A stretch of 64,000 nt of DNA, from positions 124,001 through 188,000 of the forward strand of contig CAIVGL010000011.1 of assembly GCA_903905505.1 (NCBI GenBank), in the 5' to 3' direction. Position numbers and translations under genes: made by a program. This document shows, one piece after another, positions 1-64,000 of the stretch. Positions within the stretch are counted from its first letter, which is position 1. Each line of letters opens with the position of its first letter. Under the pieces are notes generated by a model. It saw nothing but the letters and a program-made list of their open reading frames with translations. It did not search any database and was not told where the DNA came from. This stretch comes from an uncultured Bacteroidia bacterium (GTDB taxonomy: Bacteria > Bacteroidota > Bacteroidia > Bacteroidales > Prolixibacteraceae).

Positions 1-1
1 T

Positions 2-136
2 GGGATTGCAGAGGTTGGATGGTGCTCCGCATCAACTCGGAATTGGAAGGAATACAAGCTTAGATTAGCGAAACAAGGAAAGCGATTAAAGGTTTTGGGA
101 GTTAATTATTATCCTTCAACGCAAATAGCATGGTGA
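2..136 (+). CDS. C-terminal end of a GH20-like beta-N-acetylhexosaminidase (partial)
   Basis: An open frame runs in from the left edge and ends at a TGA at 134-136, leaving 44 residues. The pattern EVGW, then about eight residues, then a basic helix and a closing LGVNYYPSTQIAW resembles the C-terminus of family 20 beta-N-acetylhexosaminidases, where the last helix of the catalytic barrel ends in LGVNYY-type sequence. Such enzymes are usually secreted or periplasmic and release terminal GlcNAc or GalNAc. No active-site residue lies in the visible part, so the assignment rests on the tail alone. It converges with the mutarotase gene on the other strand, with only eight bases between. Confidence 0.55.
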   Translation, partial: GIAEVGWCSASTRNWKEYKLRLAKQGKRLKVLGVNYYPSTQIAW

Positions 137-144
137 TCGGAGGT

Positions 145-1047
145 TTAATCCTCTAATTCTAGTGCAGTGGAGGTCTCGTGTACTTCTCCGGGTTCTAGGC
201 TGACGATATCGTTAAGTGCATTAACAGCCTCAATGCACACAAAATTCTGGTAGTCATCGTCTGGCATATCTTTCAAGGCTTTGCATTTGTCTGGTCCGGG
301 ATTCCAAACCGTTGTCACATGGCTTCCAGTTTTGTGAATCCGAATGCTTCGGTTAAGATTTGGATCGGTTAAGATATAAGGACCAGCTGTATACAAATAG
401 TTTCTATCCACTTCTTGATCAATCCTAAGATTCTCTTCCTTTTGCTGGTTCAAAAGCTTTCCTGAATCATCTTGGTAATTGATACTTTGTAATCCTTCGA
501 TAGAACTGTCCCTGATTTGCTTGACTTTTAGGTAGGTGTGCAGTGCACAACTATAGTCAAACGGCAGATCTGATTGATTGGTAACTCTTAAAGTCGCAGT
601 TACGGTTTTCCCAATTACAAAAATCATTTCAGCTAAGAAATCGAATGGCCAATATGATTTTGTTATAGCGGACGATTCTAGTCTTAGTTTAATTTCTGTT
701 TCATTTTCAGTTGTGATACGTGTTTCGAATAACTCCCAATTTAGAATTCGGCCAAAGCCATGTTGAGGTTTTGTTTGATCTGAAGGATGAGGTCCAAACC
801 AAGGAAAGCACACAGGAATACCACCTCGAATAGCTTTACCTTCCTTAAAAAAACTAGTAGGACTTAGCCAAAGAATATCGACTTTGTTTTTAAGGGTATA
901 GCTGATAATTTGAGCGCCATATAAGCAGATTTGAGCATCGGCGAATCTATTTGTGACATTTATTGCAACAAATTGGTTGTCAAGCTCTATGAGGCTAAGT
1001 GATCCAGGAATAGAAAACTGAGCGTTTAGGTTATTTAAATCTATCAT
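145..1047 (-). CDS. D-hexose-6-phosphate mutarotase (YeaD-like, aldose 1-epimerase superfamily)
   Basis: A 300-residue galactose-mutarotase-fold protein expected to interconvert alpha and beta anomers of hexose 6-phosphates in the cytoplasm. The family landmarks are visible: GGIPVCFPWFGPH around residues 75-87, a candidate catalytic histidine H96 in PQHGFGR, a second histidine H170 in CALHTY, and a glutamate near E273 in CIEAVNA. Length matches the YeaD/YMR099c group, and there is no signal peptide. The start is the only methionine near the N-terminus and lies 17 bases after the patatin gene, so the two are probably co-transcribed. Substrate preference cannot be read from sequence. Confidence 0.88.
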   Translation of the reverse strand: MIDLNNLNAQFSIPGSLSLIELDNQFVAINVTNRFADAQICLYGAQIISYTLKNKVDILWLSPTSFFKEGKAIRGGIPVCFPWFGPHPSDQTKPQHGFGRILNWELFETRITTENETEIKLRLESSAITKSYWPFDFLAEMIFVIGKTVTATLRVTNQSDLPFDYSCALHTYLKVKQIRDSSIEGLQSINYQDDSGKLLNQQKEENLRIDQEVDRNYLYTAGPYILTDPNLNRSIRIHKTGSHVTTVWNPGPDKCKALKDMPDDDYQNFVCIEAVNALNDIVSLEPGEVHETSTALELED

Positions 1048-1064
1048 GGAATCAAATCGATTTT

Positions 1065-3353
1065 TTATTTGCGGATATGGTTGTATAAAAGGTAGCCAAA
1101 ACTTACTTGTAAGTATAAGCGAGGATCGCTATTACTATAATAGTTTAGAAGTAAGCTTGCGGGCCCAAATGGGGTGTGATAGACTAGTCCACCACTGCCA
1201 AGAAAGGCACTCGAAGTAAATAGCTTGTCCTTATATATAGGTGCTTGATTCATTCCGCTTGTAATTTCTTTAAAGGGTTGAAAATAGTATCCTTCAAGAC
1301 GAAAGTGGGTACTTGATGAGATCGGTATAATGGCTTTTAGACCACCTGCGATAAAATTATTAGAGCGAAGATAGGGTATGTAACGCATGGAGCTATTCAC
1401 GGTAGGAGAGTAGGCCTGTGCCGCAAGTAATGTCGAGGTGTAGTTATTAAACAAAGGTTTATTTGATAGATACGAATCGGTTGATATTCCAATATTAAGC
1501 CATTTAAAGGTCTTGATGTATTTCTCGTAACTTAGGTTTAGTTGTAGGTAATTGTGTGCTTTTTTATGCGAAGTATTTAATGGAAACAGTGTTCCTGGGT
1601 CTTCTTTTTCAGCCCCAAAGAGATAACCTAATTCGATATTAAGCATTTTGCCTTCAGTTGGATATTGTTTTTTATTAAAGGCCCTTGTTTCAAATCTCAC
1701 ATGTGCATTACCTGCCGTAAAGGTTGTTTCATCAGGAGAATCGCTTTTGGTGTAGTTGATAGTCTGGTAGTAGGCATCTGATTGATTTAGAAAATCTATT
1801 CCAACATCCCATTTGGAAGTTGTTTTATCCGGGAAACTAAGGTTAAAGCGGATTTTATCATCATTGCGAATGATGTAATGAGAAAGATTGTTCTCGAAAA
1901 TCAACTGAGTTGCGCCGGAGAAGAAATCGGTTCTGTTTTTAATGAAATATAGTTCTAGCGATAATGGATGCTTAGTGGTGAAGTTAAATCGTGTTCCAGC
2001 CATTAGTGAGCTGTAGAACTTTCCAATATGTAAATTTGATTGAATCGTGATGGGTTGATTGTTGAATAAGCGATAATCTAAACCGATATAACCTTGGTTG
2101 ACATCCGAGAGTGAGAAGTAGCCACCGACACCAACTGCGAGCGGCTTTTTTTGTTCAGCTTTAAGCTGAAGATCATATAATCCAGATTCTTTGTTGAAGT
2201 CAGCAGTCGGCAATAGTGATTTGATTTTATCGTCTGCAAGAATTTTGAAATACTCACCTCTAAGCTCCTCTAAATCAATAATCTTTAATTTATGCTGAAT
2301 CGAATGAATGATGTAGTGTCGTTGTGAACCATCGACACCAGAAACTTGAATACTGCTGAATTTTAACGTTGGGCATCTGCTTCTAAATTCTTCGCGCTTT
2401 CGATTTAACTGTTCAAGGTCTCTTCTGCTTGTAATCCGTGATTTAATTAATCCAATCTCTGCAATGGTGGCGTCATATCCTTCTTTTTCTATTGAGTCAA
2501 ATTGTTCAAAATCAAAAAGTTCGATATGGTCAACCGGTGATTTTATCGTTATTCCAAGACTATCCGGTATCGTGTAATTTGTTTTGCGAACAATCATGTT
2601 TTCAAGCTGCAACTTTAAGTCATCTTTGGGTGGTTTGGTGGTTTTATACCCCACCGCACTCCCAATGGTAAATCCAGGCTTAAAATCCTGCAACATAACA
2701 TCAATAGGGAAGTTATTCACTAGACCTCCATCAAACAGCAATACACTGTCGATCTCGATGGGTTTAAAATAGAAAGGGAAAGTCATAGAGGCTCGGATCG
2801 ATTCGCCTAAGTTTCCATTCCGAAATACCACTTGTTCGCTACGGTAAATATCGGTTGCGACACATCGAAAGGGTACAAATAGGTTGTTGAAGTCATTTCT
2901 GGCTTCTGCATTTGCCGGACTAAATAGTTCCATGAAGCCAAAGTCCATTTGGCCTGAAGGGACAATATTTGTTGGAAGTGCAAGCTGCATTTTATCCTCT
3001 TTTCGTGCAAAGTCAAGATCTATAAACGATGGATTTTCATCCAGTTGCTTAAAGAAATAAATATATTTGGGTGGTATCTCGCCCGTAGACCAATATTTAA
3101 AATCTTCAGATTTAAATAGAGTTTCCATCTCATCAGGAGAATAGCCGGCTGCATACAATCCGCCAATAATTGCCCCCATGGAAGTTCCTGTTATATAGTC
3201 AATTGGGATATTGTTTTCTTCGAGTGCTTTGATAACCCCTATGTGCGCCAATCCTTTTGCCCCTCCACCGCTTAATACTAATCCTACTTTTTGGCCATAA
3301 CTCAACAATAGTAAAAGGGAAAATAGGCTAATTAAAAGGGATCTTTTTACCAT
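1065..3353 (-). CDS. Patatin-like phospholipase with C-terminal outer-membrane beta-barrel (type Vd-like)
   Basis: 762 residues. An N-terminal signal peptide (about residues 1-20) is followed directly by a patatin domain: the oxyanion glycine run GGGAKG at 29-34, the nucleophile S58 in GTSMG, and the second dyad residue D208 in DGG. After about residue 320 comes a POTRA-like stretch, then from about 400 a region rich in alternating aromatic and polar strands that resembles an Omp85/BamA-type barrel, ending near ...YLLYNHIRK. This order matches the patatin-barrel proteins (PlpD-like, type Vd autotransporters) common in Bacteroidota. The likely role is lipid acyl hydrolysis at the cell surface or periplasmic face. 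Whether the patatin domain is secreted or periplasmic is not clear. Confidence 0.88.
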   Translation of the reverse strand: MVKRSLLISLFSLLLLLSYGQKVGLVLSGGGAKGLAHIGVIKALEENNIPIDYITGTSMGAIIGGLYAAGYSPDEMETLFKSEDFKYWSTGEIPPKYIYFFKQLDENPSFIDLDFARKEDKMQLALPTNIVPSGQMDFGFMELFSPANAEARNDFNNLFVPFRCVATDIYRSEQVVFRNGNLGESIRASMTFPFYFKPIEIDSVLLFDGGLVNNFPIDVMLQDFKPGFTIGSAVGYKTTKPPKDDLKLQLENMIVRKTNYTIPDSLGITIKSPVDHIELFDFEQFDSIEKEGYDATIAEIGLIKSRITSRRDLEQLNRKREEFRSRCPTLKFSSIQVSGVDGSQRHYIIHSIQHKLKIIDLEELRGEYFKILADDKIKSLLPTADFNKESGLYDLQLKAEQKKPLAVGVGGYFSLSDVNQGYIGLDYRLFNNQPITIQSNLHIGKFYSSLMAGTRFNFTTKHPLSLELYFIKNRTDFFSGATQLIFENNLSHYIIRNDDKIRFNLSFPDKTTSKWDVGIDFLNQSDAYYQTINYTKSDSPDETTFTAGNAHVRFETRAFNKKQYPTEGKMLNIELGYLFGAEKEDPGTLFPLNTSHKKAHNYLQLNLSYEKYIKTFKWLNIGISTDSYLSNKPLFNNYTSTLLAAQAYSPTVNSSMRYIPYLRSNNFIAGGLKAIIPISSSTHFRLEGYYFQPFKEITSGMNQAPIYKDKLFTSSAFLGSGGLVYHTPFGPASLLLNYYSNSDPRLYLQVSFGYLLYNHIRK

Positions 3354-3376
3354 GTTCGATAAAGAGTTATTTCTAT

Positions 3377-4300
3377 TTAATGTTCGTCAATCTTGTGCTT
3401 TAACGATTTAAATCCTTCGCCTAAGATCTCACTGGCATCCATAATTACAATAAATGCATTCGGGTCTATCGAATTGATATGTTCTTCTAATATAGCGATT
3501 TCTCGCCGGTTAACCACTGTAAAAATAATTTGCTTCTCCGTATTGGTATACATTCCAACCCCTTTGAGATAGGTGCCACCTCTTTCTAAATCTATAATTA
3601 TTTTATCTCGAATCGCTTGGTGTTGGTCTGAGATAATGATTAAGGCCTTATTGTAGGCCGCTCCCTCTAAAATTAAGTCGATTGCTCTTCCTGTAATGTA
3701 GATTGCAATTATACTATAAAGAGGGATCTGCCAATCTTTAAAGGCAGCTAACGCTATTAACACAATTGCGGAGTCCACCCATATCAGCATCTGTCCAATC
3801 GGTATTCGGGTTTTTTGTGTGGCTATCATGGCTATGATATCACTTCCGCCAGAGGTTGCGCGTGCTTTGAATATTAGACCTAAGCCAAGGCCAGATAATA
3901 CACCCCCGAAAATACAGGATAGTAAAACATCGTTGACCAAGGGGGCATCGCCTATCGCACGCATATAGGTGATGGCATCCATAAAGATTGAGGAGGAGAT
4001 AAATCCGTAGATTGTCTTGGTGCCAAATTTTCTGCCCAGGAATTTAATGCCTAGGTAGGCCAGAGGAATATTAGCAATTAAATTAAATAGGCCTATCGGA
4101 AAACCGTCAGCCCAGATCGCCATACCTTTGGTAAGGAAGTGAAATATAATTCCGAGACCAAATACTCCTCCAGGTACAATCTTGTGCGGGGTGATAAAAA
4201 AAACATAACCGACAGCCAGAATGAATGATCCTGCTGTAATCAAACAATAGTCGATTAGCCATCGTTTGGTAGATAGTTTCTCCTTGGCAAAAAAGGCCAT
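3377..4300 (-). CDS. YitT family membrane protein (DUF161 + DUF2179)
   Basis: 307 residues with five to six hydrophobic segments in the first 210 residues, including PHKIVPGGVFGLGIIFHF near the start, which is typical of YitT proteins. The soluble C-terminal part contains GTYLKGVGMYTNTEKQII and VVNRREIAILEEHI, matching the DUF2179 cytoplasmic domain. Function in this family is not settled. It lies between rplS and the patatin gene on the same strand, but a strong rho-independent terminator separates it from rplS, so it probably has its own promoter. Confidence 0.85.
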   Translation of the reverse strand: MAFFAKEKLSTKRWLIDYCLITAGSFILAVGYVFFITPHKIVPGGVFGLGIIFHFLTKGMAIWADGFPIGLFNLIANIPLAYLGIKFLGRKFGTKTIYGFISSSIFMDAITYMRAIGDAPLVNDVLLSCIFGGVLSGLGLGLIFKARATSGGSDIIAMIATQKTRIPIGQMLIWVDSAIVLIALAAFKDWQIPLYSIIAIYITGRAIDLILEGAAYNKALIIISDQHQAIRDKIIIDLERGGTYLKGVGMYTNTEKQIIFTVVNRREIAILEEHINSIDPNAFIVIMDASEILGEGFKSLKHKIDEH

Positions 4301-4330
4301 AAGTAACAGTTATTTTTCTTTAAAAATAGC

Positions 4331-4361
4331 AAAAAAAAAGGTCCCTTTTTGAGGAACCTTT
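4331..4361 (-). terminator. Intrinsic terminator after rplS
   Basis: On the minus strand a 9-bp stem (AAAGGTTCC pairing with GGGACCTTT, one G-U pair) with a 7-base loop is followed by a run of about eight T. It sits 16 bases beyond the rplS stop and upstream of the YitT start. Confidence 0.8.
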
Positions 4362-4377
4362 GTAAGAGTTGGATTTT

Positions 4378-4728
4378 TTAGAATCTTTTTTCTTTGATCC
4401 GGGCTTTCTTTCCGGTCAAATCACGAAGATAATATAGACGTGCACGACGCACACGTCCCATACGATTTACTTCTATGGTGTCAATAAATGGTGACGTGAA
4501 AGGGAAAATTCTTTCTACTCCAATATTTCCAGACATTTTACGTACGGTAAATGTCTTTGTTGTTCCAGTGCCTTTGATCTGAATAACAGTACCTTTGTAG
4601 TTCTGAATTCTCTCTTTAACACCCTCGACGATTTTGTAACTAACCGTAATGGTGTCACCTGCGTGAAATGTAGGTAGTACTTTTTGGTCACCTAAAAACG
4701 CATTCTCTGCAATTTTAATTAGATCCAT
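4378..4728 (-). CDS. rplS: 50S ribosomal protein L19
   Basis: The 116 residues beginning [11 protein letters not shown] carry the full L19 fold: [48 protein letters not shown] and the basic C-terminal [27 protein letters not shown]19 sits at the 30S-50S interface. The frame stays open upstream, but homologues start at MDLIK, so the ATG at 4726-4728 is chosen over the adjacent ATG at 4729-4731 and the longer start at 4764. The gene is flanked by a candidate promoter upstream and a strong terminator downstream, so it looks like a single-gene transcript. Confidence 0.95.
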
Positions 4729-4816
4729 CATGCTTGTTTTTATCAGTAATATTAACGAACGCAATATTCACAGTGTCTAGTTGTTTGCTGTCAGAGATTA
4801 CGTACGGAACGAGGCG

Positions 4817-4848
4817 CAAAAGTAGATAAAATTTCCAATATAAAACAA
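4817..4848 (-). promoter_or_regulatory. Candidate Bacteroidota promoter for rplS
   Basis: On the minus strand TACTTTTG (4817-4824) fits the Bacteroidota -7 consensus TAnnTTTG, with TTG (4846-4848) 21 bases upstream as a -33 element. The predicted start leaves a leader of about 80 nt that contains an AATATT...AATATT inverted repeat just before the gene. Confidence 0.5.
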
Positions 4849-6054
4849 CTATAACTTAAGTTTTTTGCGTATCACTTCTGGAATGGCTGCTTTATTGACC
4901 ATTATAGCTGTCGTTTTGTAGCGTAAATAAGGCTTGGAGGCGTAGAAATAACCCTTGTATAGATTGTAATCACCCCATGAATTTTTCACTTTATAATAGC
5001 TAACACCATTTTGATCTACGGCTACACCGATCAAGTGCAAGGCGTGATCGTCGGTGGTCTCTAAGTTGTCGAATGCAAGTTGTCGAATCTCCTGGGTAAT
5101 GTCTCGTTCATTTTCTGGCTTGTCGAACTTATAAAAAGATTCCTCTTTTTCTTTTTCAGATAGGCTATCCCATTTCGCTAATTCAACTTCATTCATACTC
5201 TTCGGCGTCTTATCTGGCACTACGGCAATGCCCTTTTGAGAAGTGGCAAAACCTTTATCACTAACATCAGCTGCCCAAAGCACAGAATATCCATTGTTAA
5301 GCGAGTAATCGACAATCTCTAGCAGCTCATCAAGCGGAACATTATAGGAATCACTCCACAACCAATTGTCGGGAACTTCTAGGCTGAAAGTCTCATAAAA
5401 TCGGTGGTGTGTAAACGAGGTTATCTGTACATAATTATTGGGATCGATACCGCAATAGTCTGTTGCAAAAGATTTTGGAGTGTAAGATTTCCCTTTGTAT
5501 TTAAAGGTTTCTGGCAATTCACCAAGATACGTATCGATTGTTTTGTTAAAGGCTTGGTCCCAAACAGGGGAAAGTTTTCTGCTTTTATTTTCAACGACTC
5601 CCTCCACCATTTTTTTCAATACTTCGTCCATCTCCCCATGAGAATGTTTCTCTTCATTGTATCTAATCCCATGAAAAGCATTTTCTGGGACTAACCCATA
5701 CTTGTTAAGGATGTAAAAATCATCGTAAAGTTCACCTCCTGGACCAAAATTCATCTTCCCTTCCATCCGGACAAACTTCTTTGCTTTATCGCGATAACAT
5801 AAGCTAACTTGAAACATCTCTGATAAATCAACCTCAGCCTTACCCATCCGTAACATCTCTGACTCAAAAAATGACATGCCCGCAAAAGACCAACAAGTTC
5901 CTGTTTGAGATTGGTTTTTTACCGGAGTGTGCGCAATCTCTTTTGTCGTGGTGAATTTGTAACTCCCATCATCCTTACCCTTGGCAAAGCCGGCAGTACT
6001 TAAAAGGGTTGTGCCTAGGAAAAGCAGAAGCAATTTGTTGATTGTCTTGTTCAT
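4849..6054 (-). CDS. Secreted C1 (papain-like) peptidase, bleomycin hydrolase/PepC type
   Basis: 401 residues with a signal peptide (about 1-24). The papain-family active site is complete: oxyanion Gln48 and nucleophile Cys54 in NQSQTGTCWSFAG, His337 in DDHALHLIG, and Asn358 in KNSWGD. The long central insertion and the FYETFSLEVPDNW region fit the bleomycin hydrolase/aminopeptidase C subfamily rather than classical papains. Unlike cytoplasmic PepC, the signal peptide predicts a periplasmic or secreted enzyme, as in many Bacteroidota homologues. It precedes rplS on the same strand but appears to be transcribed separately. Confidence 0.9.
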   Translation of the reverse strand: MNKTINKLLLLFLGTTLLSTAGFAKGKDDGSYKFTTTKEIAHTPVKNQSQTGTCWSFAGMSFFESEMLRMGKAEVDLSEMFQVSLCYRDKAKKFVRMEGKMNFGPGGELYDDFYILNKYGLVPENAFHGIRYNEEKHSHGEMDEVLKKMVEGVVENKSRKLSPVWDQAFNKTIDTYLGELPETFKYKGKSYTPKSFATDYCGIDPNNYVQITSFTHHRFYETFSLEVPDNWLWSDSYNVPLDELLEIVDYSLNNGYSVLWAADVSDKGFATSQKGIAVVPDKTPKSMNEVELAKWDSLSEKEKEESFYKFDKPENERDITQEIRQLAFDNLETTDDHALHLIGVAVDQNGVSYYKVKNSWGDYNLYKGYFYASKPYLRYKTTAIMVNKAAIPEVIRKKLKL

Positions 6055-6127
6055 AGCTTTTGGTTTTAAATGGAGTGTTCGAAAATAAATAAAATTCGTG
6101 GATTTTGAAATTTATTAGCTTTTGTAA

Positions 6128-7405
6128 TTATTTTTTCAACTGAAAAAGGTTGTCGATGTTCATTTCTACACTTGCATTGATGATTTTTGGCGAAACGATG
6201 GTCGACTTCGTAGCTGGGATATATCCGATAGATCCAGTGGATATATAGTTTAGCGCTGCTGTAAGGCACCCATCTGAAGAGCTTCCCCAATCCTGCATGG
6301 CATTGTCTTTTACGGTGAAATCAACAGGAATGCCATCGTAATAATCGGTGTATCCTTGAGAATTAACATTTTTGAAACTAATTGGTGCTACTGCGAGATT
6401 CAATTTGGTGTCGCCAACAATATTCATTCCTACTGGTTTTCCGGAGGTGGCTGTCCCAATAAGCTTCACATTTACGTGTGGTTTAATACCCGAAATAACC
6501 AGTTCGCTAGCTGATGCCGTTGAACTTGAAGTGATCACCACAATTTTATCTAAGGCTAAGCTATAGTTTTTAGAGCTTATCTTGCTGGAGAAACCTAAGC
6601 TAGTGTGTTTATTGTTGTAAATAAGTGTGTTGTATATTTTGTCTTTGTTCAGTTTCCCTGCTAATAGTGCGACTAAGGAATCGGCACAATCAAGGGTGCC
6701 TCCACCATTGTAACGTAAATCTAAGATGAAATCTTTAACCCCATTATTGGAAAAAGTCTCAAAGGCAGTATTTAGCTCCTTTACGGAACTATCTAGAAAT
6801 TCATTAAAAACAAGATACCCAATTTTTTTTCCTAGTCTATCAAAAGTTGTTTGATAAAGAACGGTGTTCATCACGATGGCTCCTCTAATCATTGAGATGC
6901 TAACAGGTGAGCCATCATTTTTTATAAATTCAAATGTATTTGTGCTGTTTGCAAGATTCGAATTTAATTCGGAGCTCGATATCGATGAGACTAGCTTGCT
7001 ATTGATGCTTTTAATCTGCCAACCTCTTTTTACGCCAGCTTTACCCATAGCGCTGTTGTCATAGACATAGAGTATTCGTAACAGATTTTGACTGTCAAAG
7101 CCCAAGCCAATGCCGTATCCTGTGGTTACGCCATTTTGGAGTAGATTGAATAAATCGTTGTAATTCATCGTGAAACTCCACTTGTCTTTGGCGAATTTTA
7201 CTTTGCTGATATAGTCGGCGGGTGTTTTTAGCGTGGCTAAATTAACGGTTGGCATTAAATCATACCATAAATAAAGATCATTAAAAGAATCAGCCGTATA
7301 TTTCACCAAAGGATCAACAGTCTGACTAATGATCGAGGTCTCTTTCTTGCACCCTGCAATCAGAAACAATAGACTTAAGCAAACAAGAGAAATGGCTTGT
7401 CTCAT
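6128..7405 (-). CDS. S41 family carboxy-terminal processing-type peptidase, lipoprotein
   Basis: 425 residues. A lipobox (LIAGC, Cys19) ends the signal peptide, so it is probably a membrane-anchored lipoprotein. The N-terminal region (20-90) resembles the S41 N-terminal helical domain, a PDZ-like segment spans about 90-175, and the protease core has the strand DFILDLRYNGGG (225-236). The Ser/Lys dyad is visible as S298 in STASASE and K323 in TSGKPVG, 25 residues apart as expected for CtpA/tail-specific proteases. It likely degrades or processes periplasmic or surface proteins. It lies upstream of the C1 peptidase gene on the same strand, so the two secreted peptidases may be co-expressed. Confidence 0.9.
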   Translation of the reverse strand: MRQAISLVCLSLLFLIAGCKKETSIISQTVDPLVKYTADSFNDLYLWYDLMPTVNLATLKTPADYISKVKFAKDKWSFTMNYNDLFNLLQNGVTTGYGIGLGFDSQNLLRILYVYDNSAMGKAGVKRGWQIKSINSKLVSSISSSELNSNLANSTNTFEFIKNDGSPVSISMIRGAIVMNTVLYQTTFDRLGKKIGYLVFNEFLDSSVKELNTAFETFSNNGVKDFILDLRYNGGGTLDCADSLVALLAGKLNKDKIYNTLIYNNKHTSLGFSSKISSKNYSLALDKIVVITSSSTASASELVISGIKPHVNVKLIGTATSGKPVGMNIVGDTKLNLAVAPISFKNVNSQGYTDYYDGIPVDFTVKDNAMQDWGSSSDGCLTAALNYISTGSIGYIPATKSTIVSPKIINASVEMNIDNLFQLKK

Positions 7406-7483
7406 TTTGGAATAAACGTTAAAATCGAGCGATTTATTGGTAAACTCGTACTGAGTTGAATTTGTGCCTAACGTAAATTCAAC

Positions 7484-9571
7484 TTAATCTTCTTTTTTTG
7501 GATATGGGCTTCTAACATGATAGATATTCAGAAGCTTCTCTAGAAAGATCGTTTTAAGCTGCGAAATATCTTTAAATGTTAGGGGAGAATTTTCTAGTTG
7601 ACCTGCCTTGATTTTGGATTGGAAGATCGATTCAATGAGGGTCGTAAAACTATCATGGTCTCTTTTGATGAGACTTCTTGAGGCCGCTTCAATGCTGTCG
7701 GCAAGCATAACAACAGCCGTTTCTCTAGTGGAAGGTATCGGTCCATTGTAGGTGTAGATAGCTTGGTCGACCTCTTGACCAGGATTATTATTTAGAGCCA
7801 CATAATAATAGCTCGTTACGGTTGTCCCATGATGGGTTTTGATGAAGTCGATAAGCTGTTCTGGAATTTTATGCTTGTGCGCTAACTCGATCCCATATTC
7901 AACGTGATCTAGAATTACTTTCGAGCTCTCTTCAGCCGTTAGTTGATCATGTGGATTGGTGCCGAGCGATTGGTTTTCGATAAAATAAATTGGATTTTTA
8001 AGCTTTCCAATATCGTGGTATAGCGCCCCAGCTCTCACTAATAACGGATTCCCCCCAAGGCGTAAGATGGCTTCCTCTGCAAGATTGGCTACTTGCATGG
8101 AGTGCTGAAACGTTCCAGGTGCTTCTTCTGCTAATCGGCGCAGTAATTTCTGATTTGAATAGGATAATTCGATCAAGGTAACATCTGATACAAAACCAAA
8201 AGTCTTCTCGATAACAAAGACCAAAAGATAGGTTATTAAGGTTAGTGCAGCATTGATCACAAACCATTTCATCACGTTCCAGTCGATGGCTGAAAGATTT
8301 GCTTCTTGAATAAGTGAGATGCCAATATACGATATGGCATAGACAAAGAAGATGATTACAGAGGTGAGGATAAGCTGTGATCGTCGTTGTAATTTATTTT
8401 GACTGATGACGGCAATACTTCCGACCGGAATTGTTAAAAGAATAAATTCATACCCATTGGGTACCATAAATCCAACGATGATAGCGGTTATGGTATTCAC
8501 GAAGATCGCTAATCGTGCATCAAGAAATGTTCGAATGATCAGCGCTAAGGCAGCAAATGGAACAAGATAAATAGGAATACTACTAGATGAAATAATAATT
8601 CTGCAAAACAAGATCATCACAATCATCATCGCTAGCGTGAAGGTGATATCTCGTTTTGAATTCAGTAGGTTACGTCGAATATTAAAAATAAAGAGGAAAA
8701 GTGTAAGCAATAGAATCCCGATGAATATAGCTTTACCAATGATAATAAGGTAATATTTGGTGAAGTCACCACGGTTTTTTTCAGATGCTGATCGCAAGGA
8801 CTCTAAGACCAAGTAAGTACGGGAGGATACCACGTCGCCTTTCGAAATAATCCGTTCCCCTTCCTGAACAACACCATGTGTGGTGGTTAAATTTTCTAGG
8901 ATCTTTTGTTTTTCAGCTTTGATCTTCTCTTGGTCATAGGTAAGGTTGACTGCCAAATAATCTTCCGCTTGAAATTTCTGAATGATCTGTTTGAGATCAG
9001 GGTCGCTACTCTTTAAAAGTTCTAGTGCTGCTGCGATTTCTGCATAGGCTGTTTTTAGCGAGTAGAGCTTCTTGGTATCACTTGGCTCGGCTATATTGTT
9101 TCGAATAATAATGACTTGATCCCCATTCGTATTGCTGAAGGATTTCCCAGAGGTTTGTTCAAGTATTCCAATGAGGTAAATTTTTTCGAAAAGTGTGATC
9201 ACCTTATTTTTCACGATCCTAGGATAGAGGATTTCAGTGTTTTCTTTCAGCGTTATTTCATCGATCTTCGCTGATAAGGCTTTGATTTTTTCTTTCCCAA
9301 CCGTATCGCGAAATACGACATAAGGGGATAAAGATTTAAGTAGCGAATCGCGCTCTAATTTTAAGGTCTGATCTGTTTTTTTTATGGCGAAGTCAAAGGG
9401 CGCGATTAAAGTTGAATGCATCCATGGTCTCCCTTTTTGAAATTCATACCGAAATCTACCCTCTTGAGGAAGAGCAAAATAGATAATAACAGAGGTGCAA
9501 ATAAAAATTAACGTCAGATAGATCGTATGCCAGCGTTGAGATTTAAACCAATTTTTATACTCTTGATTCAT
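7484..9571 (-). CDS. 7TM-HD family membrane phosphohydrolase (PgpH-like)
   Basis: 695 residues with the 7TM-7TMR_HD architecture: one N-terminal membrane helix (about 17-34), a large extracytoplasmic domain (to about 270), seven closely spaced membrane helices (about 275-460), then a cytoplasmic HD domain. The metal-binding HD pair is H519-D520 in YHDIGKLKNP, with further ligands H in FQHSMQ, HHGTT and a later D in LADSIEAASRS. Characterised relatives such as Listeria PgpH hydrolyse cyclic-di-AMP; that activity is inferred, not shown. Its promoter region is shared back-to-back with the NlpC/P60 gene. Confidence 0.9.
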   Translation of the reverse strand: MNQEYKNWFKSQRWHTIYLTLIFICTSVIIYFALPQEGRFRYEFQKGRPWMHSTLIAPFDFAIKKTDQTLKLERDSLLKSLSPYVVFRDTVGKEKIKALSAKIDEITLKENTEILYPRIVKNKVITLFEKIYLIGILEQTSGKSFSNTNGDQVIIIRNNIAEPSDTKKLYSLKTAYAEIAAALELLKSSDPDLKQIIQKFQAEDYLAVNLTYDQEKIKAEKQKILENLTTTHGVVQEGERIISKGDVVSSRTYLVLESLRSASEKNRGDFTKYYLIIIGKAIFIGILLLTLFLFIFNIRRNLLNSKRDITFTLAMMIVMILFCRIIISSSSIPIYLVPFAALALIIRTFLDARLAIFVNTITAIIVGFMVPNGYEFILLTIPVGSIAVISQNKLQRRSQLILTSVIIFFVYAISYIGISLIQEANLSAIDWNVMKWFVINAALTLITYLLVFVIEKTFGFVSDVTLIELSYSNQKLLRRLAEEAPGTFQHSMQVANLAEEAILRLGGNPLLVRAGALYHDIGKLKNPIYFIENQSLGTNPHDQLTAEESSKVILDHVEYGIELAHKHKIPEQLIDFIKTHHGTTVTSYYYVALNNNPGQEVDQAIYTYNGPIPSTRETAVVMLADSIEAASRSLIKRDHDSFTTLIESIFQSKIKAGQLENSPLTFKDISQLKTIFLEKLLNIYHVRSPYPKKED

Positions 9572-9614
9572 AGTTTTGCTTTATTTCTGTTCTATTCAGC
9601 TACCAATTAATTTG

Positions 9615-9622
9615 TATCTTTG
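9615..9622 (+). promoter_or_regulatory. Candidate -7 box for the NlpC/P60 gene
   Basis: TATCTTTG matches TAnnTTTG exactly, about 28 bases upstream of the chosen ATG. No clear TTTG is seen at the expected -33 position. Confidence 0.5.
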
Positions 9623-9630
9623 GGAATAAT

Positions 9631-9638
9631 CAAAAGTA
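9631..9638 (-). promoter_or_regulatory. Candidate -7 box for the 7TM-HD gene
   Basis: Reads TACTTTTG on the minus strand, a match to TAnnTTTG about 60 bases upstream of the 7TM-HD start. It lies only nine bases from the plus-strand box, so the two promoters would overlap. The -33 element is weak. Confidence 0.4.
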
Positions 9639-9649
9639 GTTATTTTTTA

Positions 9650-10441
9650 ATGAGATACGGAATCTCCAACCTCAGCATTGTTCCAGTTCGATCAGAACCT
9701 CGCGAAAAGAGTGAAATGTGTACTCAAATGCTTTTTGGTGAGCACTATACTGTTTTAGAAGAGAATGATAAATGGTCTCAGATAAAGCTTGCTTTTGACG
9801 GTTACCAGGGATGGATTGATCGTATCATGGTGAATGAAGTTGAGGAGCAAAGTTTTTTGCAATTAGAAAAAACTCCTGGAGTTGTTACAACTGATGTGTT
9901 TAATATTGTCCAACTCGATGGGGATTATGCTAATTTTTTAATTGTTGCCGGGAGCTCATTGCCTCTTTTTAACCCTGCAGATCGCTCTTTTATGATTGGA
10001 TCAATAGGGTATACCATTCAGGGTAATAGCATCAATACTTTGCCTAAAACTGTTCGAGAGGTTATCATCGAGAATGCCCTAAAATATTTCAATTCACCTT
10101 ATCTATGGGGAGGTCGTAGCCCATTTGGTATCGATTGCTCTGGCTTTACTCAAATCCTGTATAAGATGGCTGGATTACATATTCCACGGAATGCGATTCA
10201 ACAATCGATGTTGGGTGAAAACCTCAGTTTTGTGGAGGAAGCTCTTCCTGGTGATTTAGCTTTTTTTGATAGCGAAGACGGTACAATTATTCATGTAGGT
10301 ATCATCTGGGAGAAAAATAAAATTATACACTCGTCTGGAAAGGTGAGAATTGATAATGTGGATCACTTTGGAATTTATAATATAGATACGGGTCGATACA
10401 CTCATCAGATGCGGTTGATGAGACGTTTGATTAACGATTAG
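9650..10441 (+). CDS. NlpC/P60 (C40) cell-wall peptidase with bacterial SH3 domains
   Basis: 263 residues from the ATG at 9650. The N-terminal half has SH3-like segments (SIVPVRSEPREKSEMCTQML...W.QIKL..YQGWI) and the C-terminal half is an NlpC/P60 domain with nucleophile Cys163 in GIDCSGF, a histidine in IIHVGIIW and a third polar residue in IIHSSG. Family members cleave gamma-D-Glu-diaminopimelate bonds in peptidoglycan stem peptides. The frame is open ten codons further upstream, but the shorter start is preferred: homologues begin near M-x-YGI-NLSIVP, and the -7 box lies just upstream. No signal peptide is obvious, which fits cytoplasmic murein-peptide recycling enzymes of this type. Confidence 0.88.
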   Translation: MRYGISNLSIVPVRSEPREKSEMCTQMLFGEHYTVLEENDKWSQIKLAFDGYQGWIDRIMVNEVEEQSFLQLEKTPGVVTTDVFNIVQLDGDYANFLIVAGSSLPLFNPADRSFMIGSIGYTIQGNSINTLPKTVREVIIENALKYFNSPYLWGGRSPFGIDCSGFTQILYKMAGLHIPRNAIQQSMLGENLSFVEEALPGDLAFFDSEDGTIIHVGIIWEKNKIIHSSGKVRIDNVDHFGIYNIDTGRYTHQMRLMRRLIND

Positions 10442-10466
10442 TCAATTCACCTAAACGCCTTGAAGT

Positions 10467-10562
10467 ATGGAACATACTCAGCTGGTAGGCTATCTCACGG
10501 CAATTGCAATTGTATTGTTTATTATTTGGCGTAACTCTTCTAAATCAAGAGAAGATAAGTAG
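10467..10562 (+). CDS. Possible 31-residue single-pass membrane peptide
   Basis: An ATG-initiated frame encodes 31 residues: a short polar start (MEHTQ), one hydrophobic helix of about 17 residues (VGYLTAIAIVLFIIW) and a charged C-terminal tail (RNSSKSREDK). It begins 25 bases after the NlpC/P60 stop on the same strand, so it could be co-transcribed. The amphipathic layout with a positive-rich tail is typical of real small membrane proteins, but the frame is short enough to arise by chance and no family is recognised. Confidence 0.35.
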   Translation: MEHTQLVGYLTAIAIVLFIIWRNSSKSREDK

Positions 10563-10626
10563 ACCAGAAATTAGAAGAGGTTGTGGTTGTTAATTACATA
10601 TTCTTTATAGCAAGACTTGTCAACTA

Positions 10627-11283
10627 TTAACGACTGCAACTTTTAAGCAGTGTTGTGGTTGCTGGACCTTCATTGAATAGCAAATCAAGGATGCTCAGGT
10701 TTGGCAAAAATCCCCATTTTTCATTAAAGACCTGATGGTATGGAGCTGGCACAAAGCTCTCGTCAGGATTTTGTACGCTATTCTTAGGGTGTATTAAATA
10801 CCTAAAATCTGATAAATCGGATGGGATATCCTCTTTTGCGATATAGGTTTCTGTAATTTCAATTGTGGTTTTAATATTCAGCGTTTTTAATAGTACAGCT
10901 TGGATCTCTTCATTGAAGTCAACCAGGAACTGCCATTTTTTAGTCTCAAAAAATGGGACCAGTTCATCGGCGTAGTATTCAAAAAATGGGGAGTTGTTAT
11001 AGGCAGAGACAATGCTTCTCCAATGCATTTGTTGCCAATTATAGTCAAACGACAGCTGCTGCTCTTTGATGGGACCCTTTGCACTTGGACCATTTACGAT
11101 TGGAATGGTTAACGGTAAGGGTCCGTTAGCAGCGAGAATAACCGCTCTATTTCGGTACGACTGTTTTAAGTAGTTTTCGCAATGCTCGATGTATGCTTTT
11201 GGATGGCTAACTATTTTGGCATAGTACTGAACAGGTGCAAAGTATGCACTGCTCAATATAACTGCTGAATTGACCTGATTCAT
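10627..11283 (-). CDS. WbqC family protein
   Basis: 218 residues matching the WbqC-like family: an N-terminal SSAYFAPVQYYAKIV, the conserved YLKQSYRNRAVILAANGPLPLTIPI and later WRSIVSAYNNSPFFEYYAD. Members occur in O-antigen or sugar-modification loci and, in Bacteroidota, next to signal peptidase I as here; the biochemical role is unknown. It abuts the LapA-like gene with no intervening base (stop at 11284-11286, start at 11283), so translation is probably coupled. Confidence 0.85.
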   Translation of the reverse strand: MNQVNSAVILSSAYFAPVQYYAKIVSHPKAYIEHCENYLKQSYRNRAVILAANGPLPLTIPIVNGPSAKGPIKEQQLSFDYNWQQMHWRSIVSAYNNSPFFEYYADELVPFFETKKWQFLVDFNEEIQAVLLKTLNIKTTIEITETYIAKEDIPSDLSDFRYLIHPKNSVQNPDESFVPAPYHQVFNEKWGFLPNLSILDLLFNEGPATTTLLKSCSR

Positions 11284-11631
11284 CTAGTATTCGAAAAATT
11301 TAGTTCCAGATTCACCTTCTATACTGGATTCCTGATGCATTGGCTCACTGTTTTGAGCTCTAATTGGCGCTTGTTCGATATACTTATCTTCTAGTTCATT
11401 CAGTCTTCCCTGTTGTCTTTTGATCTTATTTTTCAGGCTCAGCTTATCGATATATGCAAATGTAGCAGCAATAGAAACACTAATGACTACTGAAATCATA
11501 ATTAAAAGTGCCAAGGAAACCTCTGGAAATTTCAACCACAAAAACTTAATTGGAACCGTCAAGGTGTTTTGAAGTGCAAAAATAACCATGAAAGCTCCCA
11601 ATGTGATACCTGTTACTAATCCTCTTTGCAT
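11284..11631 (-). CDS. LapA-like (DUF1049) small membrane protein
   Basis: 115 residues with two transmembrane segments (about 7-25 and 40-62) separated by TVPIKFLWLKFPEVSLALL, the hallmark of the LapA/YciS family, followed by a charged coiled-coil-like tail (KNKIKRQQGRLNELEDKYIEQ). In E. coli the homologue LapA works with LapB in controlling LPS synthesis; no LapB is encoded here, so that function is not assumed. It is directly upstream of the WbqC gene. Confidence 0.75.
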   Translation of the reverse strand: MQRGLVTGITLGAFMVIFALQNTLTVPIKFLWLKFPEVSLALLIMISVVISVSIAATFAYIDKLSLKNKIKRQQGRLNELEDKYIEQAPIRAQNSEPMHQESSIEGESGTKFFEY

Positions 11632-11655
11632 CTTGATTAAGTTTTAAAGGTTTTC

Positions 11656-12156
11656 TTAATTATTGTTCCAGTTTGAATTCAGTTTAACAACACGAGTCTC
11701 GCCCGTATTCAGTTCAACTTTATCGTCATCAGGAGCATCATATTTTGTTCTGAAGTATATGTTGTAGGAGATACCATTTGGGACTACCAGTTTTATTGAT
11801 TTTTGCGGGGGAATAACTATTTCGCGCAAATCAAAATAGGTCGAATCCTTCCATTTCCAATCGGTAACCATATTCACAAATAGAGTGTCTTTAGATTGAC
11901 TCACGAGCTTAAGTCTGCGATAAGCTTGGGTCTGAGGGGTGAAAAAGACTAGGCCTGTAAACAGGGAAAATACAGCCGATCCTGCGACCAAAATCCCTTC
12001 TCCGATATTGACCCCTGTTCGGTGTTTACGCAAGGATTTTTGTAATTCAATGCTCTTTTGATCAGTTAAATACGATGAAACACGACACGCACATAGATTA
12101 AGCACAAGGCAAGTCACAAGGATGAATCGGACACTAATTTTCAGTCGGTTAATCAT
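11656..12156 (-). CDS. Predicted lipoprotein of unknown function
   Basis: 166 residues. A signal peptide ends at a lipobox-like LNLCAC (cysteines at 22 and 24), predicting lipid attachment. After a short helical stretch there is a hydrophobic segment (EGILVAGSAVFSLFTGLVFF, about 53-72), then a beta-rich C-terminal half with IVIPPQKSIKLVVPNG and NTGETRVVKL, which may form a small beta-sandwich. No family is recognised. It lies between lepB and the LapA-like gene and downstream of the lepB terminator. Confidence 0.65.
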   Translation of the reverse strand: MINRLKISVRFILVTCLVLNLCACRVSSYLTDQKSIELQKSLRKHRTGVNIGEGILVAGSAVFSLFTGLVFFTPQTQAYRRLKLVSQSKDTLFVNMVTDWKWKDSTYFDLREIVIPPQKSIKLVVPNGISYNIYFRTKYDAPDDDKVELNTGETRVVKLNSNWNNN

Positions 12157-12172
12157 TGATAAATTAGGTGTA

Positions 12173-12213
12173 AAATAAAAGTCGACAGATATGATATATG
12201 CCGACTTTTATTT
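12173..12213 (-). terminator. Terminator hairpin after lepB
   Basis: A perfect 12-bp inverted repeat (AAATAAAAGTCG at 12173-12184 and CGACTTTTATTT at 12202-12213) with a 17-base loop, 16 bases past the lepB stop. The T-rich arm and following TTTTA on the minus strand fit an intrinsic terminator. Confidence 0.65.
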
Positions 12214-12229
12214 GGTGTTTTTGCTTAAG

Positions 12230-13567
12230 CTATTTAACGCTCATGAAAAATCGTTCCCATCGTATTTTAGATAAAAAACTTTTGTTTTTATCTAATGAGA
12301 GCCATACAAATGAGGCTTTACCTACGATATGATCCTCCGGAACAAATCCCCAATATCTGGAGTCTGCGGAGTTGTATCTGTTGTCCCCCATCATCCAGTA
12401 ATAGTCCATTTTAAAGGTATAGGTTGAGGCAGGTGATCCATTGATAACTATTTGATCTCCTTTGATTTGAATGTCATTCTCTTCGTAGATATCAATGATT
12501 CGTTTGTACAACGGAAGATTGTTAAGGGTCAGATTCACCGTAACCCCTTTTTTAGGAATCCAGATGGTGCCATAATTATCGAGGTTCCAATTAAATTTGG
12601 AATCATTAGGGAACATAGCCGGATCGCTATTTTCAGCTGGCCAAGTTACACGCTCTTTCGATTGAATAAACTTCATGCCATCCATCTTCTTCGCTTGTTC
12701 AGTGGTTAGCGAAAGGATGTAGCGCGAATCAGAACCTTCAATATCGGCTCTGTTAATATCCAGCTTTTCTAGTGCTTCTGAGCTTATTGAACTACCATTA
12801 ATATTGATCAGATATTTATATTGTATTCCTGGAATCTCTTTTTGAGCTTTACCATTCACATAGACTTGACCTTTGGTGATTTTCAGGGAATCTCCAGCAA
12901 TAGCAATGCAACGCTTGATGTAATTCTCCCTTTTGTCAACTGGACGATAGATGATGTTTCCGAACGTTCGTTGGTCGCCCCAGATTCTATTTCTAGTATA
13001 TGATCGTACTAATTCATAGTAACTACGTTCTTGCATATTCACCGCTACAGTATCTCCTTCTGGGAAGTTAAAGACAACAACATCATCATTCTTCACTTTA
13101 CCCGTTCCGGCAATTCTACGGTATGGATCATGCACCAGAGTAGAGAAAGATGGTGCAGTTCTTGAAAAAGGCATGGTGTGATGCACAAATGGGAATGAAA
13201 TTGGGGTGTTAGGCATCTTCGGACCATAAGCAGTCTTGCTGACAAATAGATAATCTCCAACCATCATTGATCTTTCCATCGATGATGTAGGAATTGTATA
13301 GGCTTCGATGAAGAATAGTCGAATAAAAGTGGCTGCAATGACGGCAAAGATGATCGCGTCAATCCATTCCACAACTTTTGTTTGTTGTCCGTCTGGTGGA
13401 TTTTTTTTCTTCCAGAAAGCCCAATGTACCCGCTGGGTGATACTTGAATCAAAAATGATCACAAGTCCAATTAACCACCAGAAATTGTTAAGCCAGATAA
13501 CCCATAGTAGGTATATCGCAGCCACAAGGCCAAACTTAAACCACTTATTTTCGAATAAACTGTTCAT
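12230..13567 (-). CDS. lepB: Signal peptidase I
   Basis: 445 residues, larger than the E. coli enzyme because of a central insertion. Membrane segments occupy about 12-40 and 68-88. Catalytic Ser96 is in TIPTSSMERSM, the general-base Lys218 in YIKRCIAIAGD, and the conserved box YYWMMGDNRYNSADSRYWGFV is near the C-terminus. It removes signal peptides from exported proteins at the inner membrane. It lies six bases downstream of dapB on the same strand, the usual Bacteroidota order (dapB, lepB, with WbqC nearby). Confidence 0.95.
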   Translation of the reverse strand: MNSLFENKWFKFGLVAAIYLLWVIWLNNFWWLIGLVIIFDSSITQRVHWAFWKKKNPPDGQQTKVVEWIDAIIFAVIAATFIRLFFIEAYTIPTSSMERSMMVGDYLFVSKTAYGPKMPNTPISFPFVHHTMPFSRTAPSFSTLVHDPYRRIAGTGKVKNDDVVVFNFPEGDTVAVNMQERSYYELVRSYTRNRIWGDQRTFGNIIYRPVDKRENYIKRCIAIAGDSLKITKGQVYVNGKAQKEIPGIQYKYLININGSSISSEALEKLDINRADIEGSDSRYILSLTTEQAKKMDGMKFIQSKERVTWPAENSDPAMFPNDSKFNWNLDNYGTIWIPKKGVTVNLTLNNLPLYKRIIDIYEENDIQIKGDQIVINGSPASTYTFKMDYYWMMGDNRYNSADSRYWGFVPEDHIVGKASFVWLSLDKNKSFLSKIRWERFFMSVK

Positions 13568-13573
13568 TACTAA

Positions 13574-14293
13574 TTATTTAAAATTTAAAAGATCTGTCAT
13601 CGATAAAATACCCTTGCGAGTTGCACTATACTCAGCAGCTAAAACCGCTCCAAAGGCAAATCCTTTTCTACTGTAGGCGCTGTGGGTAATTTCGATATAA
13701 TCTACATCTGAATCGTACTTTATCGTGTGTATGCCAGGTACTACACCTTCTCTGATTGGATTAATATGCAATTCAGAAGAAGATTTAGGGGTGTCGATGG
13801 TCCAGTTTGATTTTGTGCTGTTAACTGCTAAAATATCCTCGGCTAAGGTTAAAGCTGTGCCACTTGGTGCATCAAGCTTTTGGGTGTGATGCACTTCGGT
13901 CATGGATACATCATATTGCGGAAAATCATTCATGATTTGAGCTAAGAACTTGTTCGCCGCAAAGAAGATATTAACGCCTAAACTGAAATTTGAAGCGTAG
14001 AAAAAACAACCGTTTTTCTCGATACATTGTTTTTCAATCTCTGCTTTTTGCTCTAACCATCCTGTCGTACCACTAACAACAGGAACTCCAGCCTCAAAAC
14101 ATTTCAGGTAGTTCTCTACTGCTGTTGCAGGGCCAGTAAATTCAATTGCTACATCGGCCTTAGCTAAGTTGGCAATCGTAAGTTCAGCTTGATTTTGAAC
14201 GTCAATCTTCAGTACGATGGTATGTCCGCGACTAATGGCTATTTGTTCAATCTCTTTGCCCATTTTCCCGTAACCAATCAGCGCAATATTCAT
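13574..14293 (-). CDS. dapB: 4-hydroxy-tetrahydrodipicolinate reductase
   Basis: 239 residues, on the short side typical of Bacteroidota DapB. The N-terminal nucleotide-binding loop is IGYGKMGKEI, with VAIEFTGP and VVSGTTGW. The catalytic region is EVHHTQKLDAPSGTALTLAE, carrying the conserved HH and the Lys. The C-terminal segment HSAYSRKGFAFGAVLAAE closes the domain. The enzyme reduces hydroxytetrahydrodipicolinate in the diaminopimelate/lysine pathway and so supplies peptidoglycan precursors. It is first in an operon with lepB, and a -7 box lies about 35 bases upstream. Confidence 0.95.
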   Translation of the reverse strand: MNIALIGYGKMGKEIEQIAISRGHTIVLKIDVQNQAELTIANLAKADVAIEFTGPATAVENYLKCFEAGVPVVSGTTGWLEQKAEIEKQCIEKNGCFFYASNFSLGVNIFFAANKFLAQIMNDFPQYDVSMTEVHHTQKLDAPSGTALTLAEDILAVNSTKSNWTIDTPKSSSELHINPIREGVVPGIHTIKYDSDVDYIEITHSAYSRKGFAFGAVLAAEYSATRKGILSMTDLLNFK

Positions 14294-14327
14294 AGTGTTC
14301 TTTTAAGTATTATGTTCTTCTGAAGTG

Positions 14328-14335
14328 CAAAGATA
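14328..14335 (-). promoter_or_regulatory. Candidate -7 box for dapB-lepB
   Basis: TATCTTTG on the minus strand, an exact TAnnTTTG match 35 bases upstream of dapB. No good -33 element is visible. Confidence 0.4.
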
Positions 14336-14394
14336 AGATTATTGGTTAATTAGTGCATGGTTCTTTTCTGTCTATGCGAATCAAATACGACCAC

Positions 14395-16347
14395 CTAATT
14401 GTTTACCGTGAATTGGTGTATTCGGCAAGCAAAACCTTTACTTCTAGGGTTTTTAGAGGGATCAGTTTTTAAGATTAACGTGTGTTTGCCTTTGCTTAAC
14501 TCATCTTCAAGAATAAGCAACCAGGGTAGATGCAGTTGATCGCTCCAGGTGGTAAACTGATCAATGGTTTTATAGGGTGCACCATCAATACTGTATGCCA
14601 AAATGCCTGCGTCTGGACCAGAGGTGATCAGCATTCCAATTATGCTCCCTTTGAATTTAAGCTTTATCATGGCCTCAGGTTGTTCTGCCTCAAGAACGGG
14701 TACGTGCACAAATCCATTTCGTGTTGATGATTTTTTCGGAGTCCAATCTTTCGTCAAGGACCATCCAGTTATAATTTCAGCCTTATCTGGAGCGATGAAA
14801 GTTCCTTCCGAGTAGGAATATTTATCAAACTTTTTTGAAGGGATTATTTTGTTCTTTTGTCTCTTTTCACTATTGTCAGCCCAAGATTTTTCGAAGAAAT
14901 ACTTAAGAGTCCTAAAGTATAAAGCTTGACCAAAAGGGGAGGGGTGTAGATCTTTAAAATCTCCTCTCCAGGAAAATTCACCATTTAAGATTCTATCGTT
15001 CACCTCTTTGGCTAAATTGATAGAGGTGATCTGGTAATGGCTTGCAACTTTTTCGTGTTGCTGAATCACCTCGGGCACTTTGCCGTTATTGTAATCGGCC
15101 ATCTTATCTTGATCTACAAAATGAAGCATCACGATATCCATTTTCGGATTGCTCTTTAAGGCATGACGGATAATCCCTTCCATGCCTCTAACTTGACGTT
15201 GAGGTTCAACACCATTGGTGGCATCATTTACAGCCGCCTCTTCGAATAATAAATCAATAGTTCCTTTCGATAATACATCACGGTTGAGCCTGAATGCCCC
15301 TGGAGTTGATCCTGTTGAGGCTATGCCTGCATTGATGAATTCGAAATGCGTATCCGGAAAACGTTTTTGGAGATAGTTCGAGATTGAGTCACGCCATCCA
15401 TGATTGGTTGTTATAGATCCACCTAGAAAGGCAACCTTTCCAACTTTGTCCTTTTCAAATTTCACACGTGAATTATCTATGTTTCCTCTGAAATTAATCG
15501 CCATTTTTGCGTTAAAAGGCAAAGCTGCGTCAAGTAAATTTGGAGCGGTATGTGAGAGGATAAAGTTAACAATAGGAGCTGGATCTTTTAGGCTATGTGG
15601 ATGGTGACCTATCCCTTCTTTAACGATAATCTTCATGTCGCCTCCTGCTTCCTGGTAGACCTTTTGGACCAAATAACTGTTCTCTTCAATGGGCACTGCA
15701 TCATCGACAGCACCACATACATGCAGAGCAGGAACATGCGCAAGGGCTAGTTTTCGAGCATTGTAGATAGGCATTCCCTTAAAATCTTTCATTGATTCCT
15801 CGGTCTGTTGATAGACTTTTAAATGAAGCTTCCAATCGTCAGGTGATCCTTTTCCTTTCCCTTTCCCACCTGGCCAACTATTGATGTCGCAAACTGGAGC
15901 GTCGGCATAGATACAGGCTACTTTCTCGGTGTTTTCAGAGCCCCAATTGTAGATGTAAAGGCCTCCACGACTGAATCCTTCTAAGACCGTCTTTTCGTTT
16001 AACTGGTATGTTTTTAAGAGGTAGGCATAAAAATGGTTCCAAAGCTCTACGGCCTCTTTGTTTCCACAAAGTTCTGGGGCATCAATAAATACCACATGAA
16101 ACCCCTTTTTTAATAAGGCTATTTCTGTTTGAGGCTCATGTCCCCAAAAACGAGCTCGCCATATCCAATGTCTCCCTGCCTCTGCATTTTGAGGAAAGAC
16201 AACCTTTGCATTGTACCCTTCAAATTTAAAATCGGTGCATTTAAATCCATGATATTCGGTATTCTGGGCTATTCCTTTTAGTGGAGAGAGATGAATAAAC
16301 AGCACAAGTATGAAGGCTGTAAGGTGTTGGCTGTTCTTTTTAAACAT
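14395..16347 (-). CDS. Secreted two-domain hydrolase: alpha/beta hydrolase plus SGNH/GDSL esterase
   Basis: 650 residues with a signal peptide (about 1-27). The N-terminal domain (about 30-275) is an alpha/beta hydrolase: GFSRGG nucleophile elbow, an acid near VCGAVDDAVP, and a histidine in GIGHHPHSL. The second domain (about 300-480) is an SGNH hydrolase with GGSIT (Ser block), NAGIASTGST (Gly block), AAVNDATNG (Asn block) and DLHPSPFGQ (Asp-His block). A third beta-rich segment (about 500-648) may bind carbohydrate. Both active sites look intact, which suggests acyl-ester removal from a polysaccharide. The substrate is unknown and no polysaccharide-utilisation locus surrounds it. Confidence 0.8.
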   Translation of the reverse strand: MFKKNSQHLTAFILVLFIHLSPLKGIAQNTEYHGFKCTDFKFEGYNAKVVFPQNAEAGRHWIWRARFWGHEPQTEIALLKKGFHVVFIDAPELCGNKEAVELWNHFYAYLLKTYQLNEKTVLEGFSRGGLYIYNWGSENTEKVACIYADAPVCDINSWPGGKGKGKGSPDDWKLHLKVYQQTEESMKDFKGMPIYNARKLALAHVPALHVCGAVDDAVPIEENSYLVQKVYQEAGGDMKIIVKEGIGHHPHSLKDPAPIVNFILSHTAPNLLDAALPFNAKMAINFRGNIDNSRVKFEKDKVGKVAFLGGSITTNHGWRDSISNYLQKRFPDTHFEFINAGIASTGSTPGAFRLNRDVLSKGTIDLLFEEAAVNDATNGVEPQRQVRGMEGIIRHALKSNPKMDIVMLHFVDQDKMADYNNGKVPEVIQQHEKVASHYQITSINLAKEVNDRILNGEFSWRGDFKDLHPSPFGQALYFRTLKYFFEKSWADNSEKRQKNKIIPSKKFDKYSYSEGTFIAPDKAEIITGWSLTKDWTPKKSSTRNGFVHVPVLEAEQPEAMIKLKFKGSIIGMLITSGPDAGILAYSIDGAPYKTIDQFTTWSDQLHLPWLLILEDELSKGKHTLILKTDPSKNPRSKGFACRIHQFTVNN

Positions 16348-16361
16348 AGGTTTTGGTAGGG

Positions 16362-18812
16362 TTATTTAAATAGTTTATCGAGCCCGAATTTTTTGATAGC
16401 ATCTTGAATGACAGATCCAGCTTTCTTTTTAAACTCTTTCTCAACAAGATTTTTGGCCTCAGTGAGCTCAACTTTTATGATTGGTTTATCAAAGGTTCCA
16501 GTGAGTAAAATTCCAATTGGATATTTGTCAATGTTTTCAGCTCCTGGAACAAATCCAATATACCCATTTACCTCATCACTTAAGGAACTCTTACTAACCT
16601 TGAAATTAATTATGTAATCAAGGTCCATAGAGACTGATTGTTTGCCTGAAATGGTTACATCCTGTCCGGCAATCTTTGTATTAAAGGGCGAGATAACAAG
16701 TCCACCGTCTACAATTTTAAAATTTGCATCAAAGTCATTGATCTTAACTTGGGTGAACATCCCCTTTTTAAAGTATTTACTAATATCGGTAAATAAGCCT
16801 GCTCCAATAAGTTCAATGTTTCGGGTTGAGATATTTCCAGTTCCATTTACCGTTTTGAAAATTGGGGTGTTTCCTATGCCGATAGAGCCATTTAAACTCA
16901 TTCCAGTGTTAAAGGTTCCCGTACTTTGATTCGCAATGGGTAAGAAATGTCGAATTGTTCCTGATGACTGGTAGGCCGTTGGTAAATCAAAATTGGTAAT
17001 GCCTAATTTAAAGTCAAAATTAGGCAACGCACCTTTGGGCGTTGAGTATGCTCCAGCAACTAAGATCGTCCCATTGAGCATGTTCATCTTTAGGTTGTTG
17101 AGTAGAACCCTGCGCTCTTGTACTTTAATCTCTCCAGATGTATTTAAGATCGTTATTTTGTCGTAAAGTATTTTATTGACCTTAGCTTGCATGCTGATAT
17201 TAAATTTCTCAGGAACTTCGAACGGTTTGCCTGTGGGAATAGAGTCTTTGGGACTTGAATTGGGTATTAATTGATTTAGATTAAGGTAGTTTGAGTTTAA
17301 GGTAATTATTCCATTCAAAATCCCATCTCTTAAGATATACATCCAGTAATTGCTTAGGTTCCCATTTGCTGTAAAATCGCTTTCTCCTAATTTACCAGAA
17401 AGATTTGTTAGGGTGATAGCTTTAGGATTAATCTCTATATGAGCTGTTGAAATTTCAAGTTTTTGAGGCAATTTTTTGTTGCTAAATGCAAAATCAGCTA
17501 GAGATATCTTCCCCTCGGTTTTAAACTTTTCATACTCTCCTTTCTCAATGGAGGCATATTGTCCTTTAAACTTCACATATCCTTCAATATTTCCACTGAC
17601 ATCAATAGAGTCCATCGGTAAAGCTTGCTTTAGTGCTCCAAGATTCATTTTGCCATTGATCGCACCTTCAAGTTCTGGATTTGAAACTGGAGTGATAATA
17701 TTTAAGGATCCAGAGATTATATTATCGGCCACACTAATGTTGAATTTTTTAAGTTCTATTTTCATTAGATCCATGGCACCTTGAGGCTTTGTAAGACTAG
17801 CAATTAGATCTATTTTATCTAAGTTTTTTGGAAGTTTAGGATATTTTAATCGGCCATCTGAAACTTTAAGATCTAACCCGAAACCTGGAATTGTAGATTC
17901 TTGATAAGACCCTTTTACAAATCCTTCAAACGAAATGGCACCCGAACTTTCAACATCTTTTAGTTTTTCTTGATATTGCAAGGGAACAAGACCTAGAAGG
18001 TCTCTAAGCGAAGAGGCTGGTGATTTGAAAACTAAGTCGTAGTCGTCTGCTTTTTCGCCGAGATGAAAAGTTCCCGATAATGAAAGAGGCAGCTTGTTGA
18101 TTAATAATTCATTTTGAAGTAAGGTAAACGACATCTGATCAAAATCGGATTTTAATCCACCTGTAAATTTGGCCTTAAGTTGTGATATGTACTTTGATCC
18201 GTTGTACTGGAAGTTAATACTATCGGCCTCTCCATCGATCTTAAGGGTGCTGTTAGTCCCTTTTAATGCTCCAGACAGATCGAAATTGCCTTTGGTAAAG
18301 GAGAAATCTATTGGCGATTCTTCGCTCTTATACGACAAAGAACCATTTGTTATTTTAATGCTTTCCAGATTTATATTATTCGGCTTTTTCTCACTCGAGC
18401 TGGTGCTTTGGGTTTGAGTTTTAAAAATCGTCCAATTTGAAATCCCCTCTTTTGAAACTTTAAGGTTAATTATTGGATTGATAAATTTTAGGGACGTAAT
18501 CTGAAAATCTGAATTATTCCAAAGACTAGAAAGATTTACGGAGGTATAAAGTGATTCTATATTTAATAATGGAATTTGATCGAAGTTTGCAACTCCATTT
18601 ATAGCGAAATTGTTTAAGGTGATATTTAGTTGCGGAAAACTTCGAAATAGAGATAACTCAATATCTGAGAATTCAACTTTGGCGTTGATGTTCTTATTGA
18701 TTTCAAGTTTGATCTTTTGGGTTAATTTATTCTTAAACAGAACAGGAATTAGACTCATTGAAACGATTAGAATTCCTAGAATTACGAATCCAATTATTAC
18801 GTTTTTTTTCAT
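16362..18812 (-). CDS. AsmA family protein
   Basis: 816 residues. A single N-terminal membrane anchor (about 5-25) precedes a long beta-rich body with repeating phrases typical of AsmA-like proteins: LNITLNNFAINGVANF, FDLSGALKG near the middle and LDYIINFKVSKS near the C-terminus. AsmA/TamB-like proteins form extended lipid-conducting grooves and affect outer-membrane composition. A role in phospholipid or LPS transport is inferred. It starts two bases downstream of the cinA stop and is followed after 14 bases by the hydrolase/SGNH gene, so the three may be one transcript. Confidence 0.85.
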   Translation of the reverse strand: MKKNVIIGFVILGILIVSMSLIPVLFKNKLTQKIKLEINKNINAKVEFSDIELSLFRSFPQLNITLNNFAINGVANFDQIPLLNIESLYTSVNLSSLWNNSDFQITSLKFINPIINLKVSKEGISNWTIFKTQTQSTSSSEKKPNNINLESIKITNGSLSYKSEESPIDFSFTKGNFDLSGALKGTNSTLKIDGEADSINFQYNGSKYISQLKAKFTGGLKSDFDQMSFTLLQNELLINKLPLSLSGTFHLGEKADDYDLVFKSPASSLRDLLGLVPLQYQEKLKDVESSGAISFEGFVKGSYQESTIPGFGLDLKVSDGRLKYPKLPKNLDKIDLIASLTKPQGAMDLMKIELKKFNISVADNIISGSLNIITPVSNPELEGAINGKMNLGALKQALPMDSIDVSGNIEGYVKFKGQYASIEKGEYEKFKTEGKISLADFAFSNKKLPQKLEISTAHIEINPKAITLTNLSGKLGESDFTANGNLSNYWMYILRDGILNGIITLNSNYLNLNQLIPNSSPKDSIPTGKPFEVPEKFNISMQAKVNKILYDKITILNTSGEIKVQERRVLLNNLKMNMLNGTILVAGAYSTPKGALPNFDFKLGITNFDLPTAYQSSGTIRHFLPIANQSTGTFNTGMSLNGSIGIGNTPIFKTVNGTGNISTRNIELIGAGLFTDISKYFKKGMFTQVKINDFDANFKIVDGGLVISPFNTKIAGQDVTISGKQSVSMDLDYIINFKVSKSSLSDEVNGYIGFVPGAENIDKYPIGILLTGTFDKPIIKVELTEAKNLVEKEFKKKAGSVIQDAIKKFGLDKLFK

Positions 18813-18814
18813 TT

Positions 18815-20071
18815 TTATTTCCCTTTAGATGATGATTTCAACAGCTCTAGCCTGAGTAGGTTTAAGGCTGTTTGAGTTGATCTGATGATTGTCCGTTCTC
18901 TATTGTTGGCAAATGTAAATCTTTTTGAGATTAACGTATTAGGTCCAGCTATCGCGATCCAAATGGTCCCAACTGGTTTTTCTTCGGTACCTCCATCAGG
19001 GCCAGCAATACCTGTTGTTGCGATACTGTAATCGGTATTCATCGCTTGTCGTGCTCCAAGTGCCATCGCTTCAGCTACCTCCTTGCTAACAGCCCCGTTT
19101 TCAGCGATTAGATGGGGGTTTACACCTAAAAGTTTGACTTTTAATTCATTTGAATAGGCCACGATTCCACCTTTGAAATAAGCCGAGCTTCCGGGGTTTA
19201 GCGTAAGGAAATGAGCAATATTTCCCCCTGTACAACTTTCGGCCACAGAGAGTGTTTGTCCATTATTGTAAAGTAATTTGCCCACATTCCCAGCCATCGT
19301 GTCGTCATCATAGCCAAAGATGTTTTCTGGTATAAGTTCGTTTAGAGCTTTTATTTTTTGATCTAATAGCTTGAGCAGTTTATCTTCGTTCTCACCTCGT
19401 GCAGTCAGTCTAAGTCTTACATTCTGAGGGCTAGGTAAATAGGCAAGTTTAAGGCTTTCGGGTAAATTATCTTCCCACACCTCAATCTTTTCAGCTAAAG
19501 TTGATTCAGCTAGGCCTTGAGTTAGAACAGTGCGGTGAAGGATTACTGGCGTATTAAATAATTTACGTACCCTTGGGATTACCTCGTTATCTACTAAGTA
19601 TTTCATTTCAAAAGGTACGCCAGGCATAAAGACATAAATTTTCCCTTTCTCTGAAAACCATAAACCTGGGGCAGTTCCTAATTTATTATGCAATACAGTC
19701 GCTTTTTCAGGCACTAAGGCTTGCTCGCGATTAAGCGAATTGATCGATATTCCTCGAGGCGTTAATAGCTGAGTGATATGTTCTAAAACTTCTGGGTTTT
19801 CAACAAGATGGGTTCCAAAATAGGTACATAAGGCACTCTTGGTAAGGTCATCACGAGTTGGACCTAATCCACCAGTAATCAATACTAGCGATGACTTCTC
19901 TCCGGAATCCTTTAAGGCTGCTATAATATGTTCTGGATGATCAGATATACTTGTGATCTGACGAATGTTGATCCCTTCTGCATTGAGTTTTTGTGCGATC
20001 CAAGCTGAATTGGTATCTATAATCTGACCAATTAATATCTCGTCTCCAATGGTAATTATATCTGCGTCCAT
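18815..20071 (-). CDS. CinA family protein (MoCF domain plus nicotinamide-nucleotide amidase)
   Basis: 418 residues. The N-terminal half is a molybdopterin-binding-like (MoCF) domain with TIGDEILIGQIIDTNSAW and ITGGLGPTRDDLT. The C-terminal half is the PncC/CinA amidase domain with SVAESCTGGNIAHFLT and IATTGIAGPDGGTEEKPVGT, including the conserved Ser and TGIAGP motif. CinA-type enzymes deamidate NMN and can hydrolyse ADP-ribose, recycling pyridine nucleotides. Full-length two-domain form. It starts a probable operon with the AsmA-like gene. Confidence 0.92.
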   Translation of the reverse strand: MDADIITIGDEILIGQIIDTNSAWIAQKLNAEGINIRQITSISDHPEHIIAALKDSGEKSSLVLITGGLGPTRDDLTKSALCTYFGTHLVENPEVLEHITQLLTPRGISINSLNREQALVPEKATVLHNKLGTAPGLWFSEKGKIYVFMPGVPFEMKYLVDNEVIPRVRKLFNTPVILHRTVLTQGLAESTLAEKIEVWEDNLPESLKLAYLPSPQNVRLRLTARGENEDKLLKLLDQKIKALNELIPENIFGYDDDTMAGNVGKLLYNNGQTLSVAESCTGGNIAHFLTLNPGSSAYFKGGIVAYSNELKVKLLGVNPHLIAENGAVSKEVAEAMALGARQAMNTDYSIATTGIAGPDGGTEEKPVGTIWIAIAGPNTLISKRFTFANNRERTIIRSTQTALNLLRLELLKSSSKGK

Positions 20072-20174
20072 TTAAATTTTATGTTTACTTTTTACACCAT
20101 GTGCTAAATCTCATTTACGTATTTGAAAATCCTATTCTTTATTCAAACACCGAAATTTTCTGTTTTATTTGAAG

Positions 20175-20543
20175 CTATTTTAGATCATAACCAAAAGGGT
20201 ATAGGGCTAAACGCATTAATTTAAAATGCTGAAGTCCAAATGGAATTCCTAGGATAGTAATGCATAGCAATACACCGAAGATTAATTCAGCTAATGCAAT
20301 CCATAATCCTGCAAAAAGGAACCAGATTATATTTAAGAAAAACGAAAGAACAGGAATAGAATTTTTGGTAGCCACAACGCTTTTGCCAAATGGTGTCAAG
20401 TGAGCAATTCCAATCTTCATGGCTTGCAGTCCCCATGGAATACCAATGATGGTTAGGCAGAGTAAAAATCCGCCCCAGATGTAACCAAGAAAACTAAAAA
20501 AACCTCCCAGAATAAACCAAATAATATTTCCTAAAATTCGCAT
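20175..20543 (-). CDS. YccF domain-containing inner-membrane protein
   Basis: 122 residues made of two similar halves, each with two hydrophobic segments and the phrase LCLTIIGIPWGLQAMKIG / LCITILGIPFGLQHFKLM, which is the internal duplication of YccF proteins. LTPFGK and LYPFG follow each half. Function is unknown. It is preceded on the same strand by the GPx gene, 36 bases away. Confidence 0.88.
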   Translation of the reverse strand: MRILGNIIWFILGGFFSFLGYIWGGFLLCLTIIGIPWGLQAMKIGIAHLTPFGKSVVATKNSIPVLSFFLNIIWFLFAGLWIALAELIFGVLLCITILGIPFGLQHFKLMRLALYPFGYDLK

Positions 20544-20579
20544 AGCACGCGACTTTTGAACTCTATTAATATAGCTTTC

Positions 20580-21128
20580 TTATTTCTTTTTTCCTTCAAT
20601 CCAGTTGATGATTTGCTCTGAATCGGGTTTGTCTCCAGGAGAGGCAAAGCCAGCAACCTTGCCGCTTTCGTCGATCATGAATTTTTGAAAGTTCCATTTA
20701 ACGTCCGCATCTACAACACCATTCTGATCTTTAGAAGTAAGCCATTTGTAGAGCGGATCCATGTCTTTTCCTTTTACCGATATTTTAGCCATCATCGGAA
20801 AGGTAACTCCGTAATTTTTTGTACAAAACTCCCGAATTTCAGAATTTGTGCCTGGCTCTTGACTCATGAAATTATTGGCAGGAAAGCCAACGATAACAAA
20901 GTTCTGATCTTTGTATTTATCGTAAACTTGCTGAAGCAGCTTGTATTGAGGAGTAAGTCCGCATTTAGAAGCCGTATTGACGACAAGGACTTTTTTCCCT
21001 TTTAACGTTGAGAGGTCAAAAGGTTGGCCGTCTAAGGCATTGACTTTGAAATCATAAAGAGTTTTTTGTTGAGCCATGGCCCCTAAAATAGATGCGGCAA
21101 ACAAAAGTGATAGGACTAATTTTTTCAT
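20580..21128 (-). CDS. Glutathione peroxidase family protein (secreted thiol peroxidase)
   Basis: 182 residues with an N-terminal signal peptide (about 1-19). The GPx fold is clear: peroxidatic Cys56 in NTASKCGLTPQY, the strand NFVIVGFPANNF, QEPGTNSEI, and WNFQKFMID with the tetrad Trp and Asn. It is a cysteine form, not selenocysteine. The usual FPCNQF motif is FPANNF (residues 82-87), so the resolving-type Cys is Ala84 and the tetrad Gln is Asn86. It likely reduces peroxides in the periplasm using thioredoxin-like donors rather than glutathione; this is inferred. Confidence 0.88.
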   Translation of the reverse strand: MKKLVLSLLFAASILGAMAQQKTLYDFKVNALDGQPFDLSTLKGKKVLVVNTASKCGLTPQYKLLQQVYDKYKDQNFVIVGFPANNFMSQEPGTNSEIREFCTKNYGVTFPMMAKISVKGKDMDPLYKWLTSKDQNGVVDADVKWNFQKFMIDESGKVAGFASPGDKPDSEQIINWIEGKKK

Positions 21129-21244
21129 GTTATAGAAGGTTTTAATTGTTTAAAATTAACGACTTAATATTGGTTTTACAACAATTATACGCATTAAATG
21201 TTCGAATATAGGCTATTTCGTTGATAACTTCTTGAGCCTTCACG

Positions 21245-21274
21245 TTTGGAGGGTTGGAAAAAGTAATATATTTG
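21245..21274 (+). promoter_or_regulatory. Bacteroidota promoter for dnaX
   Basis: TTTG at 21245-21248, an 18-base spacer, then TATATTTG at 21267-21274. Both elements match the -33/-7 consensus, and the -7 box ends 27 bases before the dnaX ATG. Confidence 0.65.
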
Positions 21275-21301
21275 GCTTCCAGAATACGCCCTTAATACCC
21301 T

Positions 21302-22426
21302 ATGGAAAATTATATCGTTTCAGCCCGGAAATATCGCCCCGACACCTTTAATACAGTTGTTGGTCAGCCTTCGATTACTGCGACATTGAAAAATGCCATT
21401 CGCAGCAATCATCTGGCGCATGCCTACCTTTTCTGTGGCCCTAGGGGTGTCGGTAAGACTACTTCAGCCCGAATATTTGCGAAAACAATTAACTGTCTGA
21501 ACATTGATACGAATACCGAGCCTTGTAATTCGTGTGAATCGTGTTTGTCCTTTGGCGAGAATCGTTCCTACAATATTCATGAGCTAGATGCAGCATCGAA
21601 TAATTCAGTCGATGATATCCGATCCTTAGTTGACAAAGTTCGTATTCCTCCTCAGTTAGGTAAATATAGTGTGTATATCATCGATGAGGTACATATGCTT
21701 TCTACGCAGGCTTTTAATGCGTTTTTAAAGACTTTAGAAGAGCCACCTGCTCATGCGATCTTTATCTTGGCAACCACCGAGAAGCATAAAATTTTGCCCA
21801 CGATATTATCCCGTTGTCAGATCTACGATTTTAATCGGATCTCTATTTCAGATATTGAGAAACATCTGAAAGAAGTGGCGCAGAAAGAGAATATCGTTGC
21901 CGAAGCTGAAGCCCTTAATATTATTGCTCAAAAGGCAGATGGTGCGATGCGAGATGCGCTATCTATATTTGATCAAGTCGTGAGCTTTTGTGGGGCTAAG
22001 GTCACCTACAAAGACACCATAGCCAACCTTAATGTTCTGGACTACGATTACTATTTCAAACTAACAGACTGCTTTCAGCATTCGGATATTTCCGGGACCT
22101 TACTAATCTTTAGTGAGATTTTGGATAAAGGGTTTAATGCCCACCATTTTATTATGGGACTCGGTCAGCATTTTAGAGATCTCTTGATTTGTCAAGATCC
22201 TGTTACGTTGCAGCTTCTTGAAGTTGGAGGCGAAATACGCGAGCGATATAAAAAACAAGCCGCTCAATGCACCGTTAACTTCTTGATTGGTGCACTACAG
22301 CTATCTTCGGAATGCGACATTTCATACAAGTCTTCATCGAACCAACGGTTTTTGGTTGAACTTACGATCGTTAGAATTGCTCAGTTAGAAGAATTATTAA
22401 AAAAAAAACACTTGACGACGCCTTAG
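21302..22426 (+). CDS. dnaX: DNA polymerase III subunit gamma/tau, zero-frame (gamma-like) product
   Basis: 374 residues covering clamp-loader domains I-III. Walker A is GPRGVGKTTSARIF (about 47-60); a zinc module follows with cysteines in NCLNIDT...CNSCESC; Walker B/DEVH is IIDEVHML; the sensor region has TILSRCQIYDF. Domain III ends near residue 365. The frame then crosses A10 (22399-22408) and stops five codons past the next His. The rest of tau continues in the -1 frame, so this product would be a gamma-like clamp-loader subunit. If the homopolymer length is a sequencing error, this is simply the first part of a single tau gene. Confidence 0.88.
   Translation: MENYIVSARKYRPDTFNTVVGQPSITATLKNAIRSNHLAHAYLFCGPRGVGKTTSARIFAKTINCLNIDTNTEPCNSCESCLSFGENRSYNIHELDAASNNSVDDIRSLVDKVRIPPQLGKYSVYIIDEVHMLSTQAFNAFLKTLEEPPAHAIFILATTEKHKILPTILSRCQIYDFNRISISDIEKHLKEVAQKENIVAEAEALNIIAQKADGAMRDALSIFDQVVSFCGAKVTYKDTIANLNVLDYDYYFKLTDCFQHSDISGTLLIFSEILDKGFNAHHFIMGLGQHFRDLLICQDPVTLQLLEVGGEIRERYKKQAAQCTVNFLIGALQLSSECDISYKSSSNQRFLVELTIVRIAQLEELLKKKHLTTP
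22399..22408 (+). other. A10 slippery tract in dnaX
   Basis: Ten consecutive A read as TTA-AAA-AAA-AAA-CAC in zero frame. The upstream frame ends 18 bases later at TAG. The -1 frame through the tract is open and reads KKKTLDDALATL into the tau C-terminal part. One extra A or two fewer in the transcript, or a -1 ribosomal slip, would join them. AGAAGAA just upstream is a weak Shine-Dalgarno-like stretch. Confidence 0.6.
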
Positions 22427-23109
22427 CAACGTTATCACTTCTGCCAATCTTCTCAAAGTTAGATCCGGCAAAGGTACCAAGTGTTTCAATTCCAGTTTCA
22501 GCTCCGGCTCCAATTCCAGTGGTAGCCCCAGCTCCAATTCCTCCAGTAGAATCTCCAAAGAAAGTTGTTGAAGCATCTGTTCCGGATCTGCCTGCTGCTC
22601 CTGCACGCAAGCCAGTTGGCCGCAGTTCATATGCTACTCCTTCGATATTAGATGCATTAAGTGATCTGCCTAAGGCATCAGAGATCCGAACCATCGCCGA
22701 TTCTACGGCTGCTTCCTATGGCGAAAAAGAGATTGCAAAGCCTTTCGAACTGCCTGAATTATTAGTCGCATGGCTGACATTTGTAAGTACGGTGGAAGCT
22801 CCTCAGCTTAAATCGGCCTTGAGTGCTAGGGAGCCGCAGATCATTGGCGAATGGGAAATACTCTATGAACTAGATACTGAGCTGCAATATAATCGGTTAA
22901 CGTTAGATTTAAAGCCTAAATTACTTGGGTTCTTGCGTCGTCAATTGGAAAATCAAGCCATTGAAATAACATTTAAAGTCTCGGATGATTTGGCTCCACT
23001 TTCTGATATTCCCTATACGGATGAGGAGAAGTGGAATGTATTAGTTGGTAAATATCCACCTTTAGCATTATTAAAGTCAAAATTTGGCTTAGATTTTGAG
23101 CATTATTAA
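22408..23109 (+). CDS. dnaX: dnaX tau-specific C-terminal region (-1 frame continuation)
   Basis: Read in the -1 frame from the A10 tract, this adds about 233 residues, giving a tau-like total near 602 residues, a usual length for Bacteroidota DnaX. A proline/alanine-rich linker (SAPAPIPVVAPAPIPPVESP) is followed by a folded C-terminal domain beginning LPELLVAWLTFVSTVEAPQL and ending LLKSKFGLDFEHY. It has no independent start worth trusting; the first GTG in frame is at 22519, inside the linker. In other bacteria this tau region binds the polymerase alpha subunit and helicase, and that role is inferred here. Confidence 0.75.
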   Translation, partial: TLDDALATLSLLPIFSKLDPAKVPSVSIPVSAPAPIPVVAPAPIPPVESPKKVVEASVPDLPAAPARKPVGRSSYATPSILDALSDLPKASEIRTIADSTAASYGEKEIAKPFELPELLVAWLTFVSTVEAPQLKSALSAREPQIIGEWEILYELDTELQYNRLTLDLKPKLLGFLRRQLENQAIEITFKVSDDLAPLSDIPYTDEEKWNVLVGKYPPLALLKSKFGLDFEHY

Positions 23110-23128
23110 ATTACTGTGATTACTTTTG
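23095..23128 (+). promoter_or_regulatory. Candidate promoter upstream of icd
   Basis: TTTG at 23095-23098 and TACTTTTG at 23121-23128 with a 22-base spacer. The -33 element lies inside the end of dnaX. The leader to icd would be about 165 nt, so a closer promoter may exist. Confidence 0.35.
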
Positions 23129-23300
23129 TACCCGAATTCAATTTCTCTTGTTTTCATAATTAATCAATGCTATTGTAAAAAGTGAAATTGCCCTTGCGGA
23201 TCCTAATTCGTGTTGGTTAGATTCCCCAAGATAGCATGATCGTTTAGCTGGTTTCTGCCTAAAAAGTATAGTTTCTAGTTTTTAATGTAAAATTTTATCA

Positions 23301-24530
23301 ATGCAAAAAATTAAAGTACTAAATCCTGTCGTGGAACTCGATGGGGATGAAATGACCAGAATCATCTGGAAAATGATTAGAGAAGAGCTAATTCTCCCTT
23401 TTCTTGATATTGATATTAAATATTACGATCTAGGTATTGAGCACCGCGACGCCACTGACGATCAGGTGACTGTTGACGCTGCCCTTGCGATCAAAAAGTA
23501 CAAGGTTGGGATCAAATGTGCGACCATTACTCCTGATGAGGCACGGATGACCGAATTCGGTCTTAAGAAAATGTACAAATCTCCGAATGGTACAATTCGG
23601 AATATTTTAGATGGTACCATTTTCAGAGAACCTATCGTTGTTAAAAATGTTCCAAGATTGATCCCGCAATGGACTGCACCAATTGTAATTGGTCGTCATG
23701 CTTTTGGTGATCAATATCGTGCTACAGATATCGTAGTGGATAGACCAGGTAAGTTAACGATGACCTTTACTCCTGATGATGCATCAGGCGCTCAGGTTCA
23801 TGACGTGTATCATTTTGAAGGTCCTGGTGTGGCCCTTTCAATGTACAATACCGAGGATTCGATAAGAGGATTTGCCCATAGCTGTTTCAAGATGGCTCTG
23901 ACTAAAAAATGGCCTCTTTATCTTTCTACAAAAAATACAATTCTAAAAAAATACGATGGATTCTTCAAAGATATCTTTGAAGAGATCTTTGTTGCTGTTT
24001 ACAAACAGAAATTCCAGGAAGCTGGCATTACCTACGAGCATCGTCTGATTGATGATATGGTGGCTTCTGCCTTGAAATGGAATGGTAACTTTATTTGGGC
24101 CTGTAAGAACTACGATGGAGATGTTCAGTCGGATACCGTGGCTCAAGGGTTTGGTTCTTTAGGTCTTATGACCTCTGTTTTAATGACTCCGGATGGTGAG
24201 GTTATGGAGGCTGAGGCTGCTCATGGCACTGTAACTCGTCATTATCGCGAACATCAAAAGGGAAGGCCTACCTCCACAAACCCAATTGCATCGATCTATG
24301 CCTGGACTCGTGGTCTTGCCTTTAGAGGTAAGATAGACAATAATCAAGCCTTAATTGACTTCTCGTTGCTTCTTGAGCAAGTGTGTATCGATACGGTTGA
24401 GGCCGGAAAAATGACCAAAGACCTTGCTTTGTCGATCTATGGGGATGATTTAAAACCAGAGAACTACTTAACAACTGAGCAGTTCATGGCTGAATTGGTC
24501 ATCTTGATGAATGCTCGAATGGGAAATTAA
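23301..24530 (+). CDS. icd: NADP-dependent isocitrate dehydrogenase (eukaryotic-type homodimeric class)
   Basis: 409 residues starting [23 protein letters not shown], the signature of the class shared with mitochondrial/cytosolic IDH. Substrate residues are visible in [32 protein letters not shown] and [18 protein letters not shown]; metal-site aspartates are in RLIDDMVA and [20 protein letters not shown]; the adenine/NADP region is [17 protein letters not shown]. It converts isocitrate to 2-oxoglutarate, which the korAB enzyme further along the window could use. A strong hairpin follows the gene. Confidence 0.95.
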
Positions 24531-24583
24531 TTCTACAAAACGAATCAGCATATTTTTCTATCTTGTTGGTATTTAGAATTTTG

Positions 24584-24627
24584 CAAACTAAAAAAGAATG
24601 GGTTTTTACCTGTTCTTTTTTAGTTTG
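24584..24627. terminator. 15-bp perfect inverted repeat between icd and secA
   Basis: CAAACTAAAAAAGAA (24584-24598) and TTCTTTTTTAGTTTG (24613-24627) pair perfectly around a 14-base loop. It lies 53 bases after icd and 135 bases before secA. The T-rich right arm fits termination of icd transcription on the plus strand. Confidence 0.7.
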
Positions 24628-24712
24628 ATTCAAGTCGGTTTTGCGCTTGTTCTAATCTGATCTTGAAGTGCGAAAATGGCACTTTAGATTTCGGTACTTT
24701 CAGCGTTTTAGT

Positions 24713-24720
24713 TAACTTTG
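24713..24720 (+). promoter_or_regulatory. Candidate -7 box for secA
   Basis: TAACTTTG matches TAnnTTTG, 42 bases upstream of the chosen secA ATG. The -33 region has only a weak ATTTCG. Its position argues against the upstream TTG at 24718 as a start codon. Confidence 0.45.
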
Positions 24721-24762
24721 TCACTAATTGTATTTCAGATATTAATTATAGAAAATAAGATA

Positions 24763-27700
24763 ATGTCATTTTTAAATAAGATTCTATCCAGCTTTTTTGG
24801 CAATAAATCCCAAAAGGATATCAAGGAGATCATGCCGATATTAGAAAATATCAAGCAGGAATACCTTCGATTTCCATCCCTTACCAATGATCAATTGCGT
24901 GAAGAATCAGCCGCGCTTAAAGCAAAGATATCGACCTACATAAAACAAGAGGAGGATGAGATCGCTGAGCTTAAGGCAAAAGCTGAGAGTGGAGAGGTTG
25001 CTATTGAAGAAGGGGAGAAGATTTACGATCGAATTGATAAACTAGAAGAGACGATTCTAAAGAAAATAGAGGAAATCTTAACCGAGGTTCTTCCAACGGC
25101 TTTTTCAATTATAAAAGATACGGCTCGTCGTTTGATGGAGAATGACAAAATTGAGGTCTCAGCTACTGAATTCGATCGGAATTTAGCTGCGATTACCGAT
25201 TTTGTTGAAATAAAAGGGGATAAAGCTGTTTATAAAAGTGAATGGAATGCTGGTGGTTCGGCACAGAAATGGAATATGCTCCATTATGATGTGCAGTTGA
25301 TTGGTGGTATTGTGCTCCATAATGGAAAAATATCAGAGATGGGAACAGGTGAAGGAAAGACTCTTGTGGCTACCCTCCCTGTTTTCTTAAATGCATTAGC
25401 TGGACGTGGTGTTCATGTGGTGACTGTAAATGACTACTTGGCAAAACGTGACTCCGAATGGATGGGACCTATCTACCAATTTCACGGAATATCTGTTGAT
25501 TGTATCGACAAGCATCAGCCTAACTCACCAGAACGTCGTAAAGCCTATGAGGCCGATATCACCTTTGGGACAAACAATGAATTTGGATTTGATTATTTAC
25601 GTGATAATATGGCCGTTAGTCCAGCTGATCTGGTTCAACGTAAACACCATTATGCGATCGTCGATGAGGTCGATTCGGTATTGATTGATGACGCTCGAAC
25701 ACCTCTTATCATCTCTGGACCAGTGCCTAGAGGGGAAAATCAGTTGTTTGATGGGCTTAAAGCTCCCGTTGAACGTTTGGTAAAAGCTCAGCGTGATCTT
25801 GTTGGTAATTACCTCGTTGAAGCAAAAAAGAAAATCGGTTCGGAAAACAATAAGGAGTCTGAAGAAGGTGCATTGGCCTTATTTAGAGCATATAAAGGTC
25901 TGCCAAAGCATAAGCCGCTTATTCGTTTCTTAAGTGAAGAGGGTAATAAAGCCAAGATGCTTAAGATGGAAAACTACTACATGCAAGATAATAACAAGCA
26001 TATGTATGTGGCTACCGATCCGCTATTTTTTGTGATTGAAGAGAAGTTAAACTCTATTGAGTTGACCGATAATGGAATCGAAATTCTATCGAAAGATAAT
26101 GAAGATAATGGCTTTTTCGTTCTTCCAGATGTTGGAGCTGAAATAGCCGATATTCAAAATGATAAATCTCTTAGTGATTCAGATCGCGTAGAGCAAAAAG
26201 ATCTCTTGCTGCAAAATTTTGCAGTCAAATCGGAACGAGTTCATACGGTGAATCAGCTTTTAAAAGCCTATACGATGTTTGAGAAGGACGTTGAATACGT
26301 TCTGATGGATGGCAAGGTTAAAATTGTGGATGAGCAGACTGGTCGTATCATGGAAGGTCGTCGTTATTCAGATGGTCTGCATCAAGCTATTGAGGCGAAA
26401 GAACATGTGAAGATTGAAGATGCGACACAGACCTTTGCGACCATTACCCTTCAGAACTATTTCAGAATGTACCATAAGCTCTCTGGTATGACTGGAACAG
26501 CAGAAACGGAAGCTGGTGAGCTATGGGATATCTACAAATTAGAGGTTGTTGTTATTCCAACCAATCGTTCCATCATTCGAAAGGATTTTGAAGATCTTGT
26601 TTATAAGACCAAAAAGGAGAAATACAATGCCATTATTGATGAGATTGTACGCTTAAATAAGATAGGTCAACCAATGCTTGTCGGTACTACTTCGGTTGAG
26701 ATTTCTGAATTGTTAAGTCGGATGCTTCAGATGAGAGGCATTAAACATCAAGTTCTGAATGCAAAACTCCATCAAAGAGAGGCTGATATTGTAGCTGAAG
26801 CTGGAAAGTTAGGTATGGTAACGATCGCAACCAATATGGCTGGTCGTGGAACCGATATCAAGCTAACTGCAGAAACTCGTGAATTGGGTGGATTAGCCAT
26901 TATCGGTACCGAGAGACATGAGTCTCGTCGTGTAGACCGTCAGCTGCGAGGCCGATCTGGTCGTCAAGGTGATCCAGGTTCATCACAGTTTTTCGTCTCT
27001 TTAGAGGACGATCTAATGCGACTGTTCTCTTCCGATCGAATTGTTCGAATCATGGATAAGCTAGGTTTGAAAGATGGCGAGGTTATACAGCACTCTATGA
27101 TAACAAATGCGATCGAGCGCGCGCAGAAAAAAGTTGAAGAGAATAACTTCGGCATACGTAAACGCTTGCTTGAATACGACGATGTGATGAACTCACAGCG
27201 CGAGGTGATTTATAAGAAAAGAAAACATGCCCTATATGGCGAGCGTATTGATGTCGATATCTTAAATATGATCTATGATATCAGTGATAATATTGCAACC
27301 GAATATGAACCAAATGGTGAGGAGGGTTTTGAAGATTTCAGACTTGAACTGATCCGTACGTTGTCGCTGGATAGTCCCGTTGACGAAACAGAACTTAACG
27401 ATTTGAAGCCAGACGAGCTGACAGAAAAAATATATCATGCTGCGACGGCTAATTTCATACGAAGATCTCAAGCAATAGCCAAGCAGGCCATGCCTGTGGT
27501 AAAGGATGTGTTTGAGACTAAAGGCCATTTGTATAATAATATTGTTGTTCCCATTACTGATGGTTTAAGGCTGTTTAATATAATTACTGATCTGGAAAAG
27601 GCTTACAAGAGTGAAGGGCAAGATTTAGTTAAATCATACGAACAACAGGTGATCTTAGCAACTATTGACGAGCATTGGAAAGAGAATCTAAGAGAATTGG

Positions 27701-28080
27701 ATGAGCTTCGGACTTCGGTTCAAAATGCCTCATATGAGCAGAAAGATCCTTTGTTGATCTACAAACTCGAATCCTTTAACCTGTTTAAGGCGATGATGGA
27801 ACGGGTGAATAAAGGGGTTGTATCTACGTTGATGAAAGGTCAGATACCGATCAATGATGCAGAACAGGTTAAAGAGGCTCCAGCAGCTCGTCGTCAGACT
27901 GACAGATCGAAATATCGTGAAGAGAAAAGTGATATTTCAGCGAACTCTCCTGCCAGTCAGCACGAAGAAAAACATGTTCAGCCAATCCGTGTAGCTCCTA
28001 AAGTTGGACGTAATGAAGCATGCCCTTGTGGTAGTGGAAAGAAATTTAAGAACTGTCACGGACACGGTCAAGTTGATTAA
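24763..28080 (+). CDS. secA: Preprotein translocase ATPase SecA
   Basis: 1105 residues from ATG 24763 ([20 protein letters not shown]), long for SecA but usual for Bacteroidota, which carry insertions. Walker A K199 is in GTGEGKTL, the DEAD-type box is DEVD at 301-304, and helicase motifs [11 protein letters not shown] and [14 protein letters not shown] are intact. The HSD/HWD and scaffold region includes DEHWKENL. The C-terminus carries the zinc-binding SEC-C motif ([16 protein letters not shown]). SecA drives Sec export and is needed for the lipoproteins and type IX cargo encoded elsewhere in the window. It is followed after 11 bases by lgt. Confidence 0.96.
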
Positions 28081-28091
28081 TAAACTGGGTT

Positions 28092-28940
28092 ATGATGAAT
28101 ACACTTTTGGCCATACATTGGAATGCTAGTCCTGAATTTTTCAGTATCGGCTCAATATCTATTCGTTGGTATGGTTTGATGTTTGCCTTGGGGTTTACCT
28201 TTGGTTTCTCTATCCTAACTAGGATGTTTAAACATGAAGGTTCAAATCCTGCTTTAGTCGAGATAGTTTTTGTCTATATGATCGTTGCTACCATTGTAGG
28301 TGCAAGGCTTGGTCATGTAATCTTTTACGGATGGGATTATTATTCACAACATCTAATTGAGATATTTCTCCCTATTGCAAAGGGTGAAGGGGGCTATAAA
28401 TTTGTAGGATTCCAGGGTCTTGCCAGTCATGGTGGAGCTATTGGTATTATCATTGCCATCTGGATTTTTTCAAAGAAAATTACGAAACTGCCTGTTTTAT
28501 GGACTTTAGATCGGGTTTTGGTACCTACAGCCTTGGTTGGGGCAATGATCAGAACTGGTAATCTAATGAATTCTGAAATCTATGGGGTGGCAACTAATTT
28601 GCCTTGGGGATTTATTTTCGACCGCAATAATGAGACCATTGCAAAGCATCCGACCATGATCTATGAGTCGATCTGCTATTTAATCACTTTTGGACTTATG
28701 ATGTATTTCTATTACAAAACCAAAGATCTTAAAGATCGGTTAGGTTTGCTTACAGGCGTATTTCTAATAGGTATATTTTTAACTCGATTTTTAATCGAAT
28801 TTATCAAAGAAAACCAGGAGGCTTTTGAATCAAATATGACTCTAAATATGGGTCAGATCTTAAGTATTCCTTTTGTTTTGGCAGGAATATGGCTCATCTA
28901 CCATGCCTTAACTCATCCACCAGTCGTATATAGGAAGTAG
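28092..28940 (+). CDS. lgt: Prolipoprotein diacylglyceryl transferase
   Basis: 282 residues with seven hydrophobic segments. Conserved Lgt features are IRWYGLMFALGF near the N-terminus, VGARLGHVIFYG, GLASHGGAIGII (catalytic-region His) and the signature-like MIRTGNLMNSEIYG, where family members show R-x-GN-x-N-x-E-x-YG. It transfers diacylglycerol to the lipobox cysteine of prelipoproteins. Two adjacent ATG codons make the exact start ambiguous by one residue. Probably co-transcribed with secA. Confidence 0.93.
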   Translation: MMNTLLAIHWNASPEFFSIGSISIRWYGLMFALGFTFGFSILTRMFKHEGSNPALVEIVFVYMIVATIVGARLGHVIFYGWDYYSQHLIEIFLPIAKGEGGYKFVGFQGLASHGGAIGIIIAIWIFSKKITKLPVLWTLDRVLVPTALVGAMIRTGNLMNSEIYGVATNLPWGFIFDRNNETIAKHPTMIYESICYLITFGLMMYFYYKTKDLKDRLGLLTGVFLIGIFLTRFLIEFIKENQEAFESNMTLNMGQILSIPFVLAGIWLIYHALTHPPVVYRK

Positions 28941-28948
28941 GTCGATCT

Positions 28949-31879
28949 CTAGACCTCTTTTGAGGTCAAGACAGCATTGTACATCACCTCAATAGGATGA
29001 AGGGCAGATCGTCCTGTTCCATCCTTGATCTGATGTCGACAGCTTGTTCCTGAGGTTGATAAGATGTCTGAAGCTTCACTCTTTCTTATTTCTGGGAATA
29101 ATATCAGCTCTCCAATTTGCATCGATAGTTTGTAATGCTCTTTTTCATACCCAAAAGATCCAGCCATACCACAACATCCAGTCTTTAATTCTTGCACCAC
29201 ATAGTTTTCAGGTAACATAAGCATCTGACGCGTGGAAAGGGATGAGGCTAGTGCTTTTTGTTGACAATGGGTATGAAGTTTGATCTCCTTTTTCTCGCTG
29301 GAGAACTGATCAGCTCTGATGTTCCCTTTTTCCATCTCCTGAACAAAAAATTCGTCAAATAGCAGTGCATTCTTGCCCAAGGCAATCGCTTCACTCTTTA
29401 ATGATGGGTCAACTAAATCAGGATACTCATCTCTAAAGGTTAATATCGTTGAGGGTTCAATCCCAATTAAGGGAGTCTCGGCACTGATAATTCCTTTTAA
29501 GTGATTGATATTTTCAACTGCAATCTTTTTTGCTTCACGAACAAGCCCTTTAGATAAATAGGTCCGTCCACTCTCCCGATGTTTCGGAATAATCACTTCA
29601 TATCCCAATTGATTGAGCAGTAGTATTGCTTTAATGCCAATCTGAGTCTCTTGGAAATTGGTAAACTCATCTGCAAACAAGTACACTTTTCGCTTTAATC
29701 CAGTTTGTTTGGGTGTTTTTTTAGCCCATTGTATTAGCGTTTGAGCTGAATAGCTTGGTATCTTTCTTTCTGGATGAAAGCCAATGATTTGCGAAAACCA
29801 CGATTTAGAAAGCAAGAAATTCGTGATGGGTCTGAAAGCTATGGCTAGATTTCCAAAACGTGGCAGGTAAGCTATTAATGAAGAGCGAAGTGGAGTTCCA
29901 TTTTCATCGTGATAATGCTGCATGAATTCAGCTTTTATCTTAGCCATGTCAACGTCAGAAGGGCATTCACCTTTGCAACCTTTACACGAAATGCAGAGAT
30001 CTAAAATCTTGTAGATCTCTTTTTGAATAAGTGGTTTATCCTTTTTCGAGTGATGCATATATTCTCGAAGCAGATTAGCTCTGGCTCGTGTGGTCTGATC
30101 TTCATCACGAGTGGCCATATAAGTTGGACACATCGTTCCTCCTATAAGCTCCGATTTTCTGCAGTCTGCCGAGCCATTGCATTGCTCAATAGCTCTTAAA
30201 AATCCGTGTGTTGAGGCGAAACTAAAGTTTGTGGCGATCTCTGGATACCGATTGGCAACCTCAAAACGAAGGTTCTGGGTGATTGGAGGTACATCGGTAA
30301 TCTTTCCAGGATTTAGAATATTCAATGGATCCCAGGTATGCTTAATCTCTTTGAATAGGTTATAGATCTCCTCACCAAACATGAAGGGGATAAAAGATCC
30401 TCGGAGCCTTCCATCACCATGCTCACCAGATAATGAGCCTCTGTGTTTTTTTACAAGCTCAGCCACATCTTGTGCCAATGAGGCATAGATCTTCTGATCT
30501 TCTTCGGTTTTTAAATTTAATAGGGGTCTAAGATGAAGCTCTCCTGCAGCTGCATGCGCATAATACACACAACTAAGTCCATATTTCGCAATCACAGTCT
30601 TGAATTCTGCAATATATGCAGGTAGCCTTTGGGGTGAGACTGCGGTATCCTCAATAACGGTTGTACTTCTTTTATCGCCTGGGATGTTCGATAATAACCC
30701 CAATCCAGCGGTACGTAATTCCCATACTTTTTTTATCTGATCGTCGCCAAGAACTAATGGAAAATGGAAGCCTAACGATACCTTGGTAAGATCTTCAACC
30801 AATTTTTTATACCACTCTTCAACCTCCTGCAGCGTTTCTGCAGCAAATTCAATCATTAATATGGCCTTTGGATCTCCAGAAATAAAGAACCGATTTTCAC
30901 GTTGAGAAATACTCTCCTTGGTGCAATCCATAATGATGTCATCCATAAGTTCAATAGCCGATGGCTTGTGGTTTAAGATGACAATATTCGCCTCTAAAGC
31001 CTCTTCTAAAGAGGTGAAATGGGCTGGTACGACACACTTTACCTTGGGCGCTAAGGGGAGGAGATTTAATTTTATGGAAGTGGTGAATGCTAGTGTTCCC
31101 TCAGAACCCGCTAACAACTTAGAAAAGTTAAATGGGACACCATTTTCAACAAACGGATCTGTTTCCATTAAAAAATCCACCGCATAACCCATGTTTCTTC
31201 GGGATACTTCAGGTTCTGGAAACACTTCTGTGATAAGTTTTCTTGTGGCTTTATTCTCTAATACCGTTTGAATCTGTTGGTATATCTGAGTCTCAAGTGT
31301 TGATGTGTCACCCTCGCATTTGGCTCTAAATTCAGCTTTTGATAAGGGTCCAAAAGTAACTTCTGAACCATCGGCTAATATCGTCTCAACCTCCAGGACA
31401 TGTTCACGAACACTGCCATATATAATTGACCTTAATCCGCATGAGTTATTCCCAAGCATGCCGCCAATACGACAACGATTACTCGTTGAAGTCTCTGGTC
31501 CAAACTGCAGACCATATGGCTTAAGATATATGTTAAGTTCGGCTAAGTTCACACCTGGTTCCACAACAACCCATCGCTCTTCTTTATTGAATTCGATGAT
31601 GCGGTCAAGATATTTGGAGATGTCGATAACAATTCCTGGACCCACAACTTGGCCTGCAAGCGATGTTCCGGCACCACGTGGTATAACAGATGTTTTATTC
31701 TCTTGAGCGAAAGTTAAGACCTTTTTGACATCCTCTTTACTCTTTGGAAGAACGACTGCTAATGGTAATTCCCGATAGGATGAAGCATCAGTAGCATAGA
31801 TGATTCGATGCGCTTTGTCACTATAAAGCTCACCGTCAATCGACTGTGATAGTTTTTCAAATAGGATGCTATTTTTCAT
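28949..31879 (-). CDS. FAD-linked oxidase with Fe-S and CCG domains (YdiJ/D-2-hydroxyacid dehydrogenase type)
   Basis: 976 residues from the ATG at 31877-31879. An FAD-binding type 4 domain comes first (SVIPRGAGTSLAGQVVGPGIVIDISKY and later GGMLGNNSCGLRS), then the FAD-oxidase C-terminal domain. Two clusters of cysteines follow: CNGSADCRK...GGTMCPTYMATRDE and CISCKGCKGECP, the second a 4Fe-4S ligand set. A C-terminal CCG-type region has HTHCQQKA and TGCCGMAGSFGYE. This architecture matches membrane-associated D-lactate or D-2-hydroxyglutarate dehydrogenases; the substrate is not determined. A longer start at 31909 exists but would overlap the end of a terminator. Confidence 0.88.
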   Translation of the reverse strand: MKNSILFEKLSQSIDGELYSDKAHRIIYATDASSYRELPLAVVLPKSKEDVKKVLTFAQENKTSVIPRGAGTSLAGQVVGPGIVIDISKYLDRIIEFNKEERWVVVEPGVNLAELNIYLKPYGLQFGPETSTSNRCRIGGMLGNNSCGLRSIIYGSVREHVLEVETILADGSEVTFGPLSKAEFRAKCEGDTSTLETQIYQQIQTVLENKATRKLITEVFPEPEVSRRNMGYAVDFLMETDPFVENGVPFNFSKLLAGSEGTLAFTTSIKLNLLPLAPKVKCVVPAHFTSLEEALEANIVILNHKPSAIELMDDIIMDCTKESISQRENRFFISGDPKAILMIEFAAETLQEVEEWYKKLVEDLTKVSLGFHFPLVLGDDQIKKVWELRTAGLGLLSNIPGDKRSTTVIEDTAVSPQRLPAYIAEFKTVIAKYGLSCVYYAHAAAGELHLRPLLNLKTEEDQKIYASLAQDVAELVKKHRGSLSGEHGDGRLRGSFIPFMFGEEIYNLFKEIKHTWDPLNILNPGKITDVPPITQNLRFEVANRYPEIATNFSFASTHGFLRAIEQCNGSADCRKSELIGGTMCPTYMATRDEDQTTRARANLLREYMHHSKKDKPLIQKEIYKILDLCISCKGCKGECPSDVDMAKIKAEFMQHYHDENGTPLRSSLIAYLPRFGNLAIAFRPITNFLLSKSWFSQIIGFHPERKIPSYSAQTLIQWAKKTPKQTGLKRKVYLFADEFTNFQETQIGIKAILLLNQLGYEVIIPKHRESGRTYLSKGLVREAKKIAVENINHLKGIISAETPLIGIEPSTILTFRDEYPDLVDPSLKSEAIALGKNALLFDEFFVQEMEKGNIRADQFSSEKKEIKLHTHCQQKALASSLSTRQMLMLPENYVVQELKTGCCGMAGSFGYEKEHYKLSMQIGELILFPEIRKSEASDILSTSGTSCRHQIKDGTGRSALHPIEVMYNAVLTSKEV

Positions 31880-31906
31880 GCAGAAATCTAATGGTCGACT
31901 AAAATA

Positions 31907-31942
31907 CAAAAAAAATCTCTCATCGATTTTTCGATGAGAGAT
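31907..31942 (-). terminator. Intrinsic terminator of the OB-fold lipoprotein gene
   Basis: A perfect 12-bp stem (ATCTCTCATCGA / TCGATGAGAGAT, 31915-31926 and 31931-31942) with a TTTT loop, followed on the minus strand by a T run (complement of the A run at 31907-31914). It lies 25 bases past the lipoprotein stop and only 28 bases before the next start codon. Confidence 0.85.
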
Positions 31943-31967
31943 CTCTCTGATTTTTAATTTAATTCGA

Positions 31968-32672
31968 TTAAGGAATCAGCTTACCCTCTTCCAAAATAAC
32001 ATCATAGGCATAACCAGCACCGAAATCCTTTTTAAGCGCTATAACCCCTTCGAAAGTGAGGATATCTCCAACCTTTGCCTCCTCTGCTGTAGTTATTGTA
32101 AGATCGAAAGCTCCATTGCTATTGGTTCCATCTTGAATATGAATCCAATTTTTACCCATGATCTGTGCATTAAATTTTACAACCTCACCTTTTATGCGAA
32201 CCACTTTGCCGCCATAGGTATCCTTTGCCGAAAATAACTCTGCAATGGTAATTCCCCCTTTAGCTTTCTCAATTTTAATCCCTTCTATGGCAACGGCTGC
32301 CTTTTTGCCATTTGCTGGCGCTGAATTGGCCGATTTTTCTACTGAGCCGATAACGTCGGAACTGAATTTAGAAGCGAATATAATCGACGGAAAAGTTCTG
32401 TTTAGCTCCTTGCTGGTGAAATTTTCCATCTCTACACTCGATTCGTAATAGTATGTTTTTCCTATTTCTACATCTTGCTTCGCAATAGCAATCCACCCTT
32501 CTTTACCATCCTCAGATACTCTAAGATAGGTGTAGTTACTCGACTGAATGACCTCAGCTGTGGTTATTTTATGGACACCTTGAACCATCGAGTTGTTCAC
32601 TTTAGGGGTGTTATTGCAAGCGACGAATAAGAGCAATAGAAATGCGGAGATTATGGAAATTTTTAATTTCAT
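31968..32672 (-). CDS. Lipoprotein with an OB-fold domain
   Basis: 234 residues. The signal peptide ends in LLFVAC with lipobox Cys19. Residues about 25-95 hold a GW-like module (YTYLRVSEDGKEGWIAIAKQDVEIGKTYYY). The C-terminal third (about 145-233) reads as an OB-fold: KVVRIKGEVVKFNAQIMGKNWIHIQDGT and GDILTFEGVIALKKDFGAGY, as in NrfJ-like and nucleic-acid-binding lipoproteins. Specific role unknown. It has its own terminator and a candidate promoter. Confidence 0.7.
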   Translation of the reverse strand: MKLKISIISAFLLLLFVACNNTPKVNNSMVQGVHKITTAEVIQSSNYTYLRVSEDGKEGWIAIAKQDVEIGKTYYYESSVEMENFTSKELNRTFPSIIFASKFSSDVIGSVEKSANSAPANGKKAAVAIEGIKIEKAKGGITIAELFSAKDTYGGKVVRIKGEVVKFNAQIMGKNWIHIQDGTNSNGAFDLTITTAEEAKVGDILTFEGVIALKKDFGAGYAYDVILEEGKLIP

Positions 32673-33067
32673 AACGTAAATATATTGGTGAATAAAAAGT
32701 TGTTTAATTGGTTCGTTTAGGATGATTTTATAACATGCCTAATAGAATCAATTAGTTAGGCAAAAGTAGAGATATTTTTCCTGAATTCGTCCTAGATTTG
32801 TGGTAAATTGACAATTAAGAATTGTTATAAGTTATGTGCTAGTTAATGGTTTGATTAGTTTATACTATTTGCTTTTTTATGTTTTAATGAGATTATTATT
32901 CGTTTGTTTTTTAATCGTATTACTTTAGGTTAAAATTTAAATATTCGGTGATATTTTAGCTTTATTTTATAGCTTTACGCAACCTATTGAAAGTTTTGTG
33001 ATTGTAAGTTTACAGAACTAATAGGTTGTAATAATTAGTTTTACAGACCTTATTAAGTCAATTATAG
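32673..33067. other. 395-base divergent intergenic region
   Basis: Very AT-rich, between the minus-strand lipoprotein gene and larE. It contains a minus-strand -7 box (32761-32768), a 6-bp hairpin ACAATT-AAG-AATTGT (32811-32825), a lone TAGATTTG (32793-32800, plus strand) and an imperfect direct repeat (AGTTTACAGAACT at 33007-33019; AGTTTTACAGACCT at 33037-33050). No coding frame or RNA gene was recognised. Confidence 0.5.
32761..32768 (-). promoter_or_regulatory. Candidate -7 box for the OB-fold lipoprotein
   Basis: TACTTTTG on the minus strand, about 90 bases upstream of the start codon. No convincing -33 element. Confidence 0.35.
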
Positions 33068-33913
33068 ATGAGTGATTTAGACGCACGTGTCAGTGAAAAA
33101 CTTGAGAATCTCAGAAGTTGGTTTCTTGAGCGTGATGGTTCGATAGTTGCGTTTTCTGGAGGTGTCGACTCTGCTTTGGTTCTTTTTCTGGCAAGGAAAT
33201 TCCAGGGAAAAGAGAAGGCTATTGGCGTGATCTCAAATTCGGAAAGTTTGAAAAGCTCAGACTTTAAACTTGCAGTTTCATTTTGTGAATTATTTGATAT
33301 ACACCTCGAAGTGATAAAAACCAACGAACTCAGTGATGTTCGTTATCGTGCAAACCCAGTTAACCGATGCTTCTTTTGTAAGGATCATCTTTTTCAAGAC
33401 CTTCATAAGATTAAAGCAAAATATCCTCAGTTTGACCTCTTAAGCGGAACTAATTCGGATGATCTTGGAGATTATCGACCAGGCCTAGAAGCTGGAAAAA
33501 TAAATCGTGTTATTTCTCCTTTGGTGGATTGTAAGATCACTAAAGAGGATGTGCGAACATTAGCAAAACACTTTAACTTACCTAATTGGAACAAGCCTGC
33601 AAGTCCTTGTCTGAGCTCTAGAATACCTTATGAGCAGGAGGTAACGCTGCTTAAGCTCCGACAGATTGAAGCCGCCGAAGAGTTGCTTAATACCTATGGA
33701 TTCGAAGATGTTCGTGTACGCCATTATGGTTCATATGGCAAAATAGAAGTTTTAAAAGCTGATTTTGAGAAACTAATGAGCATAGAACAAGTGCTTAGAG
33801 TGGAAATGCAAAAGATAGGTTTTGAGGAGATAAAACTTGATCAAGAAGGATTAGTCTCGGGGAAATTAAACCGAGTTATAAATGTGAATGACTTGAAAAT
33901 CGCTACTCGATGA
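33068..33913 (+). CDS. larE: LarE, ATP-dependent sacrificial sulfur transferase
   Basis: 281 residues. The PP-loop pyrophosphatase motif SGGVDS is at 30-35, followed by NRCFFCKDHLF and the LarE landmark NKPASPCLSSRIPYE. Cys181 in this motif corresponds to the cysteine whose sulfur is donated in characterised LarE. The enzyme converts the two carboxylates of the pincer nucleotide precursor to thiocarboxylates. The last four bases overlap the larC start (ATGA), a coupling typical of operons. Annotations as GMP synthase-like or NAD synthase-like would be misleading here given the LarE-specific cysteine and neighbours. Confidence 0.93.
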   Translation: MSDLDARVSEKLENLRSWFLERDGSIVAFSGGVDSALVLFLARKFQGKEKAIGVISNSESLKSSDFKLAVSFCELFDIHLEVIKTNELSDVRYRANPVNRCFFCKDHLFQDLHKIKAKYPQFDLLSGTNSDDLGDYRPGLEAGKINRVISPLVDCKITKEDVRTLAKHFNLPNWNKPASPCLSSRIPYEQEVTLLKLRQIEAAEELLNTYGFEDVRVRHYGSYGKIEVLKADFEKLMSIEQVLRVEMQKIGFEEIKLDQEGLVSGKLNRVINVNDLKIATR

Positions 33914-35082
33914 GAATATTATATTACGATTGTTTTGCAGGAATAAGTGGAGATATGAATCTTGGTGCCATGATAGACCTTGGCGTCGATTCAGCCTATC
34001 TAACCACAGAACTACAAAAATTAAATATTGAAGGCTTCCATCTTGAGATTTCAAAAGATAGCCGCCGCGGCATTTCTGGCACTAAAGCTACCGTTGTTGT
34101 TGAGAATCCTGACAATGAAAAACACCGTCATCTGAGGCATGTCGAGGAGTTGATCAATAATTCTACTCTTTCGGCTAAGGTGAAAGAGAAATCGATACAG
34201 ATCTTTGATTTGATCGCCGAAGCAGAAGCTAGCGTTCATCAGATTGATAAACAAAGAGTCCATTTTCATGAGGTCGGAGCCCTAGATTCTATTGCAGATA
34301 TTGTCGGCGCTGCCATATGCTGGGACTATCTCAAGATTGACAAAGTTGTCTCGTCACCCATTCAACTTGGAGGCGGTACGGTGCGGTGTGCACATGGTAT
34401 TATGCCTGTTCCAGCTCCAGCTACAGCTTTAATTGTGAAGGGTATTCCAATTAAAATGGGGTTGATACAACATGAGGCTACAACACCAACTGGGGCTGCT
34501 ATATTAGTGGCTTTGGTCGATGAGTTTACTGAACAGTTTAATTTTCCAATTCAACAGACTGGTTATGGAATTGGGCACCGTGATATTTCAGAAGTTTCCA
34601 ATGTCCTTCGGGTCTACCTATCCGAATCGGAAAATGGATTAGGGAATACGCAACAACTAGAGTCTTGGATGATAGAGTGCAACATCGACGATATGAATCC
34701 GGAGTGGTATGAACCATTAGTTGAGAAACTCTTTGAGGCTGGTGCTAATGATGTGTTTATCACCCCTGTGATGATGAAAAAGTCGCGACCAGCAAATCGA
34801 CTTTCGGTTTTAGGCACCCTGAAAACACTTTCAGAACTAAAATCAATCATCTTTAAACACTCAACATCTATTGGTCTTATTGCCTATCCGGTAACCAAAA
34901 CGTTTCTTGACCGTACCGAACAAGAGATCGATACTGAACTTGGAAAGGTTCGCATAAAGTCAACCATTTTTGAAGGCAAGGAGATTCATGCCAAAGTTGA
35001 ATTTGAAGATATCAAGCGCCTGTCGTTACTTCATGGATTAAGTATGAGTGAAGTGGAACAACTAGTTAACAAGAAACGGTAA
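33910..35082 (+). CDS. larC: LarC, nickel-inserting cyclometallase for the pincer cofactor
   Basis: 390 residues in one uninterrupted frame; in Lactobacillus the gene is split by a frameshift. Conserved stretches are DCFAGISGDMNLGAMIDLG at the start, VHFHEVGALDSIADIVGA, HGIMPVPAPATA and the C-terminal-domain segment ECNIDDMNPEWYEPLVEKLFEAGANDVFITPV. LarC uses CTP to insert nickel into the dithiocarboxylated nucleotide. It overlaps larE by four bases and ends one base before larB. Confidence 0.94.
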   Translation: MRILYYDCFAGISGDMNLGAMIDLGVDSAYLTTELQKLNIEGFHLEISKDSRRGISGTKATVVVENPDNEKHRHLRHVEELINNSTLSAKVKEKSIQIFDLIAEAEASVHQIDKQRVHFHEVGALDSIADIVGAAICWDYLKIDKVVSSPIQLGGGTVRCAHGIMPVPAPATALIVKGIPIKMGLIQHEATTPTGAAILVALVDEFTEQFNFPIQQTGYGIGHRDISEVSNVLRVYLSESENGLGNTQQLESWMIECNIDDMNPEWYEPLVEKLFEAGANDVFITPVMMKKSRPANRLSVLGTLKTLSELKSIIFKHSTSIGLIAYPVTKTFLDRTEQEIDTELGKVRIKSTIFEGKEIHAKVEFEDIKRLSLLHGLSMSEVEQLVNKKR

Positions 35083-35083
35083 G

Positions 35084-35821
35084 ATGGAACTTCGAGAACT
35101 GCTTGAAAAATATAAGGCTGGTGAGCTAGCACAGGATGAGGTGATAGCTGCGCTTTCAAATACTGGATTTGAAGATATGGGCTTTGCAAATATCGATACC
35201 GATCGTAAAAAAAGAACAGGCATTCCTGAGGTGATCTATGCCGCGGGTAAGACCACTGATCAAGTTCGTCAAATCGTTCAACGCATGTACGATAAAGGTT
35301 TGGATATCTTAGCTACACGCATTACAGAGGAGATGGCCCAAGCTGTTTTAGCCATCGTGCCAAAAGCTTCCTACAACCAATTAGCACGGACCATAAGCTA
35401 TAAACACAAAGATGAAGTGTGCAGCGAAAGTTACATCGCAATCATTTCGGCTGGCACATCAGACTTACCTGTTGCTGAAGAAGCGGCCGAAACAGCCCGA
35501 TTTTTAAATAATAAAGTGGTGACCATCTACGATGTAGGGGTTGCTGGAATACATCGTTTATTCAATAAGCTAGAGCTGATTACCAATGCCAAGGTAATCA
35601 TCGTTGTGGCAGGCATGGAAGGAGCACTCGCAAGCGTTGTTGGGGGTTTAGTCGATAAACCGGTTATTGGTGTCCCAACAAGCATCGGTTACGGCGCAAA
35701 TTTCCAAGGATTATCAGCTCTTCTTTCGATGTTAAATAGTTGTGCAACAGGTGTCTCGGTGGTAAACATCGATAATGGCTTTGGAGCAGCGTGCCAGGCC
35801 TCTTTAATCAATAAACTTTAG
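35084..35821 (+). CDS. larB: LarB, pincer nucleotide carboxylase/hydrolase
   Basis: 245 residues. The C-terminal two-thirds resembles PurE (IISAGTSDLPVAEEAAETARFL, IVVAGMEGALASVVGGL, KPVIGVPTSIGYG), as expected for LarB, which carboxylates nicotinic acid adenine dinucleotide and cleaves its phosphoanhydride to give the cofactor precursor. The N-terminal helical part includes ARTISYKH. Last of three tightly packed lar genes; an IS remnant begins 20 bases past the stop. Confidence 0.93.
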   Translation: MELRELLEKYKAGELAQDEVIAALSNTGFEDMGFANIDTDRKKRTGIPEVIYAAGKTTDQVRQIVQRMYDKGLDILATRITEEMAQAVLAIVPKASYNQLARTISYKHKDEVCSESYIAIISAGTSDLPVAEEAAETARFLNNKVVTIYDVGVAGIHRLFNKLELITNAKVIIVVAGMEGALASVVGGLVDKPVIGVPTSIGYGANFQGLSALLSMLNSCATGVSVVNIDNGFGAACQASLINKL

Positions 35822-35841
35822 GATAAAAGGGAGAACTATAA

Positions 35842-35876
35842 TGTAACCCATATTTAGGACAGCTGTTTAAGGTGTA
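35842..35876 (+). repeat. Left terminal inverted repeat of the IS remnant
   Basis: Starts TGTAACC and ends TTAAGGTGTA. It aligns, with gaps, to the reverse complement of 36310-36353. The first 12 bases, counted from five bases outside the proposed end, form a perfect inverted match (TATAATGTAACC/GGTTACATTATA). Confidence 0.6.
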
Positions 35877-35878
35877 AA

Positions 35879-36157
35879 ACAATTCAGGGCAGTGAATTTA
35901 CAGCTTCTGCTTTTACAGGAATATTAAATGAGAAGCAGATTCGTATTAGTATGGATGGCAAAGGAAGAGCACTGGATCATATTTTCATTGAAAGGCTTTG
36001 GCGTAGTGTTAAATACGAGTATCTCTATCTTACCAGACCAGAAAATGGAATAGATCTATTCGATGGTCTGGCCACCTATTTTGAACACTACAATACCACC
36101 AGATACCATCAGTCATTGAACTATAAAACACCTGATGAAATCTATTTAGCGGCGTAG
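35879..36157 (+). pseudogene. IS3-family transposase (orfB) C-terminal fragment
   Basis: About 92 residues of an rve integrase core. QGSEFTASAF corresponds to the DQGSQFT box, but the preceding catalytic Asp is replaced (TIQGSEF). Then come ISMDGKGRALDHIFIERLWRSVKYE, which includes the catalytic Glu region, and the tail YNTTRYHQSLNYKTPDEIY. A stop codon (35855-35857) closes the frame upstream, and no start or helix-turn-helix partner orfA remains. It cannot make an active transposase. Confidence 0.85.
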
Positions 36158-36309
36158 GTAATATCTGACTATTGAACCGAGAACAACTCTTCAAAGGAGT
36201 TGTTCCCCGTTTCAACAGTCTATCAGAATCATCATCTTTTATTTTGTTCATAAAAGAAGGAGAAAAGTTGTTTTTTAGGAAAACAACAAATACCTTTGAA
36301 GTAATAAAG

Positions 36310-36353
36310 TACACCTTAAAAACAGCATTAGACTGTCTAAGCAGGTGGTTACA
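36310..36353 (-). repeat. Right terminal inverted repeat of the IS remnant
   Basis: Reverse complement begins TGTAACCACCTGCTTAGACAG and reaches TTAAGGTGTA, matching the left end with a few gaps. It lies 53 bases before the MFS start codon. Confidence 0.6.
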
Positions 36354-36406
36354 TTATAAACTGTGTTCTGGTCCTTCATCGAAAATCTACTATTTTTTAC
36401 TGTTTT

Positions 36407-37636
36407 ATGCAATCAAAAGATCGATCAATTTTTAGCTTAGCTGTAATCGTGGCTTCACTCGGTTACTTTGTTGATATGTATGACTTGCTTTTGTTTACGA
36501 TTGTTAAGCGCCCTAGTCTATTTGCAGTTGGATCTACAGATTCTACCTTGCTTTCCGATAGCATTGCTGTGATGAATTGGCAGATGATCGGATTGCTACT
36601 TGGAGGTATCTTGTGGGGCGTATTAGGGGATAAAAAGGGGAGACTTAGCATATTATTTGGCTCAATCATTCTCTATTCCGTAGCAAATTTTGCAACGGCC
36701 TATATTCATACGGTTGATCAATATATCGTATGCCGGTTTATTGCTGGTATTGGCTTAGCTGGAGAGCTTGGAGCCGGTATAACGTTAGTCAGCGAGCTGC
36801 TTCCACAAAGTAAACGGGGCATCGGCACTTCGGTGGTTGCAGGTTTTGGCTTGACCGGAGTTATTGCAGCCTATTTCACCTATCAAGTAACCCTGGATTG
36901 GCGTCTATGTTACCAAATCGGGGGAGTATTGGGTATTCTACTCTTATTCCTTAGGGTTAGCATAGTGGAATCAGGCATGTTTAATCAGGTTAAGCTGAAA
37001 AATGTTTCTAAAGGAAATTTCTTTTTGTTTTTCTCAAGCGGAATACGATTTAAAAAATATTTCACTGCGATCCTATTAGGACTTCCAACTTGGTGTATTA
37101 TTGGAATCTTGGTGACACAGAGTGATCGATTTGCAAAGGCGATGTTCGGCAGTACCAATTTTGATGCTGGTCGTGCCGTGATGTTAGCCTACGTGGGTAT
37201 TGCCATTGGTGACTTGATTGCTGGATTTGTCTGTCAGTATTTTCAAAGTCGTAAAAAGGGTCTACTTCTATACTACACATTATGCTCATTGAGTATCATC
37301 CTTTTCTTTAGCGGATTTAATACAAGCAACACCTCAATGGCTATTATCTGTGCTTTACTTGGATTTAGCTCTGGATTTTGGATTATCTTTATTACAATGG
37401 GAGCAGAGCAATTCGGTACTAATTTAAGGGCAACAGCTACCACCACGATTCCAAATATGGTAAGAGGCTCCCTGCCCTTGATAAATATGATGTTTCTTAA
37501 CCTATTTCAAAAAGATTTAGGATTAAACATTATCAAAAGTGGAATCTATACCGCTGCAATCGTGATCGTAATTACGCTTACCGCTCTATATTTTACCGAA
37601 GAGACGTACCATAAAGATCTCGACTATATCGAATAG
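36407..37636 (+). CDS. MFS transporter, possibly for an organic acid or sugar acid
   Basis: 409 residues with about twelve transmembrane helices. The MFS motif A is LGDKKGRLSILFG between helices 2 and 3, and FIAGIGLAGELGAGITLVSELLPQSKRG is typical of metabolite:H+ symporters. There is no signal peptide or extra domain. The C-terminal half has MGAEQFGTNLRATATTTIPNMVRG. Substrate cannot be read from sequence. It follows the lar genes on the same strand, separated by the IS remnant, so a 2-hydroxyacid such as lactate is an attractive but unproven guess. Confidence 0.85.
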   Translation: MQSKDRSIFSLAVIVASLGYFVDMYDLLLFTIVKRPSLFAVGSTDSTLLSDSIAVMNWQMIGLLLGGILWGVLGDKKGRLSILFGSIILYSVANFATAYIHTVDQYIVCRFIAGIGLAGELGAGITLVSELLPQSKRGIGTSVVAGFGLTGVIAAYFTYQVTLDWRLCYQIGGVLGILLLFLRVSIVESGMFNQVKLKNVSKGNFFLFFSSGIRFKKYFTAILLGLPTWCIIGILVTQSDRFAKAMFGSTNFDAGRAVMLAYVGIAIGDLIAGFVCQYFQSRKKGLLLYYTLCSLSIILFFSGFNTSNTSMAIICALLGFSSGFWIIFITMGAEQFGTNLRATATTTIPNMVRGSLPLINMMFLNLFQKDLGLNIIKSGIYTAAIVIVITLTALYFTEETYHKDLDYIE

Positions 37637-37666
37637 TTTTTTTGAACGCTAGCTGCGTACTGCTTT

Positions 37667-38761
37667 TTAACTAGCGAAAATTACTTCATCCATACCTTGC
37701 TTTTGCGACTCAAGGACCTCTAGATAGCGCAGTTGTGCTTTGGTTCGAACAAGGTTATGACCGGCATATTCTGTTTTATAATAGGTGTCACCATTTAGAT
37801 AGTCGGTAAAGAATCGCATGGCTTGTTCCCAGGCCATATAAAGGCATGAAAAGGCTAAGTTTTCAATCTCTTTTGGGGTGAGAAATGATTTTGCTTTCGA
37901 AATATACCCTTTTGCAAACGCTTCGTAAATAGGTTTGTTGAAGGTTATTTTTTCCAGATTAGGTTCATCTTCAGGAGCCGTATTTCCCAGGGTACGTATA
38001 GCATCACCGAAATCATATAGAGCTGAACCCGGCATCACCGTGTCTAAGTCGATGACGCACAGTGAATTATTTTCTTGATCGAAAAGAATGTTGTTGATCT
38101 TCGTATCGTTATGGGTAATGCGCATCGGTAACGATTTATCATCCAGGGCACGCTGCAGCGAGGTCATGGAATCGGAGCGTTGCAGGATCTGGTCGATAAT
38201 CGCTTTGTTTTCAGAGACTCTACCAGCAAGATCTGCGGTGATTGCCGCTTGGAAATCTTTTAATCGCGATAGCCCATTGTGAAAATTAGGGATCGTCTCA
38301 ATTAATTTCTCGCCGGGCAAATCGGAAAGCTGCAGCTGAAAATGGCCAAAAGCACGAGCCGCATTATAGGCCTGTTCGGGCACTTGGATTAATTCTACAA
38401 CCCGACAATCTTTGATAAACAGAAATAGCGTCCAGAAATTTCCCTCTTCGTCATTGACAAACATCTTCCCATCTTTTGCCGGATAGTACGTCATCACTTT
38501 TCGTTCGACCTCTTTTTCACCTGAAGCCAAAAGCTTCTCACGAATATGGTTGGTACTGACCACGATGTTCTCCATCATCCCAGCGACATTTTTAAAAATC
38601 TTATGATTCTTGCGTTGGATGATGTAATTAGGTGCTTCAGCTGGAGATGTTTCAACCAAATAGGTGTCGTTGATATGACCAGTCCCAAATGAACGGATCG
38701 ATGAGATTGTTAGTTCTAGCTCAAATTCTTTGACCAGATCTATAAGTTTTTCTTCGTTCAT
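37667..38761 (-). CDS. Phosphotransferase, N-acetylhexosamine 1-kinase-like
   Basis: 364 residues of the aminoglycoside phosphotransferase fold. The catalytic loop is ITHNDTKINNILFD, where the Asp and Asn correspond to the HxD-x4-N kinase loop; the metal site is VIDLDTVMPGSALYDFGD. This HNDTKINN form is characteristic of NahK-type kinases (often misnamed mucin desulfatase), which phosphorylate GlcNAc/GalNAc at C1. It is the last gene of a minus-strand set with a nucleotidyltransferase and a FucP-type permease, consistent with capture and activation of an amino sugar. The exact sugar is unproven. Confidence 0.8.
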   Translation of the reverse strand: MNEEKLIDLVKEFELELTISSIRSFGTGHINDTYLVETSPAEAPNYIIQRKNHKIFKNVAGMMENIVVSTNHIREKLLASGEKEVERKVMTYYPAKDGKMFVNDEEGNFWTLFLFIKDCRVVELIQVPEQAYNAARAFGHFQLQLSDLPGEKLIETIPNFHNGLSRLKDFQAAITADLAGRVSENKAIIDQILQRSDSMTSLQRALDDKSLPMRITHNDTKINNILFDQENNSLCVIDLDTVMPGSALYDFGDAIRTLGNTAPEDEPNLEKITFNKPIYEAFAKGYISKAKSFLTPKEIENLAFSCLYMAWEQAMRFFTDYLNGDTYYKTEYAGHNLVRTKAQLRYLEVLESQKQGMDEVIFAS

Positions 38762-38809
38762 AAAAGAGTAGATAATAGTTGAAATTTTAGAATTGGATTC
38801 TTTAATAGA

Positions 38810-39709
38810 TTAGCTCCAAAGATGAGAGGGGTATTCCCCAGATTTAATCAAGGCCTTAATCTTATCTTGTACGAATGGTTTATCTTCTTGATAAGTAACC
38901 CCAAACCAAGGAGAGTCGCAGCTTAGAACCTTTGTTCTAACAGTACCTTTGACGATATTGTTGTTAATCACAAGAGGAATGTAAAATTCTGATTTTAACT
39001 CATTCCCATGATTTTTTAGAAACTCTTTAAAGTCTTCCGTAAGGTAGTTGAAAACATTTGGCTTAAGACCCCAGAAGTTCATCGAAACGGGTGTGTTTCC
39101 TTCTAGTTTAGTCCGATCTTCATCTTCGTAGAAAAAGATGCCATCTGACTCTCCGATGATCTTTGTCCGTTCAACGACAGTCGTTAGATTCCCAGCAGCA
39201 TCTGTATTGCAAACACCACGCGACACGGATCCAAACTCAGAAAGCGTGTTGGCAACATAATATCCAACCATCGCATATTCATTTTCGTCGGTAGAGGTGG
39301 TTAAAAAATCGGCCATGGCACGGTAGGCATTACCACCATAAAAATCATCCGCATTAATAACCGCAAATGGCTCTTTCGTTACAGGTTCTGCCATAAGTGT
39401 GGCATGAGCTGTTCCCCAAGGTTTTTCGCGCTCTGGATGGATGTTAAATCCACTAGGAATTTTATCTCGAGATTGATAGACATATTCAACTTCGATTCGA
39501 CCCTTCAGATTCGGCTCAAATCGCGCTTTAAATGCCTCAGCAAAATCTGTTCGAATCACAAATACGACCTTCCCAAACCCAGCTTTTATCGCATCGTAAA
39601 GCGAATAGTCAATAATCGCTTCCCCATTTGGACCTACTTCATCTAATTGTTTAAGACCGCCATAACGACTGCCCATGCCTGCCGCTAGAATTACTAATGT
39701 TGGTTTCAT
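38810..39709 (-). CDS. Sugar nucleotidyltransferase
   Basis: 299 residues. The N-terminal signature LVILAAGMGSRYGGLKQLDEVGPNG is the NTP-transferase Rossmann motif with the nucleotide-binding GMGSRYGG; VINADDFYGG holds the metal-binding aspartates and PVSMNFWGLKPNVF the sugar-site region. It lies between the permease and the kinase, so it may activate the kinase product to a nucleotide sugar, although the donor (UTP or other) is unknown. Confidence 0.82.
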   Translation of the reverse strand: MKPTLVILAAGMGSRYGGLKQLDEVGPNGEAIIDYSLYDAIKAGFGKVVFVIRTDFAEAFKARFEPNLKGRIEVEYVYQSRDKIPSGFNIHPEREKPWGTAHATLMAEPVTKEPFAVINADDFYGGNAYRAMADFLTTSTDENEYAMVGYYVANTLSEFGSVSRGVCNTDAAGNLTTVVERTKIIGESDGIFFYEDEDRTKLEGNTPVSMNFWGLKPNVFNYLTEDFKEFLKNHGNELKSEFYIPLVINNNIVKGTVRTKVLSCDSPWFGVTYQEDKPFVQDKIKALIKSGEYPSHLWS

Positions 39710-39730
39710 TTTTTGAACTTTATTTTATTG

Positions 39731-39787
39731 AAAAACATCCATGAACTCTTCTACTCAGTGGTTGAAAAGAAGGTCATGGATGTTTTA
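39731..39787 (-). terminator. Strong hairpin between the permease and nucleotidyltransferase genes
   Basis: A 13-bp perfect inverted repeat (AAAACATCCATGA at 39732-39744 and TCATGGATGTTTT at 39774-39786), extended inward by CTTCT/AGAAG. On the minus strand it is followed by a short T run. It sits about 50 bases downstream of the permease stop and would stop or reduce transcription into the next two genes. Confidence 0.65.
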
Positions 39788-39836
39788 TTAGTTTAATATC
39801 TTGATGATTTGTCCTTCAAGATCATTGATCAACTAA

Positions 39837-41045
39837 TTATTTTCTGATTTTATGACCGCTTAAGGCATAATAAAGGATAAACAAAAAGCATGGAACGGCT
39901 ACCCAATAGGCCTGTTGCGCGCCATAAGCGTCTTTTAAGAATCCGTAAATTGTTGGAACGACTGCTCCACCTACAATGGCAATAACCAATAAAGAAGAGC
40001 CAGCTTTAGTAAATCTACCTAGATCGGCAATTGCTAACGGCCAAAGTGCTGGCCACATCAATGAGCATCCAAGGGCCATTAATGAGATAAACCAGATAGA
40101 TAGTGACTCCGTAACGAAAACAACCATTAAAGATCCAATTAACGCTACAATGGCACAAATCAATAGGGCTTTTGCTTGACTAAGGTGTTTCGGGATAAAG
40201 ATTACTCCACAGATATAACCAATTACCATTCCAATAGGTGCTATCCAAGCATACAATCCTGGGTTTGGAAGATTAATGCTTGTCGCATAATCCACTAAAG
40301 TTCCCAATGAAATAGTCTCAACACCTACATATAAGAAGAGTGTTAATCCACCTAAAAGAAGATGAGGGAACTCCCAGATCGATTTTTTGTTGGCCGCATA
40401 AGCACAATCTTCTGTGCTATCTTCTTCCCCAGCAGCAGCCACTTCAGGTAGCGGTGAGAAATAGGCTAATACACCCAGAAGAATAAATACGCCGATGATG
40501 ATGTAAAAAGGCAAATTGATATCTGTAAGTTGCACATCTGCAACATTTTTGCTAATTACAAGTGACAAAAATAGGGGAGCAATAGGCCAAGCTAATTTGT
40601 TTGCGATACCCATGATACTCATTCTCTTTGCCGCACTTTCAATAGGGCCAAGGATTGTAATGTATGGGTTAACAGAGGCTTGTAAGAAGGCATTTCCCAT
40701 TCCACTAATAAAAGAGGCAAACAAGAAGAGGGGTAAACTACCTAATCTCGCCGAAGGGATAAAGAGATAAAAACCTGCAGCAAACATTAGAAAGGAGAGT
40801 GCCATGGTATTCTTGTAGCCAATTTTGCCAATCACCAAAGAGGCGGGATAGCCAAAGATTAGAAAGGCAGAGAAAGTCGCTGCAAGAACAAGATAAGATT
40901 GTCCGGATGAGATATTAAGCGCCTTGCTTAATAAGGGGATTAAATAACTATTTATTCCCAAAGCAAAGCCAATGGCAAAAAACATGATCCCTACAATAAT
41001 CAGTGGTAAGAGGTAGCTCTTTTTGATGGTCTGATTCATCTCCAT
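39837..41045 (-). CDS. FucP-type sugar MFS permease
   Basis: 402 residues with about twelve membrane segments. FHS-family features include FAIGFALGINSYLIPLLSKALNIS at the first helix and GMGNAFLQASVNPYITILGP, close to the Q-x3-NPY motif of fucose/hexose permeases and NagP-type GlcNAc permeases. Together with the downstream kinase and nucleotidyltransferase the likely substrate is an amino sugar. Start codon is assigned to the MEM at 41045; MNQ two codons later is an alternative. Confidence 0.82.
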   Translation of the reverse strand: MEMNQTIKKSYLLPLIIVGIMFFAIGFALGINSYLIPLLSKALNISSGQSYLVLAATFSAFLIFGYPASLVIGKIGYKNTMALSFLMFAAGFYLFIPSARLGSLPLFLFASFISGMGNAFLQASVNPYITILGPIESAAKRMSIMGIANKLAWPIAPLFLSLVISKNVADVQLTDINLPFYIIIGVFILLGVLAYFSPLPEVAAAGEEDSTEDCAYAANKKSIWEFPHLLLGGLTLFLYVGVETISLGTLVDYATSINLPNPGLYAWIAPIGMVIGYICGVIFIPKHLSQAKALLICAIVALIGSLMVVFVTESLSIWFISLMALGCSLMWPALWPLAIADLGRFTKAGSSLLVIAIVGGAVVPTIYGFLKDAYGAQQAYWVAVPCFLFILYYALSGHKIRK

Positions 41046-41183
41046 TTTAGTTAGTGGTTTAATTAAGTTAAATTAAGTTTTACAATACACAGATGCGAAA
41101 ATAATCATTTTTGATTGTTAGCCGCTATGATTCTAATTTTCTTCGGAATTTTGATCGTTTTAGATCTGACAGCCACTTTGAAA

Positions 41184-41708
41184 TTACAAATCTTCGTTTT
41201 TATACCAACCTGCATAGGTATGGTAGTTATTGGCAATGCGGTTGATTTCACCTTCTAGTAACTCTGGACTTATATCTTTAATCTTTTTTGCAGGAGAGCC
41301 ACCATAGACGGATCCAGATTCGATGATAGTCCCTTTTGTGACCACTGCTCCAGCTGCCACAATTGAATTGCTGTTTACTATGGCATCATCTAAGACAACG
41401 GCATTTATTCCAATCAGGACATTGTCGTGAATGGTGCATCCATGGACCACTGCGCCATGTGCAATAGATACATTATTGCCAATAGTGGTAGGGGATTTCT
41501 GATAAGTAGCATGAATTACAGCATTATCTTGGATATTTACATTATTTCCAATCTTGATGTAGTGCACATCACCACGCAGAATGGCACCATACCAAATGCT
41601 GCAATTGTCACCTATTGAGGTCTCTCCAATGATCACTGCTGTTTCAGCGAACCAACAATTTTTTCCAAATGTTGGTTGTTTACCTTTTAATGCTTTAATG
41701 ATAGCCAT
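41184..41708 (-). CDS. Gamma-carbonic anhydrase-like hexapeptide-repeat protein
   Basis: 174 residues built of left-handed beta-helix hexapeptide repeats (IGETSIGDNCSIWYGAILRGD, IKIGNNVNIQDNAVIHA, VLIGINAVVLDD). Zinc ligand positions are filled by H66, H84 and H89, as in the YrdA/PaaY/gamma-CA group. The family includes real carbonic anhydrases and proteins with other roles; activity is not certain. Transcribed alone, with a -7 box about 28 bases upstream. Confidence 0.88.
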   Translation of the reverse strand: MAIIKALKGKQPTFGKNCWFAETAVIIGETSIGDNCSIWYGAILRGDVHYIKIGNNVNIQDNAVIHATYQKSPTTIGNNVSIAHGAVVHGCTIHDNVLIGINAVVLDDAIVNSNSIVAAGAVVTKGTIIESGSVYGGSPAKKIKDISPELLEGEINRIANNYHTYAGWYKNEDL

Positions 41709-41735
41709 TCTGTCAAAAATTTAAAATTTGAAGAC

Positions 41736-41743
41736 CAAAATTA
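41736..41743 (-). promoter_or_regulatory. Candidate -7 box for the gamma-CA-like gene
   Basis: TAATTTTG on the minus strand fits TAnnTTTG, with about 20 nt of leader. The -33 element is weak. Confidence 0.4.
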
Positions 41744-41925
41744 ATAATATACACGCAATACCGAAGGATTAAATCGGACCGTATTTTACAAACCTAACTA
41801 TTAATGAATAATTCTCCTGGTTTGCAACGTCGAACGGAATCATTTTACATGTAGACCCTTGTTTATAATCCGTCTAAAATACTCCATATTAGTGGATATC
41901 AATGGCAAATATCAACCTAGTTAGT

Positions 41926-41933
41926 TACTTTTG
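41926..41933 (+). promoter_or_regulatory. Candidate -7 box for korAB
   Basis: TACTTTTG fits TAnnTTTG. No clear -33 element is seen, and the leader would be long, so this is tentative. Confidence 0.35.
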
Positions 41934-42079
41934 CTGTGCATAACCATTAACGAATATCTCTTAGGGTCTACAACCTATTTCACTGATTTTTTTCTATTGT
42001 TTAGTCGATGGGTTTGACCAGTTAATGTGCAATCCGCATATAGATTTCATAAGTAGTTGAAATATAAATACTTATTTTT

Positions 42080-43924
42080 ATGGGCAATACGAAAATTGTT
42101 GAACTGGAAGAGGTTGCAATCCGGTTTTCTGGCGATTCCGGTGACGGAATGCAATTAACTGGAGCACTTTTTTCAGATACCTCCGCGTTATTTGGTAACG
42201 ACATCTCTACCTTTCCAGATTATCCATCCGAGATTAGAGCCCCTCAAGGGACAATTGGTGGGATAAGTGGGTTTCAAGTTCAATTTGGGAAAAGCAGGAT
42301 TAAAACTCCGGGTGACTTTGCACATGTGCTGGTGGCCATGAATCCAGCAGCTGTAAAAGCAAACGCTAGCTTTATGAGTCCTGGCGGTACAATTTTCTAT
42401 GATGTGGACAGCTTTACTCAAAAGAACTTTGATAAAGCTAAACTAAAGACTGATGACCCCTTTGAAGAGTGCAATCTTCAAGATTTCATAAAAGTTGCAG
42501 TCCCGATCACCAGCATGACAAGAGAAGCTTTAAAAGATCTGGATATCGATAATAAGAGTATTCTTCGAAGCAAGAATATGTTTGCACTCGGTTTAATTTG
42601 TTGGGTATTTAGTAAGCCTCTCGATTATATAGAGAAATTTATCAATCGCAAATTTGCCAAAAGTCCGATCGTCGTAGAGACGAACTTACGTGTTTTACAT
42701 GCGGGATGGAATTATGGTCTTACCTTAGAGCATCTTACACCTCGTTATGTTGTGCATCCGGCTGAGATTGAAAAAGGGACCTACCGCAATATTAACGGAA
42801 ATTTAGCTACGGCATGGGGCTTGTTGGCCGCATCGCAAAAGGCTGGTCTTGATTTGTTTATTGGTTCATATCCGATAACCCCAGCAACTGAAATTCTTCA
42901 AGCTTTAGCCGATCGCAAAGATCTAGGTGTTAAGAGTTTTCAAGCAGAGGATGAGATTGCTGGTATATGCACCGCCATTGGAGCCTCGTTTGCTGGCAAA
43001 CTTGCTGTTACCACCACATCAGGTCCTGGCTTTGCTTTAAAATCAGAAGCTTTAGGTTTGAGCGTCATGGCTGAGCTACCCTTGGTGGTGGTGAATGTTC
43101 AACGTGGAGGACCTTCAACTGGACTTCCTACCAAAACCGAACAGTCTGATTTACTTCAAACATTATATGGTCGAAATGGCGAGAGTCCACTGGTTGTCAT
43201 TGCAGCTTCTTCACCCTCTGATTGTTTTCACTTTGCTTATATGGCAGCTAAGATCGCTTTGGAGCGCATGGTTCCTGTGGTTCTTCTAACCGATGGATTT
43301 TTAGGAAATGGTTCAGAGCCTTGGCGAATACCTAAGTTGGCTGAACTAGCTTCTATTACTCCGCGAATCGCTACTAATCCAGAGATATTTAAGCCGTATT
43401 CGCGTGATGCTCAAACATTAGCTCGCGATTGGGCTTTCCCTGGTATGGATGGCTACCAACATCGAATTGGTGGTCTTGAAAAAGATGCAGCTGGAAATGT
43501 GAGTCATGATCCAGCTAATCATCAACGAATGACTGATATACGTGAGGCAAAAGTAAACAAGGTTGTGGAGTTGGTTCCTGATCTAGAAGTGATCGGTGAT
43601 GCCAAAGGTGATTTATTGGTCGTTGGATGGGGTGGTACTTATGGGTATATGGATGGAGCTGTAAGAGATTTGCAATCCAAAGGTGTAGCCATTGGATTGG
43701 CTCATTTTAATTATATCAAACCACTACCAGCTAATACAGCAGCCGTATTCTCGCAATTTAAAAAGATTGTCGTTTGTGAACTTAACCTAGGTCAGTTTGC
43801 GGCTTATCTGCGAGATAAAATGCCGAACTTTCACTATCATCAATACAATAAAGTTCAGGGATTACCATTTACAGTCATTGAATTAGTCGAAAATTTTGAA
43901 AAGCTTTTGGAGGATAAAAAATGA
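42080..43924 (+). CDS. korA: 2-oxoglutarate:ferredoxin oxidoreductase, alpha subunit (gamma-alpha fusion)
   Basis: 614 residues. The first 200 are the gamma-type domain (FSGDSGDGMQLTGALFS, then PSEIRAPQGTIGGISGFQVQFG), fused to the alpha domain beginning GNLATAWGLLAASQKAGLDLFIGSYPITPATEILQ and including QAEDEIAGICTAIGASFAGK and TTTSGPGFALKSEALGL. With the adjacent beta subunit it forms the KorAB-type enzyme that oxidises 2-oxoglutarate (or makes it reductively) with ferredoxin. Other 2-oxoacids are possible. It overlaps korB by four bases (ATGA). Confidence 0.9.
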   Translation: MGNTKIVELEEVAIRFSGDSGDGMQLTGALFSDTSALFGNDISTFPDYPSEIRAPQGTIGGISGFQVQFGKSRIKTPGDFAHVLVAMNPAAVKANASFMSPGGTIFYDVDSFTQKNFDKAKLKTDDPFEECNLQDFIKVAVPITSMTREALKDLDIDNKSILRSKNMFALGLICWVFSKPLDYIEKFINRKFAKSPIVVETNLRVLHAGWNYGLTLEHLTPRYVVHPAEIEKGTYRNINGNLATAWGLLAASQKAGLDLFIGSYPITPATEILQALADRKDLGVKSFQAEDEIAGICTAIGASFAGKLAVTTTSGPGFALKSEALGLSVMAELPLVVVNVQRGGPSTGLPTKTEQSDLLQTLYGRNGESPLVVIAASSPSDCFHFAYMAAKIALERMVPVVLLTDGFLGNGSEPWRIPKLAELASITPRIATNPEIFKPYSRDAQTLARDWAFPGMDGYQHRIGGLEKDAAGNVSHDPANHQRMTDIREAKVNKVVELVPDLEVIGDAKGDLLVVGWGGTYGYMDGAVRDLQSKGVAIGLAHFNYIKPLPANTAAVFSQFKKIVVCELNLGQFAAYLRDKMPNFHYHQYNKVQGLPFTVIELVENFEKLLEDKK

Positions 43925-44937
43925 TAGAAGTATTAGAATATACCTTGAAAGATTTTAAGAGCGAGAACGAGGTTCGCTGGTGCCCAGGATGTGGCGACCA
44001 TGCCGTGCTGAACGCTATTCAAAAAGCAATGGCGAATCTGGGTGTTAGGCAAGAAGATTTTGCCGTTATATCCGGCATTGGATGTTCATCTCGCTTTCCA
44101 TACTATATGAGTACCTATGGGTTTCACACCATTCACGGTCGTGCTGCAGCTGTAGCCTCGGGCGTAAAATGTGCGAACCCAAATCTTTCTGTTTGGGAGA
44201 TAACGGGCGATGGCGATGCTTTGGCTATTGGTGGAAACCATTTTATTCATGTCATTCGACGTAATATTGACATAAACATTATCTTGTTTAATAACAAGAT
44301 TTATGGACTTACGAAGGGTCAGTATTCACCGACCTCTGATTGTGGGGCTGTCACTAAAACATCTCCACAAGGGACGATCGAGAGTCCATTTATTCCAGGT
44401 CAGTTAGTGCTTGGTGCAAGAGGGACTTTCTTTGCGCGGTGTGTGGATAACAACATGAAAAATTCGCAAGAAGTTTATGAGCAGGCGGCTAAGCATAAAG
44501 GGACTTCCGTGGTTGAGGTGTTGCAAAATTGCATCATATTCAACGATGGAATTCATGCAGAGATCTCCGATCCTAAAATGCGGGAAGAGCGTCAGATATT
44601 TCTTAAACACGGTGAACCAATGATCTTTGGAACTGAAAAAAATAAGGGACTGATGTTTGAAAAGGCCATGCTTAAAGTGGTTACCATTGGCGAAAATGGA
44701 GTTACTCTTGACGATATTCTTATTCATGATGTGACTGAACCTTATGGGTATGTTCATCAGCAATTAATAGGGATGAAGTTACCTGAATATCCTATTGCTA
44801 TGGGTGTGATACGTGCCGTCGAAGCTCCAGTTTATGATCAGATGATGGAACAGCAAATCGCAGAGGTTCAAAGCAAATCAAAAATTAAATCAATCGACGA
44901 TCTACTTAACAGCGGTAATACCTGGATTGTAGACTAA
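43921..44937 (+). CDS. korB: 2-oxoglutarate:ferredoxin oxidoreductase, beta subunit
   Basis: 338 residues. Cysteines for the 4Fe-4S cluster include those in RWCPGCGDH and SGIGCSSR. The thiamine diphosphate-binding motif is ITGDGDALAIGGNHF followed by NNKIYGLTKGQYSPTS. Size and order match the two-subunit KorAB of Bacteroidota. Overlapping start with korA suggests translational coupling, and a strong terminator ends the operon. Confidence 0.9.
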   Translation: MIEVLEYTLKDFKSENEVRWCPGCGDHAVLNAIQKAMANLGVRQEDFAVISGIGCSSRFPYYMSTYGFHTIHGRAAAVASGVKCANPNLSVWEITGDGDALAIGGNHFIHVIRRNIDINIILFNNKIYGLTKGQYSPTSDCGAVTKTSPQGTIESPFIPGQLVLGARGTFFARCVDNNMKNSQEVYEQAAKHKGTSVVEVLQNCIIFNDGIHAEISDPKMREERQIFLKHGEPMIFGTEKNKGLMFEKAMLKVVTIGENGVTLDDILIHDVTEPYGYVHQQLIGMKLPEYPIAMGVIRAVEAPVYDQMMEQQIAEVQSKSKIKSIDDLLNSGNTWIVD

Positions 44938-44956
44938 CGATTCGGAATAGTTCTAG

Positions 44957-44980
44957 AAAGAGGGACTTCGGTCCCTTTTT
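44957..44980 (+). terminator. Terminator after korB
   Basis: AGGGAC-TTCG-GTCCCT hairpin (stable UUCG-type tetraloop), stem extended by AAAG/TTTT pairs, running into a T tract. It lies about 20 bases past the korB stop. Confidence 0.88.
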
Positions 44981-45032
44981 CTGTTTTGTACTGATTATAG
45001 TTAATTTTAGGTGTTGAATTAGCTTTTGTCGT

Positions 45033-48008
45033 ATGGCGAAAAATGAGAATCATTCGATTGGATCTATCTATAAGCGAAGGCTTTCGGATCGCGATATTTT
45101 TCAAGAGTTAATGCCCCATAAGGTTAAGGAGGTATTACTCTTTGCAACCCTCTACGACTCTTTTTCCATAGAACGAGAAGGGCAGTTTTCAGATAAAATT
45201 TTTGGTGAATATCTGCAGCTAAACCTGTATGCTGCCCCCCGATTTACCAGTGTAAATACATTAGAGCATCTTTCAAATATAATTCATACCCGACATTTTG
45301 ATTTAGTTATTATTATGGCAGGTGCGGATATTTTTCTGCCACTAGAAGTGGCGCGAATAGTCTATAATGCAAAGCCTAGGATTCCAATTTTGCTCTTGCT
45401 AAATAGCGATCGCGATGTTCGTCCATTTCAGTTAGCTATTCAAGGCTCTCCTGCTATTGATCGTATTTTTGTTTGGAATGCTAATTCCAATGTCTTTCTG
45501 GCGATGATTAAATACATTGAAGACAAGAAAAATGTTGCCAATGATACTAGAATGGGAGGTGTTCGGGTGATTTTGCTCGTTGAAGATTCGATAAAATATT
45601 ACTCCCGCTACCTGCCTCTGCTGTTTACCAGTGTCATGATGCAAACACAAGCCTTAGTTTCCGATAAGTCGGAAGACGAATTGCATAAGATCTTTAAATA
45701 TCGGGCTCGACCCAAAGTTTTGTTGGTTAGTAGCTATGAAGAGGCATTAGTGATCATTCATGAGTACAAGGAAAAACTACTGTGTGTTATTTCGGATGTT
45801 CAGTTTCCACGAAATGGCGTGGACGATACCAATGCTGGCATCGAATTGCTAAATTATGTTCGACAAACCTTGCGTTATCCAATCCCTTTACTTCTTCAAT
45901 CACATGATAGTTCCAATGCAATAAAGGCAGCTGATATACAGGCTGGATTTATAACTAAGAATTCATATACACTCGCTAATGATATCAATGAATTTATTAA
46001 CAAGAATTTAGGTTTTGGAGACTTCGTCTTTCGTAATGCAAAAGGTGACCCTATTGGAGGTGCAAAGAATCTGGAGGAGTTTGAATCTTACCTGAAAATT
46101 GTTCCAGAGGAATCATTGGTGTATCATGGGTCTAAAAACGATTTTTCTTCTTGGATGATGGCTCGAGGAGAGATCAAGATTGCGGAACGTTTAATCCCTT
46201 TTAAGATTGAAAATTTTCAAGATCCATCACGGATAAGAGAAGTCTGCTTAGCCATTTTTAGGGATGTTAAAGAGAAGAAAAATAGGGGTCGAGTCATTCG
46301 CTTTGACCCGGAACTGATTTATGGTAATCGTTGGTTACTATTAATGGGGAGCGGCTCACTTGGTGGGAAGGGGAGAGGCCTGGCTTTTATCAGTCATTTG
46401 ATTGCAAATATTGATATGAAAGTTTTGCTTCCTGGTATTAACATCCGCATGCCTGCAACGGTGATTATTGGAACCAGTGAGTTTGATTGCTTCATTCAAC
46501 ATAATAATTTGTATGAATTTGCCTATCATAAATCTGATTTTGAGGAATTAAGAGTTGAGTTCTTGCATGGCGAGCTTAGTCCTTCCTTGTGTGAGAATCT
46601 TTCTCAATATATTAATCAGGTGACTCAACCTTTGGCGGTGCGCTCATCGGGTTTGTTTGAAGATTCATTAGTTCACCCTTGTTCAGGTGTTTATGCTACC
46701 TATCTAATTCCGAATAATCATGCCGAGGCATCGGTTCGACTAGAACAATTAACGACAGCAATAAAACTTGTTTTTGCCTCTGTTTTTAGTGATCAAGCAA
46801 AGGCCTTTTTTGGATCATTGAATTATAAGATCGAAGAAGAGAAGATGGCTATTGTGATTCAGCCGGTGGTAGGTCAAGAACGAGAGGGGCGGTTTTATGC
46901 CGATATAAGTGGAATGGCTCAATCTTTTAATTATTATCCCTATGGTTATTTGAAGCCCGATGATGGCTTGGCAGTGATGTCTATCGGTCTTGGTCAGACG
47001 GTCATGTCAGGAGAAAAGGCATTCCGATTTTGCCCGAAATATCCTGAACTTAAAATGGGAATGGCCGATGATCAGATTAGAGATTCGCAACGTGAATGTT
47101 ATGGTATCGACATGCGACTTGGAAAATCTGAAGTTCGTTTGGGTGATGAATTATCGTTTCTTAGAAAGTATCAACTATCAGAATTAGAGAAGGATCGTGT
47201 TTTTGATAGTTGTGCATCGACCTATCATGCGGATAATGATATTCTAGTTCCTGGTTATGAAAAGGGTAAGACGATGGTTGTTGATTACGCTGCGATCCTT
47301 GAGTATAAAAAATTTCCTTTATGTGTGACTTTAGACCTTTTATTAGATTTGTTTAAGCAAGCGATGGGTTCGCCAGTCGAAATGGAGTTCGCCATTGATC
47401 TTAGTCAAACTGAAAATGGTTGGCCAACATTTTTCTTGTTGCAGCTAAAGCCTTTGATCCGTAATTCGGAGGATAGTGAGGTTGATCTAAGTGCTAAAGA
47501 GACAGATAAATTGCTAATGCGCTCTGCCAAAGGGATGGGGAATGGACTAATAGCTGAATTAGTGGATGTTGTTTATGTATCTTCTTTTGATAAGTTTAAA
47601 ACGAAGGAGATAGCTGCTGAAATTGCAACTCTAAATCGTCTAATGGTTAGTCAGAATAAACAATATGTACTAATTGGACCAGGTCGGTGGGGAACCCGGG
47701 ATAATTTCACAGGTATTCCAGTGAATTGGAGCGAAATTTCGAATGCACGGGTCATTGTAGAGTTAGCTATCCCTGGCTTTGCCCCGGAGCCGTCATTGGG
47801 GTCTCATTTTTTTCACAATGTAACTTCAATGAATATTGGTTACTTTGCAATTCAAGCAAACAATGAAAGTGATTTTTTTCGTTTAGATTTGCTGGAGAAA
47901 CAAACCGTTTGCTGGGAAGGTAAGTATGTCAAACATATCTCTTTTTGCGAACCTTTTGAGGTGTTAATGGATGGTCGGCAGCAGGCTGCAATCATTCGTG
48001 TTCAATAA
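45033..48008 (+). CDS. Receiver-like/receiver/PPDK_N fusion protein
   Basis: 991 residues. The first about 150 fold like a receiver domain but lack the phosphoacceptor Asp (DLVIIMAGADIF). A second receiver (about 178-330) has the acidic pair E184-D185 in LLVEDSIKYYS, candidate phosphoacceptor D255 in VISDVQF, a Ser in LLLQSHDS and Lys in FITKNS. After a linker comes a PEP synthase/PPDK-type ATP-binding region (about 430-960): GSGSLGGKGRGLAFI and QPLAVRSSGLFEDS. The PEP-utilising swivel domain with its catalytic His and the PEP-binding barrel are absent, so it is not a normal PEP synthase. Homologues are annotated that way in Bacteroidota genomes, but function is unknown. Confidence 0.8.
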   Translation: MAKNENHSIGSIYKRRLSDRDIFQELMPHKVKEVLLFATLYDSFSIEREGQFSDKIFGEYLQLNLYAAPRFTSVNTLEHLSNIIHTRHFDLVIIMAGADIFLPLEVARIVYNAKPRIPILLLLNSDRDVRPFQLAIQGSPAIDRIFVWNANSNVFLAMIKYIEDKKNVANDTRMGGVRVILLVEDSIKYYSRYLPLLFTSVMMQTQALVSDKSEDELHKIFKYRARPKVLLVSSYEEALVIIHEYKEKLLCVISDVQFPRNGVDDTNAGIELLNYVRQTLRYPIPLLLQSHDSSNAIKAADIQAGFITKNSYTLANDINEFINKNLGFGDFVFRNAKGDPIGGAKNLEEFESYLKIVPEESLVYHGSKNDFSSWMMARGEIKIAERLIPFKIENFQDPSRIREVCLAIFRDVKEKKNRGRVIRFDPELIYGNRWLLLMGSGSLGGKGRGLAFISHLIANIDMKVLLPGINIRMPATVIIGTSEFDCFIQHNNLYEFAYHKSDFEELRVEFLHGELSPSLCENLSQYINQVTQPLAVRSSGLFEDSLVHPCSGVYATYLIPNNHAEASVRLEQLTTAIKLVFASVFSDQAKAFFGSLNYKIEEEKMAIVIQPVVGQEREGRFYADISGMAQSFNYYPYGYLKPDDGLAVMSIGLGQTVMSGEKAFRFCPKYPELKMGMADDQIRDSQRECYGIDMRLGKSEVRLGDELSFLRKYQLSELEKDRVFDSCASTYHADNDILVPGYEKGKTMVVDYAAILEYKKFPLCVTLDLLLDLFKQAMGSPVEMEFAIDLSQTENGWPTFFLLQLKPLIRNSEDSEVDLSAKETDKLLMRSAKGMGNGLIAELVDVVYVSSFDKFKTKEIAAEIATLNRLMVSQNKQYVLIGPGRWGTRDNFTGIPVNWSEISNARVIVELAIPGFAPEPSLGSHFFHNVTSMNIGYFAIQANNESDFFRLDLLEKQTVCWEGKYVKHISFCEPFEVLMDGRQQAAIIRVQ

Positions 48009-48027
48009 TTGATCTTTTAAGCTGCTT

Positions 48028-49017
48028 ATGTTTAAATTTATTTCTGCGTTTATCCTCCTTAGTGTTGTGGTCTATTTGTCAGGGCCAGTAATGCCTGATC
48101 CCGTATTAAATAATGTTCTTCCAGTTGTCTCTGAGCCTATCGCTGATTTTGTGAATAATCAAGAATCAAAAGAGCGAATAAAGCCAGATAATGAAGCGAA
48201 GATTGTTTGGGCTAATGATTCTACACATTCCCAGACTGAATATGTGCTTTTGTATTTGCACGGTTTTTCGGCTAGTCGTCAGGAGGGTTATCCCGTTAAT
48301 GAAGATTTTGCCAAACGTTATGGCTGTAATGCTTATCTGTCAAGATTAGCGAGTCATGGATTGATCACCGAGGATCCACTACTGGATATGACTCCTGAGA
48401 AATATTATGATTCTGCAAAGCAAGCGTTGGTCATTGCCACACATCTAGGTAAAAAGATTGTGATTATGGGCACTTCTTCGGGTGGAACTTTAGCCCTTAA
48501 ATTAGCCGCTGATTTCCCTAATCTAGTCTATGCGACGATCCTCTATTCGCCTAATGTCCAAATTAAACAAAAAGCATCTATTTTATTGACAAAGCCTTGG
48601 GGATTGCAAATTGCTCGTCTGAATTTTGGAGGAAAGTATAGAGTCACTTCTACCGATTTTCAGAGTGATAAATGCAACTATTGGTATTGCAAGTATCGCG
48701 CTGAAGGAACGGTATATCTGCAGCAATTAATGGATGTTACGATGGATAAAGCAACCTTCTCAAAAGTTAAATGTCCTCTTTTTGTAGGTTATTATTATAA
48801 AGATGAACAAAATCAGGATGAGGTGGTCGATGTTCAAGCAGCACTTAAGATGTACGAAGAGGTTGGTACTCCAAAGGATCAAAAGAGGTCTGTTGCTTTT
48901 CCAAATGCAGGGGAGCATGTTATTGCGTGCAAGCTTACCTCGAAAAGCGTAGCTGAGGTTGCTAAAGCTACCTATGATTTTTCGGAATCAATTCTTAAGA
49001 TGGTTCCCGTTCGATAG
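48028..49017 (+). CDS. Alpha/beta hydrolase with N-terminal membrane anchor
   Basis: 329 residues. A hydrophobic N-terminus (about 3-20) acts as signal or anchor. The hydrolase core shows LLYLHGFSASRQEG (oxyanion loop), nucleophile S150 in MGTSSGGTLAL, and a histidine near AGEHVIACKL; the acid is less clear. It begins 19 bases after the receiver/PPDK_N gene on the same strand, so they are probably one transcript. Substrate unknown; a carboxylesterase or lipase is likeliest. Confidence 0.78.
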   Translation: MFKFISAFILLSVVVYLSGPVMPDPVLNNVLPVVSEPIADFVNNQESKERIKPDNEAKIVWANDSTHSQTEYVLLYLHGFSASRQEGYPVNEDFAKRYGCNAYLSRLASHGLITEDPLLDMTPEKYYDSAKQALVIATHLGKKIVIMGTSSGGTLALKLAADFPNLVYATILYSPNVQIKQKASILLTKPWGLQIARLNFGGKYRVTSTDFQSDKCNYWYCKYRAEGTVYLQQLMDVTMDKATFSKVKCPLFVGYYYKDEQNQDEVVDVQAALKMYEEVGTPKDQKRSVAFPNAGEHVIACKLTSKSVAEVAKATYDFSESILKMVPVR

Positions 49018-49023
49018 TCTATT

Positions 49024-49368
49024 TTAGAACTGAGTCATCGCTTTTTTTAGCTCTTCTATTGCCTCAAGACACTCTATTTCGAATCGCCAAATTATGGGGT
49101 AGTAGGTCTGCTGATCTTTTTGATCTAGAATAGATTGTTGAAGTGCTTTAAGGGCTTGGCCAAGATCGGATAAGCCGACTATTTCGACAGAAGACTTTGC
49201 TTTGTGAGCCTCTTTGGCCAGATCAGCATATCTCTTTTCGCCTAGGTATTTATGCATGTTTTCTATCGATTGGGGAACTTGCTCAATAAAAAGTTCAATG
49301 ATCTCACGCATAGAAGTCGAGTCGTTGTCTGTGATGTTTTTCAGATATTCTAAATTCGTTCGTGTCAT
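49024..49368 (-). CDS. HPt (histidine phosphotransfer) domain protein
   Basis: 114 residues forming a single HPt four-helix bundle. The phosphorylatable histidine is H55 in EAHKAKSSVEIVGL, the classic HxxKSS-type motif, with flanking helices REIIELFIEQVPQSI and LGQALKALQQSI. No kinase or receiver is fused to it. It lies convergent to the hydrolase gene, six bases away, and could relay phosphate to or from the receiver domain of the nearby fusion protein; this is a hypothesis. Confidence 0.88.
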   Translation of the reverse strand: MTRTNLEYLKNITDNDSTSMREIIELFIEQVPQSIENMHKYLGEKRYADLAKEAHKAKSSVEIVGLSDLGQALKALQQSILDQKDQQTYYPIIWRFEIECLEAIEELKKAMTQF

Positions 49369-49505
49369 AATAGCTTGAATTTTAATGCTTCTGATTATTC
49401 CAATAAAGATACCGCTAATAATTTAAATCAAAGTAGTCATTTTCTGCTTTTAGTCAGTCTGAAAGTTTTATTTTTACACTTTAACAAGAATTAAATTTCT
49501 ATCCG

Positions 49506-50594
49506 ATGATTAGAACTCCATTTTTTGAGATTCATAACCGTTATAACGCTAAGATCGTTTCGTTTGCTGGGTTTGAAATGCCAATTGAATACACGGGTAT
49601 TAAAGATGAGCATTTAACTGTTCGCAACGCTGTCGGTGTTTTTGATGTATCGCATATGGGTGAGATTTGGGTTAAGGGTCCTAAGGCATTGGAGTTTTTG
49701 CAAACCGTAACTTCAAACGATGTATCGGCTCTTGTGGAAGGTCAGGCACAGTATGCCTGTTTTCCAAATGGCAAGGGAGGCATTGTTGATGATTTGCTGG
49801 TCTATTATTTCGAGCCCAACAACTATCTTTTAGTTGTGAACGCCTCGAATATTCAAAAGGATTATGATTGGTTGGTTTCTCAAAATACGTTCGGCGTAGA
49901 GCTTGAAAATGCATCTTCTAAGTTAAGTCAGCTAGCTGTTCAAGGGCCTAAGGCTTTGCAAGTATTGCAGAAGTTAACCGATGTAGATTTATCTTCTATC
50001 GGCTATTATCGATTTAAAGTTGGACGCTTAGCTGGTATTGATGGAGTTATAATCTCTGCCACTGGGTATACCGGTGCAGGAGGTTTCGAACTTTATTTTG
50101 AAAATGAGTTTGCAGAGCAGATGTGGGAGGCTATTTTTGAAGCTGGTAAATCTGAAGGTATTAAGCCAGTTGGCTTAGGGGCTCGTGATACTTTGCGTTT
50201 AGAAATGGGTTATTGTCTTTATGGAAATGATATCGATGATACAACTTCTCCTATTTCTGCTGGCCTTGGTTGGATAACTAAATTTGTGCCAGATAAGAAT
50301 TTAGTAGATAAAGAGCTCTTGCTAAAGCAAAAAAACGAAGGTGTGGCGCAATCTCTTAAGGGATTTGTGATGATCGACAGAGGTATTCCAAGGCATGGAT
50401 ATGAAATTGTTGATGCTCAAAGTAACGTTATTGGAGTTGTTACATCTGGCACGCAATCACCAGTTTTGAATCAAGGTATTGGAATGGGCTATATCGATGT
50501 TAAACATAGTTCACTAGACACAGAGATCTATATTCTTATTCGGAACAAACTGGTTAAAGCAAAGGTGGTCAAGATGCCATTTCTCAAAGGTTAA
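49506..50594 (+). CDS. gcvT: Aminomethyltransferase (glycine cleavage system T protein)
   Basis: 362 residues with the T-protein fold: [46 protein letters not shown], then [12 protein letters not shown] and [20 protein letters not shown], and a C-terminal barrel with [17 protein letters not shown]. It transfers the methylene group from the H-protein lipoate arm to tetrahydrofolate. No gcvH or gcvP is nearby, which is common in this phylum. It sits upstream of serC, so both are related to one-carbon/serine-glycine metabolism. Confidence 0.95.
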
Positions 50595-50639
50595 TCTTTA
50601 TGTTAATTATTCATCAACTTAGGTTATTTTTCCACTTGA

Positions 50640-50674
50640 TTTGAGTTTAACTTTGTTCAAATGTGTTAAATTTG
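50640..50674 (+). promoter_or_regulatory. Candidate promoter for serC
   Basis: TTTG at 50640-50643 and TAAATTTG at 50667-50674 with a 23-base spacer. A second TAACTTTG box at 50648-50655 overlaps. Both lie in the 175-base gap between gcvT and serC. Confidence 0.45.
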
Positions 50675-50769
50675 TATTTTACATATCACTAGATTATCAT
50701 ATTGCTTCAATTTGCATCGCTTGATTTTCTTGAGCTGCCTCTAATTCATATTTTTTAAAATTTCTTCAA

Positions 50770-51840
50770 ATGAAAAAGCACAATTTTTACGCAGGTCCAT
50801 CAATTCTTCCTGAGTTTACTATTCAGAAAACTGCAGAAGCAATAGTGAATTTCGCAGGAACTTCTCTATCTGTATTAGAGGTCTCTCATCGGAGCAAAGA
50901 GTTTATTGCTGTCATGGATCAGGCCATCTCATTGGTTAAAGAGCTACTAGAAGTGCCTGAAGGATATGAAGTACTCTTTCTTCAAGGAGGTGCGAGTTCA
51001 CAGTTCTATATGGTGCCATTTAATCTTCTTAAGACTAAAGCCGGTTATTACAACACTGGAGTATGGGCTTCAAAAGCATTGAAAGAGGCTAAGTTATTTG
51101 GTGAAGTCGTTGAAGTCGCTTCTTCAAAAGATAAAAATTACAACTACATTCCTAAAAATGTAACCATCCCTTCTGATCTTGATTACTTACATATCACCTC
51201 TAATAATACCATTTTTGGTACTCAGATCTATACCGATATTGATTCTCCCGTTCCTTTAGTTGCGGATATGTCTTCTGATATATTTAGTCGTCCAATCGAT
51301 ATCTCAAAATACGACCTTATTTATGCTGGTGCTCAGAAAAACCTTGCTCCTGCAGGTGTAACACTAGTTATTGTTCGAAAAGAGGCGCTGGGTAAGATGG
51401 ATCGCCCAATCCCAACAATGATCAATTATTTGACTCATATTGAAGGAGAATCAATGTTTAATACACCTCCTGTTCTTCCCGTATTTTCTGCACTTCAAAC
51501 CTTAATATGGCTTAAAGAGAATGGTGGTATTAAAGCTATGGAGGCTAAGAATATCGCGAAAGCAAAGTTGTTGTATGATGAGATCGATCGCAATAAAATG
51601 TTTGTTTGTCCTGTCCCTGATCCAGCTGATCGCTCTTTAATGAATGTGACATTTATTATGGCTCCAGGTTATGAGGAACTTGAGAAAACGTTCTTGACTC
51701 AAGCAAAAGAGCTGAATATTCTTGGCCTTGAAGGACATCGTAGTGTGGGAGGTTTTAGAGCTTCTATCTATAATGCTATGCCGATTGAAAGTGTTGCCGT
51801 ATTGGTTGGGGCAATGAAAGAATTTGAAAAACAAAATTAA
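50770..51840 (+). CDS. serC: Phosphoserine aminotransferase
   Basis: 356 residues starting [13 protein letters not shown]. The class V aminotransferase features include [27 protein letters not shown], and the PLP lysine in [16 protein letters not shown]. The C-terminal substrate region has [20 protein letters not shown]. The enzyme makes 3-phosphoserine in serine biosynthesis. The DUF1015 gene starts three bases later. In many Bacteroidales serA lies between the two genes; here it does not. Confidence 0.95.
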
Positions 51841-51843
51841 TTT

Positions 51844-53091
51844 ATGGCTATTTTAAAACCATTCAAAGGACTTAGACCACCAGCGGATCTGGCATCTAAG
51901 GTTGCTTCACGTCCATACGATGTGCTCAATTCAGAAGAAGCTCGTGTGGAGGCTTCCGGAAATCCATATACTTTGTTGCACATTATCAAGCCAGAGATCG
52001 ATTTTCCATCTGGTACTGATGAGCATATTGAACCTGTCTATCAAAAAGCGGCTGAAAATTTAAAGATTTGGCGTGAAAAGGGCTGGCTTTTAAAAGATGC
52101 CCAAGAGTCCTTGTATATTTATGCTCAAACGATGGACGGACGCACGCAATATGGTATCGTAGGGTGTGCCTCTGTTGATGACTATTTGAATGGCGTTATT
52201 CGTAAACATGAGTTAACACGCAATGATAAAGAAGAGGATCGGATGAAACATGTGCGCATTACTAATGCAAACATGGAGCCTGTATTTTTTGCTTATCCTG
52301 CGGTAAAAGAATTGGACGACATTGTAGGTGCTATAGTAGCAAATCAAAAACCAGTCTATGACTATGTGGCCGAGGATGGTTTTGGTCATCATTTTTGGTT
52401 GGTAGACAATAAAATAACAATTGATAAGGTTGTTAACCTATTTGCAGCAATCCCTGCTACCTATGTTGCTGATGGTCATCATCGTACTGCTGCAGCGGCA
52501 CTCGTTGGAAAAGAAAAGAGAGCTCAGAATCCGAATCATACTGGCGATGAGGAGTATAATTTCTTTCTGGCTGTTCATTTTCCTGATAATCAATTGAAAA
52601 TCATCGATTACAATCGGACAGTTAAGGATCTAAATGGTCTAACTATTGCTCAGTTGATCGAAAAAATTGGCGTTGATTTTGATATTCGAAAAGTTGGAAC
52701 TACAATATATAAGCCTGAAGCACTTCATACCTTTAGTATGTATGTCGAAGGGGAGTGGTATGAATTAGTTACCAAGGCTGGTCGTTACAATGATAATGAT
52801 CCTATCGGCGTGCTAGATGTGACGATTCTTTCAAACCTTATTCTTGATCAAATTCTTGGAATTAAAGATTTGAGAACCGATAAACGTGTTGATTTTGTAG
52901 GCGGTATTCGCGGCCTGGGAGAGTTGAAAAGTAGAGTTGATTCAGGTGATATGAAGGTGGCTTTCGCTCTTTATCCCGTGTCGATGAAACAACTTATCGA
53001 TATTGCTGATTCTGGAAATATTATGCCACCTAAAACAACTTGGTTTGAGCCTAAGCTTCGATCGGGTTTGGTGGTTCATGAATTGGATTAA
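51844..53091 (+). CDS. DUF1015 family protein
   Basis: 415 residues. The N-terminal AILKPFKGLRPPADLASKVASRPYDVLNSEEAR and the central YVADGHHRTAAAALVGKEKRAQNP are DUF1015 hallmarks. RKHELTRNDKEEDRMKH is another conserved block. The family has no assigned activity that can be relied on here. Its constant pairing with serC (three bases between here) suggests a role in serine/phosphoserine metabolism. A strong bidirectional terminator follows. Confidence 0.88.
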   Translation: MAILKPFKGLRPPADLASKVASRPYDVLNSEEARVEASGNPYTLLHIIKPEIDFPSGTDEHIEPVYQKAAENLKIWREKGWLLKDAQESLYIYAQTMDGRTQYGIVGCASVDDYLNGVIRKHELTRNDKEEDRMKHVRITNANMEPVFFAYPAVKELDDIVGAIVANQKPVYDYVAEDGFGHHFWLVDNKITIDKVVNLFAAIPATYVADGHHRTAAAALVGKEKRAQNPNHTGDEEYNFFLAVHFPDNQLKIIDYNRTVKDLNGLTIAQLIEKIGVDFDIRKVGTTIYKPEALHTFSMYVEGEWYELVTKAGRYNDNDPIGVLDVTILSNLILDQILGIKDLRTDKRVDFVGGIRGLGELKSRVDSGDMKVAFALYPVSMKQLIDIADSGNIMPPKTTWFEPKLRSGLVVHELD

Positions 53092-53138
53092 TACTCATAA
53101 AAAAAGCGACCTGCTAGGTCGCTTTTTTTATGAGTATT
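53090..53138. terminator. 22-bp bidirectional terminator
   Basis: A perfect 22-bp stem (53090-53111 and 53117-53138) with a 5-base loop TGCTA, including A7/T7 runs and a GCGACC/GGTCGC core. It works on either strand between two convergent genes; its base overlaps the DUF1015 stop codon. Confidence 0.92.
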
Positions 53139-53170
53139 CTTTTATATAAAGGAATATTTTAATGTCCTAT

Positions 53171-53836
53171 TTATTTTTTCACCTTCTTCTTTAACTGAAA
53201 TATATAGGCTAATTTGACCTGTAATCCATTGCTTTGTGAAAGGGAATAGCTGTAAGTCTTGTTGTCAAATATGTTGGGTAGACTATAAAATCCTCGGCCT
53301 TCAAGAGCAAATGCACTGCCATTCTTTAAGTGATATTCCATTCCCATTCCAACAGTGAAAAGTAAATCAATTTTAGCATTAATTGGTTGTCCGAAGAATT
53401 CTCGATTCCCAAATCCACCGGGTTGACTAGTGGATGGATCACTGAATTTTTCATCTTCCGATAACTTAAATCCAATCTCTGGTCCAAGATTTAAGGTAAA
53501 TCGAACAGCTTTTTTTCCAAGATTGATATGGGTCATGATTGGGATAGTGATATAATTCAATCGTCTAGAATATCCAATAGAATCTTCTTTCCAACCTTTT
53601 TGCGTCATGTTAACCTCTGCTTGGAATCCGATATGAGGCTCCGAAATTAATCGATACACGATTCCCATAGAGTTGCCAAGTAAATAAGATTCTATAATAT
53701 TGGGATGAAATCGAACCTTAGTAAAGGTTTCTCCGCCAGTAAAACCAAGATAATGCTCAGTCTTAAAATTATCTTCTTGGGCAAAGGTTTGTGTGGCCCA
53801 ACAAGTGAAAATAATTATTAGTAGGAAATTTTTCAT
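53171..53836 (-). CDS. Small outer-membrane beta-barrel protein (PorT-like family)
   Basis: 221 residues from the ATG at 53834-53836, which places the signal peptide MKNFLLIIIFTCWATQTFAQ at the very start. The longer frame adds eight residues that do not fit a signal. Alternating aromatic/polar strands (HIGFQAEVNMTQKGW, RRLNYITIPIMTHINLG, VRFTLNLGPEIGFKL, LLFTVGMGMEYHL, NGLQVKLAYIFQL) and an aromatic-rich C-terminus fit the eight-stranded OMP_b-brl family often called PorT-like. Function unknown; it is not by itself evidence of type IX secretion. Confidence 0.8.
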   Translation of the reverse strand: MKNFLLIIIFTCWATQTFAQEDNFKTEHYLGFTGGETFTKVRFHPNIIESYLLGNSMGIVYRLISEPHIGFQAEVNMTQKGWKEDSIGYSRRLNYITIPIMTHINLGKKAVRFTLNLGPEIGFKLSEDEKFSDPSTSQPGGFGNREFFGQPINAKIDLLFTVGMGMEYHLKNGSAFALEGRGFYSLPNIFDNKTYSYSLSQSNGLQVKLAYIFQLKKKVKK

Positions 53837-53953
53837 TCGTGTTTTTAAAATAACAACCAAGTTTACTTCGGCATAAAGATAAAAAAAAGGATTGTCGCAT
53901 TACCTTATGAAAATGTTATTTGTTGATCGTGCCTTTATTTAACTGCTTTTTTA

Positions 53954-53961
53954 TACATTTG
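53954..53961 (+). promoter_or_regulatory. Candidate -7 box for the YggS gene
   Basis: TACATTTG fits TAnnTTTG, 17 bases upstream of the ATG. The nearest TTTG/TTG (53919-53925) is too far for the normal spacing. Confidence 0.4.
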
Positions 53962-53978
53962 AGATTAAAATTAGTACA

Positions 53979-54653
53979 ATGTCTATTGCTCAAAATATTA
54001 CTCAGTTTAATCAATCTTTACCTTTGGAAGTAAAACTAGTCGCTGTTTCTAAAACAAAGAGCAATGAGGCGATTATGGAGGCTTACCAAAGTGGTCAACG
54101 GTTATTTGGTGAAAATAAAGTTCAAGAGTTATTGCAAAAATGGGAGGCGTTGCCCAAAGATATAGAGTGGCATTTTATTGGACATTTGCAGTCAAATAAA
54201 GTCAAATATTTGGCACCCTTTATAAGCATGATTCATGCCGTTGATAGTTATAAACTTCTGCAAACTATCAATGACGAGGGGCGAAAGATCGGGAGAATAG
54301 TTCCGTGCTTGGTACAGTTTCATATTGCTGAAGAGCAAAGTAAGTTTGGATTAGATCCTGACTCTGCAGATTTGTTTTTTCAAGACGTTGATCTGGCTAA
54401 TTTAAAGCATGTGGCCATTTCTGGAGTCATGGGAATGGCAACATTTACCCCAAATACAACCCAGATAGATCAAGAGTTCTTAAAACTTAAAAACCTCTTC
54501 GAAGTTCTTAAAACAACTGTTTTTAGTCAAAATACTGGTTTTTCTGAAATCTCGATGGGTATGTCGCACGATTATCAACAAGCCATTCGAAATGGAAGCA
54601 CGATGGTACGTATAGGAAGTTCGATTTTTGGAGACCAAAACGATACACCATAA
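53979..54653 (+). CDS. YggS family pyridoxal phosphate-binding protein (PLPBP)
   Basis: 224 residues of the alanine-racemase-like TIM barrel fold without a second domain. The PLP lysine is K25 in VAVSKTKS. Other blocks are RLFGENKVQELLQKW, IEWHFIGHLQSNKVKYL and SMGMSHDYQQAIRNGSTMVRIGSSIFG. The family regulates PLP homeostasis and amino-acid balance. It is followed after 29 bases by the first giant surface protein gene, but a functional link is not implied. Confidence 0.93.
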   Translation: MSIAQNITQFNQSLPLEVKLVAVSKTKSNEAIMEAYQSGQRLFGENKVQELLQKWEALPKDIEWHFIGHLQSNKVKYLAPFISMIHAVDSYKLLQTINDEGRKIGRIVPCLVQFHIAEEQSKFGLDPDSADLFFQDVDLANLKHVAISGVMGMATFTPNTTQIDQEFLKLKNLFEVLKTTVFSQNTGFSEISMGMSHDYQQAIRNGSTMVRIGSSIFGDQNDTP

Positions 54654-54682
54654 AGATTTTACCTGCTTTAAACCCTACTTCA

Positions 54683-57600
54683 TTGAACCTTAAATTAACT
54701 ATATTCCTAATTTTTATCTGCTTGACTTTGAATTTAAGTGGGGCTGATCCATTTGCCATTCATTTAAATACATCTGCTCCAGTCCAATATTGTAACGATC
54801 CTGTTTTGTTGGCTAATATGTTAACAATTGATGGAAATCCGAGCTTGTCTGGAATGAAAATCTCTATTAATCAAGGGTTTGTTGCAGATGAAGATGTGTT
54901 GGTTTATGAGGGCCCTCTTTCGGCTGCTGGCTCAACTTCTGGTACATTAATCCTTACGGGTGGTGCCTCCGTTCAAGATTATGTTGATGCTCTGCATCTG
55001 ATTAAATATAAAAACATAAAAGCTGTACCTACTTTAGGAACTCGAAAGATCACAATCTCTTTAAATGATGTCGATTATCTTCCCCAAACTGGTCATTTTT
55101 ATCGATTTGTTTCTAAACCACTTATGGCATGGTCGGCTGCTCGCGATGAGGCTGATGCCACAATGTATTATGGATTAAGAGGCTATTTAGCCACGATTAC
55201 TAGTCAGGTAGAGAACGATTTTATTCGGTTAAAAACTACGGGCGTTGGCTGGATAGGTGGCTCTGATGCTGCCGTTGAAGGACAATGGCGTTGGGTAACT
55301 GGTCCGGAAGGGTTGAATGGAGGTGTCTTGTTTTGGGAAGGAAAAGGTTCAGGAGCACCATTTAATAGTGCCTACTCGAATTGGAATTCTAATGAGCCTA
55401 ATGATTCGGGAGGTAACGAAGATTTCGCTCACATCACTTTCTTCCCAAATAATCCTTTTAGTTCTTATAAATGGAATGATCTTCCTAATGCTGGAGGTGG
55501 TGGTGATTATGTTTCAGCTGGATACTTAATTGAGTTTGGGGGATATGCTGACGAGCATGAGTTGAATCTGTCAGCAACACTGGACCTTCAAGTTAATACG
55601 ATGCTGTTTAAAACAGGCACCATAGCAGAAATCTGTGAAGGAGAAACTGTTCTGTTAAATCAGCCTGATGCGACGGCTACTTATAGTTGGACGCCATCAC
55701 AATCCCTTTCAAATAGCACACTATCTAATCCGATCGCTAAACCAAGCGTAACAACAAGTTACATCGTTCAAGGTACTCGTGGAATTTGCACAGGAAATGC
55801 AAGTTTTACTGTCCCAATACGTCCAATGCCAGTTTCATTGCTAAAGACGGAGGAGAACATTTGTAAAGGGGCTTCAATTACGCTCGATCCAGGAGGAGCC
55901 TCAAACGATTATGTTTGGAGCAATGGAGCAACATCAAGAACGATTACCGTAAATACCCAGGGTGAGTATAAAGTGACACTTTCTAGTGGAAATGGGTGCA
56001 AAAATACATCGACAACCAAGGTGATCATTAATGATTATCCGACTATTGATTTGTCTAAGTTAAACCAATTAAGTTGTGGAGTTGGGAAGACTAATACATT
56101 AGATATTTCAACGAATGCAACAAGTTATTCTTTGACGAGTTCGGATAGCCATTTGACCATTAGTGGATCATCTGTTTCGTCATCTAGTTTTGGTGTTTTT
56201 CCTGTTGTTTATACTGCAAACCATGCTTATTGTCCAAGTCATGCCAATATAGATTTATCATTTTATAAAACGCCAACAGTAAATTTCACCATCGATGACC
56301 ACACTTGTTCCGGATATAATTTGAATGTTAGTTATCTGGGTGATGCGACTCTTGATCAGTCTAATTTCAAATGGGAATTTGGAGGGTCTGTCATAGCCAA
56401 TGCGATTGGACTTAATACCATGGTTGTGCCTCTAGGCATCAATAGATCGCAGCGTGACCTATCCTTAACTGTAACACAAGATGGTTGTTCGAATACTTTT
56501 GTTCAAAAAGACATTAAGGTAATTCCTAATCTTGACTTACAGGTGAAAACGCCATTGGGCTGCGAGCCATTTACCGCAGAATTTACCGCAAATAATACTG
56601 AGGTAGTGGTTTATGATTGGAATTTTGGGGATGGATCTCCGGTTCAGCGATTGTTGAGTAGTCCAGCACATACTTATCAAAATTCAGGTTTTTATCATGT
56701 TAATTTAAAAGTTACTACCATCGTGGCTAGTGGCAATGGTTGCACCAATGAGGTTAAGATCGATAGTATGGTCCACGTAGCTCCAATACCCGATGTCGAT
56801 TTTTCTTTGGCTGCTGATCAATGCTTAAATCCTGGTTTAACTAAAATCGCTTATGCTGGTGCAATCGGAACAGCTTCTGATAAATATATTTGGGATTTAT
56901 CGGCCTTAGACCCTTCTGAAATCGTGTATGATCCTTTGCAATCAATCGATTCCTTGAGCATCGATCTAAAAGTTCACCCTACAGCATCGTTAGGATTAAA
57001 AGTTATTTCTAAGTATGGTTGTGAAAGCCTCTCGAAATCTATTGTTTTGAAACGAAATCCTGACTTCTCTATCCTCTCAGACTTTACAGCGGGATGCATT
57101 CCATTTCTTCCAAATCTTAGCGCACAAATCAATGATCCGAATGATCGGGTTGATTTCACCTGGGATTTTGGGAATGGCTTAACCGGAACTGGGTCGAATG
57201 TCTCTTCGACATATGTTCTGCCGGATACGAAATATTCACTCTCCTTGATTGGGAAGTCATCCATTACAGGTTGTTCAAATACGTTGTCCGGAATTGATTT
57301 TTTGAAAACGTATCCTAAGCCGCATGCGGCCTTTACCATGGATCATCCAGTGGTCTATAGCGATAAGCCAGATGTAACTTTTACAGATGCTAGCTTAGGA
57401 GCTTCTTCGTGGATGTGGGATTTTGCAGATGGATCAACTTCTTCCACTCAAAATCCAATCTATCATTTTGTCAAGATGGGCCATCAAAGGGTTATTCTTG
57501 AAGCAATGAATTCTGACTTATGTGCAGATACTGTTTCACATACGGTACTCGTTGCCTTTGATCGCATATTCCCGCCGAACGGATTTTCACCTAATGCAAA

Positions 57601-57844
57601 AAATGCTATTGATCGAATTTTCACACTTAATTCGGAAGGGATCATTCCTGCCGGGTATCATTTAACCATCCAAAGTCGTTGGGATGACCTAGTTTTTGAA
57701 ACAAAAGATGAAATTAAAGGATGGGATGGCCGAATTAAAAATGGTTCTTTTGCCCCTACTGGAGTATATGTTTGGGTCCTATTGTTTACTGACTTCCTAG
57801 GGCATCGACACAAGCAAACTGGTACGGTTGCACTTATTTATTAA
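54683..57844 (+). CDS. Giant secreted protein: C-type lectin head, PKD stalk, type B type IX sorting domain
   Basis: 1053 residues. The only plausible start is TTG at 54683, since no ATG precedes the signal peptide (about 1-20). Residues about 138-287 are a C-type lectin-like domain with WIGGSD, EPN at 238-240 and WND at 264-266, a calcium/sugar-site pattern. Then come Ig-like or PKD segments (YDWNFGDGSP, FTWDFGNG, WMWDFADGS). The last about 100 residues (IFPPNGFSPNA to RHKQTGTVALIY) match the gliding motility-associated C-terminal domain (type B sorting signal), which targets export by the type IX system. Likely a surface adhesin or binding protein. It shares about the last 530 residues with the next gene. 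Confidence 0.85.
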   Translation: MNLKLTIFLIFICLTLNLSGADPFAIHLNTSAPVQYCNDPVLLANMLTIDGNPSLSGMKISINQGFVADEDVLVYEGPLSAAGSTSGTLILTGGASVQDYVDALHLIKYKNIKAVPTLGTRKITISLNDVDYLPQTGHFYRFVSKPLMAWSAARDEADATMYYGLRGYLATITSQVENDFIRLKTTGVGWIGGSDAAVEGQWRWVTGPEGLNGGVLFWEGKGSGAPFNSAYSNWNSNEPNDSGGNEDFAHITFFPNNPFSSYKWNDLPNAGGGGDYVSAGYLIEFGGYADEHELNLSATLDLQVNTMLFKTGTIAEICEGETVLLNQPDATATYSWTPSQSLSNSTLSNPIAKPSVTTSYIVQGTRGICTGNASFTVPIRPMPVSLLKTEENICKGASITLDPGGASNDYVWSNGATSRTITVNTQGEYKVTLSSGNGCKNTSTTKVIINDYPTIDLSKLNQLSCGVGKTNTLDISTNATSYSLTSSDSHLTISGSSVSSSSFGVFPVVYTANHAYCPSHANIDLSFYKTPTVNFTIDDHTCSGYNLNVSYLGDATLDQSNFKWEFGGSVIANAIGLNTMVVPLGINRSQRDLSLTVTQDGCSNTFVQKDIKVIPNLDLQVKTPLGCEPFTAEFTANNTEVVVYDWNFGDGSPVQRLLSSPAHTYQNSGFYHVNLKVTTIVASGNGCTNEVKIDSMVHVAPIPDVDFSLAADQCLNPGLTKIAYAGAIGTASDKYIWDLSALDPSEIVYDPLQSIDSLSIDLKVHPTASLGLKVISKYGCESLSKSIVLKRNPDFSILSDFTAGCIPFLPNLSAQINDPNDRVDFTWDFGNGLTGTGSNVSSTYVLPDTKYSLSLIGKSSITGCSNTLSGIDFLKTYPKPHAAFTMDHPVVYSDKPDVTFTDASLGASSWMWDFADGSTSSTQNPIYHFVKMGHQRVILEAMNSDLCADTVSHTVLVAFDRIFPPNGFSPNAKNAIDRIFTLNSEGIIPAGYHLTIQSRWDDLVFETKDEIKGWDGRIKNGSFAPTGVYVWVLLFTDFLGHRHKQTGTVALIY

Positions 57845-57889
57845 AAGCTTAATTTTGTATTGATAATTACCTATTTAGACTAATTAGTT

Positions 57890-60800
57890 GTGTTGAAGTT
57901 TGTCACTTTGTTGTGTTTTGCGGTAATTTTAAATGCCCTAGCTGCATTTGGACAGGATAGTTCATGCCGTAAATCGACTGAAGGTACAGATTTCTGGTTT
58001 GGATTTATGGAAGGTCGGAACTATCAAGTAGGTCATTACAATGAGATAACACTTTCATCTAGTTACACTTGTTCCTATAAGATATACATCGGAAAATCAA
58101 CTAATGCTTCATTTACAGGCACTGTAACACCCAATGTGCCACTTAAAATCACGATAGATTGGACCCTTGTTGAAGCTACAGGTTCAGAGACCATTCAAAA
58201 TAAGGCGATTCATTTAGTCTCTGATAATCCACTCAATCTATATGCACTAAACTGGAGTGATTCCTCCTCTGAGGTCGCCTTAATCTTCCCTTCAACTTCT
58301 TTAGGCAGTGAATATTATACGATGTGCTATACTCCCCATATTAGTGGGAATGGAATTAATTCTGGGAGTGGTCGAAATAGTGAATTCCTCCTTGTTGCTT
58401 CGGAGGATAATACAAGTGTCACGATTACCCCAACTAAAACGACGGACAAAGGTAAGCCAGCTAATGTTTCGTTTCAAATTACCTTGAATAAGGGGGAACT
58501 TTACCAAGTTCAGTCTGAAAATTTACCTGTTCCTCTTCATCCCGGACAAGGTGATTTAACAGGAAGTTATATTACCTCTGATAAACCGATAGCTGTTTAT
58601 TCTGGATCTTTGTCGACCACGGTCCCTGGTGATGCCTCTGTTTCAGCTTGGGATCATCTGTATGAGCAGATGCCTCCTATTCAGGCTTGGGGAAGGAAAT
58701 TTATTGCAGTGCCACTCAAGACCAGGCATGAAGATACCTATCGTATACTAGCCGCTTCAGACAATACCACCATACGAATTGGATCTAAAACCCCTACGGT
58801 TTTAAATAAAGGTCAGTATTATGAATTTAGCTTGTTGTACACCGAGCCTTCATTGATCGAAAGTGATAAACCAATTTTGTTAGCCCAGTTTAGTAATTCG
58901 AATAGCGTTGATGCTACATGGACAAATAAAGATGGCGATCCATTTATGGTTATTGTAAGTCCAGTTAATCAGACCCGAGAAAAAGTAGCTTTTGTGGCTT
59001 ATGATTCGCCGAAGATCAATAGTAAATTCTTTATCAATGTTATTGTGAAGGACGATGCCATAGGAAATATTATGCTGGACAATGTAGCTGTGGCATTTAC
59101 ATCAATTTCAGGAACTGGTTATTCTTATGCTCAAGTAAGCTTAGTTAAAGGAAACCATTACATCGCATCAACGGTCGCTGGTAAAGGTTTTATTGCCTAT
59201 GTTTATGGTTTTGGAGGGGTTGAGGCCTATGGTTATGGAGTCGGCTTTAATCTAGATGTGGTGCTTGATCTGGGTAGTAATATTAATGCAAGTTCAAATA
59301 AATTATTAATTCGGTGCGATGGTACTAGTCCGTTGACGCTTAATGCTGGAAATGCCTTTAAATCATATCTTTGGAGTACGGGGGATACCACTTCAACCAT
59401 TCAGGCTTCCAATGCGGGCTGGTATAAAGTGCAAGTTGCCACTAGTGATGGTTGCCAACTTCAAGATAGCGTTCAGCTTCAGGTCGATAAGCCTTTGTTG
59501 AGCCTTGGAAATGATACGACCATTTGTAATCCTGCATCCTTAATTCTTGACGCCAATAAAACGGATGAATTTACCAGTTATGCTTGGACTACGCCAAGTG
59601 GGATCGGGAATAAGCCGACTTTTTTAGCATCAGTTCAGGGGATATATTCCGTGCTCGGGACTAATAAATATGGATGTAAATCAAAAGATTCTATATCTGT
59701 GTCTTTTACAAATAAACCGATCTTTAACTTTACAAAGCTGGATACGTTGATTTGTGGTGAAACAAACTCCATTCTTGATGTTACAGCCGATAGAGGCAAC
59801 TTTACGGTACAACGTTTGAGTGATAATTTTATATTTAATAGCTTAAACGTGGGTGTTCCTTCCTTCGGCACCTATGCCATGAAGGTTAAAGTAACCGATG
59901 AATTTACCTGCTTCGCTGATACAATAGTCAAATTGGGCTTTCATAAAACACCTACTATTGATTTTTCCATTGATTCAACAACATGTTACAACTATAATTT
60001 AGATGTAACATATGCTGGAAATGCTGATTTAGGATCTAAATATGTATGGGTTTTTGGAGGTGATACCATCGTTCAGGGAATTGATATTTCATCCTATCTA
60101 ATCCCACTTGGAATAAACAGAACTACGCGTGATTTAAAACTTAAAGTAACTGATTTAGGATGCTCTGTAGATAAAATACTGCATGACATTAAGGTCATAC
60201 CAAACTTAGAAGTGTCTGTATTAGATAGTCTAGGATGCGAGCCTTTTACAACTAAATTTCATGCCAATAATACAGAAACCGTCTCTTATGATTGGGATTT
60301 TGGCGATGGTCAATTATTAGGTGGTGTAAATGCTGATCCAACACATACTTATCAGCATGATGGGTATTACCCAGTGTCTCTAAAAGTAACCACCAACAAG
60401 GGTTGCACAAATCAAGTTAAGATTGATAGTATGGTTTATGTGGCACCCATTCCAACGGCTGGATTTACCGAGTTACCTAACGCTTGTTTAGATCTTGGAA
60501 ATAATTCGGTCTCTTATCTTGGGACTGGGGATATTTTAGCAAAATATTATTGGAATTTATCGGCTCTAGACCCAATCGAAATTGTTCAAAATCCTAATTT
60601 TTCTCAAGGACCACTAGTTTTTAATTTACTGAATAAGCCGCAGACAACAATTAAGTTAAATGTGGTAACTAAATATGGATGCAAGAGTGATACTGCTTCT
60701 TTACTTTTAAAACGAATACCAGACTTTACGCTTTCAACGGAGTCTAGTTTGGGATGCACACCCTTAGAGACAACATTTAAAGGAGTTACTACTGATCCAG

Positions 60801-61504
60801 TGGATCGAGTAAATTACACTTGGGATTTTGGTGATGGCACACTAGGTTCTGGTAGTCAAACTACTCATATCTATGGAGTGCCAGGTAATAAATATAATAT
60901 TTTGTTAACCGCTCTGTCCGAAACTACAGGTTGTACGGATACCATTCAGCGAAATCAACTTGTTTGGGCCTATCCAAAACCAGTTGCTAAATTCTCTTTG
61001 GATCATTCGGTCGTTTATTATGATAAACCAACAGTGACATTTACCGATGAGAGTATTGGTTCTTCGTCCTATTTGTGGGATTTTGGAGATCAATTAACAT
61101 CTACGATTAAAGATCCAGTCCATTTTTATTCGAAGATTGGTCATAAAGGAGTTTTGGAAACAGTGACCAATGATTTTGGTTGTACTGATACGACATCCAC
61201 AAAATTATTGGTTGCATTTGATCGAATTTTTCCCCCAACAGGTTTTTCTCCAAACGCGTCAGAGGTTGTTAATCGTATTTTCACAATTTCATCTGAAGGT
61301 ATTGATCCAATAGGCTACCACTTTACTGTTCTGAGTCGATGGGGAGATGTTGTCTATGAGTCTATTGATGAAATAAAGGGGTGGGATGGTAAGACTAAGA
61401 ATGGAAATTATGCCCCCTCTAGTGTTTATGTCTGGACACTCGATTATAAAGATTTTCTTGGGCGTAGGCATCGCCAAACTGGTACGGTGACTTTAGTCTA
61501 TTAA
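57890..61504 (+). CDS. Giant secreted protein: IgGFc-binding-like head, PKD stalk, type B type IX sorting domain
   Basis: 1204 residues. Start is GTG at 57890 or TTG at 57893; both precede a signal peptide (about 1-21). Residues about 28-460 resemble the IgGFc-binding N-terminal domain: GTDFWFGFMEGRNY, LYALNWSDSSSEVALIFPS, GSYITSDKPIAVYSGSL and AYVYGFGGVEAYGYGVG. The rest has PKD-like repeats (SYDWDFGDG, YTWDFGDGT, YLWDFGD) and ends in the same type B sorting domain (IFPPTGFSPNA to RHRQTGTVTLVY). The C-terminal half is paralogous to the previous gene. Probably a type IX-exported surface adhesin. Confidence 0.87.
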   Translation: MLKFVTLLCFAVILNALAAFGQDSSCRKSTEGTDFWFGFMEGRNYQVGHYNEITLSSSYTCSYKIYIGKSTNASFTGTVTPNVPLKITIDWTLVEATGSETIQNKAIHLVSDNPLNLYALNWSDSSSEVALIFPSTSLGSEYYTMCYTPHISGNGINSGSGRNSEFLLVASEDNTSVTITPTKTTDKGKPANVSFQITLNKGELYQVQSENLPVPLHPGQGDLTGSYITSDKPIAVYSGSLSTTVPGDASVSAWDHLYEQMPPIQAWGRKFIAVPLKTRHEDTYRILAASDNTTIRIGSKTPTVLNKGQYYEFSLLYTEPSLIESDKPILLAQFSNSNSVDATWTNKDGDPFMVIVSPVNQTREKVAFVAYDSPKINSKFFINVIVKDDAIGNIMLDNVAVAFTSISGTGYSYAQVSLVKGNHYIASTVAGKGFIAYVYGFGGVEAYGYGVGFNLDVVLDLGSNINASSNKLLIRCDGTSPLTLNAGNAFKSYLWSTGDTTSTIQASNAGWYKVQVATSDGCQLQDSVQLQVDKPLLSLGNDTTICNPASLILDANKTDEFTSYAWTTPSGIGNKPTFLASVQGIYSVLGTNKYGCKSKDSISVSFTNKPIFNFTKLDTLICGETNSILDVTADRGNFTVQRLSDNFIFNSLNVGVPSFGTYAMKVKVTDEFTCFADTIVKLGFHKTPTIDFSIDSTTCYNYNLDVTYAGNADLGSKYVWVFGGDTIVQGIDISSYLIPLGINRTTRDLKLKVTDLGCSVDKILHDIKVIPNLEVSVLDSLGCEPFTTKFHANNTETVSYDWDFGDGQLLGGVNADPTHTYQHDGYYPVSLKVTTNKGCTNQVKIDSMVYVAPIPTAGFTELPNACLDLGNNSVSYLGTGDILAKYYWNLSALDPIEIVQNPNFSQGPLVFNLLNKPQTTIKLNVVTKYGCKSDTASLLLKRIPDFTLSTESSLGCTPLETTFKGVTTDPVDRVNYTWDFGDGTLGSGSQTTHIYGVPGNKYNILLTALSETTGCTDTIQRNQLVWAYPKPVAKFSLDHSVVYYDKPTVTFTDESIGSSSYLWDFGDQLTSTIKDPVHFYSKIGHKGVLETVTNDFGCTDTTSTKLLVAFDRIFPPTGFSPNASEVVNRIFTISSEGIDPIGYHFTVLSRWGDVVYESIDEIKGWDGKTKNGNYAPSSVYVWTLDYKDFLGRRHRQTGTVTLVY

Positions 61505-61524
61505 TAAGGCTCAAGAGAGTAGCC

Positions 61525-62562
61525 CTACATTTGAGGAATGACCATGGTGTTATTAAAATATCGCTTGTGATACTCTCCAAAGAAAAAGATCATCGATATT
61601 TCATGTGAGCCGTAACTATAGGCTGCGGTATTCGATAAAGAGAAATCAAAGCTATAACCAAACTGGAATCTATCGGATTGATATCCGAGCATCGCCACCA
61701 TTGAATTTGGTCTAGCAGATAAGTTGTTTCGATACCATAATCCAAACGTGAGCCAATCCTCTTTTAAATATAATCCTCCATTTATTTGCTTAAAATCACC
61801 TTGTTGTTGGTAAACAACATTTGGAGAAATGGTAAACTCTTTAGATAATAATCCATTGTGAAATTCACGACCTTTAGCTCCCGCATGCAAGGTTAGCTTT
61901 AAAGGAAGTTTGCCAGATTGATCGCCATTGAATATTGCTAAATCTGGTTGAGTAAGATGATGTAGTGCCATACCAAAATATCCCTCGTCAAATTGTCCAA
62001 CTGTACCAAAAGAAAAATCGGGTATTAGTTTATTCCCTCCTTCTATAGGAATAGGATAAGTTCCTGTTATTATGCCATTTCCTTGGTTAATCATTCCTGG
62101 AAAAACTAGCCCAGTTATATTGAATTGTTTGTAGATAAACCCAGTCTCAAGAGCCATTGAAAAAAACACTTGATCGTTGATGTTAAAGTGCTCAGCATAA
62201 ATAAACGAAGCGTTTAGTGAATTAATAACTCCATTTAACTGTCTATCATACATCACCTTAATGCCTATGCCGCCAGTTGTACTATTGATGAATTTATCGA
62301 TGGATAGATTATAGGTTGTGTAGGTGTTGCCCTGTTTCGGCCATTGATTACGATAATTCATGACAGCCCTTGGCAAGGCACTCGTTCCAGTAAAGGCCGG
62401 ATTTAGATAGATCGGGTTGGCATAAAATTGAGAAAATTCAGGGTCTTGAGCTTTTACTTGAATGGCAGATAAAAGCAAGAGCAAGAAAGAACACAAGAAA
62501 ATTACTTCCTTGCCTTTTTTTAAGTTATTCTTCAGCTGTTTATGCCTTGAAAAAAGCCCCAT
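61525..62562 (-). CDS. PorP/SprF family type IX secretion system membrane protein
   Basis: 345 residues with a signal peptide (cleavage near KAQDPEF, about residue 38). The N-terminal mature sequence DPEFSQFYANPIYLNPAFTGT is the family signature. The rest consists of beta strands of an outer-membrane barrel, such as RFQFGYSFDFSLS and HEISMIFFF. PorP/SprF-like proteins are usually encoded next to a type B cargo and are needed to attach it to the surface. Here it converges with the two giant cargo genes, so it is the probable partner of one or both. Confidence 0.92.
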   Translation of the reverse strand: MGLFSRHKQLKNNLKKGKEVIFLCSFLLLLLSAIQVKAQDPEFSQFYANPIYLNPAFTGTSALPRAVMNYRNQWPKQGNTYTTYNLSIDKFINSTTGGIGIKVMYDRQLNGVINSLNASFIYAEHFNINDQVFFSMALETGFIYKQFNITGLVFPGMINQGNGIITGTYPIPIEGGNKLIPDFSFGTVGQFDEGYFGMALHHLTQPDLAIFNGDQSGKLPLKLTLHAGAKGREFHNGLLSKEFTISPNVVYQQQGDFKQINGGLYLKEDWLTFGLWYRNNLSARPNSMVAMLGYQSDRFQFGYSFDFSLSNTAAYSYGSHEISMIFFFGEYHKRYFNNTMVIPQM

Positions 62563-62582
62563 CGTAGTATCTCTTTTACCTG

Positions 62583-63122
62583 TTAGTCGTTTCGGAATTG
62601 CGATTTTTCAGGAATATTCTTTAAAATCGTTAGTAGTTCGTTGTATAAGTATGCTTTTTCTTTGTTCGCATGTTGATAGGCAGCTTCAATCTTTTTACAC
62701 TCTTGATCAATGACTTGATCTGTCGTTTTCCCATACATATGTTCAATAACTGTAAAGGCTTCAAAAGCTATTTGAAACGATTCGCTTACAATAAGGTCAA
62801 CAAACAATGGTAAATGATCGATGTAGTTGAGCCCATTTTGCCAACAGCAACAAACTAAATCTTTTCGCTCATTTAGATATTTTTCATTCTTTATGGCTTC
62901 GATTAGCAATAAGGCACTCTCTTGATGTTTAAGTTCAGAGAGTAACGCAACAATACTGCTTTTTACCTCTGTATTCTCCGTTGTATGCAAAAGGTCAAAA
63001 AGCCCCTCCATGATTTGTCGATTTCCAGATTCTCTAATTTTTTCAATTGTTTCAATTAAAAAATCGGGATCTGAAGCGTTAAGATTATTTAGAATCTCCT
63101 TTGATTTTAAATCACTTTGCAT
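62583..63122 (-). CDS. HEAT-like repeat protein of unknown function
   Basis: 179 residues, nearly all predicted helical, with repeating pairs such as PDFLIETIEKIRESGNRQIMEGLFDLL and VKSSIVALLSELKHQESALLLIEAI that resemble HEAT/ARM repeats. No signal peptide and no catalytic motif. It lies 20 bases upstream of the PorP/SprF gene on the same strand and is probably co-transcribed with it. Homologues are common in this phylum but the role is unknown. Confidence 0.7.
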   Translation of the reverse strand: MQSDLKSKEILNNLNASDPDFLIETIEKIRESGNRQIMEGLFDLLHTTENTEVKSSIVALLSELKHQESALLLIEAIKNEKYLNERKDLVCCCWQNGLNYIDHLPLFVDLIVSESFQIAFEAFTVIEHMYGKTTDQVIDQECKKIEAAYQHANKEKAYLYNELLTILKNIPEKSQFRND

Positions 63123-63459
63123 TGAGGTAAAATAGTGTAATTAAATAATTTAGTTAAGTCGGAGCACCAAATATGTTTAGTTAAGCATGTACCATCATCA
63201 CGTATCAAGATTGTACAAATACAAAGATAAATTTATTCCTTAGACTACCAATGTCTATTGGGTTGTAGATGCGTTTTCACTATTGTTGAAATGCTTTTTT
63301 GATTCAAAAGGAACTCGAGAAGTAGTTTGTCAATATAAAAACTACATTTGTCTTAAACCTAATAAACTGAATTAGCAGCTATTATTTTTATTAGAAGCTG
63401 TCATCAATCAATATGGAGTTCAGGGTGGGATTTTATAATTTAGATACCGTTGGTTATTT
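63123..63459. other. 337-base divergent intergenic region
   Basis: Between the HEAT-like gene (minus) and a permease gene (plus). It holds the minus-strand promoter (63222-63251), a lone plus-strand TACATTTG (63343-63350) with a TTTG 13 bases upstream (spacing short), and weak hairpins (CTAAT/ATTAG, CAGCT/AGCTG). No gene was recognised. Confidence 0.5.
63222..63251 (-). promoter_or_regulatory. Promoter for the HEAT/PorP-SprF pair
   Basis: On the minus strand TATCTTTG (63222-63229) with TTG (63249-63251) and a 19-base spacer, both good matches to the -7/-33 consensus. Leader of about 95 nt. Confidence 0.5.
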
Positions 63460-64000
63460 ATGGATACAAATCGAAAATTTGAGCGTTCACTAGGTTTGGG
63501 ATATGTTATTGTCGTAGTGGTTGGCAATATTATTGGATCTGGTGTTTATAAAAAAATTGCTCCAATGGCAGCTGAACTTCATTCGGCTGGCTGGGTTTTA
63601 ATAGCTTGGATTGTTGGGGGTTTAATTACGCTATTTGGAGCCTTAAGTAATGCGGAGGTTGCTGGAATGCTTGCGGATACCGGGGGTGACTTTGCTTATT
63701 ATAAAAAGGTTTACAATCGGTTTTTTGCCTTTATCTATGGCTGGTCTTTATTTGCCGTCATACAAACAGCCGCAATCTCTTCATTAGCTTATGTTTTCGC
63801 ACAATCTTTTAATAGTTTATTGGATCTTCCCGTCTTATTCCCAGAATTAAGTACCTTCTCGATTGGCGGTGTTTTCTTCCCATTTGAAGGATTTACGGTT
63901 AAGCTTACAGCGATTTTATTAATCTTGATTCTTACGTTGGTAAATATTAGGGGTATTAAAACTGGCGCAACTGTTAGTAAACTTATTTTGTGGTTAGTCT
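63460..64000 (+). CDS. APC family amino-acid permease (partial, N-terminal part)
   Basis: The first 180 residues, running off the window. Starts MDTNRKFERSLGLGYVIVVVVGNIIGSGVY, where the GNIIGSG motif in helix 1 is the substrate/ion-site loop of the APC/LAT superfamily. Several helices follow, with LFGALSNAEVAGMLADTGGDFAYYKKVY typical of SteT/LAT-type exchangers. Substrate not assignable from the visible part. The C-terminus lies beyond the end of the window. Confidence 0.85.
   Translation, partial: MDTNRKFERSLGLGYVIVVVVGNIIGSGVYKKIAPMAAELHSAGWVLIAWIVGGLITLFGALSNAEVAGMLADTGGDFAYYKKVYNRFFAFIYGWSLFAVIQTAAISSLAYVFAQSFNSLLDLPVLFPELSTFSIGGVFFPFEGFTVKLTAILLILILTLVNIRGIKTGATVSKLILWLV

Follow-up and report, generated by a model that had tools for sequence, protein, structure and literature searches.

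The korAB locus encodes a protein with two receivers and an ATP-grasp domain

The window, meaning the whole stretch of DNA analysed here, comprises 64,000 nucleotides of a contig from an uncultured bacterium of the Prolixibacteraceae (Bacteroidales). A single real ORF at 45033..48008 on the + strand, with its ATG at 45033 and its stop at 48008, encodes a protein of 991 amino acids. Full-length relatives were found at no fewer than 80 Bacteroidales loci, with 52-89% identity, and a tree placed the protein in a clade denoted here alpha. Upstream on the same strand are the genes of KorA, the alpha subunit of a 2-oxoacid:acceptor oxidoreductase (42080..43924; TIGR03710, 641 bits), and KorB, the beta subunit of a 2-oxoacid:ferredoxin oxidoreductase (43921..44937). 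Of the 69 clade loci with sufficient sequence, 28 have KorB immediately before the gene, 16 have DUF1015 there and 25 have neither. Between korB and the gene we noticed a terminator-like hairpin of 13 pairs with a TTCG loop and a T tail (44954..44983, + strand), which makes a simple operon of KorAB and the 991-residue protein doubtful.

Downstream, on the - strand, lies a gene encoding an HPt protein (49024..49368; Pfam Hpt, 33.9 bits). The preliminary description of this DNA had linked the two genes. The link proved weak. HPt is one gene of a conserved HPt-GcvT-SerC-DUF1015 block (49024-53091), which Prolixibacteraceae relatives have in two placements with respect to the gene studied here, and it is found near that gene in 13 of the 36 clade loci with more than 8 kb on both sides. 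Synteny thus follows the block and not the gene, arguing against HPt as a dedicated partner; HPt is a possible candidate phosphodonor for the second receiver.

From the N-terminus the protein consists of a degenerate receiver, an intact receiver, a helical linker, a PPDK_N ATP-grasp domain and a swivel-like C-terminal domain. The full-length model has a mean pLDDT of 81.6, and a PHROGs search with the protein gave no match. The linker (residues ~331-420; 46023..46292) matches the Pfam family DUF5752 weakly, below threshold, at residues 344-416 (E 3e-4), and the same match is present in 38 of 50 relatives.

Receiver 1 (residues ~30-165; 45120..45527) was recognised by alignment and by its fold, the best match of the model being the receiver of PorX (Z 14.5). 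It carries M95 in the phosphoacceptor place and has no Lys; among 50 relatives this place is taken by M, T or W. Receiver 2 (residues ~177-330; 45561..46022) matches ComE, LuxO and CheY in fold (Z 13-16; ComE 15.8) and has the acidic pair, phosphoacceptor Asp, Ser/Thr and Lys of a response regulator. The Pfam Response_reg profile gave no match in the query itself and matched 46 of the 50 aligned relatives. In this diverse set E184, K309 and D255, the predicted phosphoacceptor (codon 45795..45797), are each conserved in 50/50, and D185 and S290 in 49/50, the single exception at S290 being T. The alignment therefore bears out the earlier proposal of a degenerate first receiver followed by one with E184-D185, D255, Ser and Lys, and settles the conservation of D255 across the family, which had been left to be checked. 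The receiver folds in the model, the conserved key residues and the PPDK_N profile match described below likewise agree with the proposed fusion of two receivers to a PPDK-type ATP-grasp domain.

The protein carries a dikinase-type ATP site and is probably not a PEP synthase

The ATP-grasp domain, defined by Pfam, alignment and tree, spans residues 442-822 (46356..47498), where PPDK_N matches above its curated cut-off (E 1.3e-29). K446, R537, E783, E785 and Q804 are invariant among the 50 relatives and correspond to ATP residues of PPDK and RPH, so that the Lys, Arg, Glu and Gln ATP contacts of the dikinase superfamily are all present. In RPH, the substitution K22A abolishes activity (PMC4844700). 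Residue 806 is K in the window's clade, as in alpha generally, and R in other clades.

No Pfam match to the PEP/pyruvate-binding barrel was found in the query or in 50 relatives, and the protein stops after its swivel-like domain; the part that is truly absent is this barrel. The TIGR01418 equivalog for PEP synthase scores 23.4 bits against a cut-off of 739.75, which speaks against this identity, as the preliminary description had anticipated. The same genome also encodes a complete PPDK (916 aa) as a protein of its own, indicating that the 991-residue protein is unnecessary for PEP synthesis. In this genome (97% complete) PF00391 occurs solely in the complete PPDK, and no stand-alone PF00391 protein was found. 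The warning that automatic labels mislead was also justified: a Parabacteroides homologue is annotated 'PEP/pyruvate-binding domain-containing protein'.

The C-terminal domain resembles a diverged swivel domain

According to the preliminary description, the protein lacks a phosphohistidine domain, and its C-terminal segment does not belong to standard PEP synthases. Models, fold search and conserved motifs led us to a different view of residues ~824-991 (47502..48005). The domain carries two invariant motifs, GRWG and S-x-G-[ST]-H-F-F; R885, W886 and H925 are invariant among 50 diverse members. The isolated C-terminal ~170 residues model with high confidence (pLDDT 91.5, pTM 0.89), and the top 14 VIA matches of this model comprise nothing but phosphohistidine-type domains and the extra domain of pyruvate kinase that is related to them. 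The matches include PPDK 5jvj (Z 7.2 over 117 aa, 3.4 A, chain residues 381-509), where a Z of about 7 is within the range reachable by unrelated models, the phosphoryl carrier domain of PPDK solved by NMR (2fm4, Z 6.8), RPH 5fbu (Z 6.4) and EIN-Ntr 5t1o (Z 5.4); the first unrelated fold appears at Z 5.3. With the whole model the best match was RPH (5hv1/5hv3, Z about 26). Residues 423-991 also align to 4-466 of PEP synthase 2ols (Z 25.8, 363 residues, 4.2 A) and to 2-510 of PPDK 1dik (Z 19.1). The alignments with RPH, PEP synthase and PPDK thus extend beyond the ATP-grasp domain to where the swivel domain ends; against RPH 5hv6, which is the ATP-grasp domain alone, the whole model aligns over 277 residues.

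By eye, the order of strands and helices in the modelled domain is that of the PPDK swivel, and H925 (codon 47805..47807) begins, after the preceding strand, the helix equivalent to that of PPDK His455. This equivalence rests on topology, as the fold search yields ranges and no residue pairs. Sequence comparisons were silent. PF00391 (PEP-utilizers), whose presence in the C-terminus the preliminary description had named as counter-evidence, matched 0 of 54 C-terminal domains; hhalign of the same 54 against 12 PPDK/EI swivel domains gave a probability of 0.1; a forced hhalign across ATP-grasp and swivel gave no sequence support for the swivel domain; a profile search of the PDB with the domain gave no match; and Foldseek alone placed no swivel domain among its top 50 for the C-terminal model. 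In known swivel domains the catalytic His is preceded by the motif T/SxxGGxxxH (PMC12167813), which is not found here, the corresponding sequence being S-[LQF]-G-[ST]-H-F-F. Judging from the models, a swivel fold is likely present, and the protein is probably competent in catalysis, with H925 as the candidate phosphocarrier. Neither the absence of a phosphohistidine domain nor a C-terminal segment alien to the family is upheld: its best fold matches are the swivel domains of PPDK, RPH and EI-Ntr, and its His is invariant.

Three architectures share the ATP-grasp and C-terminal domains

Relatives of the protein fall into three architectures that have in common the ATP-grasp domain and the same C-terminal domain. 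Architecture A (~1000 aa) carries the two receivers; B (~580 aa) consists of the ATP-grasp and C-terminal domains alone; C (~1060 aa) has an N-terminal sensor region and mostly also a C-terminal nucleotidyltransferase domain (NTP_transf_2). The C-terminal domains of A and C are related (E 2.6e-27), and H925 is invariant across A, B and C. In two C members (L119, 6690-9869; L123, 7112-10144) the nucleotidyltransferase looks degenerate, with no GS...DxD motif by eye.

In Bacteroidales, the tree divides architecture A into alpha and beta, which often occur in tandem. Alpha proteins have K806 and 42-50% identity to the query, and many reach ~1155 aa through an N-terminal sensor akin to the one in architecture C; the protein studied here belongs to alpha and has no such extension. 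Beta proteins have R806 and 35-37% identity to the query. Of 148 Bacteroidales genomes sampled, 131 carry a homologue. In one genome a type A copy is broken by an in-frame TGA (L114, 6939-9950).

Family members adjoin glutamate dehydrogenase genes

The strongest evidence on the role of the protein, absent from the preliminary description, is the recurrence of glutamate dehydrogenase (GDH) or KorAB genes beside members of its family. In a phylum-wide sample, with GDH genes identified by NCBIfam, a GDH gene is found within 1 kb of 40 of the 50 type A genes, in 31 cases upstream and on the same strand. The receiver-less type B shows the same proximity in 9 of 11 cases. Type C genes adjoin GDH in 7 of 11 cases; measured from the matched part, which leaves out the N-terminal region, the distances come to 1.1-1.3 kb, with one of 0.65 kb. 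The chance expectation of such adjacency, estimated roughly from 1-4 GDH genes in a genome of 2.4-5 Mb, is about 1% or less; sampled Bacteroidota genomes often have two or three GDH genes. For Bacteroidales, where the genomes were the top of the match list and hence non-random, 16 of 33 alpha genes have GDH as a neighbour, in 15 cases divergent and at <2 kb, as do 6 of 33 beta genes.

The arrangements vary. Gene orders include GDH-GDH-A-B-C (L118), GDH-alpha-beta-GDH (L157) and, in one genome, KorA-KorB-alpha-beta-GDH (L163). In Parabacteroides gdhA is divergent from the family gene, and a second GDH gene lies 3.5 kb past it. Three loci (L111, L112 and L113) read GDH-A-PAS histidine kinase-NarL-type response regulator-GDH-A-third GDH; their histidine kinase is a candidate cognate kinase for the receivers. 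In the window's own clade no GDH gene was found near the gene at any of 80 loci, within the available flanks, and the GDH of the same genome sits on another contig. GDH and KorAB have in common that they act on 2-oxo acids; the substrate of KorAB we take, from the usual assignment, to be 2-oxoglutarate. On these grounds it seems rather likely that the protein works at the GDH/2-oxoglutarate node.

A related metallophosphoesterase is encoded near family genes in L160, L115, L117, L122 and L130, and could possibly provide a reverse activity. At L160 (6486-15776) an alpha gene, a sensor-nucleotidyltransferase gene (260 aa), the metallophosphoesterase gene, a beta gene and a gene for a sensor-Crp regulator lie in a run, so that the modules of architecture C appear there as separate genes. 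The recurrence of the metallophosphoesterase and of the sensor-nucleotidyltransferase is what a system of reversible modification would lead one to expect.

A proposed receiver-gated phosphotransferase and its alternatives

Conservation of receiver 2, the ATP site and H925, together with the lack of an acceptor domain, suggests a gated transfer of phosphate from ATP to H925 and on to an outside acceptor. Our leading, still tentative, reading is that the protein is a receiver-gated phosphotransferase of dikinase type that serves an outside acceptor at the glutamate/2-oxoglutarate node. The PEP/pyruvate barrel would have been lost, or never present, in a dikinase-superfamily protein under two-component control. 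A histidine kinase or an HPt protein would place phosphate on D255 of receiver 2, and D255~P would then set free the ATP-grasp and swivel domains, this being the presumed direction of control. ATP would be turned over to give phospho-H925, with release of AMP and Pi as in PEP synthase and RPH, and H925~P would pass its phosphate to an acceptor outside the polypeptide. From the gene neighbourhood, the acceptor or controlled step may be GDH in most lineages and KorAB in the window's clade; that the acceptor is the enzyme protein and not a metabolite is conceivable, though we lean against it. The suggestion in the preliminary description that the ATP-binding part acts on a different acceptor under receiver control is supported as probable, since the ATP-grasp domain comes without the barrel and with receiver 2 intact.

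The same domains could instead form a non-catalytic nucleotide sensor, in which the ATP-grasp domain binds ATP, ADP or AMP and acts with receiver phosphorylation to control GDH or KorAB through binding, while the C-terminal domain serves as a docking module. Receivers and sensor domains do recur in the family, the swivel motif is not recognisable in the C-terminal domain, and K806 of the window's clade replaces the residue equivalent to R337 of PPDK, which we take to be important for phosphoryl transfer. K for R is a conservative change, however, and other clades keep R; K446, R537, E783, E785 and Q804 are each kept in 50/50, and H925 does not vary, not even in the minimal B form. We regard this sensor as rather unlikely.

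Somewhat less likely still is a metabolic enzyme, that is, a small-molecule dikinase that obtains its third domain from a partner protein and phosphorylates a metabolite that GDH or KorAB produces or consumes. Split small-molecule dikinases exist, such as HpeI/HpeH or PpsAB (PMC12167813), and the family genes do adjoin genes of metabolic enzymes. Yet no third gene common to the neighbourhoods of all members was found, the varied input modules (receivers, a sensor or none) look regulatory, and the metallophosphoesterase and nucleotidyltransferase nearby suit control better than catabolism.

We give little credence to an unrelated alpha/beta C-terminal domain with self-phosphorylation of D255 or another receiver residue: sequence searches indeed show no relation to PF00391, but fold matches favour swivel domains and the B form, which has no receivers, retains both the ATP-grasp and the C-terminal domain. 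A degenerate remnant of PEP synthase with no phosphotransfer function, as the missing barrel and broken copies such as L114 might suggest, is scarcely credible given how strictly active-site and receiver residues are kept across wide divergence (33-40% identity) and a homologue in 131 of 148 Bacteroidales genomes.

Relation to known systems and significance

Among known proteins, RPH likewise joins an ATP-grasp domain to a C-terminal swivel-like domain; the 991-residue protein differs in having N-terminal receivers and no RIF-binding domain, and in a swivel motif that is unrecognisable in sequence. With PEP synthase and PPDK it shares the ATP-grasp fold, the ATP residues and a swivel-like domain after the ATP-grasp, but not the PEP/pyruvate barrel. 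In the two-component dikinases HpeHI and PpsAB the acceptor domain and the ATP-grasp are in different proteins (PMC12167813); there the ATP-grasp stands alone, whereas here it is joined to a swivel-like domain, with an acceptor part that is either separate or missing. EI-Ntr combines signal or sensor input with a swivel-type His domain, which the C-terminal domain studied here resembles in fold, and has a supposed role in carbon/nitrogen balance; but PEP is its phosphate source, and an ATP-grasp domain is lacking. The proposed control of GDH would resemble in its role that of glutamine synthetase by GlnE/GlnD, with a system made of dikinase parts.

The receiver-PPDK fusion itself is already known, the same architecture being given in two censuses: it is recorded as a 'Bacteroides-like combination' (PMC5847659), and receivers without the Asp are enriched with PPDK (PMC4395418). 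The parts of these two sources considered here give no swivel domain, GDH or KorAB link, or B and C architectures. In the open-licence literature we found no report of the family's link to GDH and no description of the KorAB link, the swivel-like C-terminus or the B and C forms, which is weak evidence of novelty.

Taken to its widest, the reading would have GDH (and, in the window's clade, 2-oxoglutarate:ferredoxin oxidoreductase) controlled throughout the phylum by receiver- or sensor-gated swivelling phosphotransferases, with a nucleotidyltransferase and a metallophosphoesterase, through reversible modification of the enzyme or its substrate; this general form is speculative and, on present evidence, improbable. 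Bacteroidota, abundant gut bacteria included, are rich in GDH genes. The switching of these enzymes is poorly known, and a family with signal input beside GDH in most lineages sampled makes it testable at once. It would also put right a common mislabelling as PEP synthase. If the proposed reading is true, two-component signalling can make use of the swivelling-His machinery known from metabolism and antibiotic inactivation, and the position of the family beside GDH suggests an undescribed, phylum-wide control of bacterial carbon/nitrogen balance.
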